DNA of 64,000 bases, from positions 1 to 64,000 of the forward strand of contig JAJRRU010000005.1 of assembly GCA_024279135.1 (NCBI GenBank), read 5' to 3'. A program made the position numbers and the translations under genes. Source of the DNA: Alphaproteobacteria bacterium. GTDB lineage: Bacteria > Pseudomonadota > Alphaproteobacteria > Rhodospirillales > Casp-alpha2. Every line of letters begins with the position of its first letter. The stretch's first letter is position 1. Positions 1-64,000 of this stretch are shown here, piece by piece. A model generated the notes under the pieces. That model had not been told where the DNA came from. It saw only the letters and a program-made list of their open reading frames with translations, and ran no database searches.

Positions 1-33
1 ATGATTTGGCTGTCTGAATAACGTGACTTTTTC

Positions 34-876
34 ATGTTGAATCTCCTGCGTTTACATTACGAGAAAACTCTACTCATGAAGACTATTAATTTGAGGGAGT
101 ATTACCATGGCACTCGGTTTAAACAGATCCTGCTAAACCTTCTTTCCAATGCAATCGCATATAATAAGGATGGAGGAAAAGTAATAATTGAAGGGCGGGA
201 AACCGATGATAAATTCCTTCGTATATCTATAGTTGATACTGGTACCGGAATTGCTAAAGAAAACCAGAAAACTATTTTCGATATGTATCACCGCTTTGAA
301 CAAAACTCGATGGAAGCAAAGGATGGAACAGGTATCGGGTTAACTGTATCAAAACTATTGGTCGAACAAATGGCGGGACGGATTGGATTGGATAGCGAAG
401 TGGGTAAAGGGAGCACGTTCTGGATAGAGTTGCCCTTGGCATCAAATCAAGAAATTTTGATCTGGGAGGATGCAATGCGCTATGGCATCGATGCCATCGA
501 CCATGACCATCAGACGTTCATCTCTCTTACCAACAATATTTTCAGGAATTCACTGGATGAAACGATAATTGAAAATGAAATCATGGAACTGATCGAATTT
601 TCCCGTAAACACTTCCTGCGCGAGGAGACGATTATGATTGTCTGTGATTATCCCGACTATAAAATACATTATGACCTCCATCGAAGCTTTATTGAAAAAA
701 TAAATGGTATCCAATACCAGTGGAGAAATGATCAAAATCCGAAAACTCTACACAACCTTCGTGTTTTCCTAAGAAAATGGTTAGCAGACCATATATACAA
801 TGCGGATACCGAAATATCCCAATACACAAAGGGGAAAGACCAAAAAATCAAGAAAGCACTGGAAAGCCTCGGATAG
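34..876 (+). pseudogene. 5'-truncated histidine kinase-hemerythrin remnant
   Basis: The 280-residue product begins with about 27 unrelated residues. From residue 28 it aligns with residues 484-735 of the complete kinase at 19240-21447. It keeps the HATPase_c region (LLNLLSNAI N-box, DTGTGIA, GTGIGLTV) and a full bacteriohemerythrin domain with its His/Glu/Asp iron-ligand pattern (DHDHQ, KHFLREE, HYDLH, DHIYNAD). The membrane sensor, HAMP, PAS and phospho-acceptor HisKA domains are missing, and there is an in-frame TAA at 19-21. It cannot be a working kinase on its own. If translated, for example from the ATG at 76, it could yield a soluble ATPase-hemerythrin fragment. It is most likely a decayed or partial duplicate. 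Confidence 0.75.
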
Positions 877-1000
877 GTCTATATGGAGATTTCCAAAACG
901 ACTGCTCTGGATCATAAGCAGACATGTCGGATGCCTCCTGTGCATATCTGCTTACTGCTTTACAGCAGGTATTTTGAAGAGATTTATGGCTTTTTGAGTG

Positions 1001-1042
1001 GAAACCGTGTCGCCGAGAAGAATTGAACCTGCGACCCCGCAA
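1001..1042 (-). other. tRNA 3'-end-like fragment and hairpin at the recJ 3' end
   Basis: Read on the minus strand, the bases just after the recJ stop contain GGGGTCGCAGGTTCAATTC, which resembles the variable/T-arm part of a proline- or methionine-type tRNA. The following bases do not restore a paired T stem or an acceptor end, so this is not a functional tRNA. The recJ stop codon sits in the loop of a perfect 6-bp hairpin (CCCCGC/GCGGGG, 1035-1056) without a T-run. It may be an old integration scar next to the truncated kinase, or chance. Confidence 0.3.
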
Positions 1043-2848
1043 TTACCAAAGCGGGGCGGCATCATCAATGATCATTTGAATGGTTGTTCGTCCCTGCCAG
1101 GTATTGCGGCGTAATTTCCCGGCGATGTGTAACGGGGCGTCGTTGTGGTTCAGCAAGGCATGTCCCAGCCCGCTTTCCACACAACGAAAGGCGATGCCAT
1201 CAAGGCGCGAGCCCGAACCATCGATGATCGAACATTTTATATGATTTTGATCGGCCCCGATCACCTTGACGAAGCCCAGCCGGGCGTTGGATATGGCAAA
1301 ACACGGTTCCGCATTGCCCGCCCCGTAAGGGGCCAGTAGTTCCAGAGCGTTTAGAAATTCCAGATTAGCCCCACCCACTGATAGTTCGCCATCCAGCGTG
1401 ATCATCGGTTCGATGCTTTTCTCCGCAATCTGTGCGCCGATCCGTTGCTGCATAAAGGCCTCAAATTCAGCCAGTTTATCGCCGTCCAGCGAAAACCCCG
1501 CCGCCATGGTGTGCCCGCCGCCCTTGATCAGCAGGTCGCTTTGACGCGCCGCAATGATGACCTGGCCCAGGTCAACCCCGGTAATCGAGCGGCCACTGCC
1601 GGTCCCCATGCCATCATCACCCAGTGCAATGACACAGGCCGGGCGGTTGTAGCGGTCCTTCAGGCGACTGGCGACGATGCCGATAACACCGGGATGCCAG
1701 CCTTGCCCGCTGGCGATGATGATGGCGGCCTTGGTATGATCGGTGTTTTCGACCTGATCGATGGCGGCGCGCAGTATTTCAGCTTCCAGGGCCTGGCGTT
1801 GCTGATTGAGAACGTTGAGATGTTCGGCTATCTGTTTTGCCTGGGCCGCATCGCGGGTCGATAACAGCCGCACGCCCAGATCGGATTCCCCGACCCGGCC
1901 CCCGGCATTGACCCGTGGGCCGAAAACAAATCCGGCATGGTAGGTGCCGGGCGGCTCGTCCACACCGGCCACATCGCCCAGCGCATTGATGCCAAGATTG
2001 AGCCGTTGGGCCATGACTTTCAGCCCCTGATGAACAAACGCCCGGTTGACGCCCTTCAGGGGAACCACATCGCAAATCGTACCCAGAGCAACAATGTCGA
2101 GCAGGTTCATGAGGTTGGGCTCGCGTCGCTGTCGGGTTTGTTGATTATCGAACCAGCCCTGGTGTCGTAACGTGCGGTTGAGGGCCACACACATGAGGAA
2201 ACACAACCCCACGGCGGCGAGTTGGGTATGCTGGTCGCTGGCTTCATCGAGACGCTTGGGGTTGACCACGGCGACGGCTTTGGGCAGTGATGCCTCCGCG
2301 GCATGGTGATCGATGATAATAACATCCAGTCCCGCTTGCGCGGCGGCTTCTAAAGGTTCGAAAGACGTGGTACCGCAATCGACCGTAATGACCAGCGATA
2401 CCCCATCATCGCCCAGTTTCAACAGGGCTGGTGCATTGGGACCGTAGCCTTCTTTCAGACGGTCGGGGATATAATACCCGGCCCGGGTGCACCCCACATC
2501 GTGCAGGTAACGCAGCAGCACCGCCGACGAGGTCGCGCCATCCACATCATAATCACCGAATACGGTAATTTTTTCATCCGCCATAATCGCCTGGACGATG
2601 CGCTCGGCTGCTTTGTCCATATCGAGGAATCCGCTGGGGTCTGGCAGGGCGTCGCGCAAGGTGGGCTTGAGGAAATGCGCCGCGTCATCCAGCTCTACGT
2701 TGCGCGCCGCCATGACGCGCCCCAGACTTTCGGGCAGTCCCAAACGCTGGGATATGGCGATTGCGGTGCGTTCGTCACCAGCCCTCAATATCCACTTGCG
2801 CCCACTGGCCGAACGGCTCACATCGAGAAAGGCGGCTTCGTCTTGCAT
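1043..2848 (-). CDS. recJ: single-stranded-DNA-specific exonuclease RecJ
   Basis: A 601-residue cytoplasmic 5'-3' single-strand DNA exonuclease of the DHH phosphoesterase family, acting in recombination and mismatch repair. Visible motifs are DYDVDG (residues 99-104), the TVDCGT segment (about 155-160), the signature DHH (180-182) and the DHHA1-type GGGHTMAAGF motif near residue 440. An OB-like C-terminal region follows. Length is normal for the family. The start is preceded by GAGG about nine bases upstream. It lies 18 bases downstream of hom on the same strand, so the two are probably co-transcribed. The stop codon is inside a short GC hairpin. Confidence 0.95.
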   Translation of the reverse strand: MQDEAAFLDVSRSASGRKWILRAGDERTAIAISQRLGLPESLGRVMAARNVELDDAAHFLKPTLRDALPDPSGFLDMDKAAERIVQAIMADEKITVFGDYDVDGATSSAVLLRYLHDVGCTRAGYYIPDRLKEGYGPNAPALLKLGDDGVSLVITVDCGTTSFEPLEAAAQAGLDVIIIDHHAAEASLPKAVAVVNPKRLDEASDQHTQLAAVGLCFLMCVALNRTLRHQGWFDNQQTRQRREPNLMNLLDIVALGTICDVVPLKGVNRAFVHQGLKVMAQRLNLGINALGDVAGVDEPPGTYHAGFVFGPRVNAGGRVGESDLGVRLLSTRDAAQAKQIAEHLNVLNQQRQALEAEILRAAIDQVENTDHTKAAIIIASGQGWHPGVIGIVASRLKDRYNRPACVIALGDDGMGTGSGRSITGVDLGQVIIAARQSDLLIKGGGHTMAAGFSLDGDKLAEFEAFMQQRIGAQIAEKSIEPMITLDGELSVGGANLEFLNALELLAPYGAGNAEPCFAISNARLGFVKVIGADQNHIKCSIIDGSGSRLDGIAFRCVESGLGHALLNHNDAPLHIAGKLRRNTWQGRTTIQMIIDDAAPLW

Positions 2849-2866
2849 TCAGGCTACCTCAATGTA

Positions 2867-4159
2867 TTAGTGTAATTCTATGCGGATCAGATGGGGCTCA
2901 CTCATGACACTGTCCAGTGCCGAAATTTCAAGCAGGGCTGCATTCATTCTGTGCTCGCGGGTTTCGTGTACCACCATGACCAGCGGTACGGGCTTGCCAG
3001 GGTCTTGCGCCCGCTGCAAGACAGACTCCACCGACACGTCATGCTTGCTCAGGATTGCGGTTATTTGGGCAAGCACGCCGGAATGATCGGTTACCTTCAG
3101 CCGGATAAAGTATTTCCCCAGGTGTTCATTCATCGGCACGGTCGGGAGTGCTGCCAGTTTATCGCCGGGCACGTTGAATACCGGCAAGGTATGGCCACGT
3201 GCAATGTCCACAAGATCGGCAATGACAGCAGACGCCGTCGGTCCGGCCCCGGCGCCCGGGCCTACATGAATGACGGTTTCAGCAAAATCGCACGTTACTT
3301 CAACGGCATTATAGGCAAATTCCACATTAGCCATGATGCTGGACGCGGGTATCAGACACGGGTGAACCCGCTGTTCAATGCCGGTTTCTGTACGTTGGGC
3401 AATGCCCAGAAGCTTGATGCGGAACCCCAGTTCATTGGCGTATTCAACATCACTGAGGGATATGTTGCCGATACCCTCTATATGGATAGCGTCAAAATTA
3501 ATCTCGGTACCAAAAGCCAGAGAAGCCAGAATTGCTAATTTGTGGGCCGCATCGACGCCGTTCACATCGAAGATGGGGTCAGCCTCGGCATAACCCAGAT
3601 CCTGGGCATCCTTGAGCACAGCTTCGAAGCTCAGGCTTTCATTTCGCATGCGTGTCATGATGTAATTGGACGTGCCGTTCAGGATGCCGCAGATGCGCTG
3701 TATGTTATTTGCCGATAATCCCTCGCGCAGGGATTTGATGATGGGAATACCACCGGCTACGGCCGCTTCATAGTGTACCGAAGCGCCAGAATTTTTGGCG
3801 GCGCGGGCCAGTGTCATGCCATGGTGGGCCAGCAGTGCCTTATTGGCCGTGACGACATTGCGTCCGGCCTGCAAGGCGTTCATGCAGGTTTCAAGCGCGA
3901 TGCCGTCCGAACCACCGATCAATTCCACAATGACCTGTGCATCGGCCTCGCTGGCCATCCGGGCGGCGTTGTCATACCAGGTAATGGACCCCAAATCGAC
4001 GCCCCTGTCTTTGGTGCGATCACGCGAGCAGACGGCGGTGACGACAATCTCACGGCCACAACGCTGCGAAATTGTTGTGCTATTGTCTTGAAGTAGCTTT
4101 AACAGGCCCATACCGACTGTTCCAAGCCCGGCGATGGCAATTTTTAGCGGTTCACTCAT
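2867..4159 (-). CDS. hom: homoserine dehydrogenase
   Basis: This 430-residue cytoplasmic enzyme reduces aspartate semialdehyde to homoserine with NAD(P)H, the branch point toward threonine and methionine. The N-terminal nucleotide-binding motif GLGTVG (Gly11-Gly13-Gly16) is clear. The central catalytic domain contains the family-typical AVAGGIPII and NGTSNYI segments. A C-terminal ACT domain (about residues 350-425) suggests allosteric feedback, most often by threonine in this family. GGAA precedes the ATG. The next gene on the strand is recJ. In many alphaproteobacteria glpX lies between hom and recJ; here it is absent. Confidence 0.95.
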   Translation of the reverse strand: MSEPLKIAIAGLGTVGMGLLKLLQDNSTTISQRCGREIVVTAVCSRDRTKDRGVDLGSITWYDNAARMASEADAQVIVELIGGSDGIALETCMNALQAGRNVVTANKALLAHHGMTLARAAKNSGASVHYEAAVAGGIPIIKSLREGLSANNIQRICGILNGTSNYIMTRMRNESLSFEAVLKDAQDLGYAEADPIFDVNGVDAAHKLAILASLAFGTEINFDAIHIEGIGNISLSDVEYANELGFRIKLLGIAQRTETGIEQRVHPCLIPASSIMANVEFAYNAVEVTCDFAETVIHVGPGAGAGPTASAVIADLVDIARGHTLPVFNVPGDKLAALPTVPMNEHLGKYFIRLKVTDHSGVLAQITAILSKHDVSVESVLQRAQDPGKPVPLVMVVHETREHRMNAALLEISALDSVMSEPHLIRIELH

Positions 4160-4237
4160 GTTTATTCCAATAATTTTAAAATTATGGCTGATAATCTGTA
4201 CCCTACTGGGCGGGCATAATGCAAACTGGATATTCGG

Positions 4238-5131
4238 TTATAAGTCTGTCTCTACCCAATAAGGGAAATGATCGGAACCTTGTGCTGCTGTATCGCAATA
4301 GGCGTCTTTGATATATTTGGTCAGACCGGTGCTGACAAAACAGTAATCCAGTCTTATTTTGTTCTGATCCCGGTTGGCCTCGTCCGTCCAGTATGTATAG
4401 GGCGTTCGCGCCGCACCATCTTTTGTCAGGTTCAGGCTGTCGACAAATTCGTCGATGTAGCTGACCCGGCCATAATCGGGCTCGTGGTGCGCGTTGAGCA
4501 AGGAATATGTCTGGCTTTCGGGTTTCATGTTGAAATCACCCATCAGGATGGCGTGGGGTGTGGCTTGGGGGGCGCTGTCTTCTTCCGACCAGCTGGAACT
4601 GGCGATTTTGTCATCGCCTGTCCAGGCGGCACCGGTTCGGTGCCAGTTTCGGTGATGGGCCAGTATTTGCTCGGTTTGCAACACCCTCTCGCGTTCGCTC
4701 AGGGAACTCAGGTGCAGGGAATAGAACCGCACAGGACCGGCCTTGGTCTGGATGACACCCTTAAGGGCGCCCTGTTCCATATTGAAACAGCTTGTGGAAG
4801 CTATTTTTTCAAGCCCCAGCAGCTTCGAATACCCGATCGGTGTCTTCGAGAGCAACATGGTGCCGAACTGGCGGCGGCGGTTTAGGATGCTGCCATCGTC
4901 TGCCCTGGTGCTGGCATCGGCATCGAAGGCCGGGCCATAGACCCAATAATAATCGGGCAACAAATTGGCAATTTCGCGGGGTTGATCGGTCATGGCGGAT
5001 CGTTGCCAGTGTCGTTCAACTTCTTGCAGAGCAATGACGTCTGCCCCCTTTACGGCGTTGGCGATGCGTGCGAGATCGATCTTGCCGTCCCGACCCAGAC
5101 CATAACGTATATTATAAGTAACCAGATGCAT
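4238..5131 (-). CDS. endonuclease/exonuclease/phosphatase family hydrolase
   Basis: A 297-residue protein with the Mg-dependent EEP (DNase I/exonuclease III-like) fold signatures in order: TYNIRYG near the N-terminus (metal-site Asn), ALQEVE (metal-ligand Glu, about residue 37), FYSLHLSS, MGDFNM (catalytic Asp/Asn, about residue 199), and a C-terminal GSDHFPYW with the catalytic Asp-His pair. There is no signal peptide, so it is predicted to be cytoplasmic. The substrate (nucleic acid, nucleotide, lipid or sugar phosphate) cannot be told from sequence. AAGG precedes the ATG. It is divergently arranged with the DddP-like gene, sharing a 174-bp spacer. Confidence 0.85.
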   Translation of the reverse strand: MHLVTYNIRYGLGRDGKIDLARIANAVKGADVIALQEVERHWQRSAMTDQPREIANLLPDYYWVYGPAFDADASTRADDGSILNRRRQFGTMLLSKTPIGYSKLLGLEKIASTSCFNMEQGALKGVIQTKAGPVRFYSLHLSSLSERERVLQTEQILAHHRNWHRTGAAWTGDDKIASSSWSEEDSAPQATPHAILMGDFNMKPESQTYSLLNAHHEPDYGRVSYIDEFVDSLNLTKDGAARTPYTYWTDEANRDQNKIRLDYCFVSTGLTKYIKDAYCDTAAQGSDHFPYWVETDL

Positions 5132-5305
5132 GATTGTGCCTTGAAATTATATACTTTGTGATTTTAAAAAGATGTGGTGATAATGACCCAGATAAGGCCG
5201 GATATACAAGTCAGTTCTAGTCTCGATATCTATCCGATCAACTGCCCTGAAAGCAAACAGAATTCCAGGGCAACGGCGACACAGCGGGGTTTATGAGGAG
5301 GTTCG

Positions 5306-6553
5306 ATGAACAAAATCTTCAAGGATGAGCGCAAACGTACATTTTTAAACTCTGAAGGGGCCGACAAACCGTTAAAAAGCCCCCTACCCCACGAAACCCT
5401 GGTTAAGGCTCGTGGCTACAGGTTGTCGCGTATGCGAAAGCAACTGATCGAGAATGACTGTGCGGCTATCCTGCTCTATGATCCGGTCAATATCCGATAT
5501 TGTTTTGACAGCTCTAACATGCAGGTCTGGACCGCTCATAATCCGGCTCGCTACGCGCTGATTTTTGCCGAAGGGCCGGGCATTATTTTCGAATTCAAGA
5601 CCTGCGAGCACCTCGCCGAGGGGCTTGAAACAATCGATGAAATCAGATCAGCCATTGGCTGGATGTTCATGCTTTATGGCGACCGGGTTGATGAATATGT
5701 CAACAACTGGGCCAATGAAATAGATGATCTGATGGCCCGGCACGGTGGCGGAAACCGCCGTCTGGCCGTCGACCGTATGGAGCCCGAAGGTGTACTGGCT
5801 CTGGGTCAGAGAGGCATCAAGATTATTGAAGGCGGGCAGATTACCGAACGTGCCCGGTCCATCAAGTCGGCCGAGGAAATCGAGTTGATGGCCTGGACGA
5901 TCCGGGTCTGCGAAGCCGGCTTGGCACGAATTTACGAACATTCCCAGCCCGGTATTACCGAGCAGGAACTGTGGGCTCATCTGCATTTTGAAAATGCCCG
6001 CTCCGGTGGAGACTGGCTGGAAACCAAGCTGCTGACCTGCGGGCCTAATACCAACCCGTGGTACAAGGAATGTTCCGACCGGCCCTGTCAGGAAGGCGAG
6101 ATGATCTCGCTGGATACCGATATGATCGGCCCTTACGGCTACTGCGCGGACCTTTCGCGGTCGTGGACATGCGGCTATACCCCCATGAGTGCTAAACAGC
6201 GTGAACTGTATGGTGCGGCATTGGATCAAATCAACCACAACATGGCGCTGATCAAAGACGGTCTGAGCTTTGCCGAGTTTAATGAGAAATCCTGGCAAAT
6301 ACCGGATAAATATCAGCCATACCGGTATTCGGTCGGAGTGCACGGGGTCGGCATGGCCGACGAATGGCCCATGGTCATGTTACACCCCGACTTCGCCGGT
6401 AATCATGGCGGCCATTTCGAGAGCAATATGGTTGTTTGCGTGGAAAGCCTGATCGGCGAAAAGGGCTCCGAAAGCATTAAACTGGAGACACAGGTATTGA
6501 TTACCCCAACCGGTGTGGAGCGGCTCGACAAGTTTCCCTGGGAAGACGTGTAG
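5306..6553 (+). CDS. dddP: M24-family protein, probable DMSP lyase DddP
   Basis: The 415-residue protein has the creatinase/M24 pita-bread fold but closely follows the DMSP lyase DddP as I recall that sequence. Shared features are NIRYCFDSSNMQVWTAHNP near residue 70, GGGN, WLETKLLTCGP and the DTDMIG/DLSRSW block. Candidate metal ligands are D270, D272, D282, H346, E380 and E394. The D-x-D pair, the D282-H346 spacing of 64 and the HGVGMADEW motif match the roseobacter enzymes, where the Asp six residues after the His (D352 here) is the proposed catalytic base. DddP splits DMSP into dimethyl sulfide and acrylate. An AGGAGG ribosome site precedes the ATG. The alternative is an uncharacterised M24 peptidase. 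No acrylate-handling gene is adjacent. Confidence 0.75.
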   Translation: MNKIFKDERKRTFLNSEGADKPLKSPLPHETLVKARGYRLSRMRKQLIENDCAAILLYDPVNIRYCFDSSNMQVWTAHNPARYALIFAEGPGIIFEFKTCEHLAEGLETIDEIRSAIGWMFMLYGDRVDEYVNNWANEIDDLMARHGGGNRRLAVDRMEPEGVLALGQRGIKIIEGGQITERARSIKSAEEIELMAWTIRVCEAGLARIYEHSQPGITEQELWAHLHFENARSGGDWLETKLLTCGPNTNPWYKECSDRPCQEGEMISLDTDMIGPYGYCADLSRSWTCGYTPMSAKQRELYGAALDQINHNMALIKDGLSFAEFNEKSWQIPDKYQPYRYSVGVHGVGMADEWPMVMLHPDFAGNHGGHFESNMVVCVESLIGEKGSESIKLETQVLITPTGVERLDKFPWEDV

Positions 6554-6580
6554 ATTTTCAGAAATTTAACAGATTACAAG

Positions 6581-7855
6581 TTAACTGCTGATAAATATTT
6601 CGGCCCGGCGGTTGCCAGCCTCTCCGGTGGGCATGACCTCGAAATACAAGGGTTGGGTATCAGATACCGCGCCGATCATGATGCCGTCCTTCGAAGCCCC
6701 AAGACGGACCATTGCTTTGGCGATGGTGTCGGCGCGTGATACGGACATGGTATAATTCACCCGCTTGTGCTCAGCTTCCGCCATGGCACGGGTCCGGCTG
6801 CTTGCGTGGCCGATAATCTGGATAACACCGCCGTTTTGGCGTTGCAGGGCAATGACTTTGCGTAACACCTGAATATCGGTGTTGTTCAGTCTGGATGAGC
6901 CGTTCCGGAAATGAACCGTGGCTATCCTGACCGCATTGGGCAGCATCATGAGCTGCCCGTTCTGCACGGTAATTTGCGAGAAGCCCAGGCGACTGGTTTC
7001 AACCGTCGGCTGGGATCGTGAATAACGCTCAGAGCTTCGAACACCGCGCGAAGATATGACCAGTGTATCGCTTTCATAAGCCAGTGCCGAGACCGGGGTG
7101 GTTTTGGAGATCAAGCCGGTCGTTGAGGCAGGTTGTGTTATAAACGGAGCCGGTGGTTCGAGGCCCGCCATCAGTCGGCTGCGGTATTGATCGTATGTTT
7201 CACCCGACGGCAGGATGCCGGGCCGAATGACCAGCGGCGTAGACCTGGCGAGTTCTGTTGTATCATCGATGGATACTGCCGGGATTGCCGGGCGATCTGA
7301 AACCACCGGTGCGGCAGGTGCAGGCTGGGCCATTTTAATGACCGGGGGCGGTGTTACGGGGGCGGGTCTAACAGGTGTTACCGGTTGCGGTGGTGGTTGA
7401 ACGGCGGCTACGGCGGCGGGTTTTTCGATGAATTGCCCCGATCCGTCATCGCTCTGGCGTGCGATGCCCGAGGCATATTGCGGCTTGTTGGGGTCTGCAA
7501 TGAGGCCCTGTTGGCCACTGTCCGCAGACAACACGGCGGCTTTTTGAGGAACCGACGATCTGTCCGGCACTTCGTTCAGACTGGGAAAGTCCTCATTTTC
7601 GCCGGGCACGTTCGTATTGGCATTGGTACCAGTTGAGGCCTCCTGGCTGTCATCGTCGCTTGAAAGCATATCAACCGTACTGCGATACCATTCAACGGGA
7701 TTTGCCGCATCGGGAACCGACGAGCACGAGCCCAGCAATCCGAGCATCATAATCGATACCCCGATTTTCAGGGGTGATCGACTGGATTTGTCACGTGACC
7801 TGTCGGAAGACAACCAGCGATTGTTTGTCCGCTGTTCTTTCTGATCCGTGTTCAT
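6581..7855 (-). CDS. OmpA-family outer-membrane lipoprotein
   Basis: A 424-residue protein with an unusually long charged N-terminal extension (about 30 residues) before a hydrophobic segment ending in the lipobox LLGSC. It is therefore probably a lipoprotein anchored in the outer membrane. The middle (about residues 60-260) is low-complexity and rich in Pro, Ala, Ser and Thr. The C-terminal about 120 residues form an OmpA/MotB-like peptidoglycan-binding domain (VHFRNGSSRL; IIGHASSRT; NRRAEIFI). GGAG precedes the ATG at a good distance, supporting this start. The 3' end faces that of dddP across 27 bp. A role in envelope-peptidoglycan tethering is inferred from the family. Confidence 0.85.
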   Translation of the reverse strand: MNTDQKEQRTNNRWLSSDRSRDKSSRSPLKIGVSIMMLGLLGSCSSVPDAANPVEWYRSTVDMLSSDDDSQEASTGTNANTNVPGENEDFPSLNEVPDRSSVPQKAAVLSADSGQQGLIADPNKPQYASGIARQSDDGSGQFIEKPAAVAAVQPPPQPVTPVRPAPVTPPPVIKMAQPAPAAPVVSDRPAIPAVSIDDTTELARSTPLVIRPGILPSGETYDQYRSRLMAGLEPPAPFITQPASTTGLISKTTPVSALAYESDTLVISSRGVRSSERYSRSQPTVETSRLGFSQITVQNGQLMMLPNAVRIATVHFRNGSSRLNNTDIQVLRKVIALQRQNGGVIQIIGHASSRTRAMAEAEHKRVNYTMSVSRADTIAKAMVRLGASKDGIMIGAVSDTQPLYFEVMPTGEAGNRRAEIFISS

Positions 7856-8128
7856 TTTATCTCCGTCCCCTCAAAATCACTCTACTGTTTCCTCAATTTA
7901 TCAGACATGCCGACAAAAGAATACAATGATAATTATGTTTTATGCCCGTAAATGATTAATGGTTTGAAAACATCGAGCGTATAAAAGCACTTTATTTAGT
8001 TGTAGTGTGCAGGTGCAATATTTATTGTGCACTGCAAAATAAATGTTTATAGTCATTTTAAATGATTTGACTGTTCCCGATTATCATTACCATAGGGGTA
8101 ATCAGGACAAAACCTTAAAGGATATAAT
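7856..8128. promoter_or_regulatory. divergent intergenic region with putative PhaR-type operator
   Basis: This AT-rich spacer separates the OmpA lipoprotein gene (minus) from phaC (plus). At 8008-8036 there are four TGCA tetramers within 29 bases, arranged as an imperfect palindrome (GTGCA and TGCAC arms around an AT-rich centre). PhaR repressors of PHA genes in alphaproteobacteria bind TGC/GCA-rich palindromes, so this is a reasonable operator candidate about 95 bp upstream of the phaC start. AAGGATATAAT before the phaC ATG is a good ribosome site. Confidence 0.45.
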
Positions 8129-9934
8129 ATGCCTCACGAATCAGTGCAGCAGGACGAATTTGCACATCTGGAAATCATGAATGATATTGCCCAGCGCTCT
8201 CGACACCTTATATCAGAATTTGCCTTGCGCCATAGCGGAAAGGTGCCAACCGTTCCCGAAGATGCCTTAAACCTTAACGGGGCTTACAGCGACCTTGCGG
8301 TGAAGATGATGAGCGATCCGTCCCGCGCCCTGTCTCACCAGATGGATTTGTGGAAAAACTTTATGGGGTTATGGCAATACTCGGCTGGCAGGATGATGGG
8401 CCTGGACGTCGAACCACAGGCCGAACCGGCAAAGGGTGATCGTCGCTTCAAGGATCCGGCGTGGAGCGAAAACCACGTTCTCGACTATATCAAACAGTCT
8501 TATTTGCTGACTGCTGGCTGGTTGGAAAGTCTGGTTAATGATGTGGACGGGATCGATCCTAAAACCGCCCATAAAATCGAATTTTTCACCCGCTGTTATA
8601 TCGAAGCCATGTCACCGGCCAATTTTGCCCTGAGCAATCCGGAAGTCATGCGCGAAACCCTGGAAACCAAGGGTGAGAACCTGTTGCGGGGCTTGCAAAA
8701 CCTGCTGGCTGATTTCGAGCGGGGTAATGGCAAGCTTAATGTCAGAATGTCCGATGAACGGGCATTCGAAGTCGGTGTCACGGTTGCCGCCACGCCGGGC
8801 AAGGTTGTTTATCGCAATGAGCTTATTGAGTTGATTCAGTACGAACCGAGCACCAAGACGGTGTACAAACGTCCGTTGCTGATCGTGCCGCCCTGGATCA
8901 ACAAGTATTACGTGCTGGATCTGAGCGAGAAGAACTCATATGTCAAATGGGCCGTGGCCCAGGGACATACTGTATTTGTCGTTTCCTGGGTCAATCCGGG
9001 CAAGGAACTGGCGGACAAAGATTTTGTCGATTACATGCACCAAGGCCCGCTCGATGCTCTGGTCGCCATTGAAAAAGCCACCGGAGAACGGGCCGTCAAT
9101 GTTGTGGGGTATTGTATCGGTGGCACGCTGCTGGCGGCTACCGGGGCATGGATTGCCGCCCCAGACAATCCGGAACGCGAAAACTGGCAGGGCCGTATAG
9201 CCTCGCAGACATATCTGACCACCCTGACCGATTTTCAGGACGTTGGCGACGTGTCTGTTTTCATCGACGAGGCCCAGGTCTCAAAGCTCGAAAAAACCAT
9301 GAATGAACGCGGCTATCTGGAAGGTCGCGAGATGGGGGCCGCCTTTAACCTGATGCGCTCGTCTGATTTGATCTGGTCTTTCGTGATCAATAACTACCTG
9401 ATGGGTAAATCCCCCTTCCCGTTCGATCTGCTGTACTGGAATAATGATTCAACCCAGATCCCGGCCGCACTGCACAGTTATTATCTGCGCAAGATGAATT
9501 TGGAAAACCGGCTTTCCCAACCCGGCGGGCTTGACTTCGATGGTGTCGCCATCGATCTGCGTGATGTTGAACTGCCCACTTATATGGTTTCGGCGCACGA
9601 CGATCACATCGCACCGTGGGCCTCGACCTTCAAGGCGACAGATATGTTCAAGGGGGATATGCGGTTTGTACTGGCGGCCTCGGGCCATATCGCCGGTATT
9701 ATCAATCCGCCAGCCAACAAAAAGTATCACTTCTGGACCAATGAGAGCCTCGGTGATGGACCGCAAAACTGGCTGGATGGCGCGCAGCGTCACGAAGGTT
9801 CATGGTGGAGCGACTGGGCCAAGTGGGCAAAAAAACAAGCTGGGACCAGAATAACGGCCCGTATTCCCGGTGCGGGCGAACTCGCCGCGCTGGAAAATGC
9901 CCCCGGATCTTATGTCATGGTTCGCTACGACTGA
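8129..9934 (+). CDS. phaC: class I poly(3-hydroxyalkanoate) synthase
   Basis: The 601-residue cytoplasmic/granule-bound enzyme polymerises (R)-3-hydroxyacyl-CoA into storage polyester. It has the N-terminal PhaC domain and a C-terminal alpha/beta-hydrolase core. The lipase-like box reads GYCIGG, with nucleophile C329. The other catalytic residues appear as D492 (in HDDHIAPW) and H520 (in SGHIAGIINPP), the pattern of class I enzymes. Length agrees with class I, so no PhaE partner is expected. It stands alone rather than with phaA/phaB. Its 3' end meets the MeaB-like gene tail to tail without a gap. Confidence 0.95.
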   Translation: MPHESVQQDEFAHLEIMNDIAQRSRHLISEFALRHSGKVPTVPEDALNLNGAYSDLAVKMMSDPSRALSHQMDLWKNFMGLWQYSAGRMMGLDVEPQAEPAKGDRRFKDPAWSENHVLDYIKQSYLLTAGWLESLVNDVDGIDPKTAHKIEFFTRCYIEAMSPANFALSNPEVMRETLETKGENLLRGLQNLLADFERGNGKLNVRMSDERAFEVGVTVAATPGKVVYRNELIELIQYEPSTKTVYKRPLLIVPPWINKYYVLDLSEKNSYVKWAVAQGHTVFVVSWVNPGKELADKDFVDYMHQGPLDALVAIEKATGERAVNVVGYCIGGTLLAATGAWIAAPDNPERENWQGRIASQTYLTTLTDFQDVGDVSVFIDEAQVSKLEKTMNERGYLEGREMGAAFNLMRSSDLIWSFVINNYLMGKSPFPFDLLYWNNDSTQIPAALHSYYLRKMNLENRLSQPGGLDFDGVAIDLRDVELPTYMVSAHDDHIAPWASTFKATDMFKGDMRFVLAASGHIAGIINPPANKKYHFWTNESLGDGPQNWLDGAQRHEGSWWSDWAKWAKKQAGTRITARIPGAGELAALENAPGSYVMVRYD

Positions 9935-9952
9935 TCAGCTTGACTTGATCAG
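9931..9952. terminator. hairpin shared by the phaC and meaB-like 3' ends
   Basis: A perfect 7-bp inverted repeat (CTGATCA/TGATCAG, 8-nt loop) contains both stop codons of two convergent genes. There is no T-run, so it is a weak candidate for a bidirectional terminator or a 3'-end processing structure. Confidence 0.3.
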
Positions 9953-10885
9953 TTCCAGGGCCGCACTGTAGGGATCAACGGTGCGCTTGCGAACGTTTTC
10001 AAAGGCACTGTCCCTGACATTTTCGTGGGCCGTGATGACGCGCTCGCGGGCGATCTCTTCGGCGGCTTTCAGGACGCGCATTTCGGCAATTTCATGCTGG
10101 CGTGTGGTCCGCTCGCCAGATGTTTCAAGGTGTTGTTGGTGGTCCTCCAGGTTTTTCACCAGATCATCGATGCCCTGCCCGGTCTGGGCACTGGTCGCAA
10201 TGACACGGACCGGCCAGCCCTGACGGTTACGGCCCGACAGCCCGATGGTCAGCATACCGTTTAATTCGGCAACCGTTTTTTCGGCTTCCTTGCGGTCGCA
10301 CTTGGAGACCGCATGAATGTCGGCGATTTCCAGCACACCGGCCTTGATGGCTTGGATGTCATCACCCAGCCCGGGTGCCGAGACCACCACCACGGACAGG
10401 GCGGCTCTGGCGATATCAACCTCGTCCTGACCCACACCAACGGTTTCGATCAAGATCACATCAAACCCGGCGGCATCCAGGATGTCGACGGCTTCCATAC
10501 AGCCGCGTGTCAATCCGCCCAGGCTGCCGCGTGTGGCCATGGAGCGGATAAAAACCCCGTCATCTCCGGCCAGTTCGCCCATGCGCACCCGGTCACCCAG
10601 AATGGCCCCGCCGGAAAACGGACTGGACGGGTCAATGGCAACGATGCCCACCGTGCGACCCGAAGCCCTGAATTTTTGAGCCAGGGCGCGCACCATGGTT
10701 GATTTTCCACTGCCGGGAACACCCGTCAATCCAATGGTATGGGCCTGGCCTGCACGCTGGTAAATTTTGGCGAACAGGGCTCGGTCATGGGGGGCGCCAA
10801 TTTCAGCCCGTGACATAGCCTTGGCTATGGATCGGGGGGCACGGGCAAGAATGCCGTCCAGCAGATCGGAATGGCCTTTGTCCAA
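9935..10885 (-). CDS. MeaB/ArgK-family P-loop GTPase
   Basis: This 316-residue G3E-related GTPase belongs to the MeaB/ArgK family. Its best characterised members protect and reactivate adenosylcobalamin-dependent methylmalonyl-CoA mutase. Walker A is GVPGSGKS near residue 57. IDPSSPFSGGAILGDRVRM and ETVGVGQ are the family switch/Mg-binding segments, and SKCD (about residue 198) takes the place of the base-recognition motif. The start codon is TTG, with CGGAG about nine bases upstream inside the preceding gene. It follows the gamma carbonic anhydrase gene by three bases and is probably co-transcribed. No mutase gene is in the window. Confidence 0.88.
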   Translation of the reverse strand: MDKGHSDLLDGILARAPRSIAKAMSRAEIGAPHDRALFAKIYQRAGQAHTIGLTGVPGSGKSTMVRALAQKFRASGRTVGIVAIDPSSPFSGGAILGDRVRMGELAGDDGVFIRSMATRGSLGGLTRGCMEAVDILDAAGFDVILIETVGVGQDEVDIARAALSVVVVSAPGLGDDIQAIKAGVLEIADIHAVSKCDRKEAEKTVAELNGMLTIGLSGRNRQGWPVRVIATSAQTGQGIDDLVKNLEDHQQHLETSGERTTRQHEIAEMRVLKAAEEIARERVITAHENVRDSAFENVRKRTVDPYSAALELIKSS

Positions 10886-10888
10886 GGT

Positions 10889-11494
10889 TTATTGCTCCGT
10901 TTCGTCTTCTTCGCGGTTGATTGTTCGCAAGTCCTGGTTTGCATCGATGTAGGTCTGCGACAATTTAACATATGTCGGCCAGATATAGTCGAGCATATCT
11001 TGTTCCTTGTCACCGATATTGCGCAATTTGCGGGCTGGCGAACCGGCCCACACTTCACCGGCCCTGACACGCTTGCCGGGCAGAACCAGCGAGCCCGCCG
11101 CCACCAGTGAGCCGCTCTCGACCACGGCACCGTCCATGACAGTTGCCTGCATGCCAATCATGCAGCCATCTTCCAGGGTGCAGGCATGCAGCAGACACAT
11201 ATGCCCCACGGTGACATTATCGCCGATATAGGTGCCACAGGTCCGGCTGTCGATATGGATAATGGTGCCGTCCTGAATGTTTGTATTTTCGCCGATCCTG
11301 ATTTCATTCATGTCGCCGCGCAAGGTGCAATTAAACCAGATACCAGATCGTGCCCCGATCACCACATCCCCGATGATCACGGCATTCGGCGCGATAAAGG
11401 CGGTGTCATGAATTTGGGGTGTCTTGTCGTTGTGGGCCAAAATCAAGCCCGGCCAACGCGATAAGCGGGATGAAGACGCAGTTTCTTGTGACAT
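10889..11494 (-). CDS. gamma-class carbonic anhydrase family protein
   Basis: A 201-residue left-handed beta-helix protein built of hexapeptide repeats (for example AVIIGDVVIGARSGIW). The three zinc-ligand histidines of the gamma-CA/PaaY family are visible: one in TIIHID and two in VGHMCLLHAC. It is expected to act as a homotrimer, hydrating CO2 or serving an unknown thioesterase or acyltransferase-like function, since many bacterial family members are not proven anhydrases. GAGG precedes the ATG. It is the first gene of a probable two-gene unit with the MeaB-like GTPase. Confidence 0.85.
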   Translation of the reverse strand: MSQETASSSRLSRWPGLILAHNDKTPQIHDTAFIAPNAVIIGDVVIGARSGIWFNCTLRGDMNEIRIGENTNIQDGTIIHIDSRTCGTYIGDNVTVGHMCLLHACTLEDGCMIGMQATVMDGAVVESGSLVAAGSLVLPGKRVRAGEVWAGSPARKLRNIGDKEQDMLDYIWPTYVKLSQTYIDANQDLRTINREEDETEQ

Positions 11495-11528
11495 TTTGTC
11501 CTCATGGTGTGGAAGTTACAGCAGGAAG

Positions 11529-11576
11529 TAAATTGCCCGCTAACACATGTAATACATGGAGTTAACGGGCAATTTA
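11529..11576 (-). terminator. terminator of the dctPQM operon
   Basis: A long hairpin just after dctM: an 11-bp perfect stem (TAAATTGCCCG/CGGGCAATTTA), one mismatch, then four more pairs (TAAC/GTTA), around a 16-nt loop. The stem ends in an A/T tract on either strand, consistent with intrinsic termination. Confidence 0.75.
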
Positions 11577-11597
11577 ATACATTAAACGTAACCGCGT

Positions 11598-12962
11598 CTA
11601 GTAGGTTACGATCTCCGGTCCCATCATCAGGGTCGGTAACCATATAGAAATCCACGGTATATAGGTCACCATGATCAGGAAGATAAACATGATGCCGACG
11701 AATGGCAGCGCGGCTTTGACCACCGCCATCACCGACATATTCGCCACCCCGGCGGTCACAAACAGGTTGAGGCCCACCGGTGGCGTTATCATGCCGATTT
11801 CCATGTTGACCACCATGATAATGCCCAGATGAATAGGATCAATGCCCAGTTGCATGGCAATGGGAAAGACCAGCGGGGCAATAATAATCAACAAGCCCGA
11901 AGGTTCCATGAACTGTCCACCGATCAACAGGATGACGTTGACCATAACCAGGAACATGATGGGGCCAAACCCGGCACCCAGCATGGCTTCGGTAAGCATT
12001 TGTGGAATCCGTTCCTCAGTCAGCACGTGTTTGAGGATCAGGGCATTGGCGATAATAAACATCAGCATGATGGTCAGTTTGCCAGCCTCAAACAGGGATT
12101 TCTTGGTATCAGGATGCCACATCACCGATACCACGCGTCTGATAAAGCCCCCTCCCCGATTACCTTCTGCGCTGAACGGTCCCATGTCGCGGTAGACGAA
12201 ATTTGCAATGATAAAGGCATACACCGCAGCCACGGCGGCGGCTTCGGTGGGGGTGAAAATGCCGCCATAAATACCACCAAGGATAATCACAATAAGCAAC
12301 AAGCCCCAGGCAGCATCGCGTGCGGACTCATAAATTTCTCGCCAGCCAGCCCAAGGCTGCGACGGCAGCCCTTTCCAGCGTGCGGCGATATAAATACCGA
12401 TCATCAGCATGCAACCGGCGATAATGCCCGGCACCACACCGGCCAGGAACATGCGGCCCACCGAAACATCCGTGGCGGCGGCATAAACAACCATGACGAT
12501 GGATGGCGGGATCAAAATACCCAGCGTTCCGGCGTTACAAATAACACCGGCGGCAAATTCCTTGGGGTATCCCACTTCTCGCATACCGGCGATAACGATG
12601 GAGCCAATGGCGATAACCGTGGCGGGAGACGATCCCGACAAGGCGGCGAACATCATGCAGGCAAGGACCGATGCGATGGCCAGCCCGCCCTTGAAATGTC
12701 CCACAATGGCAATGGCGAAGCGGATAATCCGGCGCGCCACGCCGCCCGTGGACATGAACGTTGATGCCAGAATAAAGAACGGGATAGCAAGCAGGGTATA
12801 ATGCCCATGAAAGGCAGAAAACAGTGTTTGGGCCACGGACCGCAAGGAGCCATCCGAAAAAGAGACCAGAAAAAGAATGCTGGACAGACCGAGAGCAACG
12901 GCAATTGGCACCCCGACAAAAAGCAGCGTGATGACAAGCGTAAAGATAATAAGTACTTCCAT
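11598..12962 (-). CDS. dctM: TRAP transporter large permease, DctM type
   Basis: The 454-residue polytopic inner-membrane protein has the DctM domain and about 12 hydrophobic segments. Family-typical stretches include FAALSGSSPATVIAIGS near residue 105 and ILIPPSIVMVVY near residue 150. It is the Na+-driven transport channel of a tripartite periplasmic carboxylate transporter. It starts four bases after dctQ ends, so translation is probably coupled. A strong terminator follows. The DctP sequence and the adjacent DctBD pair suggest C4-dicarboxylates or another carboxylate; the exact ligand is not determined. Confidence 0.93.
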   Translation of the reverse strand: MEVLIIFTLVITLLFVGVPIAVALGLSSILFLVSFSDGSLRSVAQTLFSAFHGHYTLLAIPFFILASTFMSTGGVARRIIRFAIAIVGHFKGGLAIASVLACMMFAALSGSSPATVIAIGSIVIAGMREVGYPKEFAAGVICNAGTLGILIPPSIVMVVYAAATDVSVGRMFLAGVVPGIIAGCMLMIGIYIAARWKGLPSQPWAGWREIYESARDAAWGLLLIVIILGGIYGGIFTPTEAAAVAAVYAFIIANFVYRDMGPFSAEGNRGGGFIRRVVSVMWHPDTKKSLFEAGKLTIMLMFIIANALILKHVLTEERIPQMLTEAMLGAGFGPIMFLVMVNVILLIGGQFMEPSGLLIIIAPLVFPIAMQLGIDPIHLGIIMVVNMEIGMITPPVGLNLFVTAGVANMSVMAVVKAALPFVGIMFIFLIMVTYIPWISIWLPTLMMGPEIVTY

Positions 12963-12965
12963 GGA

Positions 12966-13592
12966 TCAATCTTCCCCGATCGGATGTGTTTTCATGGTTT
13001 CTTCCATATCTTCGGCTTCGTGGCTGGCGATGATAAGGGTCGTCTGTCCGGTGAATACTTTCCAACCGACTTGAAGAAATCTAAACGTCATAAGCGCAAC
13101 GCCCAGGGGCAGAGCAAAATAAGGAATGAATCGGGGCATTTTTTCATACGCCTCACCATCATTCAGCCAGACGGATAAAAACTGCAGGAACGCTGGCATA
13201 GGCACATCTTCTGTTTCAAGGAATGCTCGCTTTGTGACGAAAGGATACCAGTATTCCCAGCTTCCTATCAGTAAAAGCACGCTAAACAGGATGCAGGCCG
13301 AGACGGCGATCATGGCCATGATCTTGCGTCCCGTTGGGCCGAACATATTGACGGCCACGTCAACGCCCAGGTGAAGGTTCTTTTTGACGCAGTAGGATGT
13401 TCCCAGCAGGACCAGCCAGGCAAACAGAAAAACTGTTACCTCCAGTGCCCATAATAGATTGCTATTGAATACATATCGTGTCACCACATTGGCAAACGTG
13501 ATCACAGTCATGACGCCTAACAGGACGGCGATGACTGTTTCTTCAAGCTCATCAATGAACCGCCCAAAAGGCGTAGCATTTTGATTTTCCAT
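12966..13592 (-). CDS. dctQ: TRAP transporter small permease, DctQ type
   Basis: An inner-membrane protein of about 208 residues with four hydrophobic segments, including the DctQ-typical NVVTRYVF and ELTVFLFAWLVLLG-like stretch (here EVTVFLFAWLVLLG). I place the start at the ATG preceded by GGGAGG six bases upstream; an upstream GTG would add seven charged residues. The last third carries an extra loop compared with short DctQ proteins. It forms the membrane complex with DctM and is separated from dctP by a stable hairpin. Confidence 0.9.
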   Translation of the reverse strand: MENQNATPFGRFIDELEETVIAVLLGVMTVITFANVVTRYVFNSNLLWALEVTVFLFAWLVLLGTSYCVKKNLHLGVDVAVNMFGPTGRKIMAMIAVSACILFSVLLLIGSWEYWYPFVTKRAFLETEDVPMPAFLQFLSVWLNDGEAYEKMPRFIPYFALPLGVALMTFRFLQVGWKVFTGQTTLIIASHEAEDMEETMKTHPIGED

Positions 13593-13664
13593 AGAATCCT
13601 CCCTCTCGGTCACTATAATAGAAAAATCTCACAAACATATAGAAATCTATATCGCCATAAAGTA

Positions 13665-13696
13665 AGGGCGTATCGGTGATATGCCGGATACGCCCT
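13665..13696 (-). promoter_or_regulatory. intercistronic hairpin between dctP and dctQ
   Basis: A perfect 10-bp stem (AGGGCGTATC/GATACGCCCT) with a 12-nt loop between the binding-protein gene and the permease genes. It has no adequate T-run. It is best read as a stabiliser of the dctP mRNA 3' end or a partial attenuator, giving more binding protein than permease. Confidence 0.55.
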
Positions 13697-13749
13697 CTCC
13701 CTAGATGATATCGATTAGAAGATATCGCTCTGAGTATGGATCAACCGAT

Positions 13750-14754
13750 CTACTGACCAGCCTGAGCAGCGGCGATCATGTCGGCACCGATGTCAGCCTC
13801 GAATTTAGCCCAGACAGGTTTCAGTGCATCAACCCACGCCTGACGTTGTGCAGATGACAGGGCGCGAACCGTGCCGCCAGCGTCGATAACTTTCTGCTTG
13901 TTGGCCTGATTAACCTTGAAGGATTCTTTGTTTCTGGCTGCGGTAACTTCCTTCAGGATTGTGTCCAACTGAGTGCGCACGTTGCTTGGCAGTCCATCCC
14001 ACCATTCGCCCGAGGTCACCACCAGATAATCGATGATGCCGTGATTGGTTTCGGTGACACCGTCCTGTACTTCGAAGAACTTCTTGCCATATACGTTAGA
14101 CCAGGTGTTTTCCTGACCGTCGATAACGCCGGTCTGCAACCCGCCATAAACTTCCTTGAAGGCCATTTTCTGAGGGTTGGCACCCAGTTGCTCAAACTGA
14201 GCGACCAGAACATCGGAGGCCTGAACGCGGAATTTAAGACCGCTGGCATCAGAAGGCATTATCAATGGTTTGTTGGCAGACATCTGCTTCATGCCATTGT
14301 GCCAGAAAGCCAGACCCACAAGGCCTTTTTTCTTCATGGCATTTTTCAATTTCTGGCCAGCATCCGAATTCTGGAATTTATCAACGGCGTTAATGTCCTT
14401 GAACATGAACGGCAGATCGAAAATGCGATATTTTTTGGTGAATTTTTCAAATTTTGACAGCGATGGAGCGGCCATCTGAACGTCACCATTCAGGATGGCT
14501 TCGAGCACCTTGTTGTCATCATACAGGCTGGAGTTGGGGAAAACTTCCATGCAGGCGATGCCGTTCATTTCTTCATTGACGCGGCTTTCCAACAGCGTAG
14601 CGGCGATGCCTTTGGGGTGTTTGTCTGTATTGGTTACGTGACTGAACTTGATTTTAATCTCGCCGGATTCACAACTGGCGACAGCCGGTGTAACGGTGGC
14701 CGTTGTTGCAAGCAGGGCCGCACCCAGTGTGGCGGCGGCAAATAACTTAAGCAT
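13750..14754 (-). CDS. dctP: TRAP transporter periplasmic binding protein DctP
   Basis: A secreted solute-binding protein of 334 residues when started at the ATG at 14754. That start has GAGAGG seven bases upstream and gives a clean signal peptide ending VASC or nearby. Upstream in-frame codons add an improbable 34-residue leader overlapping the promoter region. The DctP domain shows the conserved LKFRVQ segment, whose Arg normally salt-bridges the substrate carboxylate, and the GQENTWSNV motif. It delivers ligand to DctQM. Expression is probably controlled by DctBD through sigma-54 (see the upstream promoter). Confidence 0.93.
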   Translation of the reverse strand: MLKLFAAATLGAALLATTATVTPAVASCESGEIKIKFSHVTNTDKHPKGIAATLLESRVNEEMNGIACMEVFPNSSLYDDNKVLEAILNGDVQMAAPSLSKFEKFTKKYRIFDLPFMFKDINAVDKFQNSDAGQKLKNAMKKKGLVGLAFWHNGMKQMSANKPLIMPSDASGLKFRVQASDVLVAQFEQLGANPQKMAFKEVYGGLQTGVIDGQENTWSNVYGKKFFEVQDGVTETNHGIIDYLVVTSGEWWDGLPSNVRTQLDTILKEVTAARNKESFKVNQANKQKVIDAGGTVRALSSAQRQAWVDALKPVWAKFEADIGADMIAAAQAGQ

Positions 14755-14847
14755 GGGGTTACCTCTCTGAATATATGTTTTTATTATAGGGCTTCCATAG
14801 CCCCGGTTATTTTGGGGCATTTCTGCCCCGGTCGTCTCCACATACGT

Positions 14848-14864
14848 AGCAAACAATGTGCCAT
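14848..14864 (-). promoter_or_regulatory. sigma-54 (-24/-12) promoter of dctPQM
   Basis: On the minus strand the sequence reads TGGCAC-ATTGT-TTGCT, an essentially perfect RpoN consensus with correct spacing. The transcription start would fall near 14838, about 85 bases before the dctP ATG. Confidence 0.85.
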
Positions 14865-14902
14865 ACTGATTAATTTTAATGTTATACTTTAAATATGTTT
14901 AT

Positions 14903-14915
14903 TAATATTTTGATT
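14903..14915 (-). promoter_or_regulatory. IHF-type site between activator site and promoter
   Basis: The minus-strand bases AATCAAAATATTA match the IHF consensus WATCAANNNNTTR at every fixed position. The site lies in a very AT-rich tract between the sigma-54 promoter and the upstream inverted repeat, the usual arrangement for DNA looping. Confidence 0.55.
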
Positions 14916-14984
14916 TTATTGAATTTAATAAATAAAAATATCCGCAGAACGGACTCGTTGATTGCCTGGTCTGGGTAGGTTTCT

Positions 14985-15008
14985 ACACACAAACCGAGGG
15001 GTGTGTGT
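14985..15008. promoter_or_regulatory. candidate DctD upstream activator site
   Basis: An inverted repeat, ACACACA...TGTGTGT with a 10-nt spacer, sits about 130 bp upstream of the sigma-54 promoter. That is a typical distance for an NtrC-family activator. It also lies just after dctD, so a weak terminator is an alternative, but there is no T-run. Confidence 0.4.
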
Positions 15009-15031
15009 GGTGGTTTACACGTTAGCGACTT

Positions 15032-16354
15032 TTATCTATCCCCATCGATGGCGTATTTCTGCATTTTGTCGTAGAGCGTCTTGCGGGATATCTCCAAGGC
15101 TTCGTAGGTTTGTTTCAGCGAGTTGCCATGTTTCTCCAAAGCCGTGATGATCAGACGTTTTTCGACGGCCTCCATCTGGGCCGCCAGGCTTGAGGGGGTG
15201 GCGCTATCGTTATTGTTGACCGGTCCATCAGCCCCCAGGGCGAAGCGCAGGGCCGCATTTTGGACCTCGCGAACATTGCCGGGCCAGTTCAAGGATTGCA
15301 GATCGGCAATCTTCACCGCCGAAACCTCTAGAGGGGGCCGCTTGAAGCGGTCGCAGGCCTGGTTAACAAAGTGCTGGAACAACAGCGCAATGTCATCCAG
15401 ACGATCACGCAACGGAGGAATACTTAGCGACAGAACGTCCAGGCGATAGAACAGGTCCTCGCGGAACCGTTTGTCATCGGCCAGATCACGCAGGTTCTCC
15501 TTGGTGGCCGCGACGATGCGCACGTCGACCTCAATCTCGTCGTTGCCGCCCAAGGGCATAACGGTTCTGTCTTGCAGTACCCGCAGCAATTTGATCTGTA
15601 AATCCAGTGGCATACTTTCAACTTCGTCCAGAAACAAGGTGCCTTCGTGGGCATGTTGAATTCTGCCGATGCGTTTTTGCGTGGCACCGGTGAAGGCCCC
15701 CGCTTCGTGTCCAAACAGTTCACTTTCGATCATGGTTTCGGGTAACGCACCACAGTTTATGGCCACAAACCGACCATTTTTACGTGGGCTGTCCTCATGC
15801 AAGCTGCGCGCAACAAGCTCCTTGCCCACGCCGGTTTCACCCAGTATCAGCACATCGGCGTCCGTGGCCGCGTAATTACTGATTTGTTTGCGCAGGCGGA
15901 CCATCACCGGGGTCCGTCCGATCAGTCTTTGCTCCAGGCCCGAGCCTTCCCCCAAGGCGGCGCGCAAGGCCCGGTTTTCCAGTGCCAGATGACGTTTTTC
16001 AAGGGCCCGGTGTACGGCACCGACCAGGACATCCGAGGCAAACGGTTTTTCGATGAAATCATAGGCACCATCACGCATGGCCTCCACTGCCATGGCCACA
16101 TCACCGTGTCCGGTAATCAGGATAACCGGTAATCCCGGATCAAGCGCATGGACCCGGGCCATTACGTCCAGGCCGTTCATACCGGGCATTTTGATATCGC
16201 TGACGATGACCCCGGGCCAGGAACGCCCGATCCGCTCAAAGGCCCCGTCCGGACTCTCGAAGCTTTCTACCTCCATATCGGCCAGTTCCAGGGCTTGGCG
16301 ACAGGCTGTACGCAGGTGTTCCTCGTCGTCAATCAATACCACTATATTCTTCAT
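15032..16354 (-). CDS. dctD: sigma-54-dependent response regulator, DctD type
   Basis: A 440-residue NtrC-family activator. The receiver domain (residues 1-120) has its phospho-acceptor D53 in VSDIKMPG. The AAA+ domain has Walker A GETGVGKE near residue 175 and the sigma-54-contacting GAFTGA loop near residue 232. A C-terminal Fis-type helix-turn-helix ends in SLKQTYEALEISRKTLYDKM. Its start overlaps the kinase stop (ATGA), so the pair is translationally coupled. The consensus sigma-54 promoter in front of dctP is the obvious target. Confidence 0.93.
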   Translation of the reverse strand: MKNIVVLIDDEEHLRTACRQALELADMEVESFESPDGAFERIGRSWPGVIVSDIKMPGMNGLDVMARVHALDPGLPVILITGHGDVAMAVEAMRDGAYDFIEKPFASDVLVGAVHRALEKRHLALENRALRAALGEGSGLEQRLIGRTPVMVRLRKQISNYAATDADVLILGETGVGKELVARSLHEDSPRKNGRFVAINCGALPETMIESELFGHEAGAFTGATQKRIGRIQHAHEGTLFLDEVESMPLDLQIKLLRVLQDRTVMPLGGNDEIEVDVRIVAATKENLRDLADDKRFREDLFYRLDVLSLSIPPLRDRLDDIALLFQHFVNQACDRFKRPPLEVSAVKIADLQSLNWPGNVREVQNAALRFALGADGPVNNNDSATPSSLAAQMEAVEKRLIITALEKHGNSLKQTYEALEISRKTLYDKMQKYAIDGDR

Positions 16355-18234
16355 GAGGTTGCCCCTATAAGCTTGAGCGTGAACACCGCCCCACCGTCAG
16401 GCGCATTATGAACAACGATGGTTCCACCGAATTGATTAATCAGGCCAAAGGTGATGGAAAGACCAAGCCCCATACCCTGACCGACTTCCTTGGTCGAATA
16501 AAAAGGGTCAAACACATTATTGATCTGATCGTGCTGTATACCAGGGCCGGTGTCACGTACGATGATGATCACTGTGCCGTTTTCCAGCGAAACGGTGATG
16601 TGGATTTTCTTGCGCGTTTCATCCTGTATGTTCCGACCGCTTTGCCCGGCGTGGGAAGGCTGCATGGCATCCAGGGCATTTGATATGAGGTTGACAAAAA
16701 TCTGTTGCAGGCGAACGTCTCCGGCCATGACACTAACATCTTCATCGGGCAGCGATTTTACGATAGTTACGTTTTCATGGTGAATACGTGTGTCCATCAG
16801 GTTCAGGCTCTGGTCCAGTGCCGCACCAAGAGAGGTGGAGCGAAGCTCGATGTTTTCCTCGCGGGCATAGGTTCTCAGGTTTCGGATAATACGCGCCATC
16901 CTGTCCGTCAGGTCTGATATTCCTTTCAGGTTTTGTTTTGCGGTGACCTGTTGCTTCCGGTCGAGAAAGGTCCGGGCATTATCAGCATAGGAACGGATGG
17001 CGGCCAGCGGTTGATTTAGTTCATGGCTCAGCCCGGCGGACATTTGACCCAGGGCGGCCAGCTTGGCCGTCTGAACCAGGGAGACCTGGGCTTTGCGGAC
17101 TTCTTCTTCGGCCCGTTTGCGCTCAACAATTTCGTTTTGTAATTCCACATTCATCTGGGTCAGATCATTGGTGCGCTCATATACCCGTTGTTCCAACTGG
17201 GCGAGGGATTCCTCGCGTACCGCGATGCGATCAGCAAGACGACGGCGACGTTGATAAATTGCCGCTGCGGCGAGCAGGATGCTGACCAGTAGAACACCCG
17301 CCGCCGCCATGGCCAGTCTGAACTGGGCGTCAATGCGTGCGGTTCGAGCCAGCAACATGATCCGCCAACCTGCATCGGCCATGCTTTCCTCGTGGACTAG
17401 AAAAGGTTCCTGGATATTCTGGCCTTGTTCGCCTTGTATTTCGATGACGACCCGTTCTCCATCGCGCAATACTGCATCGGTCCGGCTCAGAATTAGCGGC
17501 GTCAGGGGCTTGTTGCTGTAGCGCCTGCTATCGCTAAGTCGGGTGAGCAATTCATCACTCAGGCTGGTCAATGTCTTGAAACGCCAGCTTGGTTCACTGC
17601 TCAGGAAAATAACACCCTGATTATCGACCACGATGACTTCCTGATCGCGCACCCGCCAGCCGTTTTCGTGGTGATCAACCTGTATTTTAACCACGGCAAC
17701 GCCCAGTATGTTTGTGCCATCGCGTACCGGATAGGCGAAATAATAACCCCGTTCCCCCGATGTTGTGCCGACGGCGAAATAGCGGCCAAGCCGACCTTCC
17801 ATTGCGGCTTTGAAATAGGGCCGATAGTTAAAATTTTTGCCGATAAAGGTTTTGTCAGAAGCCCAGTTGCTGGCGGCCACTGTCAGACCGGTTGTATTCA
17901 TCAGGTAGGTATCCAGAGATCCGGCGATATTATTGATGCGCTCCAGCTCTTCGTTGACATTCTGTAAGCCGGTGGCCGACAGAGTGCCACGTAGAGCGGC
18001 GCGAATACCTTCGTTGGCACCCAGCATTTGCGGCAGGTAAGTGAATTTTGAGAGATCCCCGCGCAGGCTCTGAACAATCAGATTGAGGGTGTGTCTACTG
18101 CGCTCTCCGATTTGGTCCAGCGTGATTTGGTGAGACCAGTAGGCCGTTTGCCAAAGAACCAGTGTTCCCACGGTTACACCGACCAGAGCCAGTTTCATCC
18201 AGGGTTTCAGTATGTTTTTTCTAATGATCAGCAT
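16351..18234 (-). CDS. dctB: C4-dicarboxylate-type sensor histidine kinase, DctB type
   Basis: A membrane sensor kinase of about 627 residues: TM1 near the N-terminus, a large periplasmic double-Cache/PAS-like sensor, TM2 around residue 310, a coiled coil, HisKA with the DctB/NtrB-like GLSHELNQPLAAIRSYADNAR, and HATPase_c with DTGPGI and GMGLGLSI. DctB-type kinases sense C4-dicarboxylates directly in the periplasm and phosphorylate DctD. The start is uncertain. I chose the ATG at 18234 in front of TM1; a TTG at 18288 and an ATG at 18267 are alternatives, and none has a strong ribosome site. Confidence 0.88.
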   Translation of the reverse strand: MLIIRKNILKPWMKLALVGVTVGTLVLWQTAYWSHQITLDQIGERSRHTLNLIVQSLRGDLSKFTYLPQMLGANEGIRAALRGTLSATGLQNVNEELERINNIAGSLDTYLMNTTGLTVAASNWASDKTFIGKNFNYRPYFKAAMEGRLGRYFAVGTTSGERGYYFAYPVRDGTNILGVAVVKIQVDHHENGWRVRDQEVIVVDNQGVIFLSSEPSWRFKTLTSLSDELLTRLSDSRRYSNKPLTPLILSRTDAVLRDGERVVIEIQGEQGQNIQEPFLVHEESMADAGWRIMLLARTARIDAQFRLAMAAAGVLLVSILLAAAAIYQRRRRLADRIAVREESLAQLEQRVYERTNDLTQMNVELQNEIVERKRAEEEVRKAQVSLVQTAKLAALGQMSAGLSHELNQPLAAIRSYADNARTFLDRKQQVTAKQNLKGISDLTDRMARIIRNLRTYAREENIELRSTSLGAALDQSLNLMDTRIHHENVTIVKSLPDEDVSVMAGDVRLQQIFVNLISNALDAMQPSHAGQSGRNIQDETRKKIHITVSLENGTVIIIVRDTGPGIQHDQINNVFDPFYSTKEVGQGMGLGLSITFGLINQFGGTIVVHNAPDGGAVFTLKLIGATS

Positions 18235-18400
18235 GTTGTCTGTACCATAGTCTTGGCGACACAGCATTGCAAAGGCGATCCTTGCCAAGATTTTTGCTGA
18301 ATGCCGTAAATTTCTGTATAGAATTCTTATGTAAAATCAAGTTAAAACAACTACTTTTCACTTTTGACTTCCGATTGCGACAAAGTTACAGTGTTTTGTT

Positions 18401-19180
18401 ATGAAATCTGAAGTCGATAAATTATTATATTGGAAACAAGGGTGGTGCATGGTTACCACCTTTCTGATGGTGCTGTTATACACAGCCATGTCGTCTGCCT
18501 GGGCGGCGGATGATCCCATTGAATTAATTTATCATGACCGGCCACCTTTTTATATTCACCACGATGATGGCTCGGTAACCGGGTTGGTTGCCGAACCTGC
18601 GGCGCGTGCGTTCAGGAATGCGAGGGTGGATTTCAAATGGAAATTACTGGCTGCCAACCGGCAATTGGAAATCGTTAAGGCAAACCGGCGGAAAGTATGT
18701 GCGGTGGGCTGGTTCAAGAATGCCCAGCGTGAAGAATTCTCAAAATACACAACCTATGTTTATCAGGAAAAACCCATGGTTGTGATTAACCGTTCTGAAA
18801 GCCATGCGCTGTCGGGCTACAGGACGGTCGACAAGCTGCTCGCCGATGGTGATTTGAAAATGGGGGCTAAACTGGGTTATTCCTATGGAGATTTCATCGA
18901 CACCATGGTCAGTCTGCATAAAACCAACATGATTACGTCGACCCAGAGTAATACGGGATTGATCAAAATGTTGTTGGCCAACCGGTTTGATTATATTTTT
19001 ATTCCGGGCGATGAGTTAAACAGCATTCTTGATCAAAACGCTGAAACTGTCCGAAAACTATCAGTCATTTCGCTTGACGATATGCCAGAGGGAAACAAGA
19101 GATATATTCTATGCAGTAAAATGGTCAAAGATGAAATAATTGACCGACTTAATGCTCAGATTAAAGAAAACCGTTTGTGA
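18401..19180 (+). CDS. periplasmic SBP_bac_3-type substrate-binding protein
   Basis: A 259-residue secreted protein of the amino-acid-type solute-binding family 3. Markers are LIYHDRPPFYIHHDDGSVTGL at the start of the mature domain and a C-terminal lobe ending in RYILCS. An internal ATG at 18449, preceded by AAGGG, gives a more typical signal peptide (cleavage near SSAWA-AD) and may be the true start. No transporter permease accompanies it. It is 59 bp upstream of a sensor kinase on the same strand, so it may act as a sensory binding protein or be an orphan. The ligand is unknown. Confidence 0.8.
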   Translation: MKSEVDKLLYWKQGWCMVTTFLMVLLYTAMSSAWAADDPIELIYHDRPPFYIHHDDGSVTGLVAEPAARAFRNARVDFKWKLLAANRQLEIVKANRRKVCAVGWFKNAQREEFSKYTTYVYQEKPMVVINRSESHALSGYRTVDKLLADGDLKMGAKLGYSYGDFIDTMVSLHKTNMITSTQSNTGLIKMLLANRFDYIFIPGDELNSILDQNAETVRKLSVISLDDMPEGNKRYILCSKMVKDEIIDRLNAQIKENRL

Positions 19181-19239
19181 GGATGGCTGATTTCACTTTT
19201 TATAATATCCTGGAAATGCTCTAGGCAGGAATTTTTTGC

Positions 19240-21447
19240 ATGTCTGTGAAACCCACGCATATCGGTCGGCGCGGCTCCATTAGCATCAAGTTGCTATCAT
19301 TTTATCTGCCGATGATTATTATTGGTCTATCCGTGGTGTTTACCTTTCTGGAGTTTCGTAATTATCAAACACAGATGACATCTCTGCGCGAAAACATGGA
19401 GTCATTTGTTTCAACCCAGGCCAAGGTTCTGGCATCGCCTGTATGGCATCTCGATACAGCCACGCTGGATATCCTCGTCAAGGTCATGTCGCTCAATCAA
19501 GATGTCCTGAAGATTCAGGTCTTAGATCTTGACGGCAAGGTTATTTCTGAAACCACTCTTCTTGCGGACTTGTCTGAACATCCTGATTTGTATGTCGAGC
19601 GCCCATTGATTTTTTCCAGCCCGGCGGTGACCCAGAAAATTGGTCAACTGGTTATTTATTATCATACCGATCGTGCCTGGATTACCCTGAAGCAACATCT
19701 GATTGTCGATATGGTCGTTCTGGTCATTTTGTGCGGACTGTTGATTTTAACCACGTTGATTGTAACCCGTAAGATTATATCTCTGCCCATCGATAAATTA
19801 CAGAACTCTATAATGCGCATGAAGCTCGATAATATACGCGAACCCGTGGAATGGAGTTCAAAGGACGAATTTGGTGATTTTATCACCGTGTATAATGAAA
19901 TGCAGGCTCAACAATTCATTACCGAAACGCGGTTCCGCGACTTCGCGGAATCGTCTTCAGACTGGTTTTGGGAACTGGATGTCTATGGCCGAATTATTTG
20001 GGAATCAGAAAGCGCCGACGATAAATCCGGTCGCCTGTTCGCCGAAATCAGGGGTAAGACATTACCTGAAATATCCGGCGATCTACTGAGTGATATTCAA
20101 TGGCGACCTTATTTCCTTGCCTTGAAAAATCACAAGAAAATAACGGATTTTGTCTTTAGTTATGTTGGACACAATGGGCTTATTCGTTATTCAGAAATTG
20201 ACGGAAAACCCCTGTTCGATAAGGACGGTGTTTTTATGGGCTATCGCGGAACGGCGTCCGATGTTACCGAGCGTAAAAATGCCGAGGAAATACTCCAATT
20301 GGCTTTGAGTGATGCAGAACGGGCCAATCGCGCCAAGTCGGAATTTCTCGCCAGCATGAGCCATGAATTGCGCACGCCCATGAATGCTGTACTCGGATTT
20401 GCCCAGATGCTGCAACTGGACCCCAAGTCTCCCCTTACCGTAGACCAGAGCGACTATGTTGAGTGCATCTTAGCCGGTGGACATCATTTACTTGAACTGA
20501 TTAATGAGATTCTCGATCTGGCCAAGGTAGAGTCTGATCAGCTTCATCTTTCTGTAGAAGATGTGGATGCCTGTGCGGTTGTTATTGATTGTCTTGAACT
20601 GACATTATCGCTCGGCAAAATGCGAAATATCAAAATCATTGACCAGTTCAGCGATGGCCCGTCATTTCTCCTGCGAACAGACCGTCTGCGCTTTAAGCAG
20701 GTCTTGCTAAACCTTCTTGCCAATGCGGTTAAATATAACAAGGATGGTGGGGCAATCATCCTGGATTATCACGAAACAGATGACGGCTTCCTGCACATAT
20801 CCATCACCGATACAGGCATAGGCATCCCCCTGGGTGAGTATGATAATGTGTTCAATATGTTCCATCGGTTGGGTGTGAACCCGGAGGTGGCGAGCGAAGG
20901 AACGGGTATCGGCCTGACCGTAACCAAGCTGCTGGTGGAGCGAATGGCCGGACGGGTCGGTTTCCAGAGCGAAGAAGGTATCGGCAGCACGTTCTGGATC
21001 GAGCTTCCCTTATCGACAAATTTGAAAGCACTGATCTGGTCCGATGTCTTGCGTGTCGGCATTGATGCCATAGACAAGGATCATCAGGTTATTATCCGGT
21101 TGTTGAATAAACTGACTCATCGGACTGTTGGTCAAACGGATTTGAGTAGCGTACTTTTGGAATTGATAGATTATACTGAGCACCACTTCCGCCGCGAAGA
21201 AATAATCATGAAGGCGTGCGATTATCCGGACCTGAAAGATCATATTTCCGATCACCGAAAGTTTATAGATAATATGAATGTTCTGATCGAGGATTGGCGC
21301 ATGGATTCTAATCAAAATACCTTACACGCACTCCGTCAATTCCTGCGCGACTGGTGGATAGATCATATCGTAGAGGTGGATGTGAAGATTGCTGAGTACA
21401 CCATTGGTAAAGAACTGCGCATCAAGGATGCACTTGCTGAAATCTGA
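19240..21447 (+). CDS. membrane histidine kinase with C-terminal hemerythrin domain
   Basis: The 735-residue protein has TM1 at about 18-37, a periplasmic sensor, TM2 at about 158-178, HAMP, PAS (about 230-350), HisKA with acceptor H375 (SMSHELRTPMN), HATPase_c, and a bacteriohemerythrin domain from about residue 600. The di-iron ligand pattern is complete: DKDHQ, HHFRREE, HISDHRKF and DHIVEVDVK. It has no receiver domain. The hemerythrin end suggests tuning of kinase output by O2, NO or redox state, which is an inference. AGGA precedes the ATG. A 252-residue C-terminal copy lies at 115-876. No cognate regulator is adjacent. Confidence 0.9.
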   Translation: MSVKPTHIGRRGSISIKLLSFYLPMIIIGLSVVFTFLEFRNYQTQMTSLRENMESFVSTQAKVLASPVWHLDTATLDILVKVMSLNQDVLKIQVLDLDGKVISETTLLADLSEHPDLYVERPLIFSSPAVTQKIGQLVIYYHTDRAWITLKQHLIVDMVVLVILCGLLILTTLIVTRKIISLPIDKLQNSIMRMKLDNIREPVEWSSKDEFGDFITVYNEMQAQQFITETRFRDFAESSSDWFWELDVYGRIIWESESADDKSGRLFAEIRGKTLPEISGDLLSDIQWRPYFLALKNHKKITDFVFSYVGHNGLIRYSEIDGKPLFDKDGVFMGYRGTASDVTERKNAEEILQLALSDAERANRAKSEFLASMSHELRTPMNAVLGFAQMLQLDPKSPLTVDQSDYVECILAGGHHLLELINEILDLAKVESDQLHLSVEDVDACAVVIDCLELTLSLGKMRNIKIIDQFSDGPSFLLRTDRLRFKQVLLNLLANAVKYNKDGGAIILDYHETDDGFLHISITDTGIGIPLGEYDNVFNMFHRLGVNPEVASEGTGIGLTVTKLLVERMAGRVGFQSEEGIGSTFWIELPLSTNLKALIWSDVLRVGIDAIDKDHQVIIRLLNKLTHRTVGQTDLSSVLLELIDYTEHHFRREEIIMKACDYPDLKDHISDHRKFIDNMNVLIEDWRMDSNQNTLHALRQFLRDWWIDHIVEVDVKIAEYTIGKELRIKDALAEI

Positions 21448-21454
21448 AATATAA

Positions 21455-21470
21455 CGGGCTGAAAAGCCCG
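21455..21470 (+). terminator. terminator after the kinase-hemerythrin gene
   Basis: A 6-bp GC stem CGGGCT/AGCCCG with a GAAA tetraloop begins seven bases after the stop and is followed by GATTTA. The tetraloop favours a stable RNA hairpin; the T-tract is short. Confidence 0.55.
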
Positions 21471-21670
21471 GATTTAGTATCATTCCTTGTCAATCTATCG
21501 TCGGTTGTCTGGTTATGTTTCTGATGGATATTCCATATATCTGGTTGCAGGACCGACGTGCAAAGATAACCCGGTGTTTTATGATACTTGACCTTTGATT
21601 ATATCTAAAACAAAGTGGTGCCGCTCTCATTTCAGAAATGTGTATTAACAATTAACAGGGAACAAAATCT

Positions 21671-23269
21671 ATGAAATTCACACGTAAATTATTGTGGGGG
21701 GTGGTCGCAGGCGTTATTGCCATGACAACCGTACCTGCCCTGGCGAAAACGCCGGCAAATATATTGGTGATTGCCAACCGGATCGATGACGTGACAACAC
21801 TGGATCCTGCAGAATCATTCGAATTTGCCGGCAGCGATCTGAGCCGTAATGTATACGGAAAACTGATTAATTTCGATCCCCAGAATCTGGCTGCCGGATA
21901 TCAGCCTGACCTCGCTGCAAGCTGGACTGTTTCCGGCGATGGTAAAACCATCACCTTCAAAATGCGTCCAGGTGTCAAATTTCATTCCGGTAACCCGGTA
22001 ACGGCCAATGATGCTGTCTTTTCACTGCAACGCGCCGTCAAGTTGAATAAAACACCGTCGTTCATTTTGACCCAGTTTGGTTTCACGGCCGATAATGCAG
22101 ACCAGACCATCAAATTGATCGATGACATGACCTTCTCGATCACCACAGATGCTAAATATGCCACGTCTTTTGTGCTTAACTGTCTGACCTCAACCATTGG
22201 CGGTATCGTCGATCAGAAAACGGTTATGACCAATGAAGTCGATGGTGATATGGGAAATTCATGGCTGAAAACCAATACAGCCGGTTCCGGTGCTTATACA
22301 TTGTTGAGCTGGAAGCCTAATGAGTCCCTGACATTGCAGGCAAATCCCGATTTTTACCTGGGCAAGCCTCACATGGACAAGGTTATTGTGCGTCATATCA
22401 GCGAGTCATCCACCCAGCGTTTGTTGCTGGAAAAAGGCGACATTGATATTGCCCGCAATCTGAACCCACAAGACATCGCTGGTATACAAAAGAGCGAAGG
22501 CGTGACCATCGACAGTGATCTGCGTGGTCGTATCATGTACATCTCGTTCAATCAGAAAGACAAGGTCCTGTCTAATCCTAAGGTCAAAGAAGCTTTGAAA
22601 TACCTTATTGATTACAAGGGTATGCAGGATTCCTTCCTGAAAGGTCAGTACACCATTCATCAGGCGTTCCTGCCCAAGACATATCTTGGCTCGATCGATG
22701 ACCAGCCCTATTCCTATAATGTTTCAAAGGCCAAGAACCTGCTTACAGAAGCTGGCTATGGCGATGGTTTCGAGGTCGAGTTGATCGTTCGTGAAGCTCA
22801 GGAACGCATCGAAATTGCCCAGTCCCTGCAAAATACCTTTGGCAAGGCGGGCATCAAGGCCAGCATTACCCTGGGTACAGGCAAACAGACCCTTTCCAAG
22901 TATCGGGCTCGTGAATTCCAGATCTATGTTGGTGCCTGGGGACCGGATTATCCCGATCCGAACACCAATGCCGCCACATTTGCTGCCAATCCCGATAACA
23001 GCGACGAGATTAAAGCAACGGGCTTGCTGGCATGGCGTAATGCATGGGATATTCCTGAAATGACCAAAGCCACTAAAGCCGCCGTTCAGGAAGGCGATCG
23101 TGACAAGCGGGCTGAAATGTATGCCGCTATCCAACGCGATCACCAGAAGACTTCTCCGTTTGCTATCATGTTCCAGAAAATTGAACAGACAGCACGCCGC
23201 TCCAATGTTAAAAATCTTAATGTTGGCGCTGCAATAACGGCTGTATCTTATTGGCCAGTAACAAAATAA
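21671..23269 (+). CDS. peptide/nickel-type ABC transporter binding protein
   Basis: A 532-residue periplasmic SBP_bac_5 protein with a signal peptide ending near PALA-KT. The family pattern is clear: TLDPAESFEFAGSDLSRNVYG, the signature around VKFHSGNPVTANDAVFSLQR, and a C-terminal DYPDPN loop. It belongs to the DppA/OppA/NikA superfamily, with peptides, opines or sugars as possible ligands. AGGGAAC lies upstream of the ATG. It is the first gene of a five-gene operon and is followed by a stable hairpin inside the start of the next gene. Confidence 0.92.
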   Translation: MKFTRKLLWGVVAGVIAMTTVPALAKTPANILVIANRIDDVTTLDPAESFEFAGSDLSRNVYGKLINFDPQNLAAGYQPDLAASWTVSGDGKTITFKMRPGVKFHSGNPVTANDAVFSLQRAVKLNKTPSFILTQFGFTADNADQTIKLIDDMTFSITTDAKYATSFVLNCLTSTIGGIVDQKTVMTNEVDGDMGNSWLKTNTAGSGAYTLLSWKPNESLTLQANPDFYLGKPHMDKVIVRHISESSTQRLLLEKGDIDIARNLNPQDIAGIQKSEGVTIDSDLRGRIMYISFNQKDKVLSNPKVKEALKYLIDYKGMQDSFLKGQYTIHQAFLPKTYLGSIDDQPYSYNVSKAKNLLTEAGYGDGFEVELIVREAQERIEIAQSLQNTFGKAGIKASITLGTGKQTLSKYRAREFQIYVGAWGPDYPDPNTNAATFAANPDNSDEIKATGLLAWRNAWDIPEMTKATKAAVQEGDRDKRAEMYAAIQRDHQKTSPFAIMFQKIEQTARRSNVKNLNVGAAITAVSYWPVTK

Positions 23270-24334
23270 ATGGCTCAAACTAAAAGTACAGAAAAACGGA
23301 AAGGGCGGCGGATGTCGCCCTTTCCATCTTTTCTGAGCGCGACTTTCCGTATTTTGATATCCATCGTGATTACGATGATTGGTTTGTTGCTGATTACATT
23401 TTTTATTGGCCGGGTTATGCCTATTGACCCTGTGCTGTCTATCGTTGGCGAAAGCGCGTCGCGGGCAACCTATGATGAGGCCTATATCCGTCTGGGGCTC
23501 GACAAGCCCCTGATCGTTCAATTTTTTAATTTTCTTATTGATGTTTTCAGGGGCGATTTCGGCGAGTCATTATTGACCGCCAGACCGGTTTCCCAGGACC
23601 TGATCCGGGTCTTTCCGGCGACCCTGGAACTGGCCACCGTGGGAACGATTATCGGTGTTCTGGTCGGTGTCCCGCTGGGTGTCATAGCGGCGGTAAAACA
23701 GGGCACCTGGTTCGATCATGTGGCCCGCGTTGTAGCATTGATCGGTTATTCCATGCCGGTGTTCTGGATCGGCCTTATCGGGCTATTGGTATTTTATGGT
23801 ATTTTGGGCTGGGTCGGCGGGCCAGGCCGTCTCGATATTTTCTATGTTGATATGATCCCGTCTGTCACGGGCATGATTTTAATAGACAGTCTGCTGGCCG
23901 GGGATATGGATATTTTCTGGAATGCGGTGTCCCATATCATGCTGCCGGCCGGGTTGCTGGCCTATTATTCGCTGGCCTACATCAGCCGTATGACCAGAAG
24001 TTTCATGCTTGAACAGCTGGAACAGGAATATATCACCACCGCCCGTGTCAAAGGGCTATCGGAACATACCGTCGTGTGGCGTCACGCCCTGGGTAATGTG
24101 AAAGTCCAGTTGGTTACCGTGATCGCGCTTTCCTATGCCGGGTTGCTCGAAGGCTCGGTGCTGACCGAAACGATTTTTTCCTGGCCGGGAATTGGCTTGT
24201 ACATCACCACTGCCCTGCTCTCTGCGGACATGAATGCGGTTCTTGGCGGTACAATTGTCGTCGGTCTGGTTTTCGTCTGCCTCAATATTCTGGCGGATTT
24301 ACTCTATAAAGTTTTTGATCCGAGGGCGCGATGA
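23270..24334 (+). CDS. ABC transporter permease, DppB type
   Basis: The 354-residue inner-membrane protein has six or so hydrophobic segments and the inner-membrane permease signature around YITTARVKGLSEHTVVWRHALGN. The first possible ATG directly follows the binding-protein stop. A second in-frame ATG at 23312 (MSPFPSF) is inside the loop of a 10-bp hairpin and precedes TM1 more closely, so the start is uncertain. It pairs with the DppC-type subunit; the 3' end overlaps it by four bases. Confidence 0.92.
   Translation: MAQTKSTEKRKGRRMSPFPSFLSATFRILISIVITMIGLLLITFFIGRVMPIDPVLSIVGESASRATYDEAYIRLGLDKPLIVQFFNFLIDVFRGDFGESLLTARPVSQDLIRVFPATLELATVGTIIGVLVGVPLGVIAAVKQGTWFDHVARVVALIGYSMPVFWIGLIGLLVFYGILGWVGGPGRLDIFYVDMIPSVTGMILIDSLLAGDMDIFWNAVSHIMLPAGLLAYYSLAYISRMTRSFMLEQLEQEYITTARVKGLSEHTVVWRHALGNVKVQLVTVIALSYAGLLEGSVLTETIFSWPGIGLYITTALLSADMNAVLGGTIVVGLVFVCLNILADLLYKVFDPRAR
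23298..23325 (+). promoter_or_regulatory. hairpin between binding-protein and permease cistrons
   Basis: A perfect 10-bp inverted repeat (GGAAAGGGCG/CGCCCTTTCC) with an 8-nt loop holding the alternative permease ATG at 23312. It is probably an attenuator or mRNA stabiliser lowering permease expression relative to the binding protein. ATCTTTTC follows, so partial intrinsic termination is possible. Confidence 0.6.
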
Positions 24335-25269
24335 CACATAATTCAGAGACCGCCCAAAACCAACATAACCAAAGCCTGCATAGCTGGTTGCTGAGCGAAA
24401 CGCCCACATCACGCAGACAGGCGAAGTTGTCGGTTATCTATCACTCGTGGCTGGCCTTCAAATCTAACCCCATGGCTATGGCTGGTTTGGTTATTTTAGT
24501 TTTGTTATTGATTTGTGCTGCTTTTGCGCCATTTCTTACGACCCATGATCCTTTCGAGCAGGACCTCGCTTTGGGTCTGTCTGCGCCCGGCGAAAACGGG
24601 TTCTGGCTGGGGTCGGATAATCTGGGGCGAGATATCTACAGCCGGCTGATTTATGGTTCCAGAATAACCCTGTATATTGTTACCCTGGTTGCCGTGATGG
24701 CCCCGATTGCCGGATTGTTTATCGGCACCCTGGCGGGGTATCTGGGCGGCTGGCTGGATTTTGTCCTGATGCGGATCACCGATATCTTTCTGGCTTTCCC
24801 CCGGTTAATCCTGGCGCTGGCGTTTGTTTCGGTGCTCGGTGCGGGTATTGAAAATGCCGTGCTGGCAATCGTGCTGACGGCCTGGCCGCCTTACGCGCGA
24901 ATTGCGCGGGCCGAGACCCTGACTATTCGCAATGCGGATTTTATCAGCGCGGTTAAATTACAAGGTGCCGGGCCGCTGCGGATTATCGTCCGCCATATTT
25001 GGCCGCTGTGCATATCGTCGCTGGTTATCCGGGTTACCCTGGATATGGCCGGAATCATCCTGACCGCTGCCGGGTTGGGTTTCCTGGGGTTGGGAGCGCA
25101 GCCGCCGTCACCTGAATGGGGTGCCATGATCTCAGCCGGGCGAAAATTCATCCTCTATCACTGGTGGGTTGCGACCATGCCGGGGCTGGCAATTTTTGTT
25201 GTCAGTCTGGCCTTTAACCTGTTGGGTGACGGGCTGCGCGATGTGCTCGACCCCAAGGGGAAATCGTGA
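24331..25269 (+). CDS. ABC transporter permease, DppC type
   Basis: A 312-residue inner-membrane subunit with the N-terminal OppC extension (SWLAFKSNPMAMAGLVIL), HDPFEQDLALGLSAPGENG, LGSDNLGRDIYSRLIYG and the coupling motif around FISAVKLQGAGPLRIIVRH. Start and stop overlap both neighbours (ATGA-type junctions), showing coupled translation. It forms the heterodimeric channel with the preceding permease. Confidence 0.93.
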   Translation: MTHNSETAQNQHNQSLHSWLLSETPTSRRQAKLSVIYHSWLAFKSNPMAMAGLVILVLLLICAAFAPFLTTHDPFEQDLALGLSAPGENGFWLGSDNLGRDIYSRLIYGSRITLYIVTLVAVMAPIAGLFIGTLAGYLGGWLDFVLMRITDIFLAFPRLILALAFVSVLGAGIENAVLAIVLTAWPPYARIARAETLTIRNADFISAVKLQGAGPLRIIVRHIWPLCISSLVIRVTLDMAGIILTAAGLGFLGLGAQPPSPEWGAMISAGRKFILYHWWVATMPGLAIFVVSLAFNLLGDGLRDVLDPKGKS

Positions 25270-26144
25270 TGGAACCTATTCTGGAAGTTGAGAATTTGGA
25301 AATTTCCTTTCCAACCCGAGCCGGGGTTTTTGAGGCGGTCCGTGACATCAGTTTCTCATTGGGCCGTGAAAGGCTCGGTATTGTGGGGGAATCAGGCTCC
25401 GGCAAATCCCTGACCGGACGGTCAATCTTGCGACTGATCAAACCACCCGGCATTCTGTCGGCCACAAAGATCGCCCTGCACGGGGAAAATCTGCTGGATT
25501 TTACCGAGAAACAGATGCGTAACGTGCGCGGGCACCGGATTTCAATGGTCATGCAGGACCCGAAATTCTCCCTCAACCCGGTAATGACCATCGGCAGTCA
25601 AATTATCGAGGCCTATCGCCTGCATAGCAAAGCGAGCAAAAAACAGGCCCTCAAGGCCACCCTGGAAATGCTGGATGCCGTGATGATCCGTGACCCGGAG
25701 CGGGTTATCCGAGCCTACCCCCATGAAATGTCCGGCGGCATGGGACAGCGGATTATGATCGCCATGATGCTGATCCCCCGTCCTGAAATCCTGATTGCTG
25801 ATGAGCCAACCTCTGCCCTCGATGTGACCGTTCAGAAAGAAGTTCTGGAAATCATGGATAAGCTGGTTCACGAGAGAGGCATGGGACTGATATTTATCAG
25901 CCATGACCTGAATCTGGTGTCCAGTTTCTGTGACCGGGTATTGATTATGTATGGCGGGCGTATCGTGGAGACCTGTCGCGCTGATCGGTTGTATGAAGCG
26001 AAACACCCCTATACCCGGGGGTTGCTGAATTCCATGCCACACCTGGACAACCCCAAAACCCGCCTTGAGGTCTTGAAGCGCGATGATGACTGGGCCAACC
26101 AACCCAGTGTCAGTGGTGCCTTGTTGATGGATGATACGTTGTGA
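25269..26144 (+). CDS. ABC transporter ATPase, DppD type
   Basis: A cytoplasmic nucleotide-binding subunit of about 291 residues. Walker A is GESGSGKS, the signature is MSGGMGQR (a variant of LSGGQ seen in DppD/OppD), Walker B is ILIADEPTSALD, and the H-loop is in FISHDL. A C-terminal oligopeptide/dipeptide extension (YEAKHPYTRGLLNSMP) is present, although the Cys-rich Fe-S type tail is short. The ATG at 25269 overlaps the permease stop. It works with the next ATPase as a heterodimer. Confidence 0.93.
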   Translation: MEPILEVENLEISFPTRAGVFEAVRDISFSLGRERLGIVGESGSGKSLTGRSILRLIKPPGILSATKIALHGENLLDFTEKQMRNVRGHRISMVMQDPKFSLNPVMTIGSQIIEAYRLHSKASKKQALKATLEMLDAVMIRDPERVIRAYPHEMSGGMGQRIMIAMMLIPRPEILIADEPTSALDVTVQKEVLEIMDKLVHERGMGLIFISHDLNLVSSFCDRVLIMYGGRIVETCRADRLYEAKHPYTRGLLNSMPHLDNPKTRLEVLKRDDDWANQPSVSGALLMDDTL

Positions 26145-26890
26145 GTAATAATTCTGGTATAACCCTTAAAGACGTCAGCATCTGGTTCGGTGAGGGCGAA
26201 GACCGTGTCGATGCAGTCATTCACGCCAGTTTTGATATCAAAAAAGGTGATGCGTTTGGGCTGGTCGGTGAATCCGGTTCCGGCAAGTCTACCATACTGA
26301 AGGCCATAACAGGGTTGGCGCAAAACTGGTCGGGCTCCATATCGGTCATGGGACAGGACCTGGGACAACAACGCAGCCTGGAATTTTATAAAACCGTCCA
26401 GATGGTGTTTCAGGATCCCTACGCATCCCTGCACCCACGCCACACAGTAGACCATGTGCTGTCAGAAACCCTGTCTCTCCATAATGCCGATAATGTTGAT
26501 CATCGCATTGTTAGCGTGCTGGATGATGTGGGGTTGGGAAATACCTTCCGTTTTCGCTATCCTCACCAGTTATCGGGTGGTCAGCGACAGCGTGTCGCCA
26601 TTGCGCGTGCCCTGATACTGGAACCTGCCATATTATTGCTCGATGAGCCCACATCGGCGCTCGATGTTTCTGTGCAGGCCGAGATATTAAATCTGTTAAC
26701 GGACCTGCGCGAGGAACATAATCTGACGTATTTGATGGTCTCCCATGATCTGGCTGTGGTCGGGCATATGTGCTCCAGCCTCGCGGTCATGAACCTGGGC
26801 GAGATCGTCGAAGTGCTGAGCATTGAAAGCATGCGGACCATGACGGTGGAACACCCCTATACACGTCAGTTATTGGAAGCCAGTGTCTGA
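26141..26890 (+). CDS. ABC transporter ATPase, DppF type
   Basis: A 249-residue nucleotide-binding subunit starting at a GTG that overlaps the previous stop. Walker A is GESGSGKST, the signature is LSGGQRQR, Walker B is ILLLDEPTSALD, the H-loop is in MVSHDL, and the C-terminus has the HPYTRQLL motif. It is shorter than typical DppF because the post-motif tail is nearly missing. It is the last gene of the operon. Confidence 0.93.
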   Translation: MSNNSGITLKDVSIWFGEGEDRVDAVIHASFDIKKGDAFGLVGESGSGKSTILKAITGLAQNWSGSISVMGQDLGQQRSLEFYKTVQMVFQDPYASLHPRHTVDHVLSETLSLHNADNVDHRIVSVLDDVGLGNTFRFRYPHQLSGGQRQRVAIARALILEPAILLLDEPTSALDVSVQAEILNLLTDLREEHNLTYLMVSHDLAVVGHMCSSLAVMNLGEIVEVLSIESMRTMTVEHPYTRQLLEASV

Positions 26891-27034
26891 CTGTACGGGA
26901 TCACCAGTCAGGCTCACCATAAATTCCTTATATCAAGAATAAATTATTAATTTTAATATATTTATATTGGTCATTTAGAATTTAATATTTGAAAATGTCG
27001 CAGCGTTAGCCTTCAGGCTGGTGAATCGAGAGAT

Positions 27035-27670
27035 TCAGGTTGTGCGTTCGAAGGTTCCGGTTGCCGGATTCCAGGTTTCCAGGGCACCATCGAATATATT
27101 GAGATACCAACCATGCAGACTTAAGCTACCGGCAGTAACGGCATCGTTAATGAAATCAAAGGTTGTTAAGTTTTCAAGCGATAATAACACGGCCTGACGT
27201 TCGGCTGCCCGTAACAAGGCCGTGCCTTCCAGCTCGGGGTTGATGCGTGTTGCGCGTTGGTGCGCCTCGCGCAGCAAATTGGTCCATGCTGTAATAAACT
27301 GCCCCCCTGCCTGGCCGCCTTCCTGATTGGTGACCATGGCGGCCACACCGCCACATTGGGCATGGCCAATGATGACGATATGTTCGACACCCAGCCCGCA
27401 CACGGCGAATTCCAGGGCTGCACTGGTGCCATGATAATTACCGATTTCCTCGTAAGGGGGCACCAGGGCCGCCACATTGCGGATGGAGAATATATCCCCC
27501 GGTTCGGATTGCAGGACAATAGCGGGATCGACCCGTGAATCCGAACAGGCGATTACGGCAAACCGGGGCGACTGACCATGATTGAGCTGATCGCGGTAGA
27601 GACTGTTTTCTTGTTCGTAATATATTTTCCGAAATTTACGGAAACCGTCCAGCAAGGTATCAATGCTCAT
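27035..27670 (-). CDS. can: beta-class carbonic anhydrase
   Basis: This 211-residue cytoplasmic zinc enzyme interconverts CO2 and bicarbonate. The two family signatures are intact: ACSDSRVDP (zinc Cys and the Asp/Arg dyad, about residue 42) and GHAQCGGV (zinc His and Cys, about residues 103-106). The ribosome site is weak. It is divergent from the NhaR-like regulator across about 240 bp. It is a second, unrelated carbonic anhydrase besides the gamma-type at 10889-11494. Its proximity to the Mrp antiporter cluster may reflect pH/bicarbonate balance, but this is inference. Confidence 0.92.
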   Translation of the reverse strand: MSIDTLLDGFRKFRKIYYEQENSLYRDQLNHGQSPRFAVIACSDSRVDPAIVLQSEPGDIFSIRNVAALVPPYEEIGNYHGTSAALEFAVCGLGVEHIVIIGHAQCGGVAAMVTNQEGGQAGGQFITAWTNLLREAHQRATRINPELEGTALLRAAERQAVLLSLENLTTFDFINDAVTAGSLSLHGWYLNIFDGALETWNPATGTFERTT

Positions 27671-27849
27671 AATCGTTATCTTTCACAAATATAGGTTTTC
27701 ACCGTGCTGAATATTGTCATGTTCCTGTATCGCATAGACTAAATATGGGAGCAAATCGATTTCAGAGGTAACAATTTATAATTGCCCTCTCACTGGCAAA
27801 ATAAAAAAGTTCCATAGGGCTCTTATATTACCTATACAACAACAGAACA

Positions 27850-27888
27850 ATTCGATGATTATGAAAAAACAATTCGAATAAATCGAAT
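27850..27888. promoter_or_regulatory. candidate operator upstream of the NhaR-like gene
   Basis: An inverted repeat ATTCGA-ATAAA-TCGAAT (27872-27888) lies 21 bases before the start codon. Another ATTCGA half-site (27850-27855) sits 22 bases upstream, two helical turns away. This matches the layout expected for LysR-family autoregulation. Confidence 0.4.
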
Positions 27889-27909
27889 GAATTTAAATCA
27901 GGACGTATT

Positions 27910-28827
27910 ATGGCAGCAATCAATTTCAAGCACCTGCGCTATTTCTGGGCCGTGGCAAAAGAAGGCGGGGTTACACAAGCCAGTAAATTCCTGAATTTAA
28001 CACCACAGACTATCAGTGGGCAGTTGAAAATTCTCGAACAAGATCTGGGCGTAAAGCTGTTTAAAAAATCCGGACGTAATCTGGTTCTGAGCCAGGCTGG
28101 CCAGAAGGCCTTGAGTTACGCCGAGAAAATATTCCAGTTAGAAGCTGAACTGGAAACCGCATTGCTGGGGCCTTGCGATAATGCAGGCACGGTGTTCAGG
28201 GTTGGTGTGGTCGATGTAATACCCAAGCTTATCGTCTATCAGATGATCGAACCCGTTCTGCGGTCCGACGAGCCGTTACGGCTGATCTGTCAGGAAGGCG
28301 ATCTTAATTCATTGCTGGCCGATCTGGCCATTCACAAACTGGATCTGGTGCTGACCGACTGCCCTATTCCGCCGTCTCTTCGGCTCGATCTGTTCAGCCA
28401 CCCGTTGGGTGAATGCGGCATGGTATTTTTCGGGGCCAAAGAGCTGGCGGACCGATACCGCAAGGGTTTTCCCGGTTCATTGTCGGGCGCGCCGGTTCTC
28501 ATGCAGAGCAAGGAATCCTCGTTGCATAGCGACCTCAGGCGGTGGTTTCAGGGCCATAACATTTTCCCCTCGATCAAGGCGGAGATTGAGGACAGCGCTT
28601 TGCTGAAAGTGTTTGGTGAAAAAGGTCTGGGTGTTTTCAATGCACCAGCGGTCATCGAACGCCAGATCGCCCAGCAGTATGATGTGGAGGTCATCGGGCG
28701 TGCCGATGATCTGCGTGCCAGGTTTTTTGCCATTACCACCGAGCGCGATCTTCAACACCCCGGCGTTGCCACGATCACCACCCAGTTCCGCACCCTGTTG
28801 TCACGGGATGACGATAAGGCGGTGTAA
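27910..28827 (+). CDS. LysR-family regulator, NhaR-like
   Basis: A 305-residue DNA-binding protein. The N-terminal winged helix-turn-helix (about residues 6-64) contains FKHLRYFWAVAKEGG and LTPQTISGQLKILEQDLG, which closely recall E. coli NhaR, the Na+-responsive activator of nhaA. A LysR effector-binding domain follows. Its 3' end faces the antiporter cluster with an 11-bp gap. An NhaR-like regulator next to an Mrp-type Na+/H+ antiporter makes control of that cluster, or of ion/osmotic stress genes, plausible. Confidence 0.85.
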   Translation: MAAINFKHLRYFWAVAKEGGVTQASKFLNLTPQTISGQLKILEQDLGVKLFKKSGRNLVLSQAGQKALSYAEKIFQLEAELETALLGPCDNAGTVFRVGVVDVIPKLIVYQMIEPVLRSDEPLRLICQEGDLNSLLADLAIHKLDLVLTDCPIPPSLRLDLFSHPLGECGMVFFGAKELADRYRKGFPGSLSGAPVLMQSKESSLHSDLRRWFQGHNIFPSIKAEIEDSALLKVFGEKGLGVFNAPAVIERQIAQQYDVEVIGRADDLRARFFAITTERDLQHPGVATITTQFRTLLSRDDDKAV

Positions 28828-28838
28828 TGTCGGCTATT

Positions 28839-30509
28839 TTAGACCAATAATGAAAAAACCAGATAACTTAAAAAAATCAACAGCATAATGACTGCCATGG
28901 TGCCAATTGGCCGGCTTCTGGGTTCAAAGTGACGTAAATCAAGCTTGGCATAGTTGGCTAACCGGGTCCGTGTCGCCATCTCTGCCTGGTGTTGAACCTT
29001 GAGCACCCAATCTAGACTGCAGGCGACCACACCACCCAGTTTCCGGTAAAACCAGTCGAAATCCAGGGTAATGGTCAGGGTCCGTTTCATGAAGGGCAGC
29101 ATGAGGAAGAACGCAAAACCGGAAAATAACAGGAGTTGCAGCATTTTGACCACATGGGCCACGGTATAGGGCTCGTAGGCAACCGGATAAGGCAGCATGT
29201 CGTACAGGTATTGCGGCCAGATACCCAACCCGATGCACAAGGCAGCAAACAGAACCATGGCCAGTTTCATGTTCCATGGTGGATCGGTGGGGCGCAGACC
29301 GGAATCCTTCTGGAAAAAGACAAACCATGGGAATTTAATGCCGGCATGTAGGAAAACGCCGGCTGAGGCTGCCAATAACAACATCCAGACCACAAACATG
29401 CTTTCGTCGGCGGCTGACTGGCTGATCATGGATTTGCTGATGAAGCCGGACGTAAAAGGAAATGACGAGATCGACAGTGCGCCGATAATGCCGCAAATGG
29501 TGGTCAGGGGCATACTCTGGAATAGCCCGCCCAGATCGGTGCATTTGCGTTTGCCCGTCATATAGAGCACGGCCCCGGCAGACATCAGCAACAAAGCCTT
29601 GTAGATGATGTGCGTGAATGCGTGGGCCGCAACGCCGTTCATGGCCATCTCGGTGCCGATGCCGATGCCGGTCACCATAAAGCCCACCTGATTGACGATG
29701 CTGTAGGCCAGGATGCGGCGCATGTCATTTTCCAGCAGGGCATAAATAATGCCGTAAAAAATCATGAACAATCCGACGAAGATCAGAATTTCAGCACCGG
29801 GGAACCCGCGCAGCAAAACATAAACCGCTGTTTTGGTGGTAAAGGCCGACAGAAACACCGTGCCGCTGAAAGAAGCCTCGGGATAGGCATCGGACAGCCA
29901 CGATGACATCGGCGGTGCGGCGGCGTTGACCAGGAAACCCGCAAGGATCAGAACCGTGCCCAGGGTGTTGGGCTGCATGGCGGAAAATTCCACAGAACCG
30001 GAGTCCAGAATAAAGGCCAGAATACCCGCCATCAACAGCCCGCCACCGAACATGTGGGCCAGAAAATAACGCAACGATACACGGTATGACAGTTTGCTAC
30101 CCACCGAGAGAACCACCACGGTGGACGCCACGGCCATGATTTCCCAGAACACAAACAGGCTGATCAGATCACCGGTAAACACCACCCCGATGGCACACCC
30201 GGCGTAGATGAACACCGAAACCAGCTCCAGAACCTTTTTCTGGTTCAAGGCGTACAGGCCACCGGCAAAGGTCATGATGGAAAAAATGGTCGCAAACAGG
30301 CGGCTCAGTGCATCGACACGCACAAGAACCAGTTCGTATGTAAACAGGCTGACAACACCGTTTGAGCCGTCGGGCAGGCTCCAGATCAGTCCCAGCGTGA
30401 CCAGCGGCAGGCCCAATATCAGCACCGACCTGATATTCTGACTGACCACGGGCAGCAGGAATGCACCCAGGATCAGCACCAAACCGGGGGGGAAATCACT
30501 CATCGTCAT
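28839..30509 (-). CDS. proton-conducting antiporter subunit, MrpD/NuoM family (third copy)
   Basis: A 556-residue polytopic membrane protein with about 14 hydrophobic helices and the proton-conducting membrane transporter domain shared by MrpA/D and NuoL/M/N. Typical segments include FVFWEIMAVAST (transmembrane Glu), AHMFGGGLL, FTTKTAVYVLLR (conserved Lys) and HAFTHIIYKALLLMSAGAV (conserved His and Lys). A hydrophilic C-terminal tail of about 60 residues is longer than in the other two copies. It is the last gene of the cluster, overlapping the small protein before it by 14 bases. Confidence 0.9.
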   Translation of the reverse strand: MTMSDFPPGLVLILGAFLLPVVSQNIRSVLILGLPLVTLGLIWSLPDGSNGVVSLFTYELVLVRVDALSRLFATIFSIMTFAGGLYALNQKKVLELVSVFIYAGCAIGVVFTGDLISLFVFWEIMAVASTVVVLSVGSKLSYRVSLRYFLAHMFGGGLLMAGILAFILDSGSVEFSAMQPNTLGTVLILAGFLVNAAAPPMSSWLSDAYPEASFSGTVFLSAFTTKTAVYVLLRGFPGAEILIFVGLFMIFYGIIYALLENDMRRILAYSIVNQVGFMVTGIGIGTEMAMNGVAAHAFTHIIYKALLLMSAGAVLYMTGKRKCTDLGGLFQSMPLTTICGIIGALSISSFPFTSGFISKSMISQSAADESMFVVWMLLLAASAGVFLHAGIKFPWFVFFQKDSGLRPTDPPWNMKLAMVLFAALCIGLGIWPQYLYDMLPYPVAYEPYTVAHVVKMLQLLLFSGFAFFLMLPFMKRTLTITLDFDWFYRKLGGVVACSLDWVLKVQHQAEMATRTRLANYAKLDLRHFEPRSRPIGTMAVIMLLIFLSYLVFSLLV

Positions 30510-30750
30510 AATAGCTGTCCTTGCGCTTTAAAAAGACGCCAAGTGCTTTTGCAAACAATACCATGGCTACACAGACCACCAGCCCGAACCACGCGTAAAA
30601 GCCAAAAGTGCCATCAATTCCGAAGTACGGGTGTGGCTCCTTGAAGACATCGACCAAAACCAGTATGACCAGCAACCCGATGCCATAGCGCCATAACAGG
30701 CGGATGGTGTTTGGTCTGACGAGCCAGTGTTTTTCATCATTTCCGGTCAT
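30496..30750 (-). CDS. small two-helix membrane protein in the antiporter cluster
   Basis: An 84-residue protein with two hydrophobic segments (about 18-34 and 46-68) and a charged, acidic end (KRKDSYYDDE). It overlaps both flanking antiporter genes, which argues that it is translated and belongs to the complex. I do not recognise a family. It may be an accessory subunit specific to this type of Mrp cluster. Confidence 0.75.
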   Translation of the reverse strand: MTGNDEKHWLVRPNTIRLLWRYGIGLLVILVLVDVFKEPHPYFGIDGTFGFYAWFGLVVCVAMVLFAKALGVFLKRKDSYYDDE

Positions 30751-32234
30751 GGTATCGCTCCACCAGTCGTATCCAGGATGGCTGTTGCCAGATCATAGAG
30801 AGGTTGCGGATAAAAGAATAAAACCAGACAGGCAACCGCGGTGATGCACAGCGCGCTCAAGGACGCCAGGGGGGCTTCCTTCAGGGTATTATCGACCGGT
30901 GCGGCGTCATGTTTTGGGAAGAATGCCCGAAAGGGTATGGGCAACAGATAAACGATGTTCAGCAGCGAGCTGATCAGCAACACGGCCACGATGGCCCATT
31001 GCTGGGCATCCAGAGAGCCCATTAGCAAATACCACTTGCTCCAGGTCCCACCGGCCGGTGGCACGCCAATGATGCTGAGACTGGCAATGAAAAATGCCGC
31101 CATGGTAATGGGCATCTGTCGTCCCAGACCCTGCATCTGGCTGATGTTGGATTTGTGGGTCGCTACCAAAATAGCCCCGGCACAGAAAAACAGGGTTATC
31201 TTGCCAAAAGCGTGCATGGCGATTTGCATGGAGCCGCCGACCACGCCGATGGATGAGGCCAGCAAGGCACCGATGGTGATATAACCAAGCTGGCTGACCG
31301 TGGAATAAGCCAGCCGGGCTTTCAGGTTATCCTGACGCATGGCGACCACAGAAGACAGCAACACCGTGGCTCCTGCCAGATACAGCAAACCTTGTGTGCT
31401 GGGCAAGACATCCAGCAGGTCGATGCCGAAAATATAGACGCAGACTTTCATCACCGTAAACACCCCGGCCTTGACCACGGCCACGGCGTGCAGCAGTGCG
31501 CTGACCGGGGTCGGGGCGACCATGGCCGCAGGCAACCAGCGGTGAAAGGGCATGATGGCGGCTTTGCCGATCCCGAAGATAAACAGCGCCAGGATAATCG
31601 ATACGACGGTCATATTAATGTCCGGCCCGAATACTCCCCCGGCGGTGAAATCCAGCGTTCCGGCCACAAACCAGGTGCCGAGAATAGCCAGTAGGAAAAA
31701 GGCGATGGATGTGCTGAGCAGGATGCCCAGGTAGACCCGACCGCCCTGCCTGGCTTTTTCGGTTCCCGCATGGGTGACCAGCGGATAGGTCGACAGGGTC
31801 AGCATCTCGTAGAAAATAAACAACGTGAACAGGTTTCCGGCAAACGCGATGCCCATGACACAGCCGATGGCGATGGCAAAACACAGGTAAAACCGGGTCT
31901 GGTTTTCTTCGTGATGATGGCGCATGTAACCGATGGAATAGAGAGTGGTTACGGGCCACAGGAAACTGGCGATCAGGGCGAAAATCATGCCCAGCGGTTC
32001 GATGGTAAAGCTCAATTGTAATCCGGGCAGAATTTGCAGCCAGTCTACAGTGATGACCTCGCCGTCCTTCAGGCCGGTGTATAATTGCACCACAAAATAC
32101 AGCACCACCAGAGAGCTGATCATGCTGACGGCCTCGCGCAGGTTCGGGTTGCGCCTGAACGCCAGAATTCCGAACACAGCGGCCAGGGGCAGGAAGATGG
32201 TAAGCTGTAACATGGTTTCCAGTGAAAACGTCAT
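30747..32234 (-). CDS. proton-conducting antiporter subunit, MrpD/NuoM family (second copy)
   Basis: A 495-residue membrane protein of the proton-conducting transporter family. It has FIFYEMLTLSTYPLV (conserved Glu), FGIGKAAIMPFHRWLPAAMVAPTPVSALLHAVAVVKAG, the strongly conserved NuoM/MrpD core with Lys and His, and MHAFGKITLFFCAGAI. Start and stop overlap the neighbours by four bases each. It probably forms one of the stacked proton channels of a multisubunit cation/H+ antiporter. Confidence 0.92.
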   Translation of the reverse strand: MTFSLETMLQLTIFLPLAAVFGILAFRRNPNLREAVSMISSLVVLYFVVQLYTGLKDGEVITVDWLQILPGLQLSFTIEPLGMIFALIASFLWPVTTLYSIGYMRHHHEENQTRFYLCFAIAIGCVMGIAFAGNLFTLFIFYEMLTLSTYPLVTHAGTEKARQGGRVYLGILLSTSIAFFLLAILGTWFVAGTLDFTAGGVFGPDINMTVVSIILALFIFGIGKAAIMPFHRWLPAAMVAPTPVSALLHAVAVVKAGVFTVMKVCVYIFGIDLLDVLPSTQGLLYLAGATVLLSSVVAMRQDNLKARLAYSTVSQLGYITIGALLASSIGVVGGSMQIAMHAFGKITLFFCAGAILVATHKSNISQMQGLGRQMPITMAAFFIASLSIIGVPPAGGTWSKWYLLMGSLDAQQWAIVAVLLISSLLNIVYLLPIPFRAFFPKHDAAPVDNTLKEAPLASLSALCITAVACLVLFFYPQPLYDLATAILDTTGGAIP

Positions 32235-33709
32235 GGCGAGCCCCCGAACAGGCTCTGGGCAGCCGATTGTGCCATTTGAACACCGAGACGGGTATCAATG
32301 CCGAAATAGATATTCCCGGCGACCAGCAGCCAGACCGGCACAAGGAGTGCCATGGGGGCCTCGCTAACCTGCGGGGTACCGGGTTCCGGGTCAATGAAGT
32401 AGGCCACTTCGACAATCTTCCAGACGTAGACGATTGCCAGCAAGGAGCCCAGCAGGATCAGTACGGCGACCGGCCACCAGCCATTATCCAGGACAGCCAT
32501 GACCAGATACCACTTGCTGACAAAACCCACAGTCAGTGGTACGCCAATCAGGCTCAGACCGCCCACCACTATGGCCGCCATGGTTAGCGGCATCTGCCGG
32601 GCCAGACCCTTGAAATCGTTGAGTTGTACACTGTTAACCCGGTACATCACCGCCCCCAACGCCAAAAACAGTGCGCCTTTTATCAAGGCATGATTGAAGA
32701 CATGCAACAAGGTAGCCATCAGGCCCGCCGACGTGCCCACACTGAAGCCGACGATCATATAACCGATCTGGGCCACGCTGGAATAGGCAAACAGATGTTT
32801 CAGGTTCGTCTGATAGATGGCGGCGGCGGAAGCGATAAAGATACCCAGCAGGCCGAGCCCCAGAAACAGTTCTTGCAACGGTAGGGTGGTAAAGGAAAAA
32901 GAATAGCCAAAAACCGAGAAGGTAAAGCGGATCAACAGATAAAGCGCGACCTTGGTGGATGTGGCGGCGAAAAAAGCGGTCACGATGGACGGCGCGTAGG
33001 AATAGGCGTTGGGCAGCCACATATGAAGCGGGAACAGGGCCAGTTTGAGACACACCCCGACAATGAAAAAAGCAAACGCCACCAATACGGTTTTTGTATT
33101 GGCCACCTGGGGCAGCCGGTCGGCAAGGTCGGCCATATTCAGGGTGCCGGTCATCTGGTACATCAGACCGATGCTGATGAGAATAAACGTGGCCCCGATT
33201 GTACCCATTATCAGATATTGGTAGGACGCCCACAGAGCCCGCCTGCCTTGGCCCATGGCGATCATGGCGTAGGCCGACAGGGAAGATATCTCCAGGAATA
33301 CAAAAACATTAAACGCGTCCCCGGTAGAAACGATGCCGAGCATTCCGGCTAGCGACAACAGGTACAGTGCGTAAAAAATCGTGTGGCGGTCTTCGGAGAT
33401 TTCTGCGGTAATGCTGGTCTGTGCGGCAAGCAATACAACGGTGCTGATCGCCGATATAATCAGCAACAAAATGGCGTTCAGTTCATCGATGCGGTATTCG
33501 ATGCCCCAGGGCGGCGCCCAGCCACCCATTTCGTAGGATATTGTCCCAGATGCCAGGACTTGCTGAAGCAGGGCAATGCTGATTAGAAATGCCGCACCAC
33601 TGACCATCAGCGTAAACATCCAGACCAGGACCGGTCGTTTGATGATCAGGCACGACGGTGCGGCCAGCAGCGGGACGATAACCTGCAATACGGGTAGGTG
33701 TGCTAACAC
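32231..33709 (-). CDS. mnhD: cation/H+ antiporter subunit D (first copy)
   Basis: This 492-residue membrane protein is the copy most like canonical MrpD/MnhD by position (directly after mnhC) and sequence. It has FVFLEISSLSAYAMIAMG, CLKLALFPLHMWLPNAYSYAPS, FFAATSTKVALYLLIRF and HVFNHALIKGALFLALGAV. Conserved transmembrane Glu, Lys and His residues of the proton path are present. Its start overlaps the end of mnhC by seven bases. Confidence 0.93.
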   Translation of the reverse strand: MLAHLPVLQVIVPLLAAPSCLIIKRPVLVWMFTLMVSGAAFLISIALLQQVLASGTISYEMGGWAPPWGIEYRIDELNAILLLIISAISTVVLLAAQTSITAEISEDRHTIFYALYLLSLAGMLGIVSTGDAFNVFVFLEISSLSAYAMIAMGQGRRALWASYQYLIMGTIGATFILISIGLMYQMTGTLNMADLADRLPQVANTKTVLVAFAFFIVGVCLKLALFPLHMWLPNAYSYAPSIVTAFFAATSTKVALYLLIRFTFSVFGYSFSFTTLPLQELFLGLGLLGIFIASAAAIYQTNLKHLFAYSSVAQIGYMIVGFSVGTSAGLMATLLHVFNHALIKGALFLALGAVMYRVNSVQLNDFKGLARQMPLTMAAIVVGGLSLIGVPLTVGFVSKWYLVMAVLDNGWWPVAVLILLGSLLAIVYVWKIVEVAYFIDPEPGTPQVSEAPMALLVPVWLLVAGNIYFGIDTRLGVQMAQSAAQSLFGGSP

Positions 33710-34056
33710 TCCTGATTATCCTTTTCCTGTATTTCATCTTCTTCGATGCTGCCATAGGCTTCTTTTATGCGGACAATCAGGGCTAACCCCAAAGCCGTGG
33801 TGGCGATACCCACCACAATGGCGGTGAGGATCAGTACATGGGGTAAAGGATTGGAATACTGGCTGAACTGGTCGGCCAGAATGGGTGCAGTGGCACCGTC
33901 GACCTTGCCGATGCTGATGTAAAAAATAAACACCGAAGTCTGGAAGATGATCAGCCCGGCTATTTTCTTGATCAGGTTGCCTTGCGCGATCACGATGTAG
34001 AAACCGATCATCATCAGGATCACCACAATCCAGTAGTTATAGAGCCCAACTATCAT
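33703..34056 (-). CDS. mnhC: cation/H+ antiporter subunit C
   Basis: A 117-residue membrane protein with three hydrophobic helices, homologous to NuoK. It shows GFYIVIAQGNLIKKIAGL and the conserved HVLILTAIVVGIATTALGLAL block. An acidic tail (YGSIEEDEI) follows. It lies three bases after the fused B subunit gene and overlaps mnhD. Confidence 0.93.
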   Translation of the reverse strand: MIVGLYNYWIVVILMMIGFYIVIAQGNLIKKIAGLIIFQTSVFIFYISIGKVDGATAPILADQFSQYSNPLPHVLILTAIVVGIATTALGLALIVRIKEAYGSIEEDEIQEKDNQEC

Positions 34057-34059
34057 TAT

Positions 34060-35079
34060 TTATCCCTGTTTATCTCTGGATCGCTTGCGTTGCAGGTATT
34101 CGATGCGGCCAGCAAAGTTGAAGAAGATGATGACCATGACCGATGCAACGGTAATGCCCACGCCAAGCTCGATGAGCAATATACCCAGATGCTGACCGGC
34201 GATGGGATCAGACAGCAAAACGCTGTAATCCAGGAAATCCCCCCCTTTCAGCATGGATACCACCCCGACCATGCCATAGAGCATGGCACCGATCCCTGAG
34301 AGCAACAGCACCAAGGGTTGGTTGATGACACGGCGCGCCGTGCTTAAACCGAACAACATGCCATAAAGGATGATCGCCGCGGCGAAGATCACACCGGCCT
34401 GGAACCCGCCACCGGGGCCGAAATCGCCATGAAACTGGACATAAAGCGCAAACAGCAGAATAAACGGGATCAACATTTTACACACCACGCGCAGGACCAG
34501 GTGTTGCTCGTGTAACTTGTCATGCAACAGGTCGATTTCGGCGTCACCGTCTTTCGGCGGTTTGGCCAGACCCAACAGGGCCAACACACCCAGCCCGGCG
34601 GTAAAGATCACCATCACCTCGCCAAAGGTATCAAAGCCCCTGTAACTGGCCAGCACGGCCGTGACCAGATTGGGAACCCCTACTTCCGCCATGGAATCCT
34701 GAATATAACGTGGTGCCACGTGCAGATTGGCTGGGGCTTCTGCGAAACCAAAATAGGGCATGTCCATGGTGCCATAAACCAGTAATGCACCCGTCATGAC
34801 CACCAAAACCAGGGCCAGCAGGTGTTTGTACGGTGGCGCACTTTCATTGCGCCCAGTCATGGCGATGGTGGTCAGCATCAGGACCGTTGAAATACCGGCT
34901 CCCACGGAGGCTTCGGTAAAGGCTACGTCAACGGCGTCCATGGTGACGAAAAAACTGGCCGATAAAAGCCCATAAACACCCAATAGCATAACCACGGCCA
35001 ACAGATCCTTCATGCGAACGATGGCGACGGCAACACACAACAGCATTGTCAATAAGACGATGTGAACTAACGGGTCGAT
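34060..35079 (-). CDS. mnhB: fused MrpB-type antiporter subunit (DUF4040 + MbhE-like + MnhB)
   Basis: A membrane protein of about 330-340 residues. The N-terminal DUF4040/MbhD part shows RMKDLLAVVMLLGVYGLL and DVAFTEASVGAGISTVL. A middle MbhE-like part shows YRGFDTFGEVMVIFTAGLG. The C-terminal MnhB domain shows HGDFGPGGGFQAGVIFAAA. The first two parts correspond to the C-terminal end of large MrpA proteins. The start is unclear: an open frame reaches 35232 inside mnhG, but TM1 begins near codon 35079. The nearest usual starts, TTG at 35052 and ATG at 35046, fall within TM1. Confidence 0.85.
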   Translation of the reverse strand: MDPLVHIVLLTMLLCVAVAIVRMKDLLAVVMLLGVYGLLSASFFVTMDAVDVAFTEASVGAGISTVLMLTTIAMTGRNESAPPYKHLLALVLVVMTGALLVYGTMDMPYFGFAEAPANLHVAPRYIQDSMAEVGVPNLVTAVLASYRGFDTFGEVMVIFTAGLGVLALLGLAKPPKDGDAEIDLLHDKLHEQHLVLRVVCKMLIPFILLFALYVQFHGDFGPGGGFQAGVIFAAAIILYGMLFGLSTARRVINQPLVLLLSGIGAMLYGMVGVVSMLKGGDFLDYSVLLSDPIAGQHLGILLIELGVGITVASVMVIIFFNFAGRIEYLQRKRSRDKQG

Positions 35080-35414
35080 GGCCCTGCGTCTCCCTTGTTT
35101 GCTTCTTCTTTTTTGTGAAGGACTGGCAAGAGCCCGTTCTGAAAAGCTGTTTTGGTTAATGCATGACTTGAAGTTGGGTTGATAAACAGTGTCATAAAAA
35201 GAATAATAATAAGTTTTATGACTACCAGCCATTCAGGCATTTGTAGTATCAGCCCAACCAGAATCAGTCCTGTTACCAGCGTATCACCGACCCCGGCGGC
35301 ATGCATGCGGGTATAAAAATCGGGGAACCGCAAGACGCCAATGCCGCCGATGATGGCGATAATGCCACCCAGCAGCAGAAAGAGCCCGCCGATTGAGCTG
35401 ATGATCACATCCAT
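35067..35414 (-). CDS. mnhG: cation/H+ antiporter subunit G
   Basis: The 115-residue membrane protein has three hydrophobic segments and the MnhG hallmark GVLRFPDFYTRMHAAGVGDTL (about residues 26-46). The C-terminal 25 residues are charged. Its 3' end overlaps the upstream part of the fused B-subunit frame. It starts one base into the stop of mnhF. Confidence 0.93.
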   Translation of the reverse strand: MDVIISSIGGLFLLLGGIIAIIGGIGVLRFPDFYTRMHAAGVGDTLVTGLILVGLILQMPEWLVVIKLIIILFMTLFINPTSSHALTKTAFQNGLLPVLHKKEEANKGDAGPSTR

Positions 35415-35707
35415 TACACGTCCCTTCCGATAGATTTTCTGTTGCCGGGAGGGCGGCGCTCATCGAAGGAGCCGGAGTAGCGTAATATGGCAATGACACT
35501 GATGAAATTGATCAGGGCATAGACCATGGCTATATCGAGGAATTCCGGACGACCCATGACAAATCCCAACAAGCATATAAACAGCACCGTTTTGGTGCCG
35601 AACATATTGACCGCAAGAATACGGTCATAGAAGGTCGGGCCTATGTATCCACGAATGAATGCCAGGAACATAACCACCAGAATGGCAAGGGTTGCGGCGA
35701 TAAGCAT
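35414..35707 (-). CDS. mnhF: cation/H+ antiporter subunit F
   Basis: A 97-residue membrane protein with three helices. GPTFYDRILAVNMFGTKTVL (about residues 28-47) is the MnhF/PhaF signature. It abuts mnhE with no gap and overlaps mnhG by one base. The C-terminal stretch ERRPPGNRK is unusually basic. Confidence 0.93.
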   Translation of the reverse strand: MLIAATLAILVVMFLAFIRGYIGPTFYDRILAVNMFGTKTVLFICLLGFVMGRPEFLDIAMVYALINFISVIAILRYSGSFDERRPPGNRKSIGRDV

Positions 35708-36178
35708 CTAGTTTTCCAAGCGTGTTACACGGCGATCCATTTCGCCTTTTTTCAAATCTTCAATGGAGTCTTGTAACAGGGCGTGCACCAATATCCGGTT
35801 TCCCTCAATGCCAACCGAGATAGTGCCCGGCGTCAGGGTAATGGAGTTTGCGTAAATCACCTTGGCAAGCACGGTTGTCTGGCTGATATCTATCCTGGAC
35901 AGGGTGGGCGAAATGGATTCATTGCCCAGCCAGATGTGCTTCAAAACGGTGATGTTTGCCAGAATTACTTCCTTGATAAGCCAGGCATAATAACCGGGTA
36001 ACTTGAAAGTCAGATGAACCGGGGTCGATTCGTGATCCACCACATCCATTTTGTGGGCGATATAAACAACAAAGATGATTGAGCCAGCGGCAAGCGACAA
36101 CATAAGTAAACCGGTGTGCCCGGAGTTAAATAACCAAAAAAGTGCTAATGCCAGAGATAGGTGAATAGTATGCTTCAT
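35708..36178 (-). CDS. mnhE: cation/H+ antiporter subunit E
   Basis: A membrane protein of about 156 residues starting at the ATG at 36178, which has GGAA upstream and leads straight into the first helix (LALALFWLFNSG). An upstream in-frame start would add 19 residues. MnhE features include YYAWLIKEVILANI and SITLTPGTISVGIEGNRILVHAL. It is the promoter-proximal gene of the antiporter cluster (order E-F-G-B-C-D-D-x-D). Confidence 0.9.
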   Translation of the reverse strand: MKHTIHLSLALALFWLFNSGHTGLLMLSLAAGSIIFVVYIAHKMDVVDHESTPVHLTFKLPGYYAWLIKEVILANITVLKHIWLGNESISPTLSRIDISQTTVLAKVIYANSITLTPGTISVGIEGNRILVHALLQDSIEDLKKGEMDRRVTRLEN

Positions 36179-36353
36179 GATTATTCCGTTATGTGCGCCA
36201 CGATAGTACATTGCTGTATTCTTCAGCAAATTCAAAGTTTATTTGTACAATTTCTGAATAACCCGTCCTGATGAACCCGGACGGCAAGAGCGGAATAAAG
36301 CCCAAAACCCGGTTTTTTAGTTTCTGGCAGCTCCGGTGCGAAAGGATTTTCGC

Positions 36354-37088
36354 TTATCGCCGTTGACCGAACAACCGCAGCAACATCATGAACAGGTTGA
36401 TAAAATCGAGATAAAGGGTCACGGCCCCCATGACGGCTTTCTTGGTGGTGGTTTCCGCACTGTCGGCCTCGTTATAGATGTTCTTGATCTTTTGGGTATC
36501 GTAAGCAGTCAGGCCAACAAAAACCAATACCCCGATGACCGAGATCACGAAATGCATGGCAGTGCTTTGCAGGAACATATTCACGATGCTGGCGATGATG
36601 ATACCGATCAGACCCATGAACAGGAACGAACCGAAACCGGATAAATCACGTTTGGTGGTGTAACCATACAGGCTCATGGCCGCAAAAGTGCCCGATGTAA
36701 TGAAGAATACCCTGGTGATGGAAGCGCCGGTGTAAATGATAAAGATCGACGCCATGGACAGGCCCATAACGGCAGAAAACGTCCAGAATACCGCTTGTGC
36801 GGTGGTTGTCGACATGCGGTGGATACCAAATGACAAGGCCAGAATGAACGCCAGCGGTGACAGCATGACGATCCACGACAACCCGGTCCCGAATATCAGT
36901 TGCATGGCGGCCTCTGACGTAGAAACCGAATAAGCGACCAAACCGGTAATCGCCAGGCCACCGGACATATAGTTATAGACGCTTAACATGTGGTTGCGTA
37001 AACCAATGTCAATATCATCTGCAACCGTCCGGGAATGAGTAGAGCTGCCGGTGTGCAAGGTCATTCGGGCGTCATGTTTCAGGCTCAT
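36354..37088 (-). CDS. Bax inhibitor-1 (UPF0005/YccA) family membrane protein
   Basis: This 244-residue inner-membrane protein has seven hydrophobic segments and the family landmarks SLYGYTTKRDLSGFGSFLFMG and GLTAYDTQKIKNIYN, the latter carrying the conserved Asp of the pH sensor. Family members modulate membrane ion (Ca2+/H+) leak or interact with FtsH; the exact role in bacteria is unclear. The C-terminus (LYLDFINLFMMLLRLFGQRR) is nearly repeated in a second paralogue at the right window end. Confidence 0.92.
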   Translation of the reverse strand: MSLKHDARMTLHTGSSTHSRTVADDIDIGLRNHMLSVYNYMSGGLAITGLVAYSVSTSEAAMQLIFGTGLSWIVMLSPLAFILALSFGIHRMSTTTAQAVFWTFSAVMGLSMASIFIIYTGASITRVFFITSGTFAAMSLYGYTTKRDLSGFGSFLFMGLIGIIIASIVNMFLQSTAMHFVISVIGVLVFVGLTAYDTQKIKNIYNEADSAETTTKKAVMGAVTLYLDFINLFMMLLRLFGQRR

Positions 37089-37537
37089 AGGGTATCCTCA
37101 TACGGTGGTGTTCGTCATCTGGGGTTATACGTCATCGGCGGCCCGATTTTTCCACTCGGGCATCAAATATACCTGTCCCTGTATTGCATATCCTTAAGTT
37201 CAGGACAAATCGAATAAAATTTAACAATACATCAAAAAATACGAAGTGTGTTTGGATGTTCCGGGGGAAATCAGCGACAACATGAAACTGATAGATGAGG
37301 TGCGTCCTGATGGCGAGTATTAACGAATAATGACATCAAATGATCGCCAAGTCGTCAAATAAACGGTGGTGACGGGTGGTTGAAAAAATGAATACTATCT
37401 AAAATTATGCAACATTGTATGATTTTATCAAGTTTGAAAATTATTTGGGAAATATCGATTTGGACGATTCTGGATTTTTTACAAGTGGCTACTCATAAAT
37501 TCGGATGAATTGATTATTAAGGAGTGGGATAGCATCA
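37089..37537. other. 449-bp divergent intergenic region
   Basis: An AT-rich spacer between the Bax-inhibitor gene (minus) and the CHAT gene (plus). It should hold both promoters. I see no convincing protein, RNA or repeat. AAGGAG at about 37519 is the ribosome site for the CHAT gene. Confidence 0.5.
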
Positions 37538-40500
37538 ATGAGAAACATTCTCATTTTAGTGCAATCGGCTTTTTTGTTCAGCGTATTGGCTGGCTGTCAA
37601 ACGACAGGGTTAAAAACGGATGTCGCATCTATAGAACAGTCACTGATTGGTGTTGGTGTATCCCTTCCCCCTCGGAATCCATTTTCAAACATTAGAGTTA
37701 ATATCCCAAAATCCCTGACAGACATCAAAGATATCGTTGATTGTGGTACTTTTCCCGAACAAAATATTACTGAATGGGTCGATTCCCAAAAAGAGTTTTA
37801 TAGTGGACTCAATAAAGGTACAGATATCTATAGTTTGCGTATTGTAGCGGAAAGAACCTTTCAAGAAGGTCTTCCCCGTCATGCTGCTGCGTTTCTTAAA
37901 AAAGTTATTGGTTGGAGCAATCCAACCTGGAAAAGTGAAATATTGGGTAGTAATGCTTTTCTAGCTACATTTTATGCAGCCTATGGAGAATTCGACAAAG
38001 CAAATAAACACCTGAATATAGCCATCGTTAATAACCAACATAGAAGATATAAATCCTGCGTAACTAGAAATTCTTATTGGTTAAACCGAGCCAAAGCGTA
38101 TGTATCTCTGGCTGAAGGCGAGAATCAGGTAGCGCTTAAATCCTTATTAACCGCTCAAGATTCCCTAAAAGCACATATACTTTCCACCGACAACGAATGT
38201 GGAGGCCAAAATCGCAAAGTTGCATGGCGATATATTGAATTGTATGCCCTTTTGGGAAAAGCGTATTTTCAACTGGGTGATCTCAACAATGCGGAAGCAT
38301 ATGCTCGAAAAACTGTTGATCGCTGGAGTCCGGGTAAAACATATATAGAACGCACTGGCCTTCAAATTCTTAGCCAGATAAAGATGCGACAAGGGCGCTA
38401 TAAAGAAGCCTTATCTTTTTCATTGTTGTCAAGACGTGCTCAACTTGAAAGGTGCGTAACCCTGAGCGCACCAGAAAGAGCAGAAACTAATCGCGATATT
38501 GCCCTTACCATGACGGCACTCAACCGTTTTGATTCCGCTTATATGGTTATGAATGAAACTGAATCAAATTTGAAACCCGAACCGGAGTTATGGAATAACC
38601 TGTTCGCAAATTCAGTTGACCGAGGACTAATTTTACGCGAAACCGGGCATCTTGAAGAGGCTAAAACTGTTTTTCGTCAAGCTGTTACAAGATTACGTGA
38701 GCAGTTCGGAACAAGGCATTATTTCACGGTCGAAGCGCGCGTTCTGTTAGCCCAATCCGAGGGCAAGAAATCTATAAACGAAATGACCCGGTTAATACGT
38801 GAGCTCTTATCGTTATGGCAGGAACGTGCCGGACAGTTAACGTCTGACCAAAAAAGTCTTTCAATTCGTCTGAAGTGGATTGTTGAGGATTATCTATCGC
38901 GGGTTTTTTCTGCAAACGGTGACGAGCAAGCTCTGGGCGAAGCCTTTGAAATTGCTGAAATAATGCGATCAGGACAAGTTCAGGAGGCTTTGGTTCAAAC
39001 AGCCTTGCGGAAGTTGGCTCCTGATATAGAAACACGTGATCTTATTCGTCGGCAACAGGATATGAAAAAACAGTTAGTCGTTATCCGGCAACTCAAGGAT
39101 GACGGAAGCGCCTATGGCAATGTAGGAACCGAGACACTAGGCGCCCTTACACAGAAGGTCGATAAAATTGAAGCTGCTGTTGCCAGTTTGACCGCCTCTG
39201 TGCGATCGGCGATTCCCGATTATGACAATATTATAGGTGCCCAGGCTTTCAAACTTACGGATGCTTTATCCGTACTTGAACCCGATGAAGCCATCGTCTC
39301 GTTGATATCAGGCCGTAAGGAAAGTTTTGTATGGGTGATTACCGCCGACGGCACTGTCAGTGGCCGGAAAATCGCCAAGACCAAACAAGACTGGGAAGAC
39401 GATGTCAGGGTCATACGGGCAAATCTGAGAGTACCAAATGGCCGTCTTACCGACATTGCCCCCTTTAATACGAAAGCTGCTTATAATCTCTATAGTGATT
39501 TATTGCAGCCTTTGGAAAGCCATTGGTCCCTTGCAAAGCATCTCATCTTCGTGATCGATAACGACCTCGCATCTATCCCCATGGGGATGTTGCTTCGCGA
39601 GAAGGTTCCATCGCCCCCTGTTGATGACTTGATGTTTGCCGGACTCAAAGACCTGCCATGGTTGATCAGAACCCATGCTATCAGCATGGCGCCCTCAATG
39701 ACCTCTCTGGCCTTGTTACGTAAGGGCAGTTCTTCCGATAACAATCGCCTGGCCTTTTTGGGGGTCGGTGATCCGATCTTTAATAAACTGGACGCTGCGA
39801 CTCGCCAGATAGAAGTGGCCGACGCCGCTGTTTCTCGAAGTATTGATAGTTTTTCCTTACGGGCCATCTCCACGACACGCGGCCTGGACAGTGCAGGGTT
39901 TGATCGGTTGCCGCGCTTGCCTGACACCGCCGACGAGATCATCGCCATTGCCGATATCGTCGGGGCTGATCGCCAACGTGATATTCTTGTTGGCAGCAGG
40001 GCGGCGGAAAGTACCATCAGGGACATGAGCGCCAGGGGGGTGTTGCGACAGTACCGCATTCTTTCTTTTGCCACCCATGGCCTGGTACCTGGCGAACTTG
40101 ATGGTTTGTTAAGTCCGGCCCTTGCCTTGAGCTTGCCACTGGATGAACCCAAGGGCGATTGGGATGATGGTTTGCTGACCGCTGATGAGATCATGGAACT
40201 TGATCTGGATGCTGACTGGGCGATCCTGTCCGCCTGTAATACGGCTTCCGCAAAGACGTCTTCCACCGAAGCGTTTTCTGGGCTGGGGCAGGCATTTTTC
40301 TATGCCGGGGCTCGTTCGCTGTTGCTTTCAAACTGGCCGGTATTCAGTGACTCCACCCGGCATTTAATGGTTGCCATCTTCAAGCACGAGCTTAACACAC
40401 CCAGTCGGGCGCAAGCCCTTCGTGCGGCCACCCTGGAGATTATGAATGAAGGTATGTTTAAAAGCAGTGGCGTAAATAGTCTTGATTTCAGCTACGCTCA

Positions 40501-40549
40501 CCCGCTTTTCTGGGCACCATTTACCCTGGTTGGTGATGGCGGCGCTTAG
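37538..40549 (+). CDS. TPR-CHAT domain lipoprotein, putative caspase-like protease
   Basis: This 1003-residue protein begins with a lipoprotein signal peptide ending in the lipobox LAGC (Cys19). Residues about 100-430 contain degenerate TPR helices (for example YAAYGEFDKANKHLNIAI and AYFQLGDLNNAEAYARKTV). A linker follows, and a CHAT domain fills about residues 640-1003. The caspase-type catalytic dyad is intact: H847 in FATHGL and C900 in LSACNTAS. CHAT domains are separase/caspase-like peptidases, often adaptor-controlled in defence or stress. An envelope-anchored one is less common. AAGGAG precedes the ATG. The target is unknown and no obvious substrate gene is adjacent. Confidence 0.88.
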   Translation: MRNILILVQSAFLFSVLAGCQTTGLKTDVASIEQSLIGVGVSLPPRNPFSNIRVNIPKSLTDIKDIVDCGTFPEQNITEWVDSQKEFYSGLNKGTDIYSLRIVAERTFQEGLPRHAAAFLKKVIGWSNPTWKSEILGSNAFLATFYAAYGEFDKANKHLNIAIVNNQHRRYKSCVTRNSYWLNRAKAYVSLAEGENQVALKSLLTAQDSLKAHILSTDNECGGQNRKVAWRYIELYALLGKAYFQLGDLNNAEAYARKTVDRWSPGKTYIERTGLQILSQIKMRQGRYKEALSFSLLSRRAQLERCVTLSAPERAETNRDIALTMTALNRFDSAYMVMNETESNLKPEPELWNNLFANSVDRGLILRETGHLEEAKTVFRQAVTRLREQFGTRHYFTVEARVLLAQSEGKKSINEMTRLIRELLSLWQERAGQLTSDQKSLSIRLKWIVEDYLSRVFSANGDEQALGEAFEIAEIMRSGQVQEALVQTALRKLAPDIETRDLIRRQQDMKKQLVVIRQLKDDGSAYGNVGTETLGALTQKVDKIEAAVASLTASVRSAIPDYDNIIGAQAFKLTDALSVLEPDEAIVSLISGRKESFVWVITADGTVSGRKIAKTKQDWEDDVRVIRANLRVPNGRLTDIAPFNTKAAYNLYSDLLQPLESHWSLAKHLIFVIDNDLASIPMGMLLREKVPSPPVDDLMFAGLKDLPWLIRTHAISMAPSMTSLALLRKGSSSDNNRLAFLGVGDPIFNKLDAATRQIEVADAAVSRSIDSFSLRAISTTRGLDSAGFDRLPRLPDTADEIIAIADIVGADRQRDILVGSRAAESTIRDMSARGVLRQYRILSFATHGLVPGELDGLLSPALALSLPLDEPKGDWDDGLLTADEIMELDLDADWAILSACNTASAKTSSTEAFSGLGQAFFYAGARSLLLSNWPVFSDSTRHLMVAIFKHELNTPSRAQALRAATLEIMNEGMFKSSGVNSLDFSYAHPLFWAPFTLVGDGGA

Positions 40550-40711
40550 TAAATTTGACGCTGTCCCGGTTCTGTCCTGCTAGACCAGATCGCCAATATA
40601 CCGGTACAAAACATCAATTGCGTGGTTTCTGTTTATTGTACAGTTTATTACCCGCTGATCTGTTGTTATGCTATCTCGACATCAAAAAGGGAATCAGGGA
40701 ATATTTAGGTA

Positions 40712-42385
40712 ATGGTCGTGCGAAACCGAATACGTTTGTATAGCGGGCTCATCCTCTTTCTGTTCGTAACCGGGCATTTTATCAATCACTCCATGGGAAT
40801 CGTGTCGCTCGATCTGATGAACCGGGCCAGTGAATACTTTATTGATCCGTGGCAATCACCCATAGGCTCTGCCCTGCTCTACGGTTCATTTATAGTCCAT
40901 ATCGGTGTTGCCCTTTATAGCCTGATGCAACGCCGCACGCTGGTCATGCCGGGGTGGGAGGTTACCCAACTGGTTGCCGGATTTCTAGCCCCCGTAATAT
41001 TGGCGGCCCACGTTTCGGCCACCAAGGGTTTGTCGGTCAGTACTGATTTCATACCCGATTATGCGACGACCCTGAATGTGTTCTGGAATTTTTCACCCTG
41101 GCGCGGTGCCTTGCAATCCATCGCCCTGGTGGTGGTTTGGATACATTCGTGTGTCGGGCTGCATCATTGGCTCAGGATTTATCCTGTTTATCAACGATAT
41201 GCCGCTCTTGCTTTTTCACTTGCATTGATCACCCCAACGCTGGCTCTGGCCGGATATGTCAGTGCCGGTATGGAAATCCTGCAACTGGCAAACAATCCGG
41301 ACTGGGTTCCGGCTTTGTTAAAAGCGGCCAATTTCAAACCTGAAATGCTGGATATGATTGCCCAGAGGGAAACCAATATTCAGGTAGCAACCATCAGTCT
41401 GATCTGCATTGTTTTGTTGTTTCGGGTCGTGCGCGACCGGGCCCGCAACCTGCGCCAGCGTCCCCGGCTCTATTATTCGCCGGACAATCGGGTGGTTGAG
41501 CTTCAGCGTGATGCCACATTGCTGGAATCCATTCGCCGTGCAGGCATACCTCACGCCTCTGTCTGTGGTGGGCGGGGCCGGTGTTCGACCTGTCGGGTCC
41601 GTATTTCCTCGGGGCTGGAACATTTGCCCCTGCCGGGTGATGACGAGGAAAAGATCCTGTCGCGACTGACAAACTCACCCTCGGTCCGTCTGGCCTGTCA
41701 GATCAGGCCGACCCAGGACCTGACCGTTTCCGCACTGGTTCGTGTTGACACCGATCCCCATGAAGCCACGCGCCATCCGGGTTATCGCCAGGGCAAGGAG
41801 CTGACCGTTGCTTTTATGTTTGTCGATCTGCGCGGATCAACCCGGCTGTCCGAAGAGCGTCTGCCGTTTGATGTGGTATTTATCCTGAACCAGTTTTTTG
41901 CCGAGCTTTCCCTGGCTCTGACTGAGACCAATGGTCATTACGCTCAATTTAATGGCGATGGGCTGTTGGCCATATACGGCTTGCAAAGCGGTGCCGAGCA
42001 AGGTTGTCGTGAGGCGATCAGTGGCGCACAGGCCATATTCGCCCGCATGGAACAGCTCAATGCCCGGCTGCACGATGAACTGGGCCACGATCTGGAAATT
42101 GGTATCGGTATTCATGCCGGGGAAGCCATCATCGGTTCCATGGGGCCACCTCAGTCGCCCATCGTATCGGCCCTGGGGGACAATGTTAATATCGCCGCCC
42201 GTCTTGAGGCCCAGACAAAAGAACTGGGGGCCCCGTTGGTGTTGTCTGCCAGGACGGCCCGGTATGCCGGTATCGACTTCTCACACTGCCAGATGCACAC
42301 CATCCACGTCAAAGGACGGGTTCATCCGATTGATGTTTATGCGGTTGATGATATGGAAAAAATTATGATCTCGGAAACGCTCTAA
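40712..42385 (+). CDS. membrane [2Fe-2S]-ferredoxin-class III nucleotide cyclase
   Basis: The 557-residue protein has about five or six N-terminal membrane helices (residues 8-240) with several His residues (for example HFINHSM, HIGV, HSCVGLHHW) that could hold haem. A ferredoxin domain follows with C285, C291, C294 and C329 (C-x5-C-x2-C...C), then a class III cyclase domain (about 365-545). Metal Asp residues lie in FVDLRGST and FNGDGLLA. The substrate-Lys position appears to be Gln or Asn, so specificity is uncertain. NVNIAARLE carries the transition-state Asn/Arg. Redox control of cyclic-nucleotide output is the natural inference. Its stop overlaps that of the convergent permease gene. Confidence 0.88.
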   Translation: MVVRNRIRLYSGLILFLFVTGHFINHSMGIVSLDLMNRASEYFIDPWQSPIGSALLYGSFIVHIGVALYSLMQRRTLVMPGWEVTQLVAGFLAPVILAAHVSATKGLSVSTDFIPDYATTLNVFWNFSPWRGALQSIALVVVWIHSCVGLHHWLRIYPVYQRYAALAFSLALITPTLALAGYVSAGMEILQLANNPDWVPALLKAANFKPEMLDMIAQRETNIQVATISLICIVLLFRVVRDRARNLRQRPRLYYSPDNRVVELQRDATLLESIRRAGIPHASVCGGRGRCSTCRVRISSGLEHLPLPGDDEEKILSRLTNSPSVRLACQIRPTQDLTVSALVRVDTDPHEATRHPGYRQGKELTVAFMFVDLRGSTRLSEERLPFDVVFILNQFFAELSLALTETNGHYAQFNGDGLLAIYGLQSGAEQGCREAISGAQAIFARMEQLNARLHDELGHDLEIGIGIHAGEAIIGSMGPPQSPIVSALGDNVNIAARLEAQTKELGAPLVLSARTARYAGIDFSHCQMHTIHVKGRVHPIDVYAVDDMEKIMISETL

Positions 42386-44223
42386 CTATTCTTCAGCCCG
42401 GACAGTCCTTTTCCGCCAGACAGGAATTGCACCAGGAAATTAATACTGACGATAATCACCACCAGCAACAGGGTCACCGCACCGGAATGTTGCGACATAT
42501 CCTGTTCGTTGTAGCTGAAGATCAATCCCGACAGCACCATATTGGACGGTGACAGCAGCAGAATGATCAAGGATAGTTCGCGCATGGTTGTGATGAACGT
42601 CAGCAACATACCCGATATGAGGCCGCTGGTTGACATGGGAATGATGATCTTGGCCATTCTGCGGAACCACCCGATGCCCTGCACCCGTGCGGTTTCTTCC
42701 AGGGACTTATCAATTTGCAGCATAGCCGCGATCCCGGTCCGCGAGGTAAACGGCAGGTTTTTCACCACCGTGATCAGGACCAGGATAGCGAACGTATCAT
42801 ACAGTGCTGGCATGGGGCCAAAGGGGGTCGAGAACATACCGATGTAAATAGCCCCCAGCGCAATGGACGGGAAAATATAGGGTGCAAAGGCAATGCCTTC
42901 CAGCCACTTGGCCAGCAGGGTTCCCCGGCCACGCACCGCGGCATAACCGATCATCAGGCCGAACATGCCGTTCAGCACGGCCGCAGATACGCCCAGTTGG
43001 ATGGTATTCCAAAGTGCGGTCATAATGCCTGTTGAGTGAATAACGCCCGGTTCCCCGTAGGCCAGGTTCGGATCGCTCTCACCGAACCAGAAATGGGTGG
43101 TCAGGCCTTCAAGCGTATACGAGCCCGGTGTGATAATCAGCGATTCCCACAACAATATCAGCATAGGCAGGATGACGATGCAGACGATGAATACCGCTAC
43201 GCCAATTGTTGCGGGCCAGCGCCAAACACCCAGTTCAATTTCCCGTTGCCGGAAACCCTTGCCGGTCAGGGTGACGAAGCTCTTGCGGATACCGATGACC
43301 CGGCTGTTGATCCAGATAAAGGTGATAGCCATGAAAATCAACACCAGGGCGAGCACATAGGCATCGCCGCTGTTTCGCGCGTTAATGGATGCGTAAATCT
43401 GGGTGGAAAACGTGAAAAAACGTACCGGAAGACCGAGCAACGCCGGGGTTCCGAAGGTGCCCAATATGCGGATGAATGTGAGAACCACGGCAGAACCCAG
43501 CGCCGGCATGAGCAATGGCAGGGTGATGCGCCATAACCGCTGGCGCCGGTTCATGCCACAGATCGCCCCGGCTTCTTCCAGCTCGCTATCAACCGTGGCC
43601 AGTGCGCCCGACATCAACAGATAACCATAAGCGTAATAATGCATGGTCAGGCAGATTACGATGGGAACGAACCCATAGGACATCCAGTCGGGCGGCTGTA
43701 TGCCAAACATGTACGTGAACATGCCTTCCGAACCACCGATTCTGTCGTTCTTGAATACGCTCAGCCAGGCCAGTGCCAGAACCCATGACGGCATCATATA
43801 GGGGATCACCACCAGCGAACCAAATACACCCTTGAAACGAATATTGGTGCGTACCAACAGCCAGGCCAGTCCGGAACCGATGCTGACACCGAAGAACGTC
43901 ACAAACGCGCCAATGGCGAGGCTGTTCATCAATGGTTTAAAGAACAGGGCGTTGGACAGTGGCCCGGTAAATACCCGTTTCAGATGAAGCCATGTAAACT
44001 CACCGACCACGCCATCTTTCTGATAGGCCTTGTCGTATTCCTGGAAAGTCAGTGCATCGTATATAATTTCAAACAGCGGCACCATGACCAGAACGGCAAG
44101 AACGGACAGACACAGCACACCAAGAATTAATTCCGGTTTGGTGCGTATTCTGTAGAAGTGGTAATATAAATTACGGCCCGAGAAAACCGGCGGTTTTTTT
44201 AATTCAGTCTGGGGAAACGACAT
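42382..44223 (-). CDS. ABC transporter permease, FbpB-type fused dimer
   Basis: A 613-residue inner-membrane protein with about 12 helices, made of two homologous BPD_transp_1 halves. The coupling motifs are EEAGAICGMNRRQRLWRITLP in the first half and EETARVQGIGWFRRMAKIIIP in the second. This is the architecture of the ferric-iron/putrescine-like FbpB/SfuB group. It is the last gene of a three-gene operon, 16 bases after the ATPase gene. The substrate is not certain from the permease. Confidence 0.92.
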   Translation of the reverse strand: MSFPQTELKKPPVFSGRNLYYHFYRIRTKPELILGVLCLSVLAVLVMVPLFEIIYDALTFQEYDKAYQKDGVVGEFTWLHLKRVFTGPLSNALFFKPLMNSLAIGAFVTFFGVSIGSGLAWLLVRTNIRFKGVFGSLVVIPYMMPSWVLALAWLSVFKNDRIGGSEGMFTYMFGIQPPDWMSYGFVPIVICLTMHYYAYGYLLMSGALATVDSELEEAGAICGMNRRQRLWRITLPLLMPALGSAVVLTFIRILGTFGTPALLGLPVRFFTFSTQIYASINARNSGDAYVLALVLIFMAITFIWINSRVIGIRKSFVTLTGKGFRQREIELGVWRWPATIGVAVFIVCIVILPMLILLWESLIITPGSYTLEGLTTHFWFGESDPNLAYGEPGVIHSTGIMTALWNTIQLGVSAAVLNGMFGLMIGYAAVRGRGTLLAKWLEGIAFAPYIFPSIALGAIYIGMFSTPFGPMPALYDTFAILVLITVVKNLPFTSRTGIAAMLQIDKSLEETARVQGIGWFRRMAKIIIPMSTSGLISGMLLTFITTMRELSLIILLLSPSNMVLSGLIFSYNEQDMSQHSGAVTLLLVVIIVSINFLVQFLSGGKGLSGLKNS

Positions 44224-44239
44224 GTGAGTTCTTTCAACC

Positions 44240-45334
44240 TCAGGATTTCAGATTTTGTTCTGTATCTGGGTCAAAGAAGTTCACGGTTGACGTATCAACA
44301 TCAATCCACAGAAAATCACCAACATCCATTTGAATGAACCCGGGTTGTAACAATGTCATGGAGATATGTTCCGTGCATGCCTGCAAAATTGTACTGGCCC
44401 CTGTTGGTTGAACAGATTCCAGCGCAACCTTTAGCCAGCCTTCCCTCTCGGTCTTTGAAACATTAATGTTTTCCGGTCGGATGGTGGCAATCAGGTTGCC
44501 TGTCTTTGGTTGCAGATCCCCCGGCATGGCAAATGATAAATCACCGCATTCGAACATGGCCTGTCCGCCGTCATTTTTTGGTGTGCCGGTGAATGTGTTC
44601 ATACGTGGATCACCGATAAATTCGGCAACGAATAAATTGCTTGGGTGGTGATATATGTCATAGGGCGTGCCGTGTTGCATCACCAGACCTTCGTTCATGA
44701 CTACGACAATATCAGACAGCGTCAAGGCTTCGATCTGATCATGGGTCACATAGACGGTGGTGGCTTCCAGGTCGCGGTGCAGATGTTTTAGTTCCGTACG
44801 CATCTCCGTGCGTAATTTGGCATCCAGATTGGACAACGGCTCATCCATCAGCAAAAACCGGGATCGCAGGGCAATCAGCCTGGCAACGGCCACACGTTGT
44901 TGCTGGCCGCCCGATAATTCTGAAGGATAGCGATATCGATAGGCATCAAGCTGAACCATTTCCAGGGCATTTTCCAGGCGCTGTTCGATCTCGCTGGCAG
45001 ACAGTTTTTGTTCTTTCAGGGCCAGAGTGATGTTACGTTCGACGGTCATGTGGGGCCACAGGGCATAACTCTGGAAAATCAAACCAAGGTTCCGGTGTTC
45101 CGGTGGTACGATAATGCCGTCATCGCGCGAGAAAACAATTTTATCGCCCAACTGGATGATGCCTGTATCAGGCTCCTCCAGTCCCGCGATTACTCGTAGT
45201 GTGGTGGTTTTGCCGCAACCGGACGGACCAAGAATTGTCAGAAACGCGCCCGGCTCAATGGTTAAATCCAGATGTCTTACGGCAACTTCTTTGCCGTAAG
45301 ACTTCCGCATTCCCGTTAATTCAATTTTCTCCAT
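44240..45334 (-). CDS. ABC transporter ATPase, FbpC/PotA type
   Basis: A 364-residue cytoplasmic ATPase. Walker A is GPSGCGKTT (about residue 35), the signature is LSGGQQQRVAVAR, Walker B is FLLMDEPLSNLD, and the H-loop is in YVTHDQ. The C-terminal about 120 residues form a TOBE-type regulatory domain (IRPENINV). It lies five bases after the binding-protein gene. Confidence 0.93.
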   Translation of the reverse strand: MEKIELTGMRKSYGKEVAVRHLDLTIEPGAFLTILGPSGCGKTTTLRVIAGLEEPDTGIIQLGDKIVFSRDDGIIVPPEHRNLGLIFQSYALWPHMTVERNITLALKEQKLSASEIEQRLENALEMVQLDAYRYRYPSELSGGQQQRVAVARLIALRSRFLLMDEPLSNLDAKLRTEMRTELKHLHRDLEATTVYVTHDQIEALTLSDIVVVMNEGLVMQHGTPYDIYHHPSNLFVAEFIGDPRMNTFTGTPKNDGGQAMFECGDLSFAMPGDLQPKTGNLIATIRPENINVSKTEREGWLKVALESVQPTGASTILQACTEHISMTLLQPGFIQMDVGDFLWIDVDTSTVNFFDPDTEQNLKS

Positions 45335-45339
45335 CTGGA

Positions 45340-46590
45340 TTATTTGCTCGACTGGATGGTCCAGAAATCACGCATTCTTGGTGCGTTATCCCACATGTAC
45401 TGGGCGTCTACTTCCCAACCCTTCATGATATCCCAGGCTTCGCCACCGGCAGGCAATGGAACATCGCTGCGTGGACTGATCGAACCCGGATCGTAATACG
45501 GGGCAAGACCCTGCAATAAATCAAGGCTGGCACCTTCCATATAAGGCTTTTCAAGTTTGGAATTCATGTTCAGATCGATGCTGCCCAACAGATACGAAAT
45601 GAACAGTTTGGCGGCGTTCGGGTGTGGTGCCTGGCGGCCAACTGCCATGAATGTGGGGTAGATCAGCTTGGCCACAGGATCAACGTCCAACATCATCCTG
45701 TTGACTAAACCTTTCGAATCATTACGCGAGATATAGGTCATGTTGGCAATGGAGATCAGGGGTTTTGCCTGACCTTTTTTGCCCGATGCAACAGCCAGTT
45801 TGGTACCGGACTTGAAAATCACCAGATCATTAGCCAGCAACCGGGCGAAGTATTCCTGACCGGCGTCTTCGATACCCTCACTGAGCACGATGTCTTTACC
45901 GGTATGGCGTTTGTAGGCGGCAGCCATTTCATCGGCGTGCTGGATCATGGTCATCACGGCCATCAGGTTCGAGCCAGATGCCAGTGGGTTCTTGATACCG
46001 ACCCGGCCTTTGAATTTGTCTTCGGTAAGCTCCCACAAATTCGTAATCGGTGGTCCCGAAGGATAGGATTCTGCATTATAGAAGAAGACCATAGCCTCGT
46101 TCACCCGCATGAGCAGTGGATCACGGTTGCCCACCGGAATGCGATCAATATAATGGTGCGGTACGTAATTGACGATGCGGTGTTTGTTCAACATCTCAAA
46201 AATAACCGAACCCGAATTTCCCGTGGTCACCACGTCAACATTAAAGATATTGGCGTCTTGCTCACGAATGGTCTTTTCAATGGTTTTGACCGAACCCAGA
46301 TCGTGTACCGTTACTGTTATTTCCGGATACAGCGCATTGAACGGTTTGACCAGTTTTGCTATACGACCAGAAGATGTATAGATGACAACCTCGCCTTCTT
46401 TCTTGGCCGCAGCAATGATGTCATCCCAGTTTTCGTTTTTATCGTATGCACCGAGTTTTGAGGATTTTAACCATGCGTCCATTTCCGCCGGTGGCGCGGA
46501 GGTCGCGCTGGCTTGGCTCACGGCGAATACAGAAGCGCAAATAACACCTGCCATCAATGTTGCCGTAAGGTGAGATAGATTAAATTTCAT
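45340..46590 (-). CDS. ABC transporter periplasmic binding protein, FbpA-like
   Basis: This 416-residue secreted protein of the family-1/8 iron-type binding proteins has a signal peptide cleaved near SQASA. Family features include AAKKEGEVVIYTSSGR, a VTTGNSG segment and DKFKGRVGIKNP. The paired C-terminal tyrosines that bind ferric iron in FbpA are not obvious, so iron is uncertain; other ligands of this family are phosphonates, thiamine or sugars. No Fur-like box was recognised upstream. It is the first gene of the operon. Confidence 0.88.
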   Translation of the reverse strand: MKFNLSHLTATLMAGVICASVFAVSQASATSAPPAEMDAWLKSSKLGAYDKNENWDDIIAAAKKEGEVVIYTSSGRIAKLVKPFNALYPEITVTVHDLGSVKTIEKTIREQDANIFNVDVVTTGNSGSVIFEMLNKHRIVNYVPHHYIDRIPVGNRDPLLMRVNEAMVFFYNAESYPSGPPITNLWELTEDKFKGRVGIKNPLASGSNLMAVMTMIQHADEMAAAYKRHTGKDIVLSEGIEDAGQEYFARLLANDLVIFKSGTKLAVASGKKGQAKPLISIANMTYISRNDSKGLVNRMMLDVDPVAKLIYPTFMAVGRQAPHPNAAKLFISYLLGSIDLNMNSKLEKPYMEGASLDLLQGLAPYYDPGSISPRSDVPLPAGGEAWDIMKGWEVDAQYMWDNAPRMRDFWTIQSSK

Positions 46591-47163
46591 AATAGACTCC
46601 CTGATACAAATTATAGCTTCCCAAATTTAGTATTCTTGCTTCCCAGGCCTTCGATCGTGCATGGTTTGGATATACTCTGTAGAAATAGTGAAAAAGGTCA
46701 AGGCATAAATATACTTTTTCTAATTCTAAACATTGTAAAGTATTGTAAGGTGTGTCTCTGCAAATACAGTTCCAATTTACACTTGTTTTGTCTTGGGTAT
46801 AGGAATCTTGTGTCCTTGTGCGCCAATAATCATGGTCAATATCTAGCTATCAAGCGCTGAATATGTGATTTTTTGGTTGCCTGGCACGTCGAAATCTCAA
46901 TATTCACAAACCTGAATGTCTATATGAACTAATGTTATAAATATGGATAAATATATTACTTTTATCAATATTGATCTACGTCAAGGAAATGAAATTCCTA
47001 GGTGTTAAAATACCTATAATATTTTCTCATACGTTCATGCCTCATGCGTTCACACCCCATGCATACGCACACAGTATTTCTTCATACGTTCAATTGAATT
47101 AGTCCGATAATCATGATCGTTTAATGTCGTTCGATCATTGTAAATAGGAAGTGTCATTTTTTT
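46591..47163. other. 573-bp AT-rich intergenic region with short repeats
   Basis: No gene is seen. At 47027, 47042 and 47082 the 11-mer TCATRCGTTCA occurs three times. At 47113-47138 there is a perfect 7-bp inverted repeat, ATGATCG/CGATCAT, with a 12-nt spacer. These lie just upstream of a decayed chemoreceptor fragment and may be protein-binding sites left from its promoter. Confidence 0.45.
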
Positions 47164-47468
47164 TCATTAACATTTAAACCAAAGTTGATTGCAGTATTTC
47201 TTGCAGTAGGCATCATACCTTTTGCAACTATAAATATTGTTTCTTTGATGCAATCGACTGATGCAATAAATAATGCGGCTTTTAATTAGTTGGAAAGTGC
47301 CCGTGCCATCAAGATGTCACTCGAATATTCCAAAATAATATGGTGATCGATGCTCTTGAGGATTTCGAAGCCGGTTGGACCGAATTTGGGCTGACAGTAG
47401 CCACTGATTTGCCGAAACTTTATATTTCAGACAATCCAAATTCATACTACTCAAAATTGATAGATTAA
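47164..47468 (+). pseudogene. decayed methyl-accepting chemotaxis protein N-terminus
   Basis: Translation gives KPKLIAVFLAVGIIPFATIN, a typical chemoreceptor TM1, then AINNAAFN followed by a TAG stop (47287) and LESARAIKMSLEYSK. After a TGA and a frame change, LPKLYISDNPNSYYSK continues to a stop. LxxLYxxDNPxP is a familiar element of chemoreceptor sensor domains. One nonsense codon, one frameshift and loss of the rest (second TM, HAMP, signalling domain) make it a remnant. It is not a copy of the intact receptor that follows, whose sensor domain is of another type. Confidence 0.7.
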
Positions 47469-47553
47469 TATTAACCCAGGGGGCTAACAGCATGAATAAG
47501 AAGAGTCATACTCAAGGCCATACCCTACCAATAATCAATATATGGAGGATATA

Positions 47554-49608
47554 ATGAAATTTCTCAACAATATTCGTATAGGCATTCAGATTAGTATTAT
47601 TGCAGGTCTTGCTATGGTGGGGTTTGCTATCGTAGGTGTTATCTATATTAACAGCGCCAGTACCCAGGCTGGAATTCAGCATGCACAAATCATGGCAACC
47701 CGTGGGGTTACATATGTATCGGAAGTTACCGAAGGTGTCCTTATGGAAAGACGTAACGAAAAGGACTTCTTGCTCAGGAAGGATATGAAATATGTGGAGC
47801 GCCACAAGGCGGAAGCCGAAAGAATTATGCCCTTCTTTAATAATCTGAAAGAGGTTTTTCATTCAACGGAAGATCAGCTGCTTATTGACGAGGTGAGAGA
47901 AGGTTTCCTCGCCTACGTCGGTCAGTTTGATAGAGTCGTTAATACATCGATAAAAATCGGCCTGACGCCGAAAGACGGCCTGTTAGGCAACCTCAGGAAA
48001 TTGGTACAGAATGTTGAAGAAGAGCTCGCTAAATACAATGATAAAGAACTCTCCATCATCATGTTACAAATGCGCCGAAATGAAAAAGATTTTCTGGCCC
48101 GAAAAGACGTAAAATACCATGTGCAACACACAGCCAGAATGGTCACCTTTGGTGAATTGCTAGCCAATTCAATATACATCCCGGAAAGTGAAAAGGCGAA
48201 TATCGAAGATAAGATTGGTATGTATGCGAAAGAGTTTGGCATCGTGGTTGACTTGATTATAGAAGATATCAAGACCACGAAAGTTATGAGTACACTCTTT
48301 GCCGAGATGGTCCCAAAACTTGAGCTCCTCGAAGAAGGGGGCGTTACGAATGCCCAAGCAGCAACCAAGGAACTGGAGGATAACATCGCAGTTACCTTCA
48401 CGACGATCCTTTCGTCAATGGGCCTCGTAACGGTTGTTGTTCTTGTTTTGGCTATTGTTATCGGACGTGGCGTCAGCGGACCGATTACATTGATGACAAG
48501 CGCCATGGGCCGATTGGCTGATGGAGATATGGAAGTTGATATTCCGGCCAGGAAAAACAAAAACGAAATTGGCCAAATGGCTAATGCCGTCCAGATATTC
48601 AAGGCCAATGCCATCGAGAACAAACGTCTTGCCGAGGAAGCCGAAATCCAGTCCAAGCGTATGTTGGAAAGCGAGGCACGCGAACGAAAGGAAACCGCCG
48701 AGCGAGAACAAAAACAACGCGAGGTCGAAGAACGTCGTAGGGTGGAATCCACCGAAGACCAGCGTCGGGTGATGAATGAGATGGCTGATAAATTTGAATC
48801 GAATGTAGGGGGCGTGGTTGAAGCCGTATCTTCTGCAGCGACACAAGCCAATGCTTCGGCTCAGTCCATGTCCTCCATTTCCGAGGAAACCAATACGCAG
48901 GCTACCACGGTGGCTGCGGCCGCCGAACAGGCCAGTGCCAACGTCCAGACGGTTGCTGCGGCAACCGAGGAGCTAACCAGCTCTATCTCTGAAATCACCC
49001 GTCAGGTCGCCGAGTCGTCGAAGAAATCGGCCGCCGCCGTCAAGGAAGCACAAGAAAGCCACGAGACGGTTCAGGGGCTGGTTGAGGCTTCCCGGAAAAT
49101 TGGTGATGTGGTTAGTCTTATCACCGACATTGCCGAGCAGACTAACCTGTTGGCGTTGAATGCGACCATTGAGGCTGCACGGGCCGGTGACGCCGGTAAA
49201 GGCTTCGCCGTGGTTGCCTCGGAGGTCAAAAATCTGGCCAATCAAACCCAGAAAGCAACCGAAGAAATCGGTGGCCAAATTCACGGAATTCAGTCGGCGA
49301 CACAGGAAGCCGCAGATTCCATTGAACACATTGGCAAGACCATCTCCGAGATCGATGAAATTGCGACTACCATCGCCTCTGCGGTAGAGGAGCAAAGTTC
49401 TGCCACACAGGAAATCTCGCGCAATGTGGGTGAAGCCGCATCGGGAACGCAAGAAGTATCATCCAATATTCAGGGCGTTACGGCTGCTGCCGGTGAAGCA
49501 GGAGCTGCTTCGTCCGAATTGCTGGGCGTGGCTAGTGAACTTAGCAGTAATTCAGAGGTGCTGAAGACCGAAGTTGCAAAGTTCCTTGAACAAGTAAGAG
49601 CTGGCTAA
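47554..49608 (+). CDS. methyl-accepting chemotaxis protein with HBM sensor domain
   Basis: A receptor of about 684 residues: TM1 (about 8-30), a periplasmic all-helical bimodular (HBM) ligand domain with the hallmark repeated as [10 protein letters not shown] (near 66) and [10 protein letters not shown] (near 174), TM2 (about 285-305), HAMP, a long charged coiled coil (about 360-410), and a signalling domain with the conserved hairpin tip [18 protein letters not shown]. No CheR-binding pentapeptide is seen at the C-terminus. The start is the ATG at 47554, because GGAGG lies just before it and overlaps the upstream ATG at 47542. HBM receptors often sense organic acids; the ligand here is unknown. 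Confidence 0.93.
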
Positions 49609-49634
49609 AAGCATGCCCCGCCCTCATGCTTTTT
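49607..49634 (+). terminator. intrinsic terminator of the chemoreceptor gene
   Basis: A 9-bp stem AAAAGCATG/CATGCTTTT with a 9-nt loop, starting within the stop codon and ending in a run of five T. Confidence 0.8.
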
Positions 49635-49792
49635 GGCAAGGAGCGTCGGGTAAACAACGAAGTTGCTGGATTTTTCAGCACCCTGCTAGCGGTACTGGCG
49701 ACACTGGAGAAGCTTCAATCGTTGTTGGCGACACAAACCCGGCGTTCAGATATTTCGCAACGCTGGCAGTTTGGAATGAGGGGCTTTATCTC

Positions 49793-51676
49793 TCAGGAAA
49801 CGACGGTCCTTTCCGGTGGGAAACGCACGGTGATAGTTGTCCCTATATTGATTTTGCTTTTGAGTTCCATAGATCCGCCGTGCAGCGCTATCAGATTGCT
49901 GCATATATAAAGACCCAAGCCTGTACCTTCATGTTTTTTAGGCTGAGAACTATCAACCTGCTCGAAAGGTTCCAAAGCCCTGGCAATATCCTTATCGGAT
50001 ATGCCCTCGCCGTTGTCCGCTACTTGAATTACCAAAGAACCGTTCCCATCAACCTTGACGGAAGCGGTGACGTTACCTCCCTCCTGGGTGAACTTGATGG
50101 CGTTGGAAATAAGGTTGTTAAGAATCTGCATTAGCGGCCTGTCGTCCGCGTAAAGCATGGGGACGCCGGGGCCGGTCTCATCGGCAAGACGAATGTTCTT
50201 TGCTTCGGCTTGGGCTTTGTTGAGTTCGACGGATTCCTTGATAAGAGATGCAATGTCTAGCGCCTCTTCGGTCAATTCGTACTTTCCGGCCTCGATCTTG
50301 GACAGGTCGAGAATACCATTTATCAGGCTGACCAGGTTTTTGCCGCTTTTGTGGATGTCTTCGGCATATTCATCATAGTGGGAATCGCCGAGAGGACCAA
50401 AAGAATGCTCCTTCATCATCTCGGCAAAGCCCATGATGGCGTTCAAAGGCGTTCGCAAATCATGGCTCATAACGGCCAGGAACTCTGATTTGGACTTATT
50501 GGCTTTTTCCGCCTCACCCAATGATACCCTCACCAGGGTCGTCTTTTCATGCAGGGTAGCGGTTTGCTCGGCCACCGTTGCGCGTAGTGTTCGTGTCCAC
50601 ATGAAGAAGAAAAAAGCGAAAAACACGACGATGACAAAACCCACAAGCAGAACATTTTGAAGCAGAGTCTGTCTTTCTTCACTTTGACGAATGGGATCAA
50701 AGATAAAATCATTTAGATCGAGGGTTCCCTTGACCATTTTGGCATTCTTGAGTTCTTCGTATATGCGCCGCCAACGCTCAGGGTTTATATGCCCAAGTTC
50801 CACGATCGGGTAGAGCGTGAGCTTTTTTACCTCTTCGCTCTGGAACTGGTTAAAGCCCAAGAGGTCATCGATAGGCATAGTACGGGGCAATTTTTCGACA
50901 ATTGCGGAGATAACTTCTTCCGGATGTTCCAGGGCATAGCGCCAGCCTTTCAAACTTGCATTAACAAACCGTTCGACCATTTCGGGATCGCTCTTGATAA
51001 GGCGGTCACTGGTGATAAGGCCATCGCCATAGAAGTCGATGCCGTAAGTGGATGGGCGCAGTATGGTAAGCGTTTGTCCTTGCTTTTTGGAGCGCCACAG
51101 TGCTGTAAGGGTATAACCTGCATAGGCATCGATCTCCCCTTCTACCAACATGTTGAAACCATGCCCGTCCATTTTCCCGCCCACGTTGTCAGGGTCGATC
51201 CCTTCAGCCCTCAACATCGCCTGAAGTTCTACGTCCGGAAGATCATCATTTGTCCGCCGCACCTTAAGGCTCACCAGATCGGCTGGAGAGTTTAGGTTCG
51301 TCTCACTCTTGGCGAACACCCCTACCGCGCTCTGTTGGAATATAGCGGCCGCCAGAACCAACGGCATTCCACCGTCTCGCGCCACTAGGGCGTCAACGGA
51401 GCCGATACCGAAGTCGGCCCGGCCTTCCGACACTTCCTTGACGGCGAAAACCCTGGTGCGGTCGGGATTAATTGCCGAGCGAATATCAACATCCAACCCG
51501 GCAGCGGTGTAATAACCCTGCCAAAGGGCAGCATAGTAGCCAGCGAACTGGAACTGGTGATCCCAACGCAATTGAAGGGTTACCCTATCCGCTGCGTTCG
51601 TTGGGAAAGACAGTAAGAGCAATGCCGTGATGGGAATGACGAACCGTATTATTTTTTTTATTCCAAGAGAGTCCAT
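49793..51676 (-). CDS. THI5/NMT1-type binding domain fused to a histidine kinase
   Basis: The 627-residue protein has a signal peptide (cleavage near TNAA), then a periplasmic NMT1/THI5/SsuA-like binding domain (LQLRWDHQFQFAGYYAALWQ, about residues 32-330), one TM (about 343-365), a coiled coil, HisKA with MSHDLRTPLNAIMGFAEMM, and HATPase_c with NLISNAIKF, DNGEGI and GTGLGLYI. It has no receiver domain. THI5-like domains bind pyrimidine/thiamine precursors or related small molecules, so it is a likely direct sensor of such a compound. It is convergent with the chemoreceptor gene; the partner regulator is not adjacent. Confidence 0.9.
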   Translation of the reverse strand: MDSLGIKKIIRFVIPITALLLLSFPTNAADRVTLQLRWDHQFQFAGYYAALWQGYYTAAGLDVDIRSAINPDRTRVFAVKEVSEGRADFGIGSVDALVARDGGMPLVLAAAIFQQSAVGVFAKSETNLNSPADLVSLKVRRTNDDLPDVELQAMLRAEGIDPDNVGGKMDGHGFNMLVEGEIDAYAGYTLTALWRSKKQGQTLTILRPSTYGIDFYGDGLITSDRLIKSDPEMVERFVNASLKGWRYALEHPEEVISAIVEKLPRTMPIDDLLGFNQFQSEEVKKLTLYPIVELGHINPERWRRIYEELKNAKMVKGTLDLNDFIFDPIRQSEERQTLLQNVLLVGFVIVVFFAFFFFMWTRTLRATVAEQTATLHEKTTLVRVSLGEAEKANKSKSEFLAVMSHDLRTPLNAIMGFAEMMKEHSFGPLGDSHYDEYAEDIHKSGKNLVSLINGILDLSKIEAGKYELTEEALDIASLIKESVELNKAQAEAKNIRLADETGPGVPMLYADDRPLMQILNNLISNAIKFTQEGGNVTASVKVDGNGSLVIQVADNGEGISDKDIARALEPFEQVDSSQPKKHEGTGLGLYICSNLIALHGGSMELKSKINIGTTITVRFPPERTVVS

Positions 51677-52010
51677 GTTAAGGTCACTAGGCTAAATTTT
51701 TCAGTGGATATCCCAGACAATGATCTCAGCATCACATTTAACTGGAATAATTCAAGCACTTATTATAACAGTTTCTACGTGAATAATCGTTTGTTGCCAA
51801 TGTCAGTTCTTGGCTGAGGCTGTTGTAAAACTCTTTCCTCGATGATAGATGTGAAATTTCTTGCGTGTCATAAAATCCTCCAAGAAAACGTTGATTAATC
51901 TTGAAGGTGCTGTCTACTTTTTTCAGACAAGTCCAGTGTTCACTCAGTTACGTCTGCAGGAAACGACATGAAGGGAACCAGCAAAGCCGCGACCATACTT
52001 TTTAATATTG
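51677..52010. other. 334-bp intergenic region
   Basis: It contains the promoter of the THI5-kinase gene and the 3' end of the large signalling operon. I see no gene or clear terminator in it. Confidence 0.5.
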
Positions 52011-52415
52011 TCATATTCCAAGCGCCTGTTTCATTTGAATTTCCAGTTGAACGGCTTTTGGTGGTTTAACGATAAAGCCGTCAATTTTATGGATGCGGGC
52101 TTTTTTGATATTTTTTTCGGTGTCCTGTCCGGTCAGCATCAAGACGGGGATTTTTTTGTACTGGGGCACCGTACCGTACCGGATACGTCGAACCAGTTCA
52201 TAACCGTCCATTTCCGGCATCTCGATATCGCTGATGATTAAATCTATTTGATTGTCCTTGTTCTCCATCAAGCCCAGTGCTTCCAGGCCATTTCCGGCCT
52301 CCAGCACAAGTGAAACGCCGATTTTCTGGAGAATGCGCGAAACAAACCGCAGGGAGAATTCCTCATCGTCAACAATCAGGACTGTCAGAGACTTAAAGAT
52401 ATTGACGTCAGGCAT
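52011..52415 (-). CDS. single-domain response regulator
   Basis: A 134-residue CheY-like receiver with no output domain. The acidic pair is in LIVDDEE, the phospho-acceptor Asp in IISDIEMPEMDG, the switch Thr in MLTGQD, and the Lys in IVKPP. It is the last gene of the nine-gene operon and is paralogous to the next regulator upstream. It is a probable phosphorelay terminus for the operon's hybrid kinase. Confidence 0.9.
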   Translation of the reverse strand: MPDVNIFKSLTVLIVDDEEFSLRFVSRILQKIGVSLVLEAGNGLEALGLMENKDNQIDLIISDIEMPEMDGYELVRRIRYGTVPQYKKIPVLMLTGQDTEKNIKKARIHKIDGFIVKPPKAVQLEIQMKQALGI

Positions 52416-52455
52416 GGGTGAATTTCCCGTGTTAAGACCAAGATAAAAAGAACCA

Positions 52456-52905
52456 TTAACTGCGGCGTAATCGAGCTGGGTCGATGGGTTTGCCGGTTAA
52501 CCCCATTTTAATTTTTGCTTCAAGATCATTTCGCGAAACCGGTTTGGTCAGAAAACCGTGAATGCCGAGCATAACGGCATCATAAATATTGTCTTCATCG
52601 GAATGACCGGTGAGAATAACAACCGGGGTTTCCGGGGCCCGGACTTCGGGGTGTTTTCGCAATGTCTTCAGAAACTCAAGGCCACTGATAATCGGCATTT
52701 CAAGATCACAGATAATTAAATCAAAATTTGTCCTGCTTTGAATGATTTTATTGATGGCTTTCAGGCCGTTATCCGCCTCAGAAGTATTCTTGATGCCAAT
52801 ATCAAACAATATCCTGACAATGAGTTTCCTGATAAAAGGCTCATCATCGATGACTAAAATCTTGATAGTTGAATAATCGATATTATCGTATTCAATGATC
52901 GACAT
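52456..52905 (-). CDS. single-domain response regulator
   Basis: A 149-residue receiver-only protein with LVIDDEP-type acidic residues (here ILVIDDEPF), phospho-acceptor Asp in IICDLEMP, Thr in ILTGHSDEDN and Lys in FLTKPV. The C-terminus is short and basic (DPARLRRS). It lies 40 bp after the hybrid kinase gene and 40 bp before the second regulator; the equal spacing suggests tandem duplication followed by divergence. Confidence 0.9.
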   Translation of the reverse strand: MSIIEYDNIDYSTIKILVIDDEPFIRKLIVRILFDIGIKNTSEADNGLKAINKIIQSRTNFDLIICDLEMPIISGLEFLKTLRKHPEVRAPETPVVILTGHSDEDNIYDAVMLGIHGFLTKPVSRNDLEAKIKMGLTGKPIDPARLRRS

Positions 52906-52945
52906 AATAATGCTCGTTTCTTATGTATTATATATATTTTTGACA

Positions 52946-55117
52946 TTATAACGATTTGATGTACGCCGTCACGTCTGCCATGTGATGTTCAAGTTTTGCA
53001 ATGGCCTGATCAATGTTTGGCCAGTCATCGCTTTTCCCGGCTTTTTCAAGGTCTGCACAGACCTCGGCCAATTGATTGGCGCCAACCGCGCGGGATGATG
53101 ATTTAAGCTTGTGCCCGGCGGCCCCCACAGTCGGCCCATCGTGGTCCTGGTAACCCGCCATGATTTCCCGCACGATATCTTCGGACGGTTCAATAAATTC
53201 AAGCAGAATCTCTTTAAATATGTCATCATCGTCACCGAAGATATCCTTCAGGGCCCGGGGATCGATAACGGTCCTATTTGCCTCCCCTGGCTGACTATTG
53301 GCGGGTATTTCATGGCCTTTGTCATTATCTGCCAGCCCATCATCGGGCGGCGGTCCCAAGGGAACCCATTTTGATAAACTGGTTTCCAGCTTATCCATTT
53401 CCAGTGGTTTCATGAGGTAGTCATCCATGCCTATTTCCAGACAATGTTCTCCTTCACCTTGCAGAGTGCTGGCGGTAATGGCAATAATTGGTATGCGAGC
53501 GGTGCCGATCTGTTCGGCTTGCCGAATGGCCTGGGTTAACTGGTAGCCATCCATATGGGGCATATGGCAATCTGTCAGTAACGCACCGTAGTCTCCCGAC
53601 TCCCATGCTTTTAAGGCTTCTACGCCATCTGAGGATATCTCACAGGCATAACCAAGCAAATCTAGCTGACGGCGGATTACATCCTGATTGGTCAAGTTGT
53701 CCTCGGCGACAAGGATCAACTGGCCCAAGGTTTTGGCGTCTTCACGTGACGGGGCTTTTCTTTTTATGCGCGTCGAGCCAGAGTTTTCTGAGGTAACATC
53801 CTCGGCAAGCCGCCCGGTGGCAAGGCCCACGGCGCGAAGTAAAGATCTGCGTGGCAGAGGGCTGCTGCCGACGGACACCACACCGGGTTGGATCAGGCCT
53901 TTTGGAGCCGTCCGGTCACTGTCCAGCAAGACAATACATAATTCTTCTGCCATGGCGCGCAGATCATCGACATCGCGTTTATCACCGCCGTTGATCACCA
54001 CCACATGGATGGGATTGCCGCTGCCAATCATTGTCCGAGCTTCATCCAGGGTGTTGGCTTTTTGGCCGGTGGCACCTTGATGTGTCATATATCGCAGGGC
54101 AAAGTCTGCTTCCATGGGGTTGGCAAATACGGTCAGGATGTTTAACTCAGAAAGTGTTAGCGGGTCTTCTTTATCGGGGTCTGTTGTTGATGGCTCAACC
54201 GGCAGGGTAACGGTAAACGTCGAGCCAACCCCCTGCTCACTTTCAACGCCAATTTCGCCACCCATGATGTCGGCCAGGTTCTTGCAAATAGAAAGCCCCA
54301 GGCCGGTTCCGCCGAAACGACGGGTCGTTGAACCTTCGGCCTGGGTGAACGGTTTGAACAAGTTGCTCAAAGCCTCTTCGGACATACCGATGCCCATGTC
54401 AGTGATTTGCAGGGATATACCATCCTGTGAAGGGCGCCAGTTTTCCACAAAATCCGCTCGAATAATGACCCGGCCCGGGTTGTCCGGCGTATTCTCGGTA
54501 AACTTGACGGCGTTACCGGCCAGGTTGAACAAGATCTGACGGATACGCACTGGGTCGGCCATGATCTGCTCGGGCAGGCCAGGATCAACGAAGGTTATCA
54601 GACGGACGGATTTCTCATTGGCGTTGGATAACAGGGTTTCTGCCACGCCATCGATAATCGCTTCCATGGAAATGGGTAAGATTTCCAGGTTGAGTTTGCC
54701 GGCCTCGATTTTTGACGAATCAAGAATGTCGTTGATGATGTTTAACAATGCAAAGGCGGAATCGCGAACCGTCTGCATCATATGCTGCTGATCGGTATCC
54801 AGGCTTGTTTCACGCAACAGGTCTATCATGCCGACCACACCGTTCATAGGCGTGCGTATTTCATGGCTCATGGCTGCCAAAAAGTCAGCTTTCGCTTTTG
54901 TTGCCGCCTCGGCACTCGATTTTGCCTGTCTGAGGTCTATTTCATTTCGGTCGTTCAGGCGGACCAGTTGTTTGGTTCGTTTAAATAATTTTCGATATTG
55001 CTTGATCAGGTTAGCGAAATCATCACGGGGAATGTTTGCAGCATCTTTGCCATCTTCCAGGAGAGACTCTGCACGGTTTATAATTTCATTTTCGGCGCTG
55101 TATAAATCATATACCAT
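52946..55117 (-). CDS. soluble hybrid histidine kinase with pseudo-receiver, receiver and Hpt
   Basis: This 723-residue protein has no membrane segment. Residues 1-62 form a helical segment shared with the adjacent cyclase (Y41, K43-L44-F45, L51-V52-R53-L54, D56-R57, E59, L62). HisKA has acceptor H85 (MSHEIRTPMNGVVGM), and HATPase_c follows. A degenerate receiver (about 330-450) lacks the acceptor Asp. A true receiver has its Asp in LLTDCHMPHMDG. The C-terminal Hpt domain has its His in AGHKLKSSSRAVGA. This is a complete phosphorelay kinase; the two downstream receivers are likely targets. Input is probably through the N-terminal segment from the SiaC-like protein (inference). Confidence 0.9.
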   Translation of the reverse strand: MVYDLYSAENEIINRAESLLEDGKDAANIPRDDFANLIKQYRKLFKRTKQLVRLNDRNEIDLRQAKSSAEAATKAKADFLAAMSHEIRTPMNGVVGMIDLLRETSLDTDQQHMMQTVRDSAFALLNIINDILDSSKIEAGKLNLEILPISMEAIIDGVAETLLSNANEKSVRLITFVDPGLPEQIMADPVRIRQILFNLAGNAVKFTENTPDNPGRVIIRADFVENWRPSQDGISLQITDMGIGMSEEALSNLFKPFTQAEGSTTRRFGGTGLGLSICKNLADIMGGEIGVESEQGVGSTFTVTLPVEPSTTDPDKEDPLTLSELNILTVFANPMEADFALRYMTHQGATGQKANTLDEARTMIGSGNPIHVVVINGGDKRDVDDLRAMAEELCIVLLDSDRTAPKGLIQPGVVSVGSSPLPRRSLLRAVGLATGRLAEDVTSENSGSTRIKRKAPSREDAKTLGQLILVAEDNLTNQDVIRRQLDLLGYACEISSDGVEALKAWESGDYGALLTDCHMPHMDGYQLTQAIRQAEQIGTARIPIIAITASTLQGEGEHCLEIGMDDYLMKPLEMDKLETSLSKWVPLGPPPDDGLADNDKGHEIPANSQPGEANRTVIDPRALKDIFGDDDDIFKEILLEFIEPSEDIVREIMAGYQDHDGPTVGAAGHKLKSSSRAVGANQLAEVCADLEKAGKSDDWPNIDQAIAKLEHHMADVTAYIKSL

Positions 55118-55125
55118 GGTTTGGA

Positions 55126-56166
55126 CTATTTTCCCTTTACGGCACGTAACCTTTTTAAAGCGACTTGCATTTTGCTAATGGCTTGCGGGCGTGTAATCTC
55201 GTCCAGTTTGTCAAAATCAAGGAACAGGGTCATGCCGTCATTTTCGGCTCGGAGAAACCGGCTCTGCTCATCGATATTTTTATAAATGCCGATCAGTTTA
55301 TAAGGATTTATTTTGCGGTGAATGCCTTTTACCGTGATCGGGTCCCCCATCTCGACATCGACAAAATCTTTCACCAGGGCGTAGGTCTCGTATGACAGGG
55401 TGATCCCGTCGGCATCGGCAACGTTTTCCAGACGGGCGGCCAGATTTACCTCGCCCCCGATGATCGTATAATCCATACGCTGTTCGCTGCCAAAGTTTCC
55501 CACATTACAATATCCGGTGTTGATGCCAATGCGCACCTGGAACGGTCGGGCATAGCCCATTTCAGTCCACTTGGCGCGTAGGCTGACCATGTGCCGTTGC
55601 ATGGCGATGGCCATTTTAACGCAGGAAAGGGCATCTTCCTTAACGCCTTTGCTGGTCGGGTCACCGAAGAAAACCAATATGGCATCTCCAATAAACTTGT
55701 CGATTGTGGCACCGTGGTCCAGGGCAATTTTCGACATTTCGGTCAAATAATCATTAACCAGAAATGTTATATCCTCGGGTTCCAGGTCGTCGGTGGTAGC
55801 CGTAAAATTCTTGATGTCGGAAAAAAATATGGTCAGTTTCTTGCGCTTTGTTTCAAGCACGACGTCGTGGTCACTGCTGAAAATTGAATCATAGATTTGC
55901 GGGGATAAATATTTTGATAGTTTGCCGGACAGGCCTTCCAGCATAGTATTTTTTTCATCCAGCGATTTTGCCGTTTTATTCAGTTCAGCTTCGCTGCGGT
56001 CACTCAGGCGAACCAGTTTTTTAAGTGAGCGGAATAATTTTTCATAAGAATTAAGCAGGATCTCGAATTGTTTAATCGCGTCTTTATCGACACAGTTACC
56101 ATCGCTCAGGAAGGCATGCGCCGTCTGAATGGCATCTTCTTCTTTCTTAAAAAGGTCGAACCCCAT
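55126..56166 (-). CDS. class III adenylate/guanylate cyclase in a Sia-type operon
   Basis: A 346-residue cytoplasmic protein. Residues 1-62 are the helical segment shared with the hybrid kinase downstream, followed by a coiled coil (about 60-85) and a class III cyclase domain (about 108-290). Catalytic residues are complete: metal Asp D117 (FSDIKNFT) and D161 (FIGDAIL), substrate residues K157 and D232 (which favour ATP), and transition-state N241 and R245 (NLAARLE). It overlaps the siaC-like gene by one base and takes the place that the diguanylate cyclase siaD has in Pseudomonas. No GGDEF domain is present. Confidence 0.9.
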   Translation of the reverse strand: MGFDLFKKEEDAIQTAHAFLSDGNCVDKDAIKQFEILLNSYEKLFRSLKKLVRLSDRSEAELNKTAKSLDEKNTMLEGLSGKLSKYLSPQIYDSIFSSDHDVVLETKRKKLTIFFSDIKNFTATTDDLEPEDITFLVNDYLTEMSKIALDHGATIDKFIGDAILVFFGDPTSKGVKEDALSCVKMAIAMQRHMVSLRAKWTEMGYARPFQVRIGINTGYCNVGNFGSEQRMDYTIIGGEVNLAARLENVADADGITLSYETYALVKDFVDVEMGDPITVKGIHRKINPYKLIGIYKNIDEQSRFLRAENDGMTLFLDFDKLDEITRPQAISKMQVALKRLRAVKGK

Positions 56167-56552
56167 CAGACAGCAATTTTCTTCAGCTCGAACTTGGCAT
56201 TTTCAAGGTCTTCACCAAATTCTTCACCCATTTCCTCCATATTGTCATCGTCTTCTTCAAAGATCCAGGTGATCAGGACGTCATTGTCGTTGGCTGCTGC
56301 CTCATCAAGAATCTCGAAAAGTCCCATGAGAACCTTTGCCGTGGAACTGTTGAAATAAATCAGTTCAAAGGTAAAGTGCACTTTTCCCCCGGTAAGCTCG
56401 TCCAGGTATTCTTCCAGTTTGCCGATGACCGGCCCATAAAAATCAGTCACGTCTTCAGGGTACGATTCCCCCTTCAGCAAAAACGTATTGGCACTGAAAT
56501 CAAAATTGACTTCCGGCGAACGTTCCTGTGCTTCAATATTAATGTTTTCCAA
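56166..56552 (-). CDS. siaC: SiaC-family regulatory phosphoprotein (DUF1987)
   Basis: A 128-residue STAS-like protein with the family features GESYPEDVTDFYGPVIGKLEEYL and FELIYFNSSTAKVLM. The stretch N68-S69-S70-T71 matches the phospho-acceptor motif of Pseudomonas SiaC, where Thr68 is phosphorylated by SiaB and dephosphorylated by SiaA. Unphosphorylated SiaC there binds and activates SiaD. A very acidic segment (about 100-115) precedes the C-terminus. It sits between the kinase-like and cyclase genes in the canonical order. Confidence 0.88.
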   Translation of the reverse strand: MENINIEAQERSPEVNFDFSANTFLLKGESYPEDVTDFYGPVIGKLEEYLDELTGGKVHFTFELIYFNSSTAKVLMGLFEILDEAAANDNDVLITWIFEEDDDNMEEMGEEFGEDLENAKFELKKIAV

Positions 56553-56566
56553 TTTATTCCCCTATT

Positions 56567-57124
56567 CTACAAATATGCTATTAGGCAAAAATATGAATAA
56601 TCAGAGTCAATATCCATAAAGTCGTGCTTGAATTCTCTGGCGCGACGGGCAATGTCTATGAAACCAACTCCGGCCCCCTTGCTGCCTTCCGGTGTGTCGC
56701 CTTTCAGGGTTTCCTTGTACAATAATTTCAAACCATCTTTATCCAGGGTATTAATGTGATTAAGCGACGCATCAAGCCGTTCAACATCTGACTTCAAGAT
56801 CAAATTGCAGCATGACACAAAATACATGCCGTCTTTTTCGCCCACAGTCAGTACGCCGTAGCGTAATTCCCTTGCTGACTCGTTATTATCATTATCGCCT
56901 GTAATTTTTTCGGCGGAATAGCGGATGACGTTTTGTACTTGTTCAACAAAGATCGAAAACAATGTTCTGGAAACACTTTTTTCGGTCTTTTCAAGTTCAA
57001 GCTTTTTCTTCATGGCGCTGCCGATCCCGCTCAACACCTCCTCGGTCATATAACCGCTGTAGCAGAAAATGATGCCCCTCTCCTGCAGGTATCCCCGGAA
57101 TTCATACATTTCTTCGGCCAGCAT
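56567..57124 (-). CDS. siaB: SiaB-family protein kinase (DUF6272)
   Basis: A 185-residue GHKL-type kinase. The N-box appears as IFVEQVQNVIRYS (about residue 60) and the glycine lid as GSKGAGVGFIDIARRA (near residue 160). By homology it phosphorylates the SiaC-like protein using ATP. It lies 13 bp after the SiaA-like gene and 14 bp before siaC. It is fairly well conserved in length with the Pseudomonas partner family. Confidence 0.87.
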   Translation of the reverse strand: MLAEEMYEFRGYLQERGIIFCYSGYMTEEVLSGIGSAMKKKLELEKTEKSVSRTLFSIFVEQVQNVIRYSAEKITGDNDNNESARELRYGVLTVGEKDGMYFVSCCNLILKSDVERLDASLNHINTLDKDGLKLLYKETLKGDTPEGSKGAGVGFIDIARRAREFKHDFMDIDSDYSYFCLIAYL

Positions 57125-57137
57125 TATAACGTCCTCA

Positions 57138-60100
57138 TTATTCGATTTTGAAACCGATTACCGCGACATCATCACGCCGTCGATGAGCTGCCTGATAGTT
57201 GATCAGTGCTTCACGTATACATTGTCGCTGATTTTGCATGTCTTTGTCCTGTATATCCAGCAATAGCTTGCGGAAACGATTTTTGCCAAACATGCGATTT
57301 CGCTCACCGCCAATCTGGTCGACTAATCCATCTGACGTCATGTAAAAACTTTTACATGCCAGATTGACGATTTCATGTTCCTCAAAGACTTGGTCATGAG
57401 GTATGCCGTGATAACCAATACCGCTTTTGGCACCCTTGATGACGCTGATGCCCCCGTTTTCAATAAGATACAATTCAAAACGGGCGCCAACGAATATTAT
57501 CTTGTCCATTTTCGAATTTAAAAAACAGATGCCCAGTTCCATTCCGTCATCTGATTCGCCTTTGTCCCCATGCTGGCCCAGTGTCACCTGAACAAGCTGA
57601 TGTATGTGTTGCATCAGTTCAGCGACTTCGCCGCTGGAAACTGCGGACAGGGCATTGTCAAGGGCGCCGGTCGCAATCAGCGTCATAAAGGCACCGGGAA
57701 CACCGTGGCCTGTGCAATCGCCCAGAATAATCAGGAAACCATCCCCCCACATACGGCTCCAGTATATATCACCGCCAACAACGTCGCGTGGTTCCCATAA
57801 AATAAAGTGGTCAGAAAGCAGGGATGAGAACAAGACGCCGTCAGGTAACACGGAGCGCTGAATGCGGGCGGCATAATCAATTGAGCTCGAGATCACGTTG
57901 TAGGCATCGGATAGTTTATTCTCAGCCAGTTTACGCTCGGTGATATCATAGAGCCAAACCAGGGCGGCTTTCTTTTTCTGGTATTCTATGGGGCTGATGG
58001 ACATCAGCGTCCAAAGCTCCCGACCATCCTGGGAATGAATGATTTGTTCTGTATTACGCAAACTCTTGCCTTCGTTGAGGGCGACTTGGTGTTTATCCCT
58101 GCTTTCACTTTTCATAACGAAACTATCGGTTCTGAATGTACCGATGTCAGATTCTGAAATTCCGAGCATGTCCAGAAACTGTGGGTTGCCGAACTGAACC
58201 TGTCCGTCGTCTGCCGAGCGATCATCAAGCGAGATACTGACGGCGATCGGGCTGTCTTCAAGAATGCGGCGGAATTGCTCCTCGCTCCTGCGCAGGGCGT
58301 TCTCTTGGTTTTTTCGCTCGGTGATATCGGTGAATGTACTGACAAAACCACCGCCGGGTAACGGCCCGCCCTGGATTTCAATGATTGTGCCGTTGGGTCG
58401 TGTGCGTTCAAAGCTGTGTGCAACAAATTGTTTGGCGCGCAGGATTTGATCGTGGATGATCTCCTCCGGATCACCACTCTTGAACTCACCGCGCTCAACG
58501 TCGAACTCGATCCAATCGACAAAGGAGGCACCCGGTTTGCTCAGCTCATCGGGCACATCGCGAATTTCCTGGAATCGTTTGTTGGAGATAATCAGCATCA
58601 ACTCTTTGTCATAGGCAACCAGACCCTGATTGATACTACCCAGCACGGCTTCCAACAGGGTCGATTTGTGCTCCAGTTCCTGGGTTCTTTCTTCAACCAG
58701 GTTTTCAAGATTTTCCTGGTATTGTTTTACTTCATTTTTGGCCGCCTCTTCCTTTTCCTGCATTTCATTATAGGCTCGCACGACCTGGCCCAATTCATCA
58801 CCGCTTTCCCACAGGACGGGTGTTCTGATATTCTCTGTCTTGGTTCTTTCAATGGCCTGTCGCAAGTGCAGGAGTGGGCGGGATATCACCCGGTTGACCG
58901 CAAACAAGGTACTGGTGATGAGGCTGGCCAATAAAACCAGCAAGATTATTGTATTGACCTTGAGGTGTTCGATCACAAGCTGCCAAATTTGTTTACTGTG
59001 GACCGTTACGACCAGACGGCCAATCAGGTCTGTCGTTCCATCGGATGGAGAGAGCAAGGCCCGGTCAATTTTAAAATCCGGCATTTCGGGCGCTGTCTTG
59101 ATATCGCCCACCTGGCCCATGATGATGTCGGACGAATCGTAAACGGCTGCGCCCTGAATATGGGATAAAAGCAGAAAGTCGCCCAAAAGACGCCGGATCT
59201 GGTCAATATCGTATTCCCATACCGCAGACTGGAAAGCCGCACTCTGGATGGTAACGACATTTTTAAGTGATGAAATTAACTGATCGCGTTCTTTCTGATA
59301 GAACATGACTTCCAGGATCAGAAACAACACAATAGCGGCAATTGCGACCAGTGGCACATAAATGGCGAGCAGCTTCGATGTCAACGTTCGGAAGGAAGTA
59401 TTTTCTTCATCCGTCTGTTCTTGGCCTTCGGTTACACCCGCTATTTTGCGGACGCGTTTCATATTATAAAAACGCCACCCGGTTAACCCTGCAAAACTAA
59501 TAATGATGATGGCGACCGCCCCGAACAGCAGCCGGTTTGTTGTCCAGAAAGGTTCGCCCTCACCATGCCAGCGGTCATAGATTTTATCGTAAGCCGCCGA
59601 TTGGGTGAATTCATATGTCGCGGTTTGCAGGCGGACCAGCAGATCGGGCAAATCCTTTCTTACGGCGATCGCTCTTTTGATCGTTAAAAGGGGTGGTTCG
59701 AGCTTACGGATTTGATTTTCCAGCTTGAGCTCTCGGGCGATTTTCCAGGTGCTTGTATCTGGATATACAACGCCATCCACACGACCGCTTAACAGGGCGA
59801 TTAATGCATCCTGGAAAACTGGAAAGATCTTCGTTTTAAGGTCATCTCTGTTTAACAGCACCCGCGCACCGGCATTGGCATCGACGGCACCGATAATTTG
59901 TCCCGAAATATTATCCAGCTGATTGAATTTGGATGTCTCGTTTTTAACGAACACAGATATATCAAAAAATTCCAGAGGCATGGTAAAGGTGGCGAATTTT
60001 TCGCGATTATCCGATATGCCGAGATTTGGGATAATATGGGCTTCACCGTTGATCAAGGCATCCTGCGTTTCCCGCCAGGTATCCTTGATAACATAGGTAA

Positions 60101-60323
60101 CCTTGATGTCGGCAATGTCTGCAACAGCGTCCATAACCTCGATTGCAAACCCTGTGGGTAAGCCAGCCTCGTCGATGGAATACTGGGGCGGAAAACTGCG
60201 CGGGATGGCCGCGATGATTGTGCTCAGGTCATTACCCGTCGGATCAGCCGCACGCGCAGAGGGAACGTCAGAGATAAGCAGCCAGACAGATAATGCAAGT
60301 AGACAGGAGAGCAAGCGGTTCAT
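57138..60323 (-). CDS. siaA: SiaA-like PP2C phosphatase with SBP_bac_3 sensor, HAMP and PAS domains
   Basis: A protein of about 1061 residues: signal peptide, periplasmic SBP_bac_3 domain (FPPQYSIDEAGLPTGFAIEVM), TM, a cytoplasmic linker, TM, a second periplasmic sensor, TM, HAMP, coiled coil, two PAS domains, and a SpoIIE/PP2C phosphatase domain with metal Asp residues in DVVGGDIYW, LGDCTGHGVPGAFM and RRDDVAVIGF. The start is the ATG at 60323 in front of the signal peptide, just after the upstream stop; an earlier in-frame ATG adds 14 residues. Pseudomonas SiaA has no SBP domain, so ligand input here is different. It should dephosphorylate the SiaC-like protein. Confidence 0.9.
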   Translation of the reverse strand: MNRLLSCLLALSVWLLISDVPSARAADPTGNDLSTIIAAIPRSFPPQYSIDEAGLPTGFAIEVMDAVADIADIKVTYVIKDTWRETQDALINGEAHIIPNLGISDNREKFATFTMPLEFFDISVFVKNETSKFNQLDNISGQIIGAVDANAGARVLLNRDDLKTKIFPVFQDALIALLSGRVDGVVYPDTSTWKIARELKLENQIRKLEPPLLTIKRAIAVRKDLPDLLVRLQTATYEFTQSAAYDKIYDRWHGEGEPFWTTNRLLFGAVAIIIISFAGLTGWRFYNMKRVRKIAGVTEGQEQTDEENTSFRTLTSKLLAIYVPLVAIAAIVLFLILEVMFYQKERDQLISSLKNVVTIQSAAFQSAVWEYDIDQIRRLLGDFLLLSHIQGAAVYDSSDIIMGQVGDIKTAPEMPDFKIDRALLSPSDGTTDLIGRLVVTVHSKQIWQLVIEHLKVNTIILLVLLASLITSTLFAVNRVISRPLLHLRQAIERTKTENIRTPVLWESGDELGQVVRAYNEMQEKEEAAKNEVKQYQENLENLVEERTQELEHKSTLLEAVLGSINQGLVAYDKELMLIISNKRFQEIRDVPDELSKPGASFVDWIEFDVERGEFKSGDPEEIIHDQILRAKQFVAHSFERTRPNGTIIEIQGGPLPGGGFVSTFTDITERKNQENALRRSEEQFRRILEDSPIAVSISLDDRSADDGQVQFGNPQFLDMLGISESDIGTFRTDSFVMKSESRDKHQVALNEGKSLRNTEQIIHSQDGRELWTLMSISPIEYQKKKAALVWLYDITERKLAENKLSDAYNVISSSIDYAARIQRSVLPDGVLFSSLLSDHFILWEPRDVVGGDIYWSRMWGDGFLIILGDCTGHGVPGAFMTLIATGALDNALSAVSSGEVAELMQHIHQLVQVTLGQHGDKGESDDGMELGICFLNSKMDKIIFVGARFELYLIENGGISVIKGAKSGIGYHGIPHDQVFEEHEIVNLACKSFYMTSDGLVDQIGGERNRMFGKNRFRKLLLDIQDKDMQNQRQCIREALINYQAAHRRRDDVAVIGFKIE

Positions 60324-60324
60324 T

Positions 60325-61110
60325 TCAATTTGCCTTTTTCTCAAAACACGAATAATCCTTGTCACATAGTGGAAGGTTCATTTCGGCGAGTTTCAACAAG
60401 ACTGAAATGACATGGCGTCGAATTTCTTCAAGTTCTCCGGCATCTTTCATAGCTTGCAATGTTTTCGACAGGGCCGGAACCAGATTTTTGTGTTTTTTAT
60501 GAACGTAATGAAATAGCTCAAACCGCATAATCGCCGGCGACAGCTCACGCAAACCCTTAACACCCAATTGTTTAATCTGATATTTCCCGTTCAGGCTCGG
60601 TGAGACGATAATTTCAAAACGCTTTTTGTCGAGCATATTAAACAGGGTTTTATAATCACTGGCCGATAACACATTCATGTCGGCCGTATGACGTTCAGCG
60701 AATTTTATCCCCCGGATAATCCCGATCTTATAGGGTCGCAAGCTTTCCCAACCCTCGACCTCAAAATCGACCGACTTGGAGAAAACAACACCTTTAATAT
60801 AATTAATCGGGGGGTATATTTGAATCAAATTTGGATATTTGGAGGCAATGCCATCAATCCGCTGGACTTCGCCATCTACAGTACCCTGGTTAGCCAGTTG
60901 CAGAGCCCTCTCGGCGGGGTATTTTTTAATGATGACGTCAATACCCATGCGGCGGTAAGCCTCCCTGATTATCACCTCGCTGATCACGGTATCGACGGTG
61001 TTAACAGGGGTCACCACAATCATCTGTGCTGATATTGCCAGCTTACCTGACGTTATGGATATGATCGCGGCAAGAAACAGGGCGGACAATACTGTTGTTT
61101 TTATCGTCAT
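60325..61110 (-). CDS. secreted SBP_bac_3-type binding protein
   Basis: A 261-residue periplasmic binding protein with a signal peptide (about 1-28, cleavage near AISA) and the family features AYRRMGIDVIIKKYPAERAL and DGEVQRIDGI. It has no transporter partner. It lies two bases upstream of siaA's start and eight bases after another binding-protein gene. It may present ligand to, or compete with, the SBP domain of SiaA (inference). A Cys pair near the C-terminus (CDKDYSC) could form a disulfide. Confidence 0.82.
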   Translation of the reverse strand: MTIKTTVLSALFLAAIISITSGKLAISAQMIVVTPVNTVDTVISEVIIREAYRRMGIDVIIKKYPAERALQLANQGTVDGEVQRIDGIASKYPNLIQIYPPINYIKGVVFSKSVDFEVEGWESLRPYKIGIIRGIKFAERHTADMNVLSASDYKTLFNMLDKKRFEIIVSPSLNGKYQIKQLGVKGLRELSPAIMRFELFHYVHKKHKNLVPALSKTLQAMKDAGELEEIRRHVISVLLKLAEMNLPLCDKDYSCFEKKAN

Positions 61111-61118
61111 ACCGCCAC

Positions 61119-61907
61119 TTACCTCATTGTCTCGTTTAAAAGTCTCGTAAGAAGATCTTTCTCTTTCAAGGCAACAAGAGCTTTTACGAATTTGTCAGTC
61201 TGGGCATTGCGCACGAATGATTTGCCACTGGCAAGCCAGATGTCCTCGCCTGACACAGGGGCACCTATCTTGACGGTAATTTCTGATTTATCCGCGTCAA
61301 GAAATGACTGTATTTCATTGCAAACCCAGTACAAAGCCGCATCTGGAGCAGATTTAAGAATCTCTAGAATTTTTAGTTTGGTTTTCACGACAATGAGATT
61401 TTTAAATTTATTTTTTTCCAAAAATTCCTGATGTGAGGTTCCCAGCCAGGTAATTACACGTTTCAGTTTGCGTGCTTCATCAAGGCTGTTAACGGGTGCG
61501 CCTACGGAGGAGAAACACATCAGGTTCTCTGTCAGCGGTGTGATCCAGATAAACCGGGCTTCGCGCTTAGGTGTCCTGGTAAGGGGAAACAGCAGCAAGT
61601 TATCTGATCGTTCGGTTTCCCTGACGGCTCGGGCCCAAGGCACAATACGGAAGTCAATCTGAACCCCGGATCGTACAGAGGCTTCATGGAAGTACGTTGC
61701 ATAGGCCCCGACGAGTTTTTCATCCACATATTCAAGCAGACCACCCGGTAATTTAGCACTAATAAGATGGACACCATCCTCGGCCGCGAAAACGCGTTGA
61801 GGAACCCCGATTATCATGAGCAGAAAGAAAATAGCGATAACGGCACGCCCAAAATATGTCACCCACAAGATCATGCTATTCTCATTTGCCTGACAGGTTG
61901 CGATCAT
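61119..61907 (-). CDS. secreted SBP_bac_3-type binding protein, first gene of the Sia-type operon
   Basis: This 262-residue protein has a membrane/signal segment (about residues 14-41) and a family-3 binding domain (GGLLEYVDEKLVGAYATYF, IVPWARAVRETERSDNLLLFPLTRTPKREARF). Similar stand-alone binding proteins occur beside sensor proteins rather than ABC permeases. It is promoter-proximal: the only gap larger than 50 bp on this strand lies upstream of it. The ligand is unknown. Confidence 0.8.
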   Translation of the reverse strand: MIATCQANENSMILWVTYFGRAVIAIFFLLMIIGVPQRVFAAEDGVHLISAKLPGGLLEYVDEKLVGAYATYFHEASVRSGVQIDFRIVPWARAVRETERSDNLLLFPLTRTPKREARFIWITPLTENLMCFSSVGAPVNSLDEARKLKRVITWLGTSHQEFLEKNKFKNLIVVKTKLKILEILKSAPDAALYWVCNEIQSFLDADKSEITVKIGAPVSGEDIWLASGKSFVRNAQTDKFVKALVALKEKDLLTRLLNETMR

Positions 61908-62970
61908 CCCGGCGCAAAATGCTCACCCGGTAGATAGGCGATTGATGACCAGCGTATGACTATCTATTGCTGGTCCGTAATTACCAGAATTGAACTGTAA
62001 CTCTGCTGTATGGTAATGTCAAAACGCGCGCTATTAAGGTTCTCAGGCATTACCAGTGCAATTATTTACAAGCGCAATGGTTATGTTGTGGTTATGGTCA
62101 TCTGGTGATGGAACGTGATGTCATGAGCTTCAATTGAGGTGGGCATATCTATGAGAGTTCCGGCTCCGATATGATTTTTCCGGGAAAATCTTACTTTAAG
62201 GGCCGGATAACTCATGGCTGGGGCCGGTTGTTACTGTGTCAGTATGTAAATTTTTCTTGCGCGCACGACCAGAATCGTTTGGTTGTTCATGTGAGCATGG
62301 GATCCGATCCATCATGTGTGGTCGTTACGTTCAGCAATCTTTGTGTCATGATTGCCCACAAGGCCGCAATACAGGCTGGCGGTATGGGGCTTGGGGCACT
62401 GAGCCCATATTTTAGACTATGGTTAACAAAAGTTGAAATTACGGCTGGTAAACAAAGCTTTCCCATGACCCGGAAACTGGCTCGTTCACCCGGCAATTTG
62501 GTACCATGGACTGATTTTGAGGTTGTTTTTATCTAATTTTCAGCCATTTGCCCGCCTGAACCAGAGACAGAAACCATCAATATCACAGCCCATGGGTTTC
62601 TGACGGACAGAAGTTACCGAGACCTTAATAAAATCAGTCCGACTTTATTTCTAAAAGTAAAATTCAATGGCCTGATTATGTATTTATTATCAAGTGGTTA
62701 TGAAAATGATATCTGGAAGTTGGTGCGAGAGCCGGGAAAATTCAACAATCGCTGTCTCGAAGGCGGGTTTTTGGGTCGAAAATCATAATTTCACCAACAA
62801 TCGCAGTTGCAATCGTGCCGGGAACCTCTAGAATCGTTGCAAAGCGGACATGATAACCGAGTAAATACCCGAAACTGGATTGGTATGTTCTGCCTTGTTG
62901 CCCGGCAGGGGGTGTCTTTAATCCGGGTTTTTCTCTGCAACGAACAAATATCAGGAAGGCCAGACTCGTT
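61908..62970. other. 1.06-kb region without a supported gene
   Basis: It must include the promoter of the nine-gene signalling operon (minus) and that of the J-domain gene (plus). A perfect 7-bp inverted repeat GACCAGC/GCTGGTC (61947-61975, 15-nt loop) lies 40 bp upstream of the first operon gene and could be an operator. Frames of 69-121 codons in this stretch show no recognisable family, and their start and composition are unconvincing. It may contain gene remnants. Confidence 0.5.
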
Positions 62971-63621
62971 ATGGGATCACAACAGGGCAAACGCTCCTAC
63001 ACGATTACCTGTAGCAGCGAGTTTCGCGATGCGGTCCTGGCACTGGCCCATAAACGCGGTGCCAATGCGGCCGATATTGCGCGCTCTATCATTCTGGTGC
63101 TACCCCGCAAAACCGTGATGGACTACCCGGACCCAGGTGGACCGGGCCGGGAAGACCGGGAAGACGTTGTTTTAAAGTCCGGCCCATCGGCTGGCCGTCC
63201 ATGGCAACGTAAACCCCGCCTGCAGATCCGTATGGTTAATGGTTTCGATAGTGTATATATCAGGCGGGCCCTGGCCATAGCACTGGATATGGATGCCGCC
63301 AGGGCGAACATAGAGTTGGAGGCGCCAGGCATTATCGTGCAACCCAAATCGCGCTTGATAAAAAAACTGGAAGATCGGATTGAGCGCCTGAACGGGGCCA
63401 TTTCAAACCTGGCGTTTGACCCTTTGCCCCATGGTGTACAGAGCCGGGAAGAGGCACTGTATGTGCTTGGCTATGCCCCCGGCCTCCACCCCACCATGTC
63501 ACTGATACGGTCCCGTTTCAGGACCATGGCAACCATTCACCATCCCGATGGTGACCAGGGTAGCCATCAGCGCATGAGCCAGCTAAATGAAGCCATGGAC
63601 TTTCTAAAACGAGATGGTTGA
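62971..63621 (+). CDS. J-domain (DnaJ-like) protein
   Basis: A 216-residue cytoplasmic protein with no Gly/Phe or zinc-finger region. The C-terminal 70 residues form a J-domain: EEALYVLGYAP, helix II, then the essential HPD in TIHHPDGDQ, and a final helix LNEAMDFLK. The N-terminal 60 residues resemble a small ribbon/helix binding domain (CSSEFRDAVLALAHKRGANAAD), and the middle has a helical segment. It is expected to recruit a DnaK-type chaperone to a specific client. AGGAAGG lies 11 bases before the ATG. Confidence 0.85.
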   Translation: MGSQQGKRSYTITCSSEFRDAVLALAHKRGANAADIARSIILVLPRKTVMDYPDPGGPGREDREDVVLKSGPSAGRPWQRKPRLQIRMVNGFDSVYIRRALAIALDMDAARANIELEAPGIIVQPKSRLIKKLEDRIERLNGAISNLAFDPLPHGVQSREEALYVLGYAPGLHPTMSLIRSRFRTMATIHHPDGDQGSHQRMSQLNEAMDFLKRDG

Positions 63622-63649
63622 TGTTGTGTGGTTGTGTAGGGTCTGGGCC

Positions 63650-63754
63650 CTAGATCAGCGCGTAAATACTTAACGCCAGTCCGCCGACAATAAGCCCCAC
63701 AGGCAGATTTAACGGGTTGTTGAACAATTTATTTTTCAAAAGATATTTTTTCAT
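63650..63754 (-). CDS. possible 34-residue membrane protein
   Basis: A short frame from ATG 63754 to TAG 63650 encodes a basic N-terminus (MKKYLLKNK) followed by one hydrophobic helix (LPVGLIVGGLALSIYALI). The composition suits a small single-span membrane protein. There is no strong ribosome site, and I know no family for it. It lies between the J-domain gene and the terminator of the next gene. Confidence 0.4.
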   Translation of the reverse strand: MKKYLLKNKLFNNPLNLPVGLIVGGLALSIYALI

Positions 63755-63831
63755 AATTCATGTTATGACCCCAGGGTAAATAAACCATGAAGCGCCCTGT
63801 AATTACCACCGTATCATCAATGGCATTAATA

Positions 63832-63862
63832 AAAACGCCCGGACGTTGTGTCCGGGCGTTTT
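63832..63862 (-). terminator. strong intrinsic terminator of the right-end Bax-inhibitor gene
   Basis: A perfect 13-bp stem AAAACGCCCGGAC/GTCCGGGCGTTTT with a 5-nt loop, 20 bp beyond the stop codon. T-rich ends on both strands make it suitable for bidirectional termination. Confidence 0.85.
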
Positions 63863-63881
63863 CAGGAATATCCGTTGGTGA

Positions 63882-64000
63882 TCAGTCGCGATTGCCAAAC
63901 AGGCTCAGCAACATGATAAACAGGTTGACAAAGTCCAGATAGAGTCGCAGGGCACCCATAATGGCTTTCTTTTCCTGGACTTCACCGCTATCGGCTTGTC
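63882..64000 (-). CDS. Bax inhibitor-1 family protein, second paralogue (3' end only)
   Basis: The frame open at the window edge encodes a C-terminus reading [19 protein letters not shown] then [10 protein letters not shown] and stop. It matches the end of the Bax-inhibitor protein at 36354-37088 almost residue for residue. The rest of the gene lies outside the window. Two paralogues about 27 kb apart suggest an ancient duplication or functional specialisation. Confidence 0.85.

Follow-up and report, generated by a model that had tools for sequence, protein, structure and literature searches.

The window examined here, a single stretch of 64,000 nucleotides, carries a SiaABC-type partner switch with two predicted outputs, a class III nucleotide cyclase that is probably an adenylate cyclase and, very likely, the hybrid histidine kinase next to it; we put the probability of this reading at roughly 0.78. 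In Pseudomonas aeruginosa, SiaC is phosphorylated at T68 by SiaB and dephosphorylated by SiaA, and unphosphorylated SiaC binds the SiaD stalk to give an active dimer (PMC8457831, PMC12834913, PMC7278518 and PMC7647112). For the system described here, the shared stalk and the retained residues lead us to infer that SiaC binds both outputs, activates rather than inhibits the cyclase, raises cAMP and also controls the kinase.

A SiaABC-type gene cluster

All genes of the cluster are located on the minus strand in the ORF reading of the window (Table 1). The sequence-only reading had described SiaA-, SiaB- and SiaC-like genes followed, with a one-base overlap, by a class III cyclase. This is confirmed by Pfam and NCBIfam matches and by the TGATG junction, in which the SiaC stop and the cyclase start have one base in common. 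The span originally assigned to the module, 55126-57124, covers SiaB, SiaC and the cyclase, but leaves SiaA (57138-60365) outside.

Table 1 Features of the gene cluster, in order of transcription.
Feature	Position	Strand	Basis and remarks
Small protein	61119-61907	-	Without Pfam match; first in transcription order
Small protein	60325-61110	-	SBP_bac_3, under its cut-off; second in transcription order
SiaA-like membrane PP2C phosphatase	57138-60365	-	Pfam: SBP_bac_3, HAMP, two PAS, SpoIIE
SiaB-like kinase	56567-57124	-	NCBIfam SiaB_fam_kinase NF038262, 184 bits (cut-off 85)
SiaC-like phosphoprotein	56166-56552	-	128 aa, TTG start; PF09345, 139 bits (cut-off 24.5)
Class III nucleotide cyclase, CyaB-like, predicted adenylate cyclase	55126-56166	-	346 aa; PF00211, E 6.5e-27
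Predicted SiaC-docking stalk module of cyclase	55957-56160	-	Residues 2-70; A1 profile, 85.1 bits
Hybrid histidine kinase (HisKA-HATPase-REC-Hpt)	52946-55117	-	Pfam; A1 profile, 82.6 bits
Predicted SiaC-docking stalk module of histidine kinase	54917-55111	-	Stalk profiles; core R-L-N-D-R-N-E
Response regulator, receiver domain only	52456-52905	-	Pfam
Response regulator, receiver domain only	52011-52415	-	Pfam
Further histidine kinase, NMT1 sensor domain	49793-51676	-	Pfam; after the two receiver-only regulators

The SiaA-like protein has a signal peptide as judged by eye, and its C-terminus (residues 812-1075) matches the NCBIfam SiaA model with 258 bits, below the equivalog cut-off of 700. 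The true start of this gene may, again by eye, be the ATG at 60323. The E..QN motif of the SiaB-like kinase is kept (read by eye from an alignment with 6kko_A); the protein passes the subfamily model and reaches 94 of the 225 bits set for the P. aeruginosa equivalog model. Window SiaC scores 87 of the 150 bits of the NCBIfam SiaC equivalog, and is the sole PF09345 match in its own genome, which is 98% complete. The NSST acceptor stretch noted from the sequence corresponds to SiaC N68-S69-S70-T71, with S69 aligned to T68 of the P. aeruginosa protein (6kko_C). A PF09345 SiaC, an adjoining SiaB-type kinase, a PP2C SiaA with membrane sensor and a Ser acceptor are all found in the window, and the module core is SiaABC-type. 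It is not a SiaABCD module, because the SiaD feature, a GGDEF effector with a SiaC-binding stalk, was looked for and none of the 10 GGDEF matches in the genome was hit by the stalk profile at E up to 1. Kinase, receiver and Hpt motifs are all present in the hybrid kinase, and the two receiver-only regulators are, by position, possible relay partners.

The cluster is similar to SiaABCD of P. aeruginosa with respect to the PP2C phosphatase, the SiaB kinase, SiaC, the gene order and an effector stalk with a motif of the SiaC-binding type. It differs in that the effectors are a class III cyclase and a hybrid kinase as opposed to the diguanylate cyclase SiaD, the acceptor is Ser69 instead of Thr68, the cyclase stalk has one SiaC-binding-type motif where SiaD has two, and window SiaA has a solute-binding sensor domain together with PAS domains. 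The HsbR-HsbA-HsbD and BgrV-BgrR systems are likewise partner switches, in which a STAS-like protein controls a diguanylate cyclase (PMC8457831; for HsbA-HsbD also PMC7647112), but these employ STAS-domain proteins rather than SiaC and have a diguanylate cyclase as output.

Stalk modules of the cyclase and the hybrid kinase

In P. aeruginosa, SiaC grips two motifs on the helical stalk of SiaD (PMC8457831). The cyclase N-terminus matches the SiaC-binding stalk motif of SiaD, by sequence comparison, in a manner that is weak and in register. Its RLSDRSE core (K50-L-V-R53-L-S55-D56-R57-S-E59) is located at the place matching the SiaD motif, where the hybrid kinase reads Q-L-V-R-L-N-D-R-N-E, with Asn at the SiaD S82 position. 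By our reading of the register of the A1 profile (see below) and SiaD 7e6g, five of the 13 stalk contacts named for SiaD are identical in the cyclase (K77, R80, S82, D83 and R84) and three are conservatively replaced, while R74, Y85, M88, R90 and D91 differ.

No significant Pfam match was found at the cyclase N-terminus, nor does any Pfam model describe the stalk module, the five families that matched doing so in at most 2 of the 34 rows of A1. This alignment and the profile made from it leave out Pseudomonas-type SiaD and include other GGDEF-linked stalks. The core is near invariant (S in 32/34, D in 34/34 and R in 32/34 rows), with Glu or Gln in 33/34 rows at the SiaD Q86 position. When A1 is compared with the PDB, SiaD 7e6g ranks second (18.9 bits, E 0.011) over residues 58-97, which correspond to the proximal SiaC-binding motif. 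The top match is a designed coiled coil (E 0.0028), hence part of the A1 profile is generic helix. For the cyclase stalk alone, the best match is the NCBIfam SiaD model (E 0.0014, model positions 51-94), which for the kinase stalk comes second after TorS, weakly, at E 0.018. The same model matches 13/34 A1 rows at E up to 0.01, and these rows may include GGDEF-linked ones. Ten proteins or stalks from other loci were tried, six as pieces and four as whole proteins: three of the four cyclase-linked ones matched (E 0.0019 to 0.02), and none of the six that were HD- or kinase-linked. The L094 cyclase matches at model positions 9-54, which belong to the distal motif and not to the proximal one. All stalk matches are far under the 290-bit cut-off of the model. 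Given these results, the cyclases are linked to SiaD directly, and the HD and kinase proteins by way of their clear match to the cyclase stalks.

An AlphaFold2 model of the cyclase contains a helix at residues 7-21 and a continuous helix at 28-84, with a mean pLDDT of 75.3 overall and values of 61 to 83 when residues 21-80 are taken in blocks of ten. Foldseek was set aside as evidence for the stalk, the 50 matches listed for the cyclase model being cyclases. The earlier proposal of an effector swap, made from order and overlap, is supported by these and the following data and has a footing beyond gene order, because the cyclase N-terminus resembles the SiaD stalk gripped by SiaC, and the stalk tracks SiaC across genomes and across cyclases.

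Within the window's own genome, A1 detects two stalk proteins at E up to 1: the cyclase and the hybrid kinase at 52946-55117, the latter not mentioned in the sequence-only reading. None of the 10 GGDEF matches in this genome is hit by A1 at E up to 1, and a GGDEF effector encoded elsewhere is therefore rejected by sequence, with the qualification that A1 misses some Pseudomonas-type SiaD stalks and could likewise miss one that has diverged strongly. The profile overlooked G070, G193 and G345, three genomes in which SiaC has SiaD-type neighbours.

The presence of the stalk on both proteins at similar scores raises the question of which is the client. The kinase could be the real SiaC client with the cyclase secondary or vestigial, or the reverse, and kinases of this kind do occur elsewhere: in the family genomes G025 and G026, contigs that have no SiaC match encode hybrid kinases and HD proteins with the stalk, two such family kinases (L233, L234) being ~47% identical to that of the window, and a 55%-identical kinase adjoins another SiaC at L098, where it is cut by the contig end. 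Nevertheless, catalytic motifs are present in cyclase and kinase alike, the SiaC gene overlaps that of the cyclase, and the other 24 loci with a stalk cyclase showed no neighbouring kinase with a stalk, although some of these loci end soon after the cyclase. A single true client is thus unlikely, though it deserves consideration.

SiaC conservation and proposed mechanism

Of 101 SiaC rows, 94 have Ser in the acceptor column and 7 have Thr, the latter all being GGDEF-linked. PMC8457831 lists 14 SiaC residues in contact with SiaD. Seven are identical in window SiaC (Y31, Y65, N67, S69, M75, E110 and D114, P. aeruginosa numbers), four are conservatively changed (D29, T68, D79 and L107) and three are changed (Q10, I71 and R103).

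In the proposed mechanism, SiaB would phosphorylate SiaC at the predicted acceptor Ser69, and SiaA, sensing via its solute-binding domain, would remove this phosphate. Unphosphorylated SiaC would then dock on the N-terminal helical stalk of both cyclase and kinase and stabilise a parallel stalk dimer. As class III cyclases work as dimers, a stalk dimer would bring the two catalytic domains together in the cyclase and raise cAMP. In the kinase, SiaC docking may bias the signalling helices. With one motif per chain, two SiaC are expected per cyclase dimer.

Docking by itself leaves the sign of control unfixed, and the direction of use to the cell may be another one for the HD-type and phosphatase domains that stalks are also found in front of. 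SiaC could hence dock and inhibit the cyclase, or phospho-SiaC could be the active form, the sense being opposite to that of SiaD. We consider this improbable: SiaD is activated by unphosphorylated SiaC, with phosphate on T68 blocking SiaD binding (PMC8457831, PMC12834913 and PMC7278518), the acceptor is retained here as Ser69, and promotion of a dimer suits class III cyclases.

Cyclase catalytic domain and predicted product

The full set of catalytic residues claimed for the cyclase is indeed found (D117, K157, D161, D232, N241 and R245). We take D117/D161 to be the metal-binding Asp pair, K157/D232 the substrate pair and N241/R245 the Asn/Arg of class III adenylate cyclases. The best solved relative by sequence is the CyaB catalytic domain of P. 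aeruginosa (3r5g, E 6.4e-69), with 54-55% identity in the Foldseek alignment and the same K/D substrate residues. While the catalytic domain is thus CyaB-like, the N-terminus is not, consisting of the stalk module in place of the MASE2 membrane domain known from P. aeruginosa CyaB. Judged by its residues, the enzyme is probably an adenylate cyclase with cAMP as product. A product such as cGMP or another nucleotide is conceivable for the stalk cyclases at large, a family that is not uniform (L047, L079, L081 and L083 are without the K/D pair), and Cya2, a guanylyl cyclase, is among the structural matches; for the window enzyme, which has K157 and D232 like CyaB 3r5g, it appears very unlikely. 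Of 14 class III cyclase matches in the own genome, the window cyclase alone matched the stalk profile. The genome also has 10 matches to cNMP-binding domains, possible cyclic-nucleotide receivers that do not tell cAMP and cGMP apart.

Co-occurrence of the stalk module with SiaC

PF09345 is present in 5/48 family genomes and 67/398 phylum genomes. An A1 search of the 398 genomes, in which scoring was limited to 15 first-look candidates for most genomes listed, found the stalk in 58: stalk and SiaC occur together in 55, stalk only in 3, SiaC only in 12 and neither in 328 (Fisher p ~1e-51). At E<1e-6 the corresponding numbers are 52, 1, 15 and 330 (Fisher p ~3e-50), and in both cases shared ancestry of the genomes is still contained in the counts. 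Stalk matches in cis to SiaC are partly obtained by construction, because A1 came from SiaC neighbours. More informative in this respect are 25 stalk places without SiaC within 10 kb, all on contigs without SiaC match, although some are near contig ends and may be SiaC-linked after all. Twenty-two of these belong to 17 SiaC-bearing genomes, and the remaining three to SiaC-lacking genomes, one strong (G124, 88% complete) and two weak (G279 and G266). Twenty of the 22 were read, and comprise HD proteins (8), PP2C phosphatases (6), hybrid histidine kinases (3), cyclases (2) and one partly masked fragment.

A similar pattern is observed when starting from the cyclase. A contig scan with six SiaC-linked cyclases yielded 575 relatives, of which the best 80 were taken, and these are therefore not a random sample. 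Among these best 80 of 575 CyaB-like loci, SiaC is present in every one of the 13 whose cyclase has the stalk and in none of the 67 others (0/67); as 22 loci of this set measure less than 8.6 kb, a SiaC past the contig end could be missed. The 13 include a Rhodospirillales bacterium (L151) with the same one-base overlap, the nearest by SiaC, as well as Pseudodesulfovibrio, Ruegeria atlantica CECT 4292 and Curvibacter. SiaC is split over two ORFs in Methyloceanibacter superfactus, and the cyclase is on the strand opposite SiaBC in SAR92 H231 and Porticoccaceae (L217, L221). One of the 13 (L150, Magnetococcales) shares its cyclase with survey locus L046, on a contig of equal length, and its recovery is thus by construction.

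That the cyclase is co-transcribed with SiaABC but unbound by SiaC, its N-terminus being a generic coiled coil, would agree with the designed coiled coil that tops the PDB search with A1 and with the lack of NCBIfam SiaD matches to the HD- or kinase-linked proteins or stalks tried, yet is highly improbable given that 331 SiaC-lacking genomes contain just 3 A1 matches (one at E<1e-6), that 17 SiaC-bearing genomes contribute 22 SiaC-distant stalk places, compared with one strong and two weak places from SiaC-lacking genomes, and that the SDR core is near invariant in A1. Operon coincidence as sole explanation was rejected on the genome co-occurrence and on the 13/13 versus 0/67 distribution among the best 80 of 575 cyclase loci.

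SiaC as a predicted adaptor for several outputs

The SiaC neighbourhoods were surveyed at 90 loci besides the window (79/83 phylum places and 11/14 family places), leaving out the window's own place in each list, the phylum fragments or weak matches G188, G115 and G226, and the family fragments L013 and L014. A survey of siaC-adjacent cyclases had been proposed in the sequence-only reading; a profile begun from the window cyclase identified 12 class III cyclases in the 91 neighbourhoods, each (12/12) with the N-terminal stalk module. A profile of these 12 stalks was run on 5688 ORFs of at least 60 aa from the 90 loci and the window region 48-64 kb. At E<1e-6 it recovered 56 ORFs, i.e. the 12 training sequences and 44 new ones, the latter with HD (23), GGDEF (15), histidine kinase (5) and PP2C (1) domains; 38/44 are found within 300 bp downstream of SiaC on the same strand. 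Next in the ranking are eight GGDEF proteins, SiaD-type among them (E 5.6e-4 to 0.2), and unrelated ORFs follow from E 1.1. Pfam assigns the stalk-protein representatives as GAF-HD_5 (the 680-aa class), HisKA-HATPase, Guanylate_cyc and Guanylate_cyc-PilZ; the HD_5 proteins are here called HD-GYP-type.

The nearest A1-stalk gene within 3.5 kb of SiaC is a cyclase in 12, HD-type in 23, GGDEF in 20 and a histidine kinase in 4 of the 91 loci, with none in 32, a count that leaves out 14 SiaC ORFs of 13 named loci. Among the 32 SiaC without a profile-found stalk gene, inspection by eye shows GGDEF or HD effectors, in which the motif is weaker, at L084, L119, L125 and L132. No natural fusion, meaning an ORF with both SiaC and cyclase domains, was seen in the survey and named loci.

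A tree of SiaC was calculated by a quick method from 101 rows and 122 columns, with 43/96 inner branches open; it leaves out rows L092, L096 and both of L173, the labels of L084, L119, L125 and L132 were set by hand, and two row pairs are identical. It requires 12 cyclase, 12 HD and 4 GGDEF label changes, of which the starred branches force at least 2, 4 and 1, respectively. By this count, swaps between cyclase and HD outputs look repeated. The group of 11 rows that contains window SiaC, L151 and L152 has weak support and otherwise comprises 6 HD-linked rows and 2 without label, and GGDEF-linked SiaCs are mostly on other branches of this weakly resolved tree. Direct derivation of the cyclase-type module from a SiaD-type one is not indicated by the tree, though this has few columns and 43/96 open inner branches. 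To describe the cyclase as standing in place of SiaD is too narrow, the nearest SiaC relatives having mostly HD-type or cyclase outputs in the weakly resolved tree.

The stalk module is found on diguanylate cyclases (GGDEF), HD-GYP-type phosphodiesterases, class III cyclases, histidine kinases and PP2C phosphatases. Being joined to at least five enzyme types, it could allow one SiaC to set several outputs at once. We think it reasonably likely that SiaC is a general switchable adaptor for these enzymes, and that a single SiaC here jointly gates cAMP synthesis and a His-Asp phosphorelay; the wider pattern suggests an adaptor whose outputs can be exchanged. The SiaC-SiaD structure paper had already proposed that members of the SiaC family modulate proteins encoded next to them (PMC8457831), to which the present analysis would add a docking module, a set of outputs, and a cyclase and a kinase as predicted clients. 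Among the reports listed in one open-access literature collection, we found none on a nucleotide cyclase under SiaC control apart from SiaD, and no relevant report linking SiaC with adenylate cyclase, HD-GYP or histidine kinase. If correct, the model would extend a biofilm switch known from a single pathway to a widespread plug-in architecture, in which SiaB-SiaC receives input from variable sensors and SiaC acts on variable enzymes via one short docking segment. It would link serine phosphorylation to cAMP and two-component signalling, and candidate SiaC targets could be named from sequence alone, including those encoded away from SiaC.

The input side also varies. SiaA has three SBP_bac_3 stretches at L151, MHYT and a TorS-type domain at L159, and 7TMR-DISM at L186. 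With both the SiaA sensors and the effectors differing between loci, sensor and effector vary while SiaB-SiaC is constant.

Stalk modules and neighbouring genes

PilZ domains bind c-di-GMP, and the stalk-cyclase-PilZ architecture found at two loci in other genomes (L081 and L255) suggests cross-talk of two messengers. The stalk, the predicted SiaC-docking N-terminal helical module of the cyclase, is also present on short PP2C phosphatases (L247, L249, L250, L251, L252 and L254), the contigs of which are without a SiaC (PF09345) hit. These proteins could be docked SiaC phosphatases, or else additional outputs.

The window hybrid histidine kinase, absent from the finding of the sequence-only reading, is followed by two receiver-only regulators. 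In genome G013, the start of a stalk runs off a contig end (L232), and a hybrid kinase 55% identical to that of the window adjoins SiaC and is truncated by a different contig end (L098). These pieces are possibly one gene; they were kept as separate sequences.

Stalk-bearing proteins and other genes considered
Feature	Location	Remarks
Stalk-cyclase-PilZ protein	L081:6063-7760	Class III cyclase, stalk and PilZ domain
Stalk-cyclase-PilZ protein	L255:1053-2774	Class III cyclase, stalk and PilZ domain
Hybrid histidine kinase	window 52946-55117	Same stalk module as in cyclase
Second class III cyclase domain of window	41804-42340	In ORF 40712-42385, + strand
Gene with weak SBP_bac_3 match	window 60325-61110	Directly upstream of siaA

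A stalk profile search of the window's own genome gave no match to the second cyclase domain of the window; PF00211 matches in this genome number 14. SBP_bac_3 is common to the sensor of siaA itself and, as a weak match, to the gene upstream.
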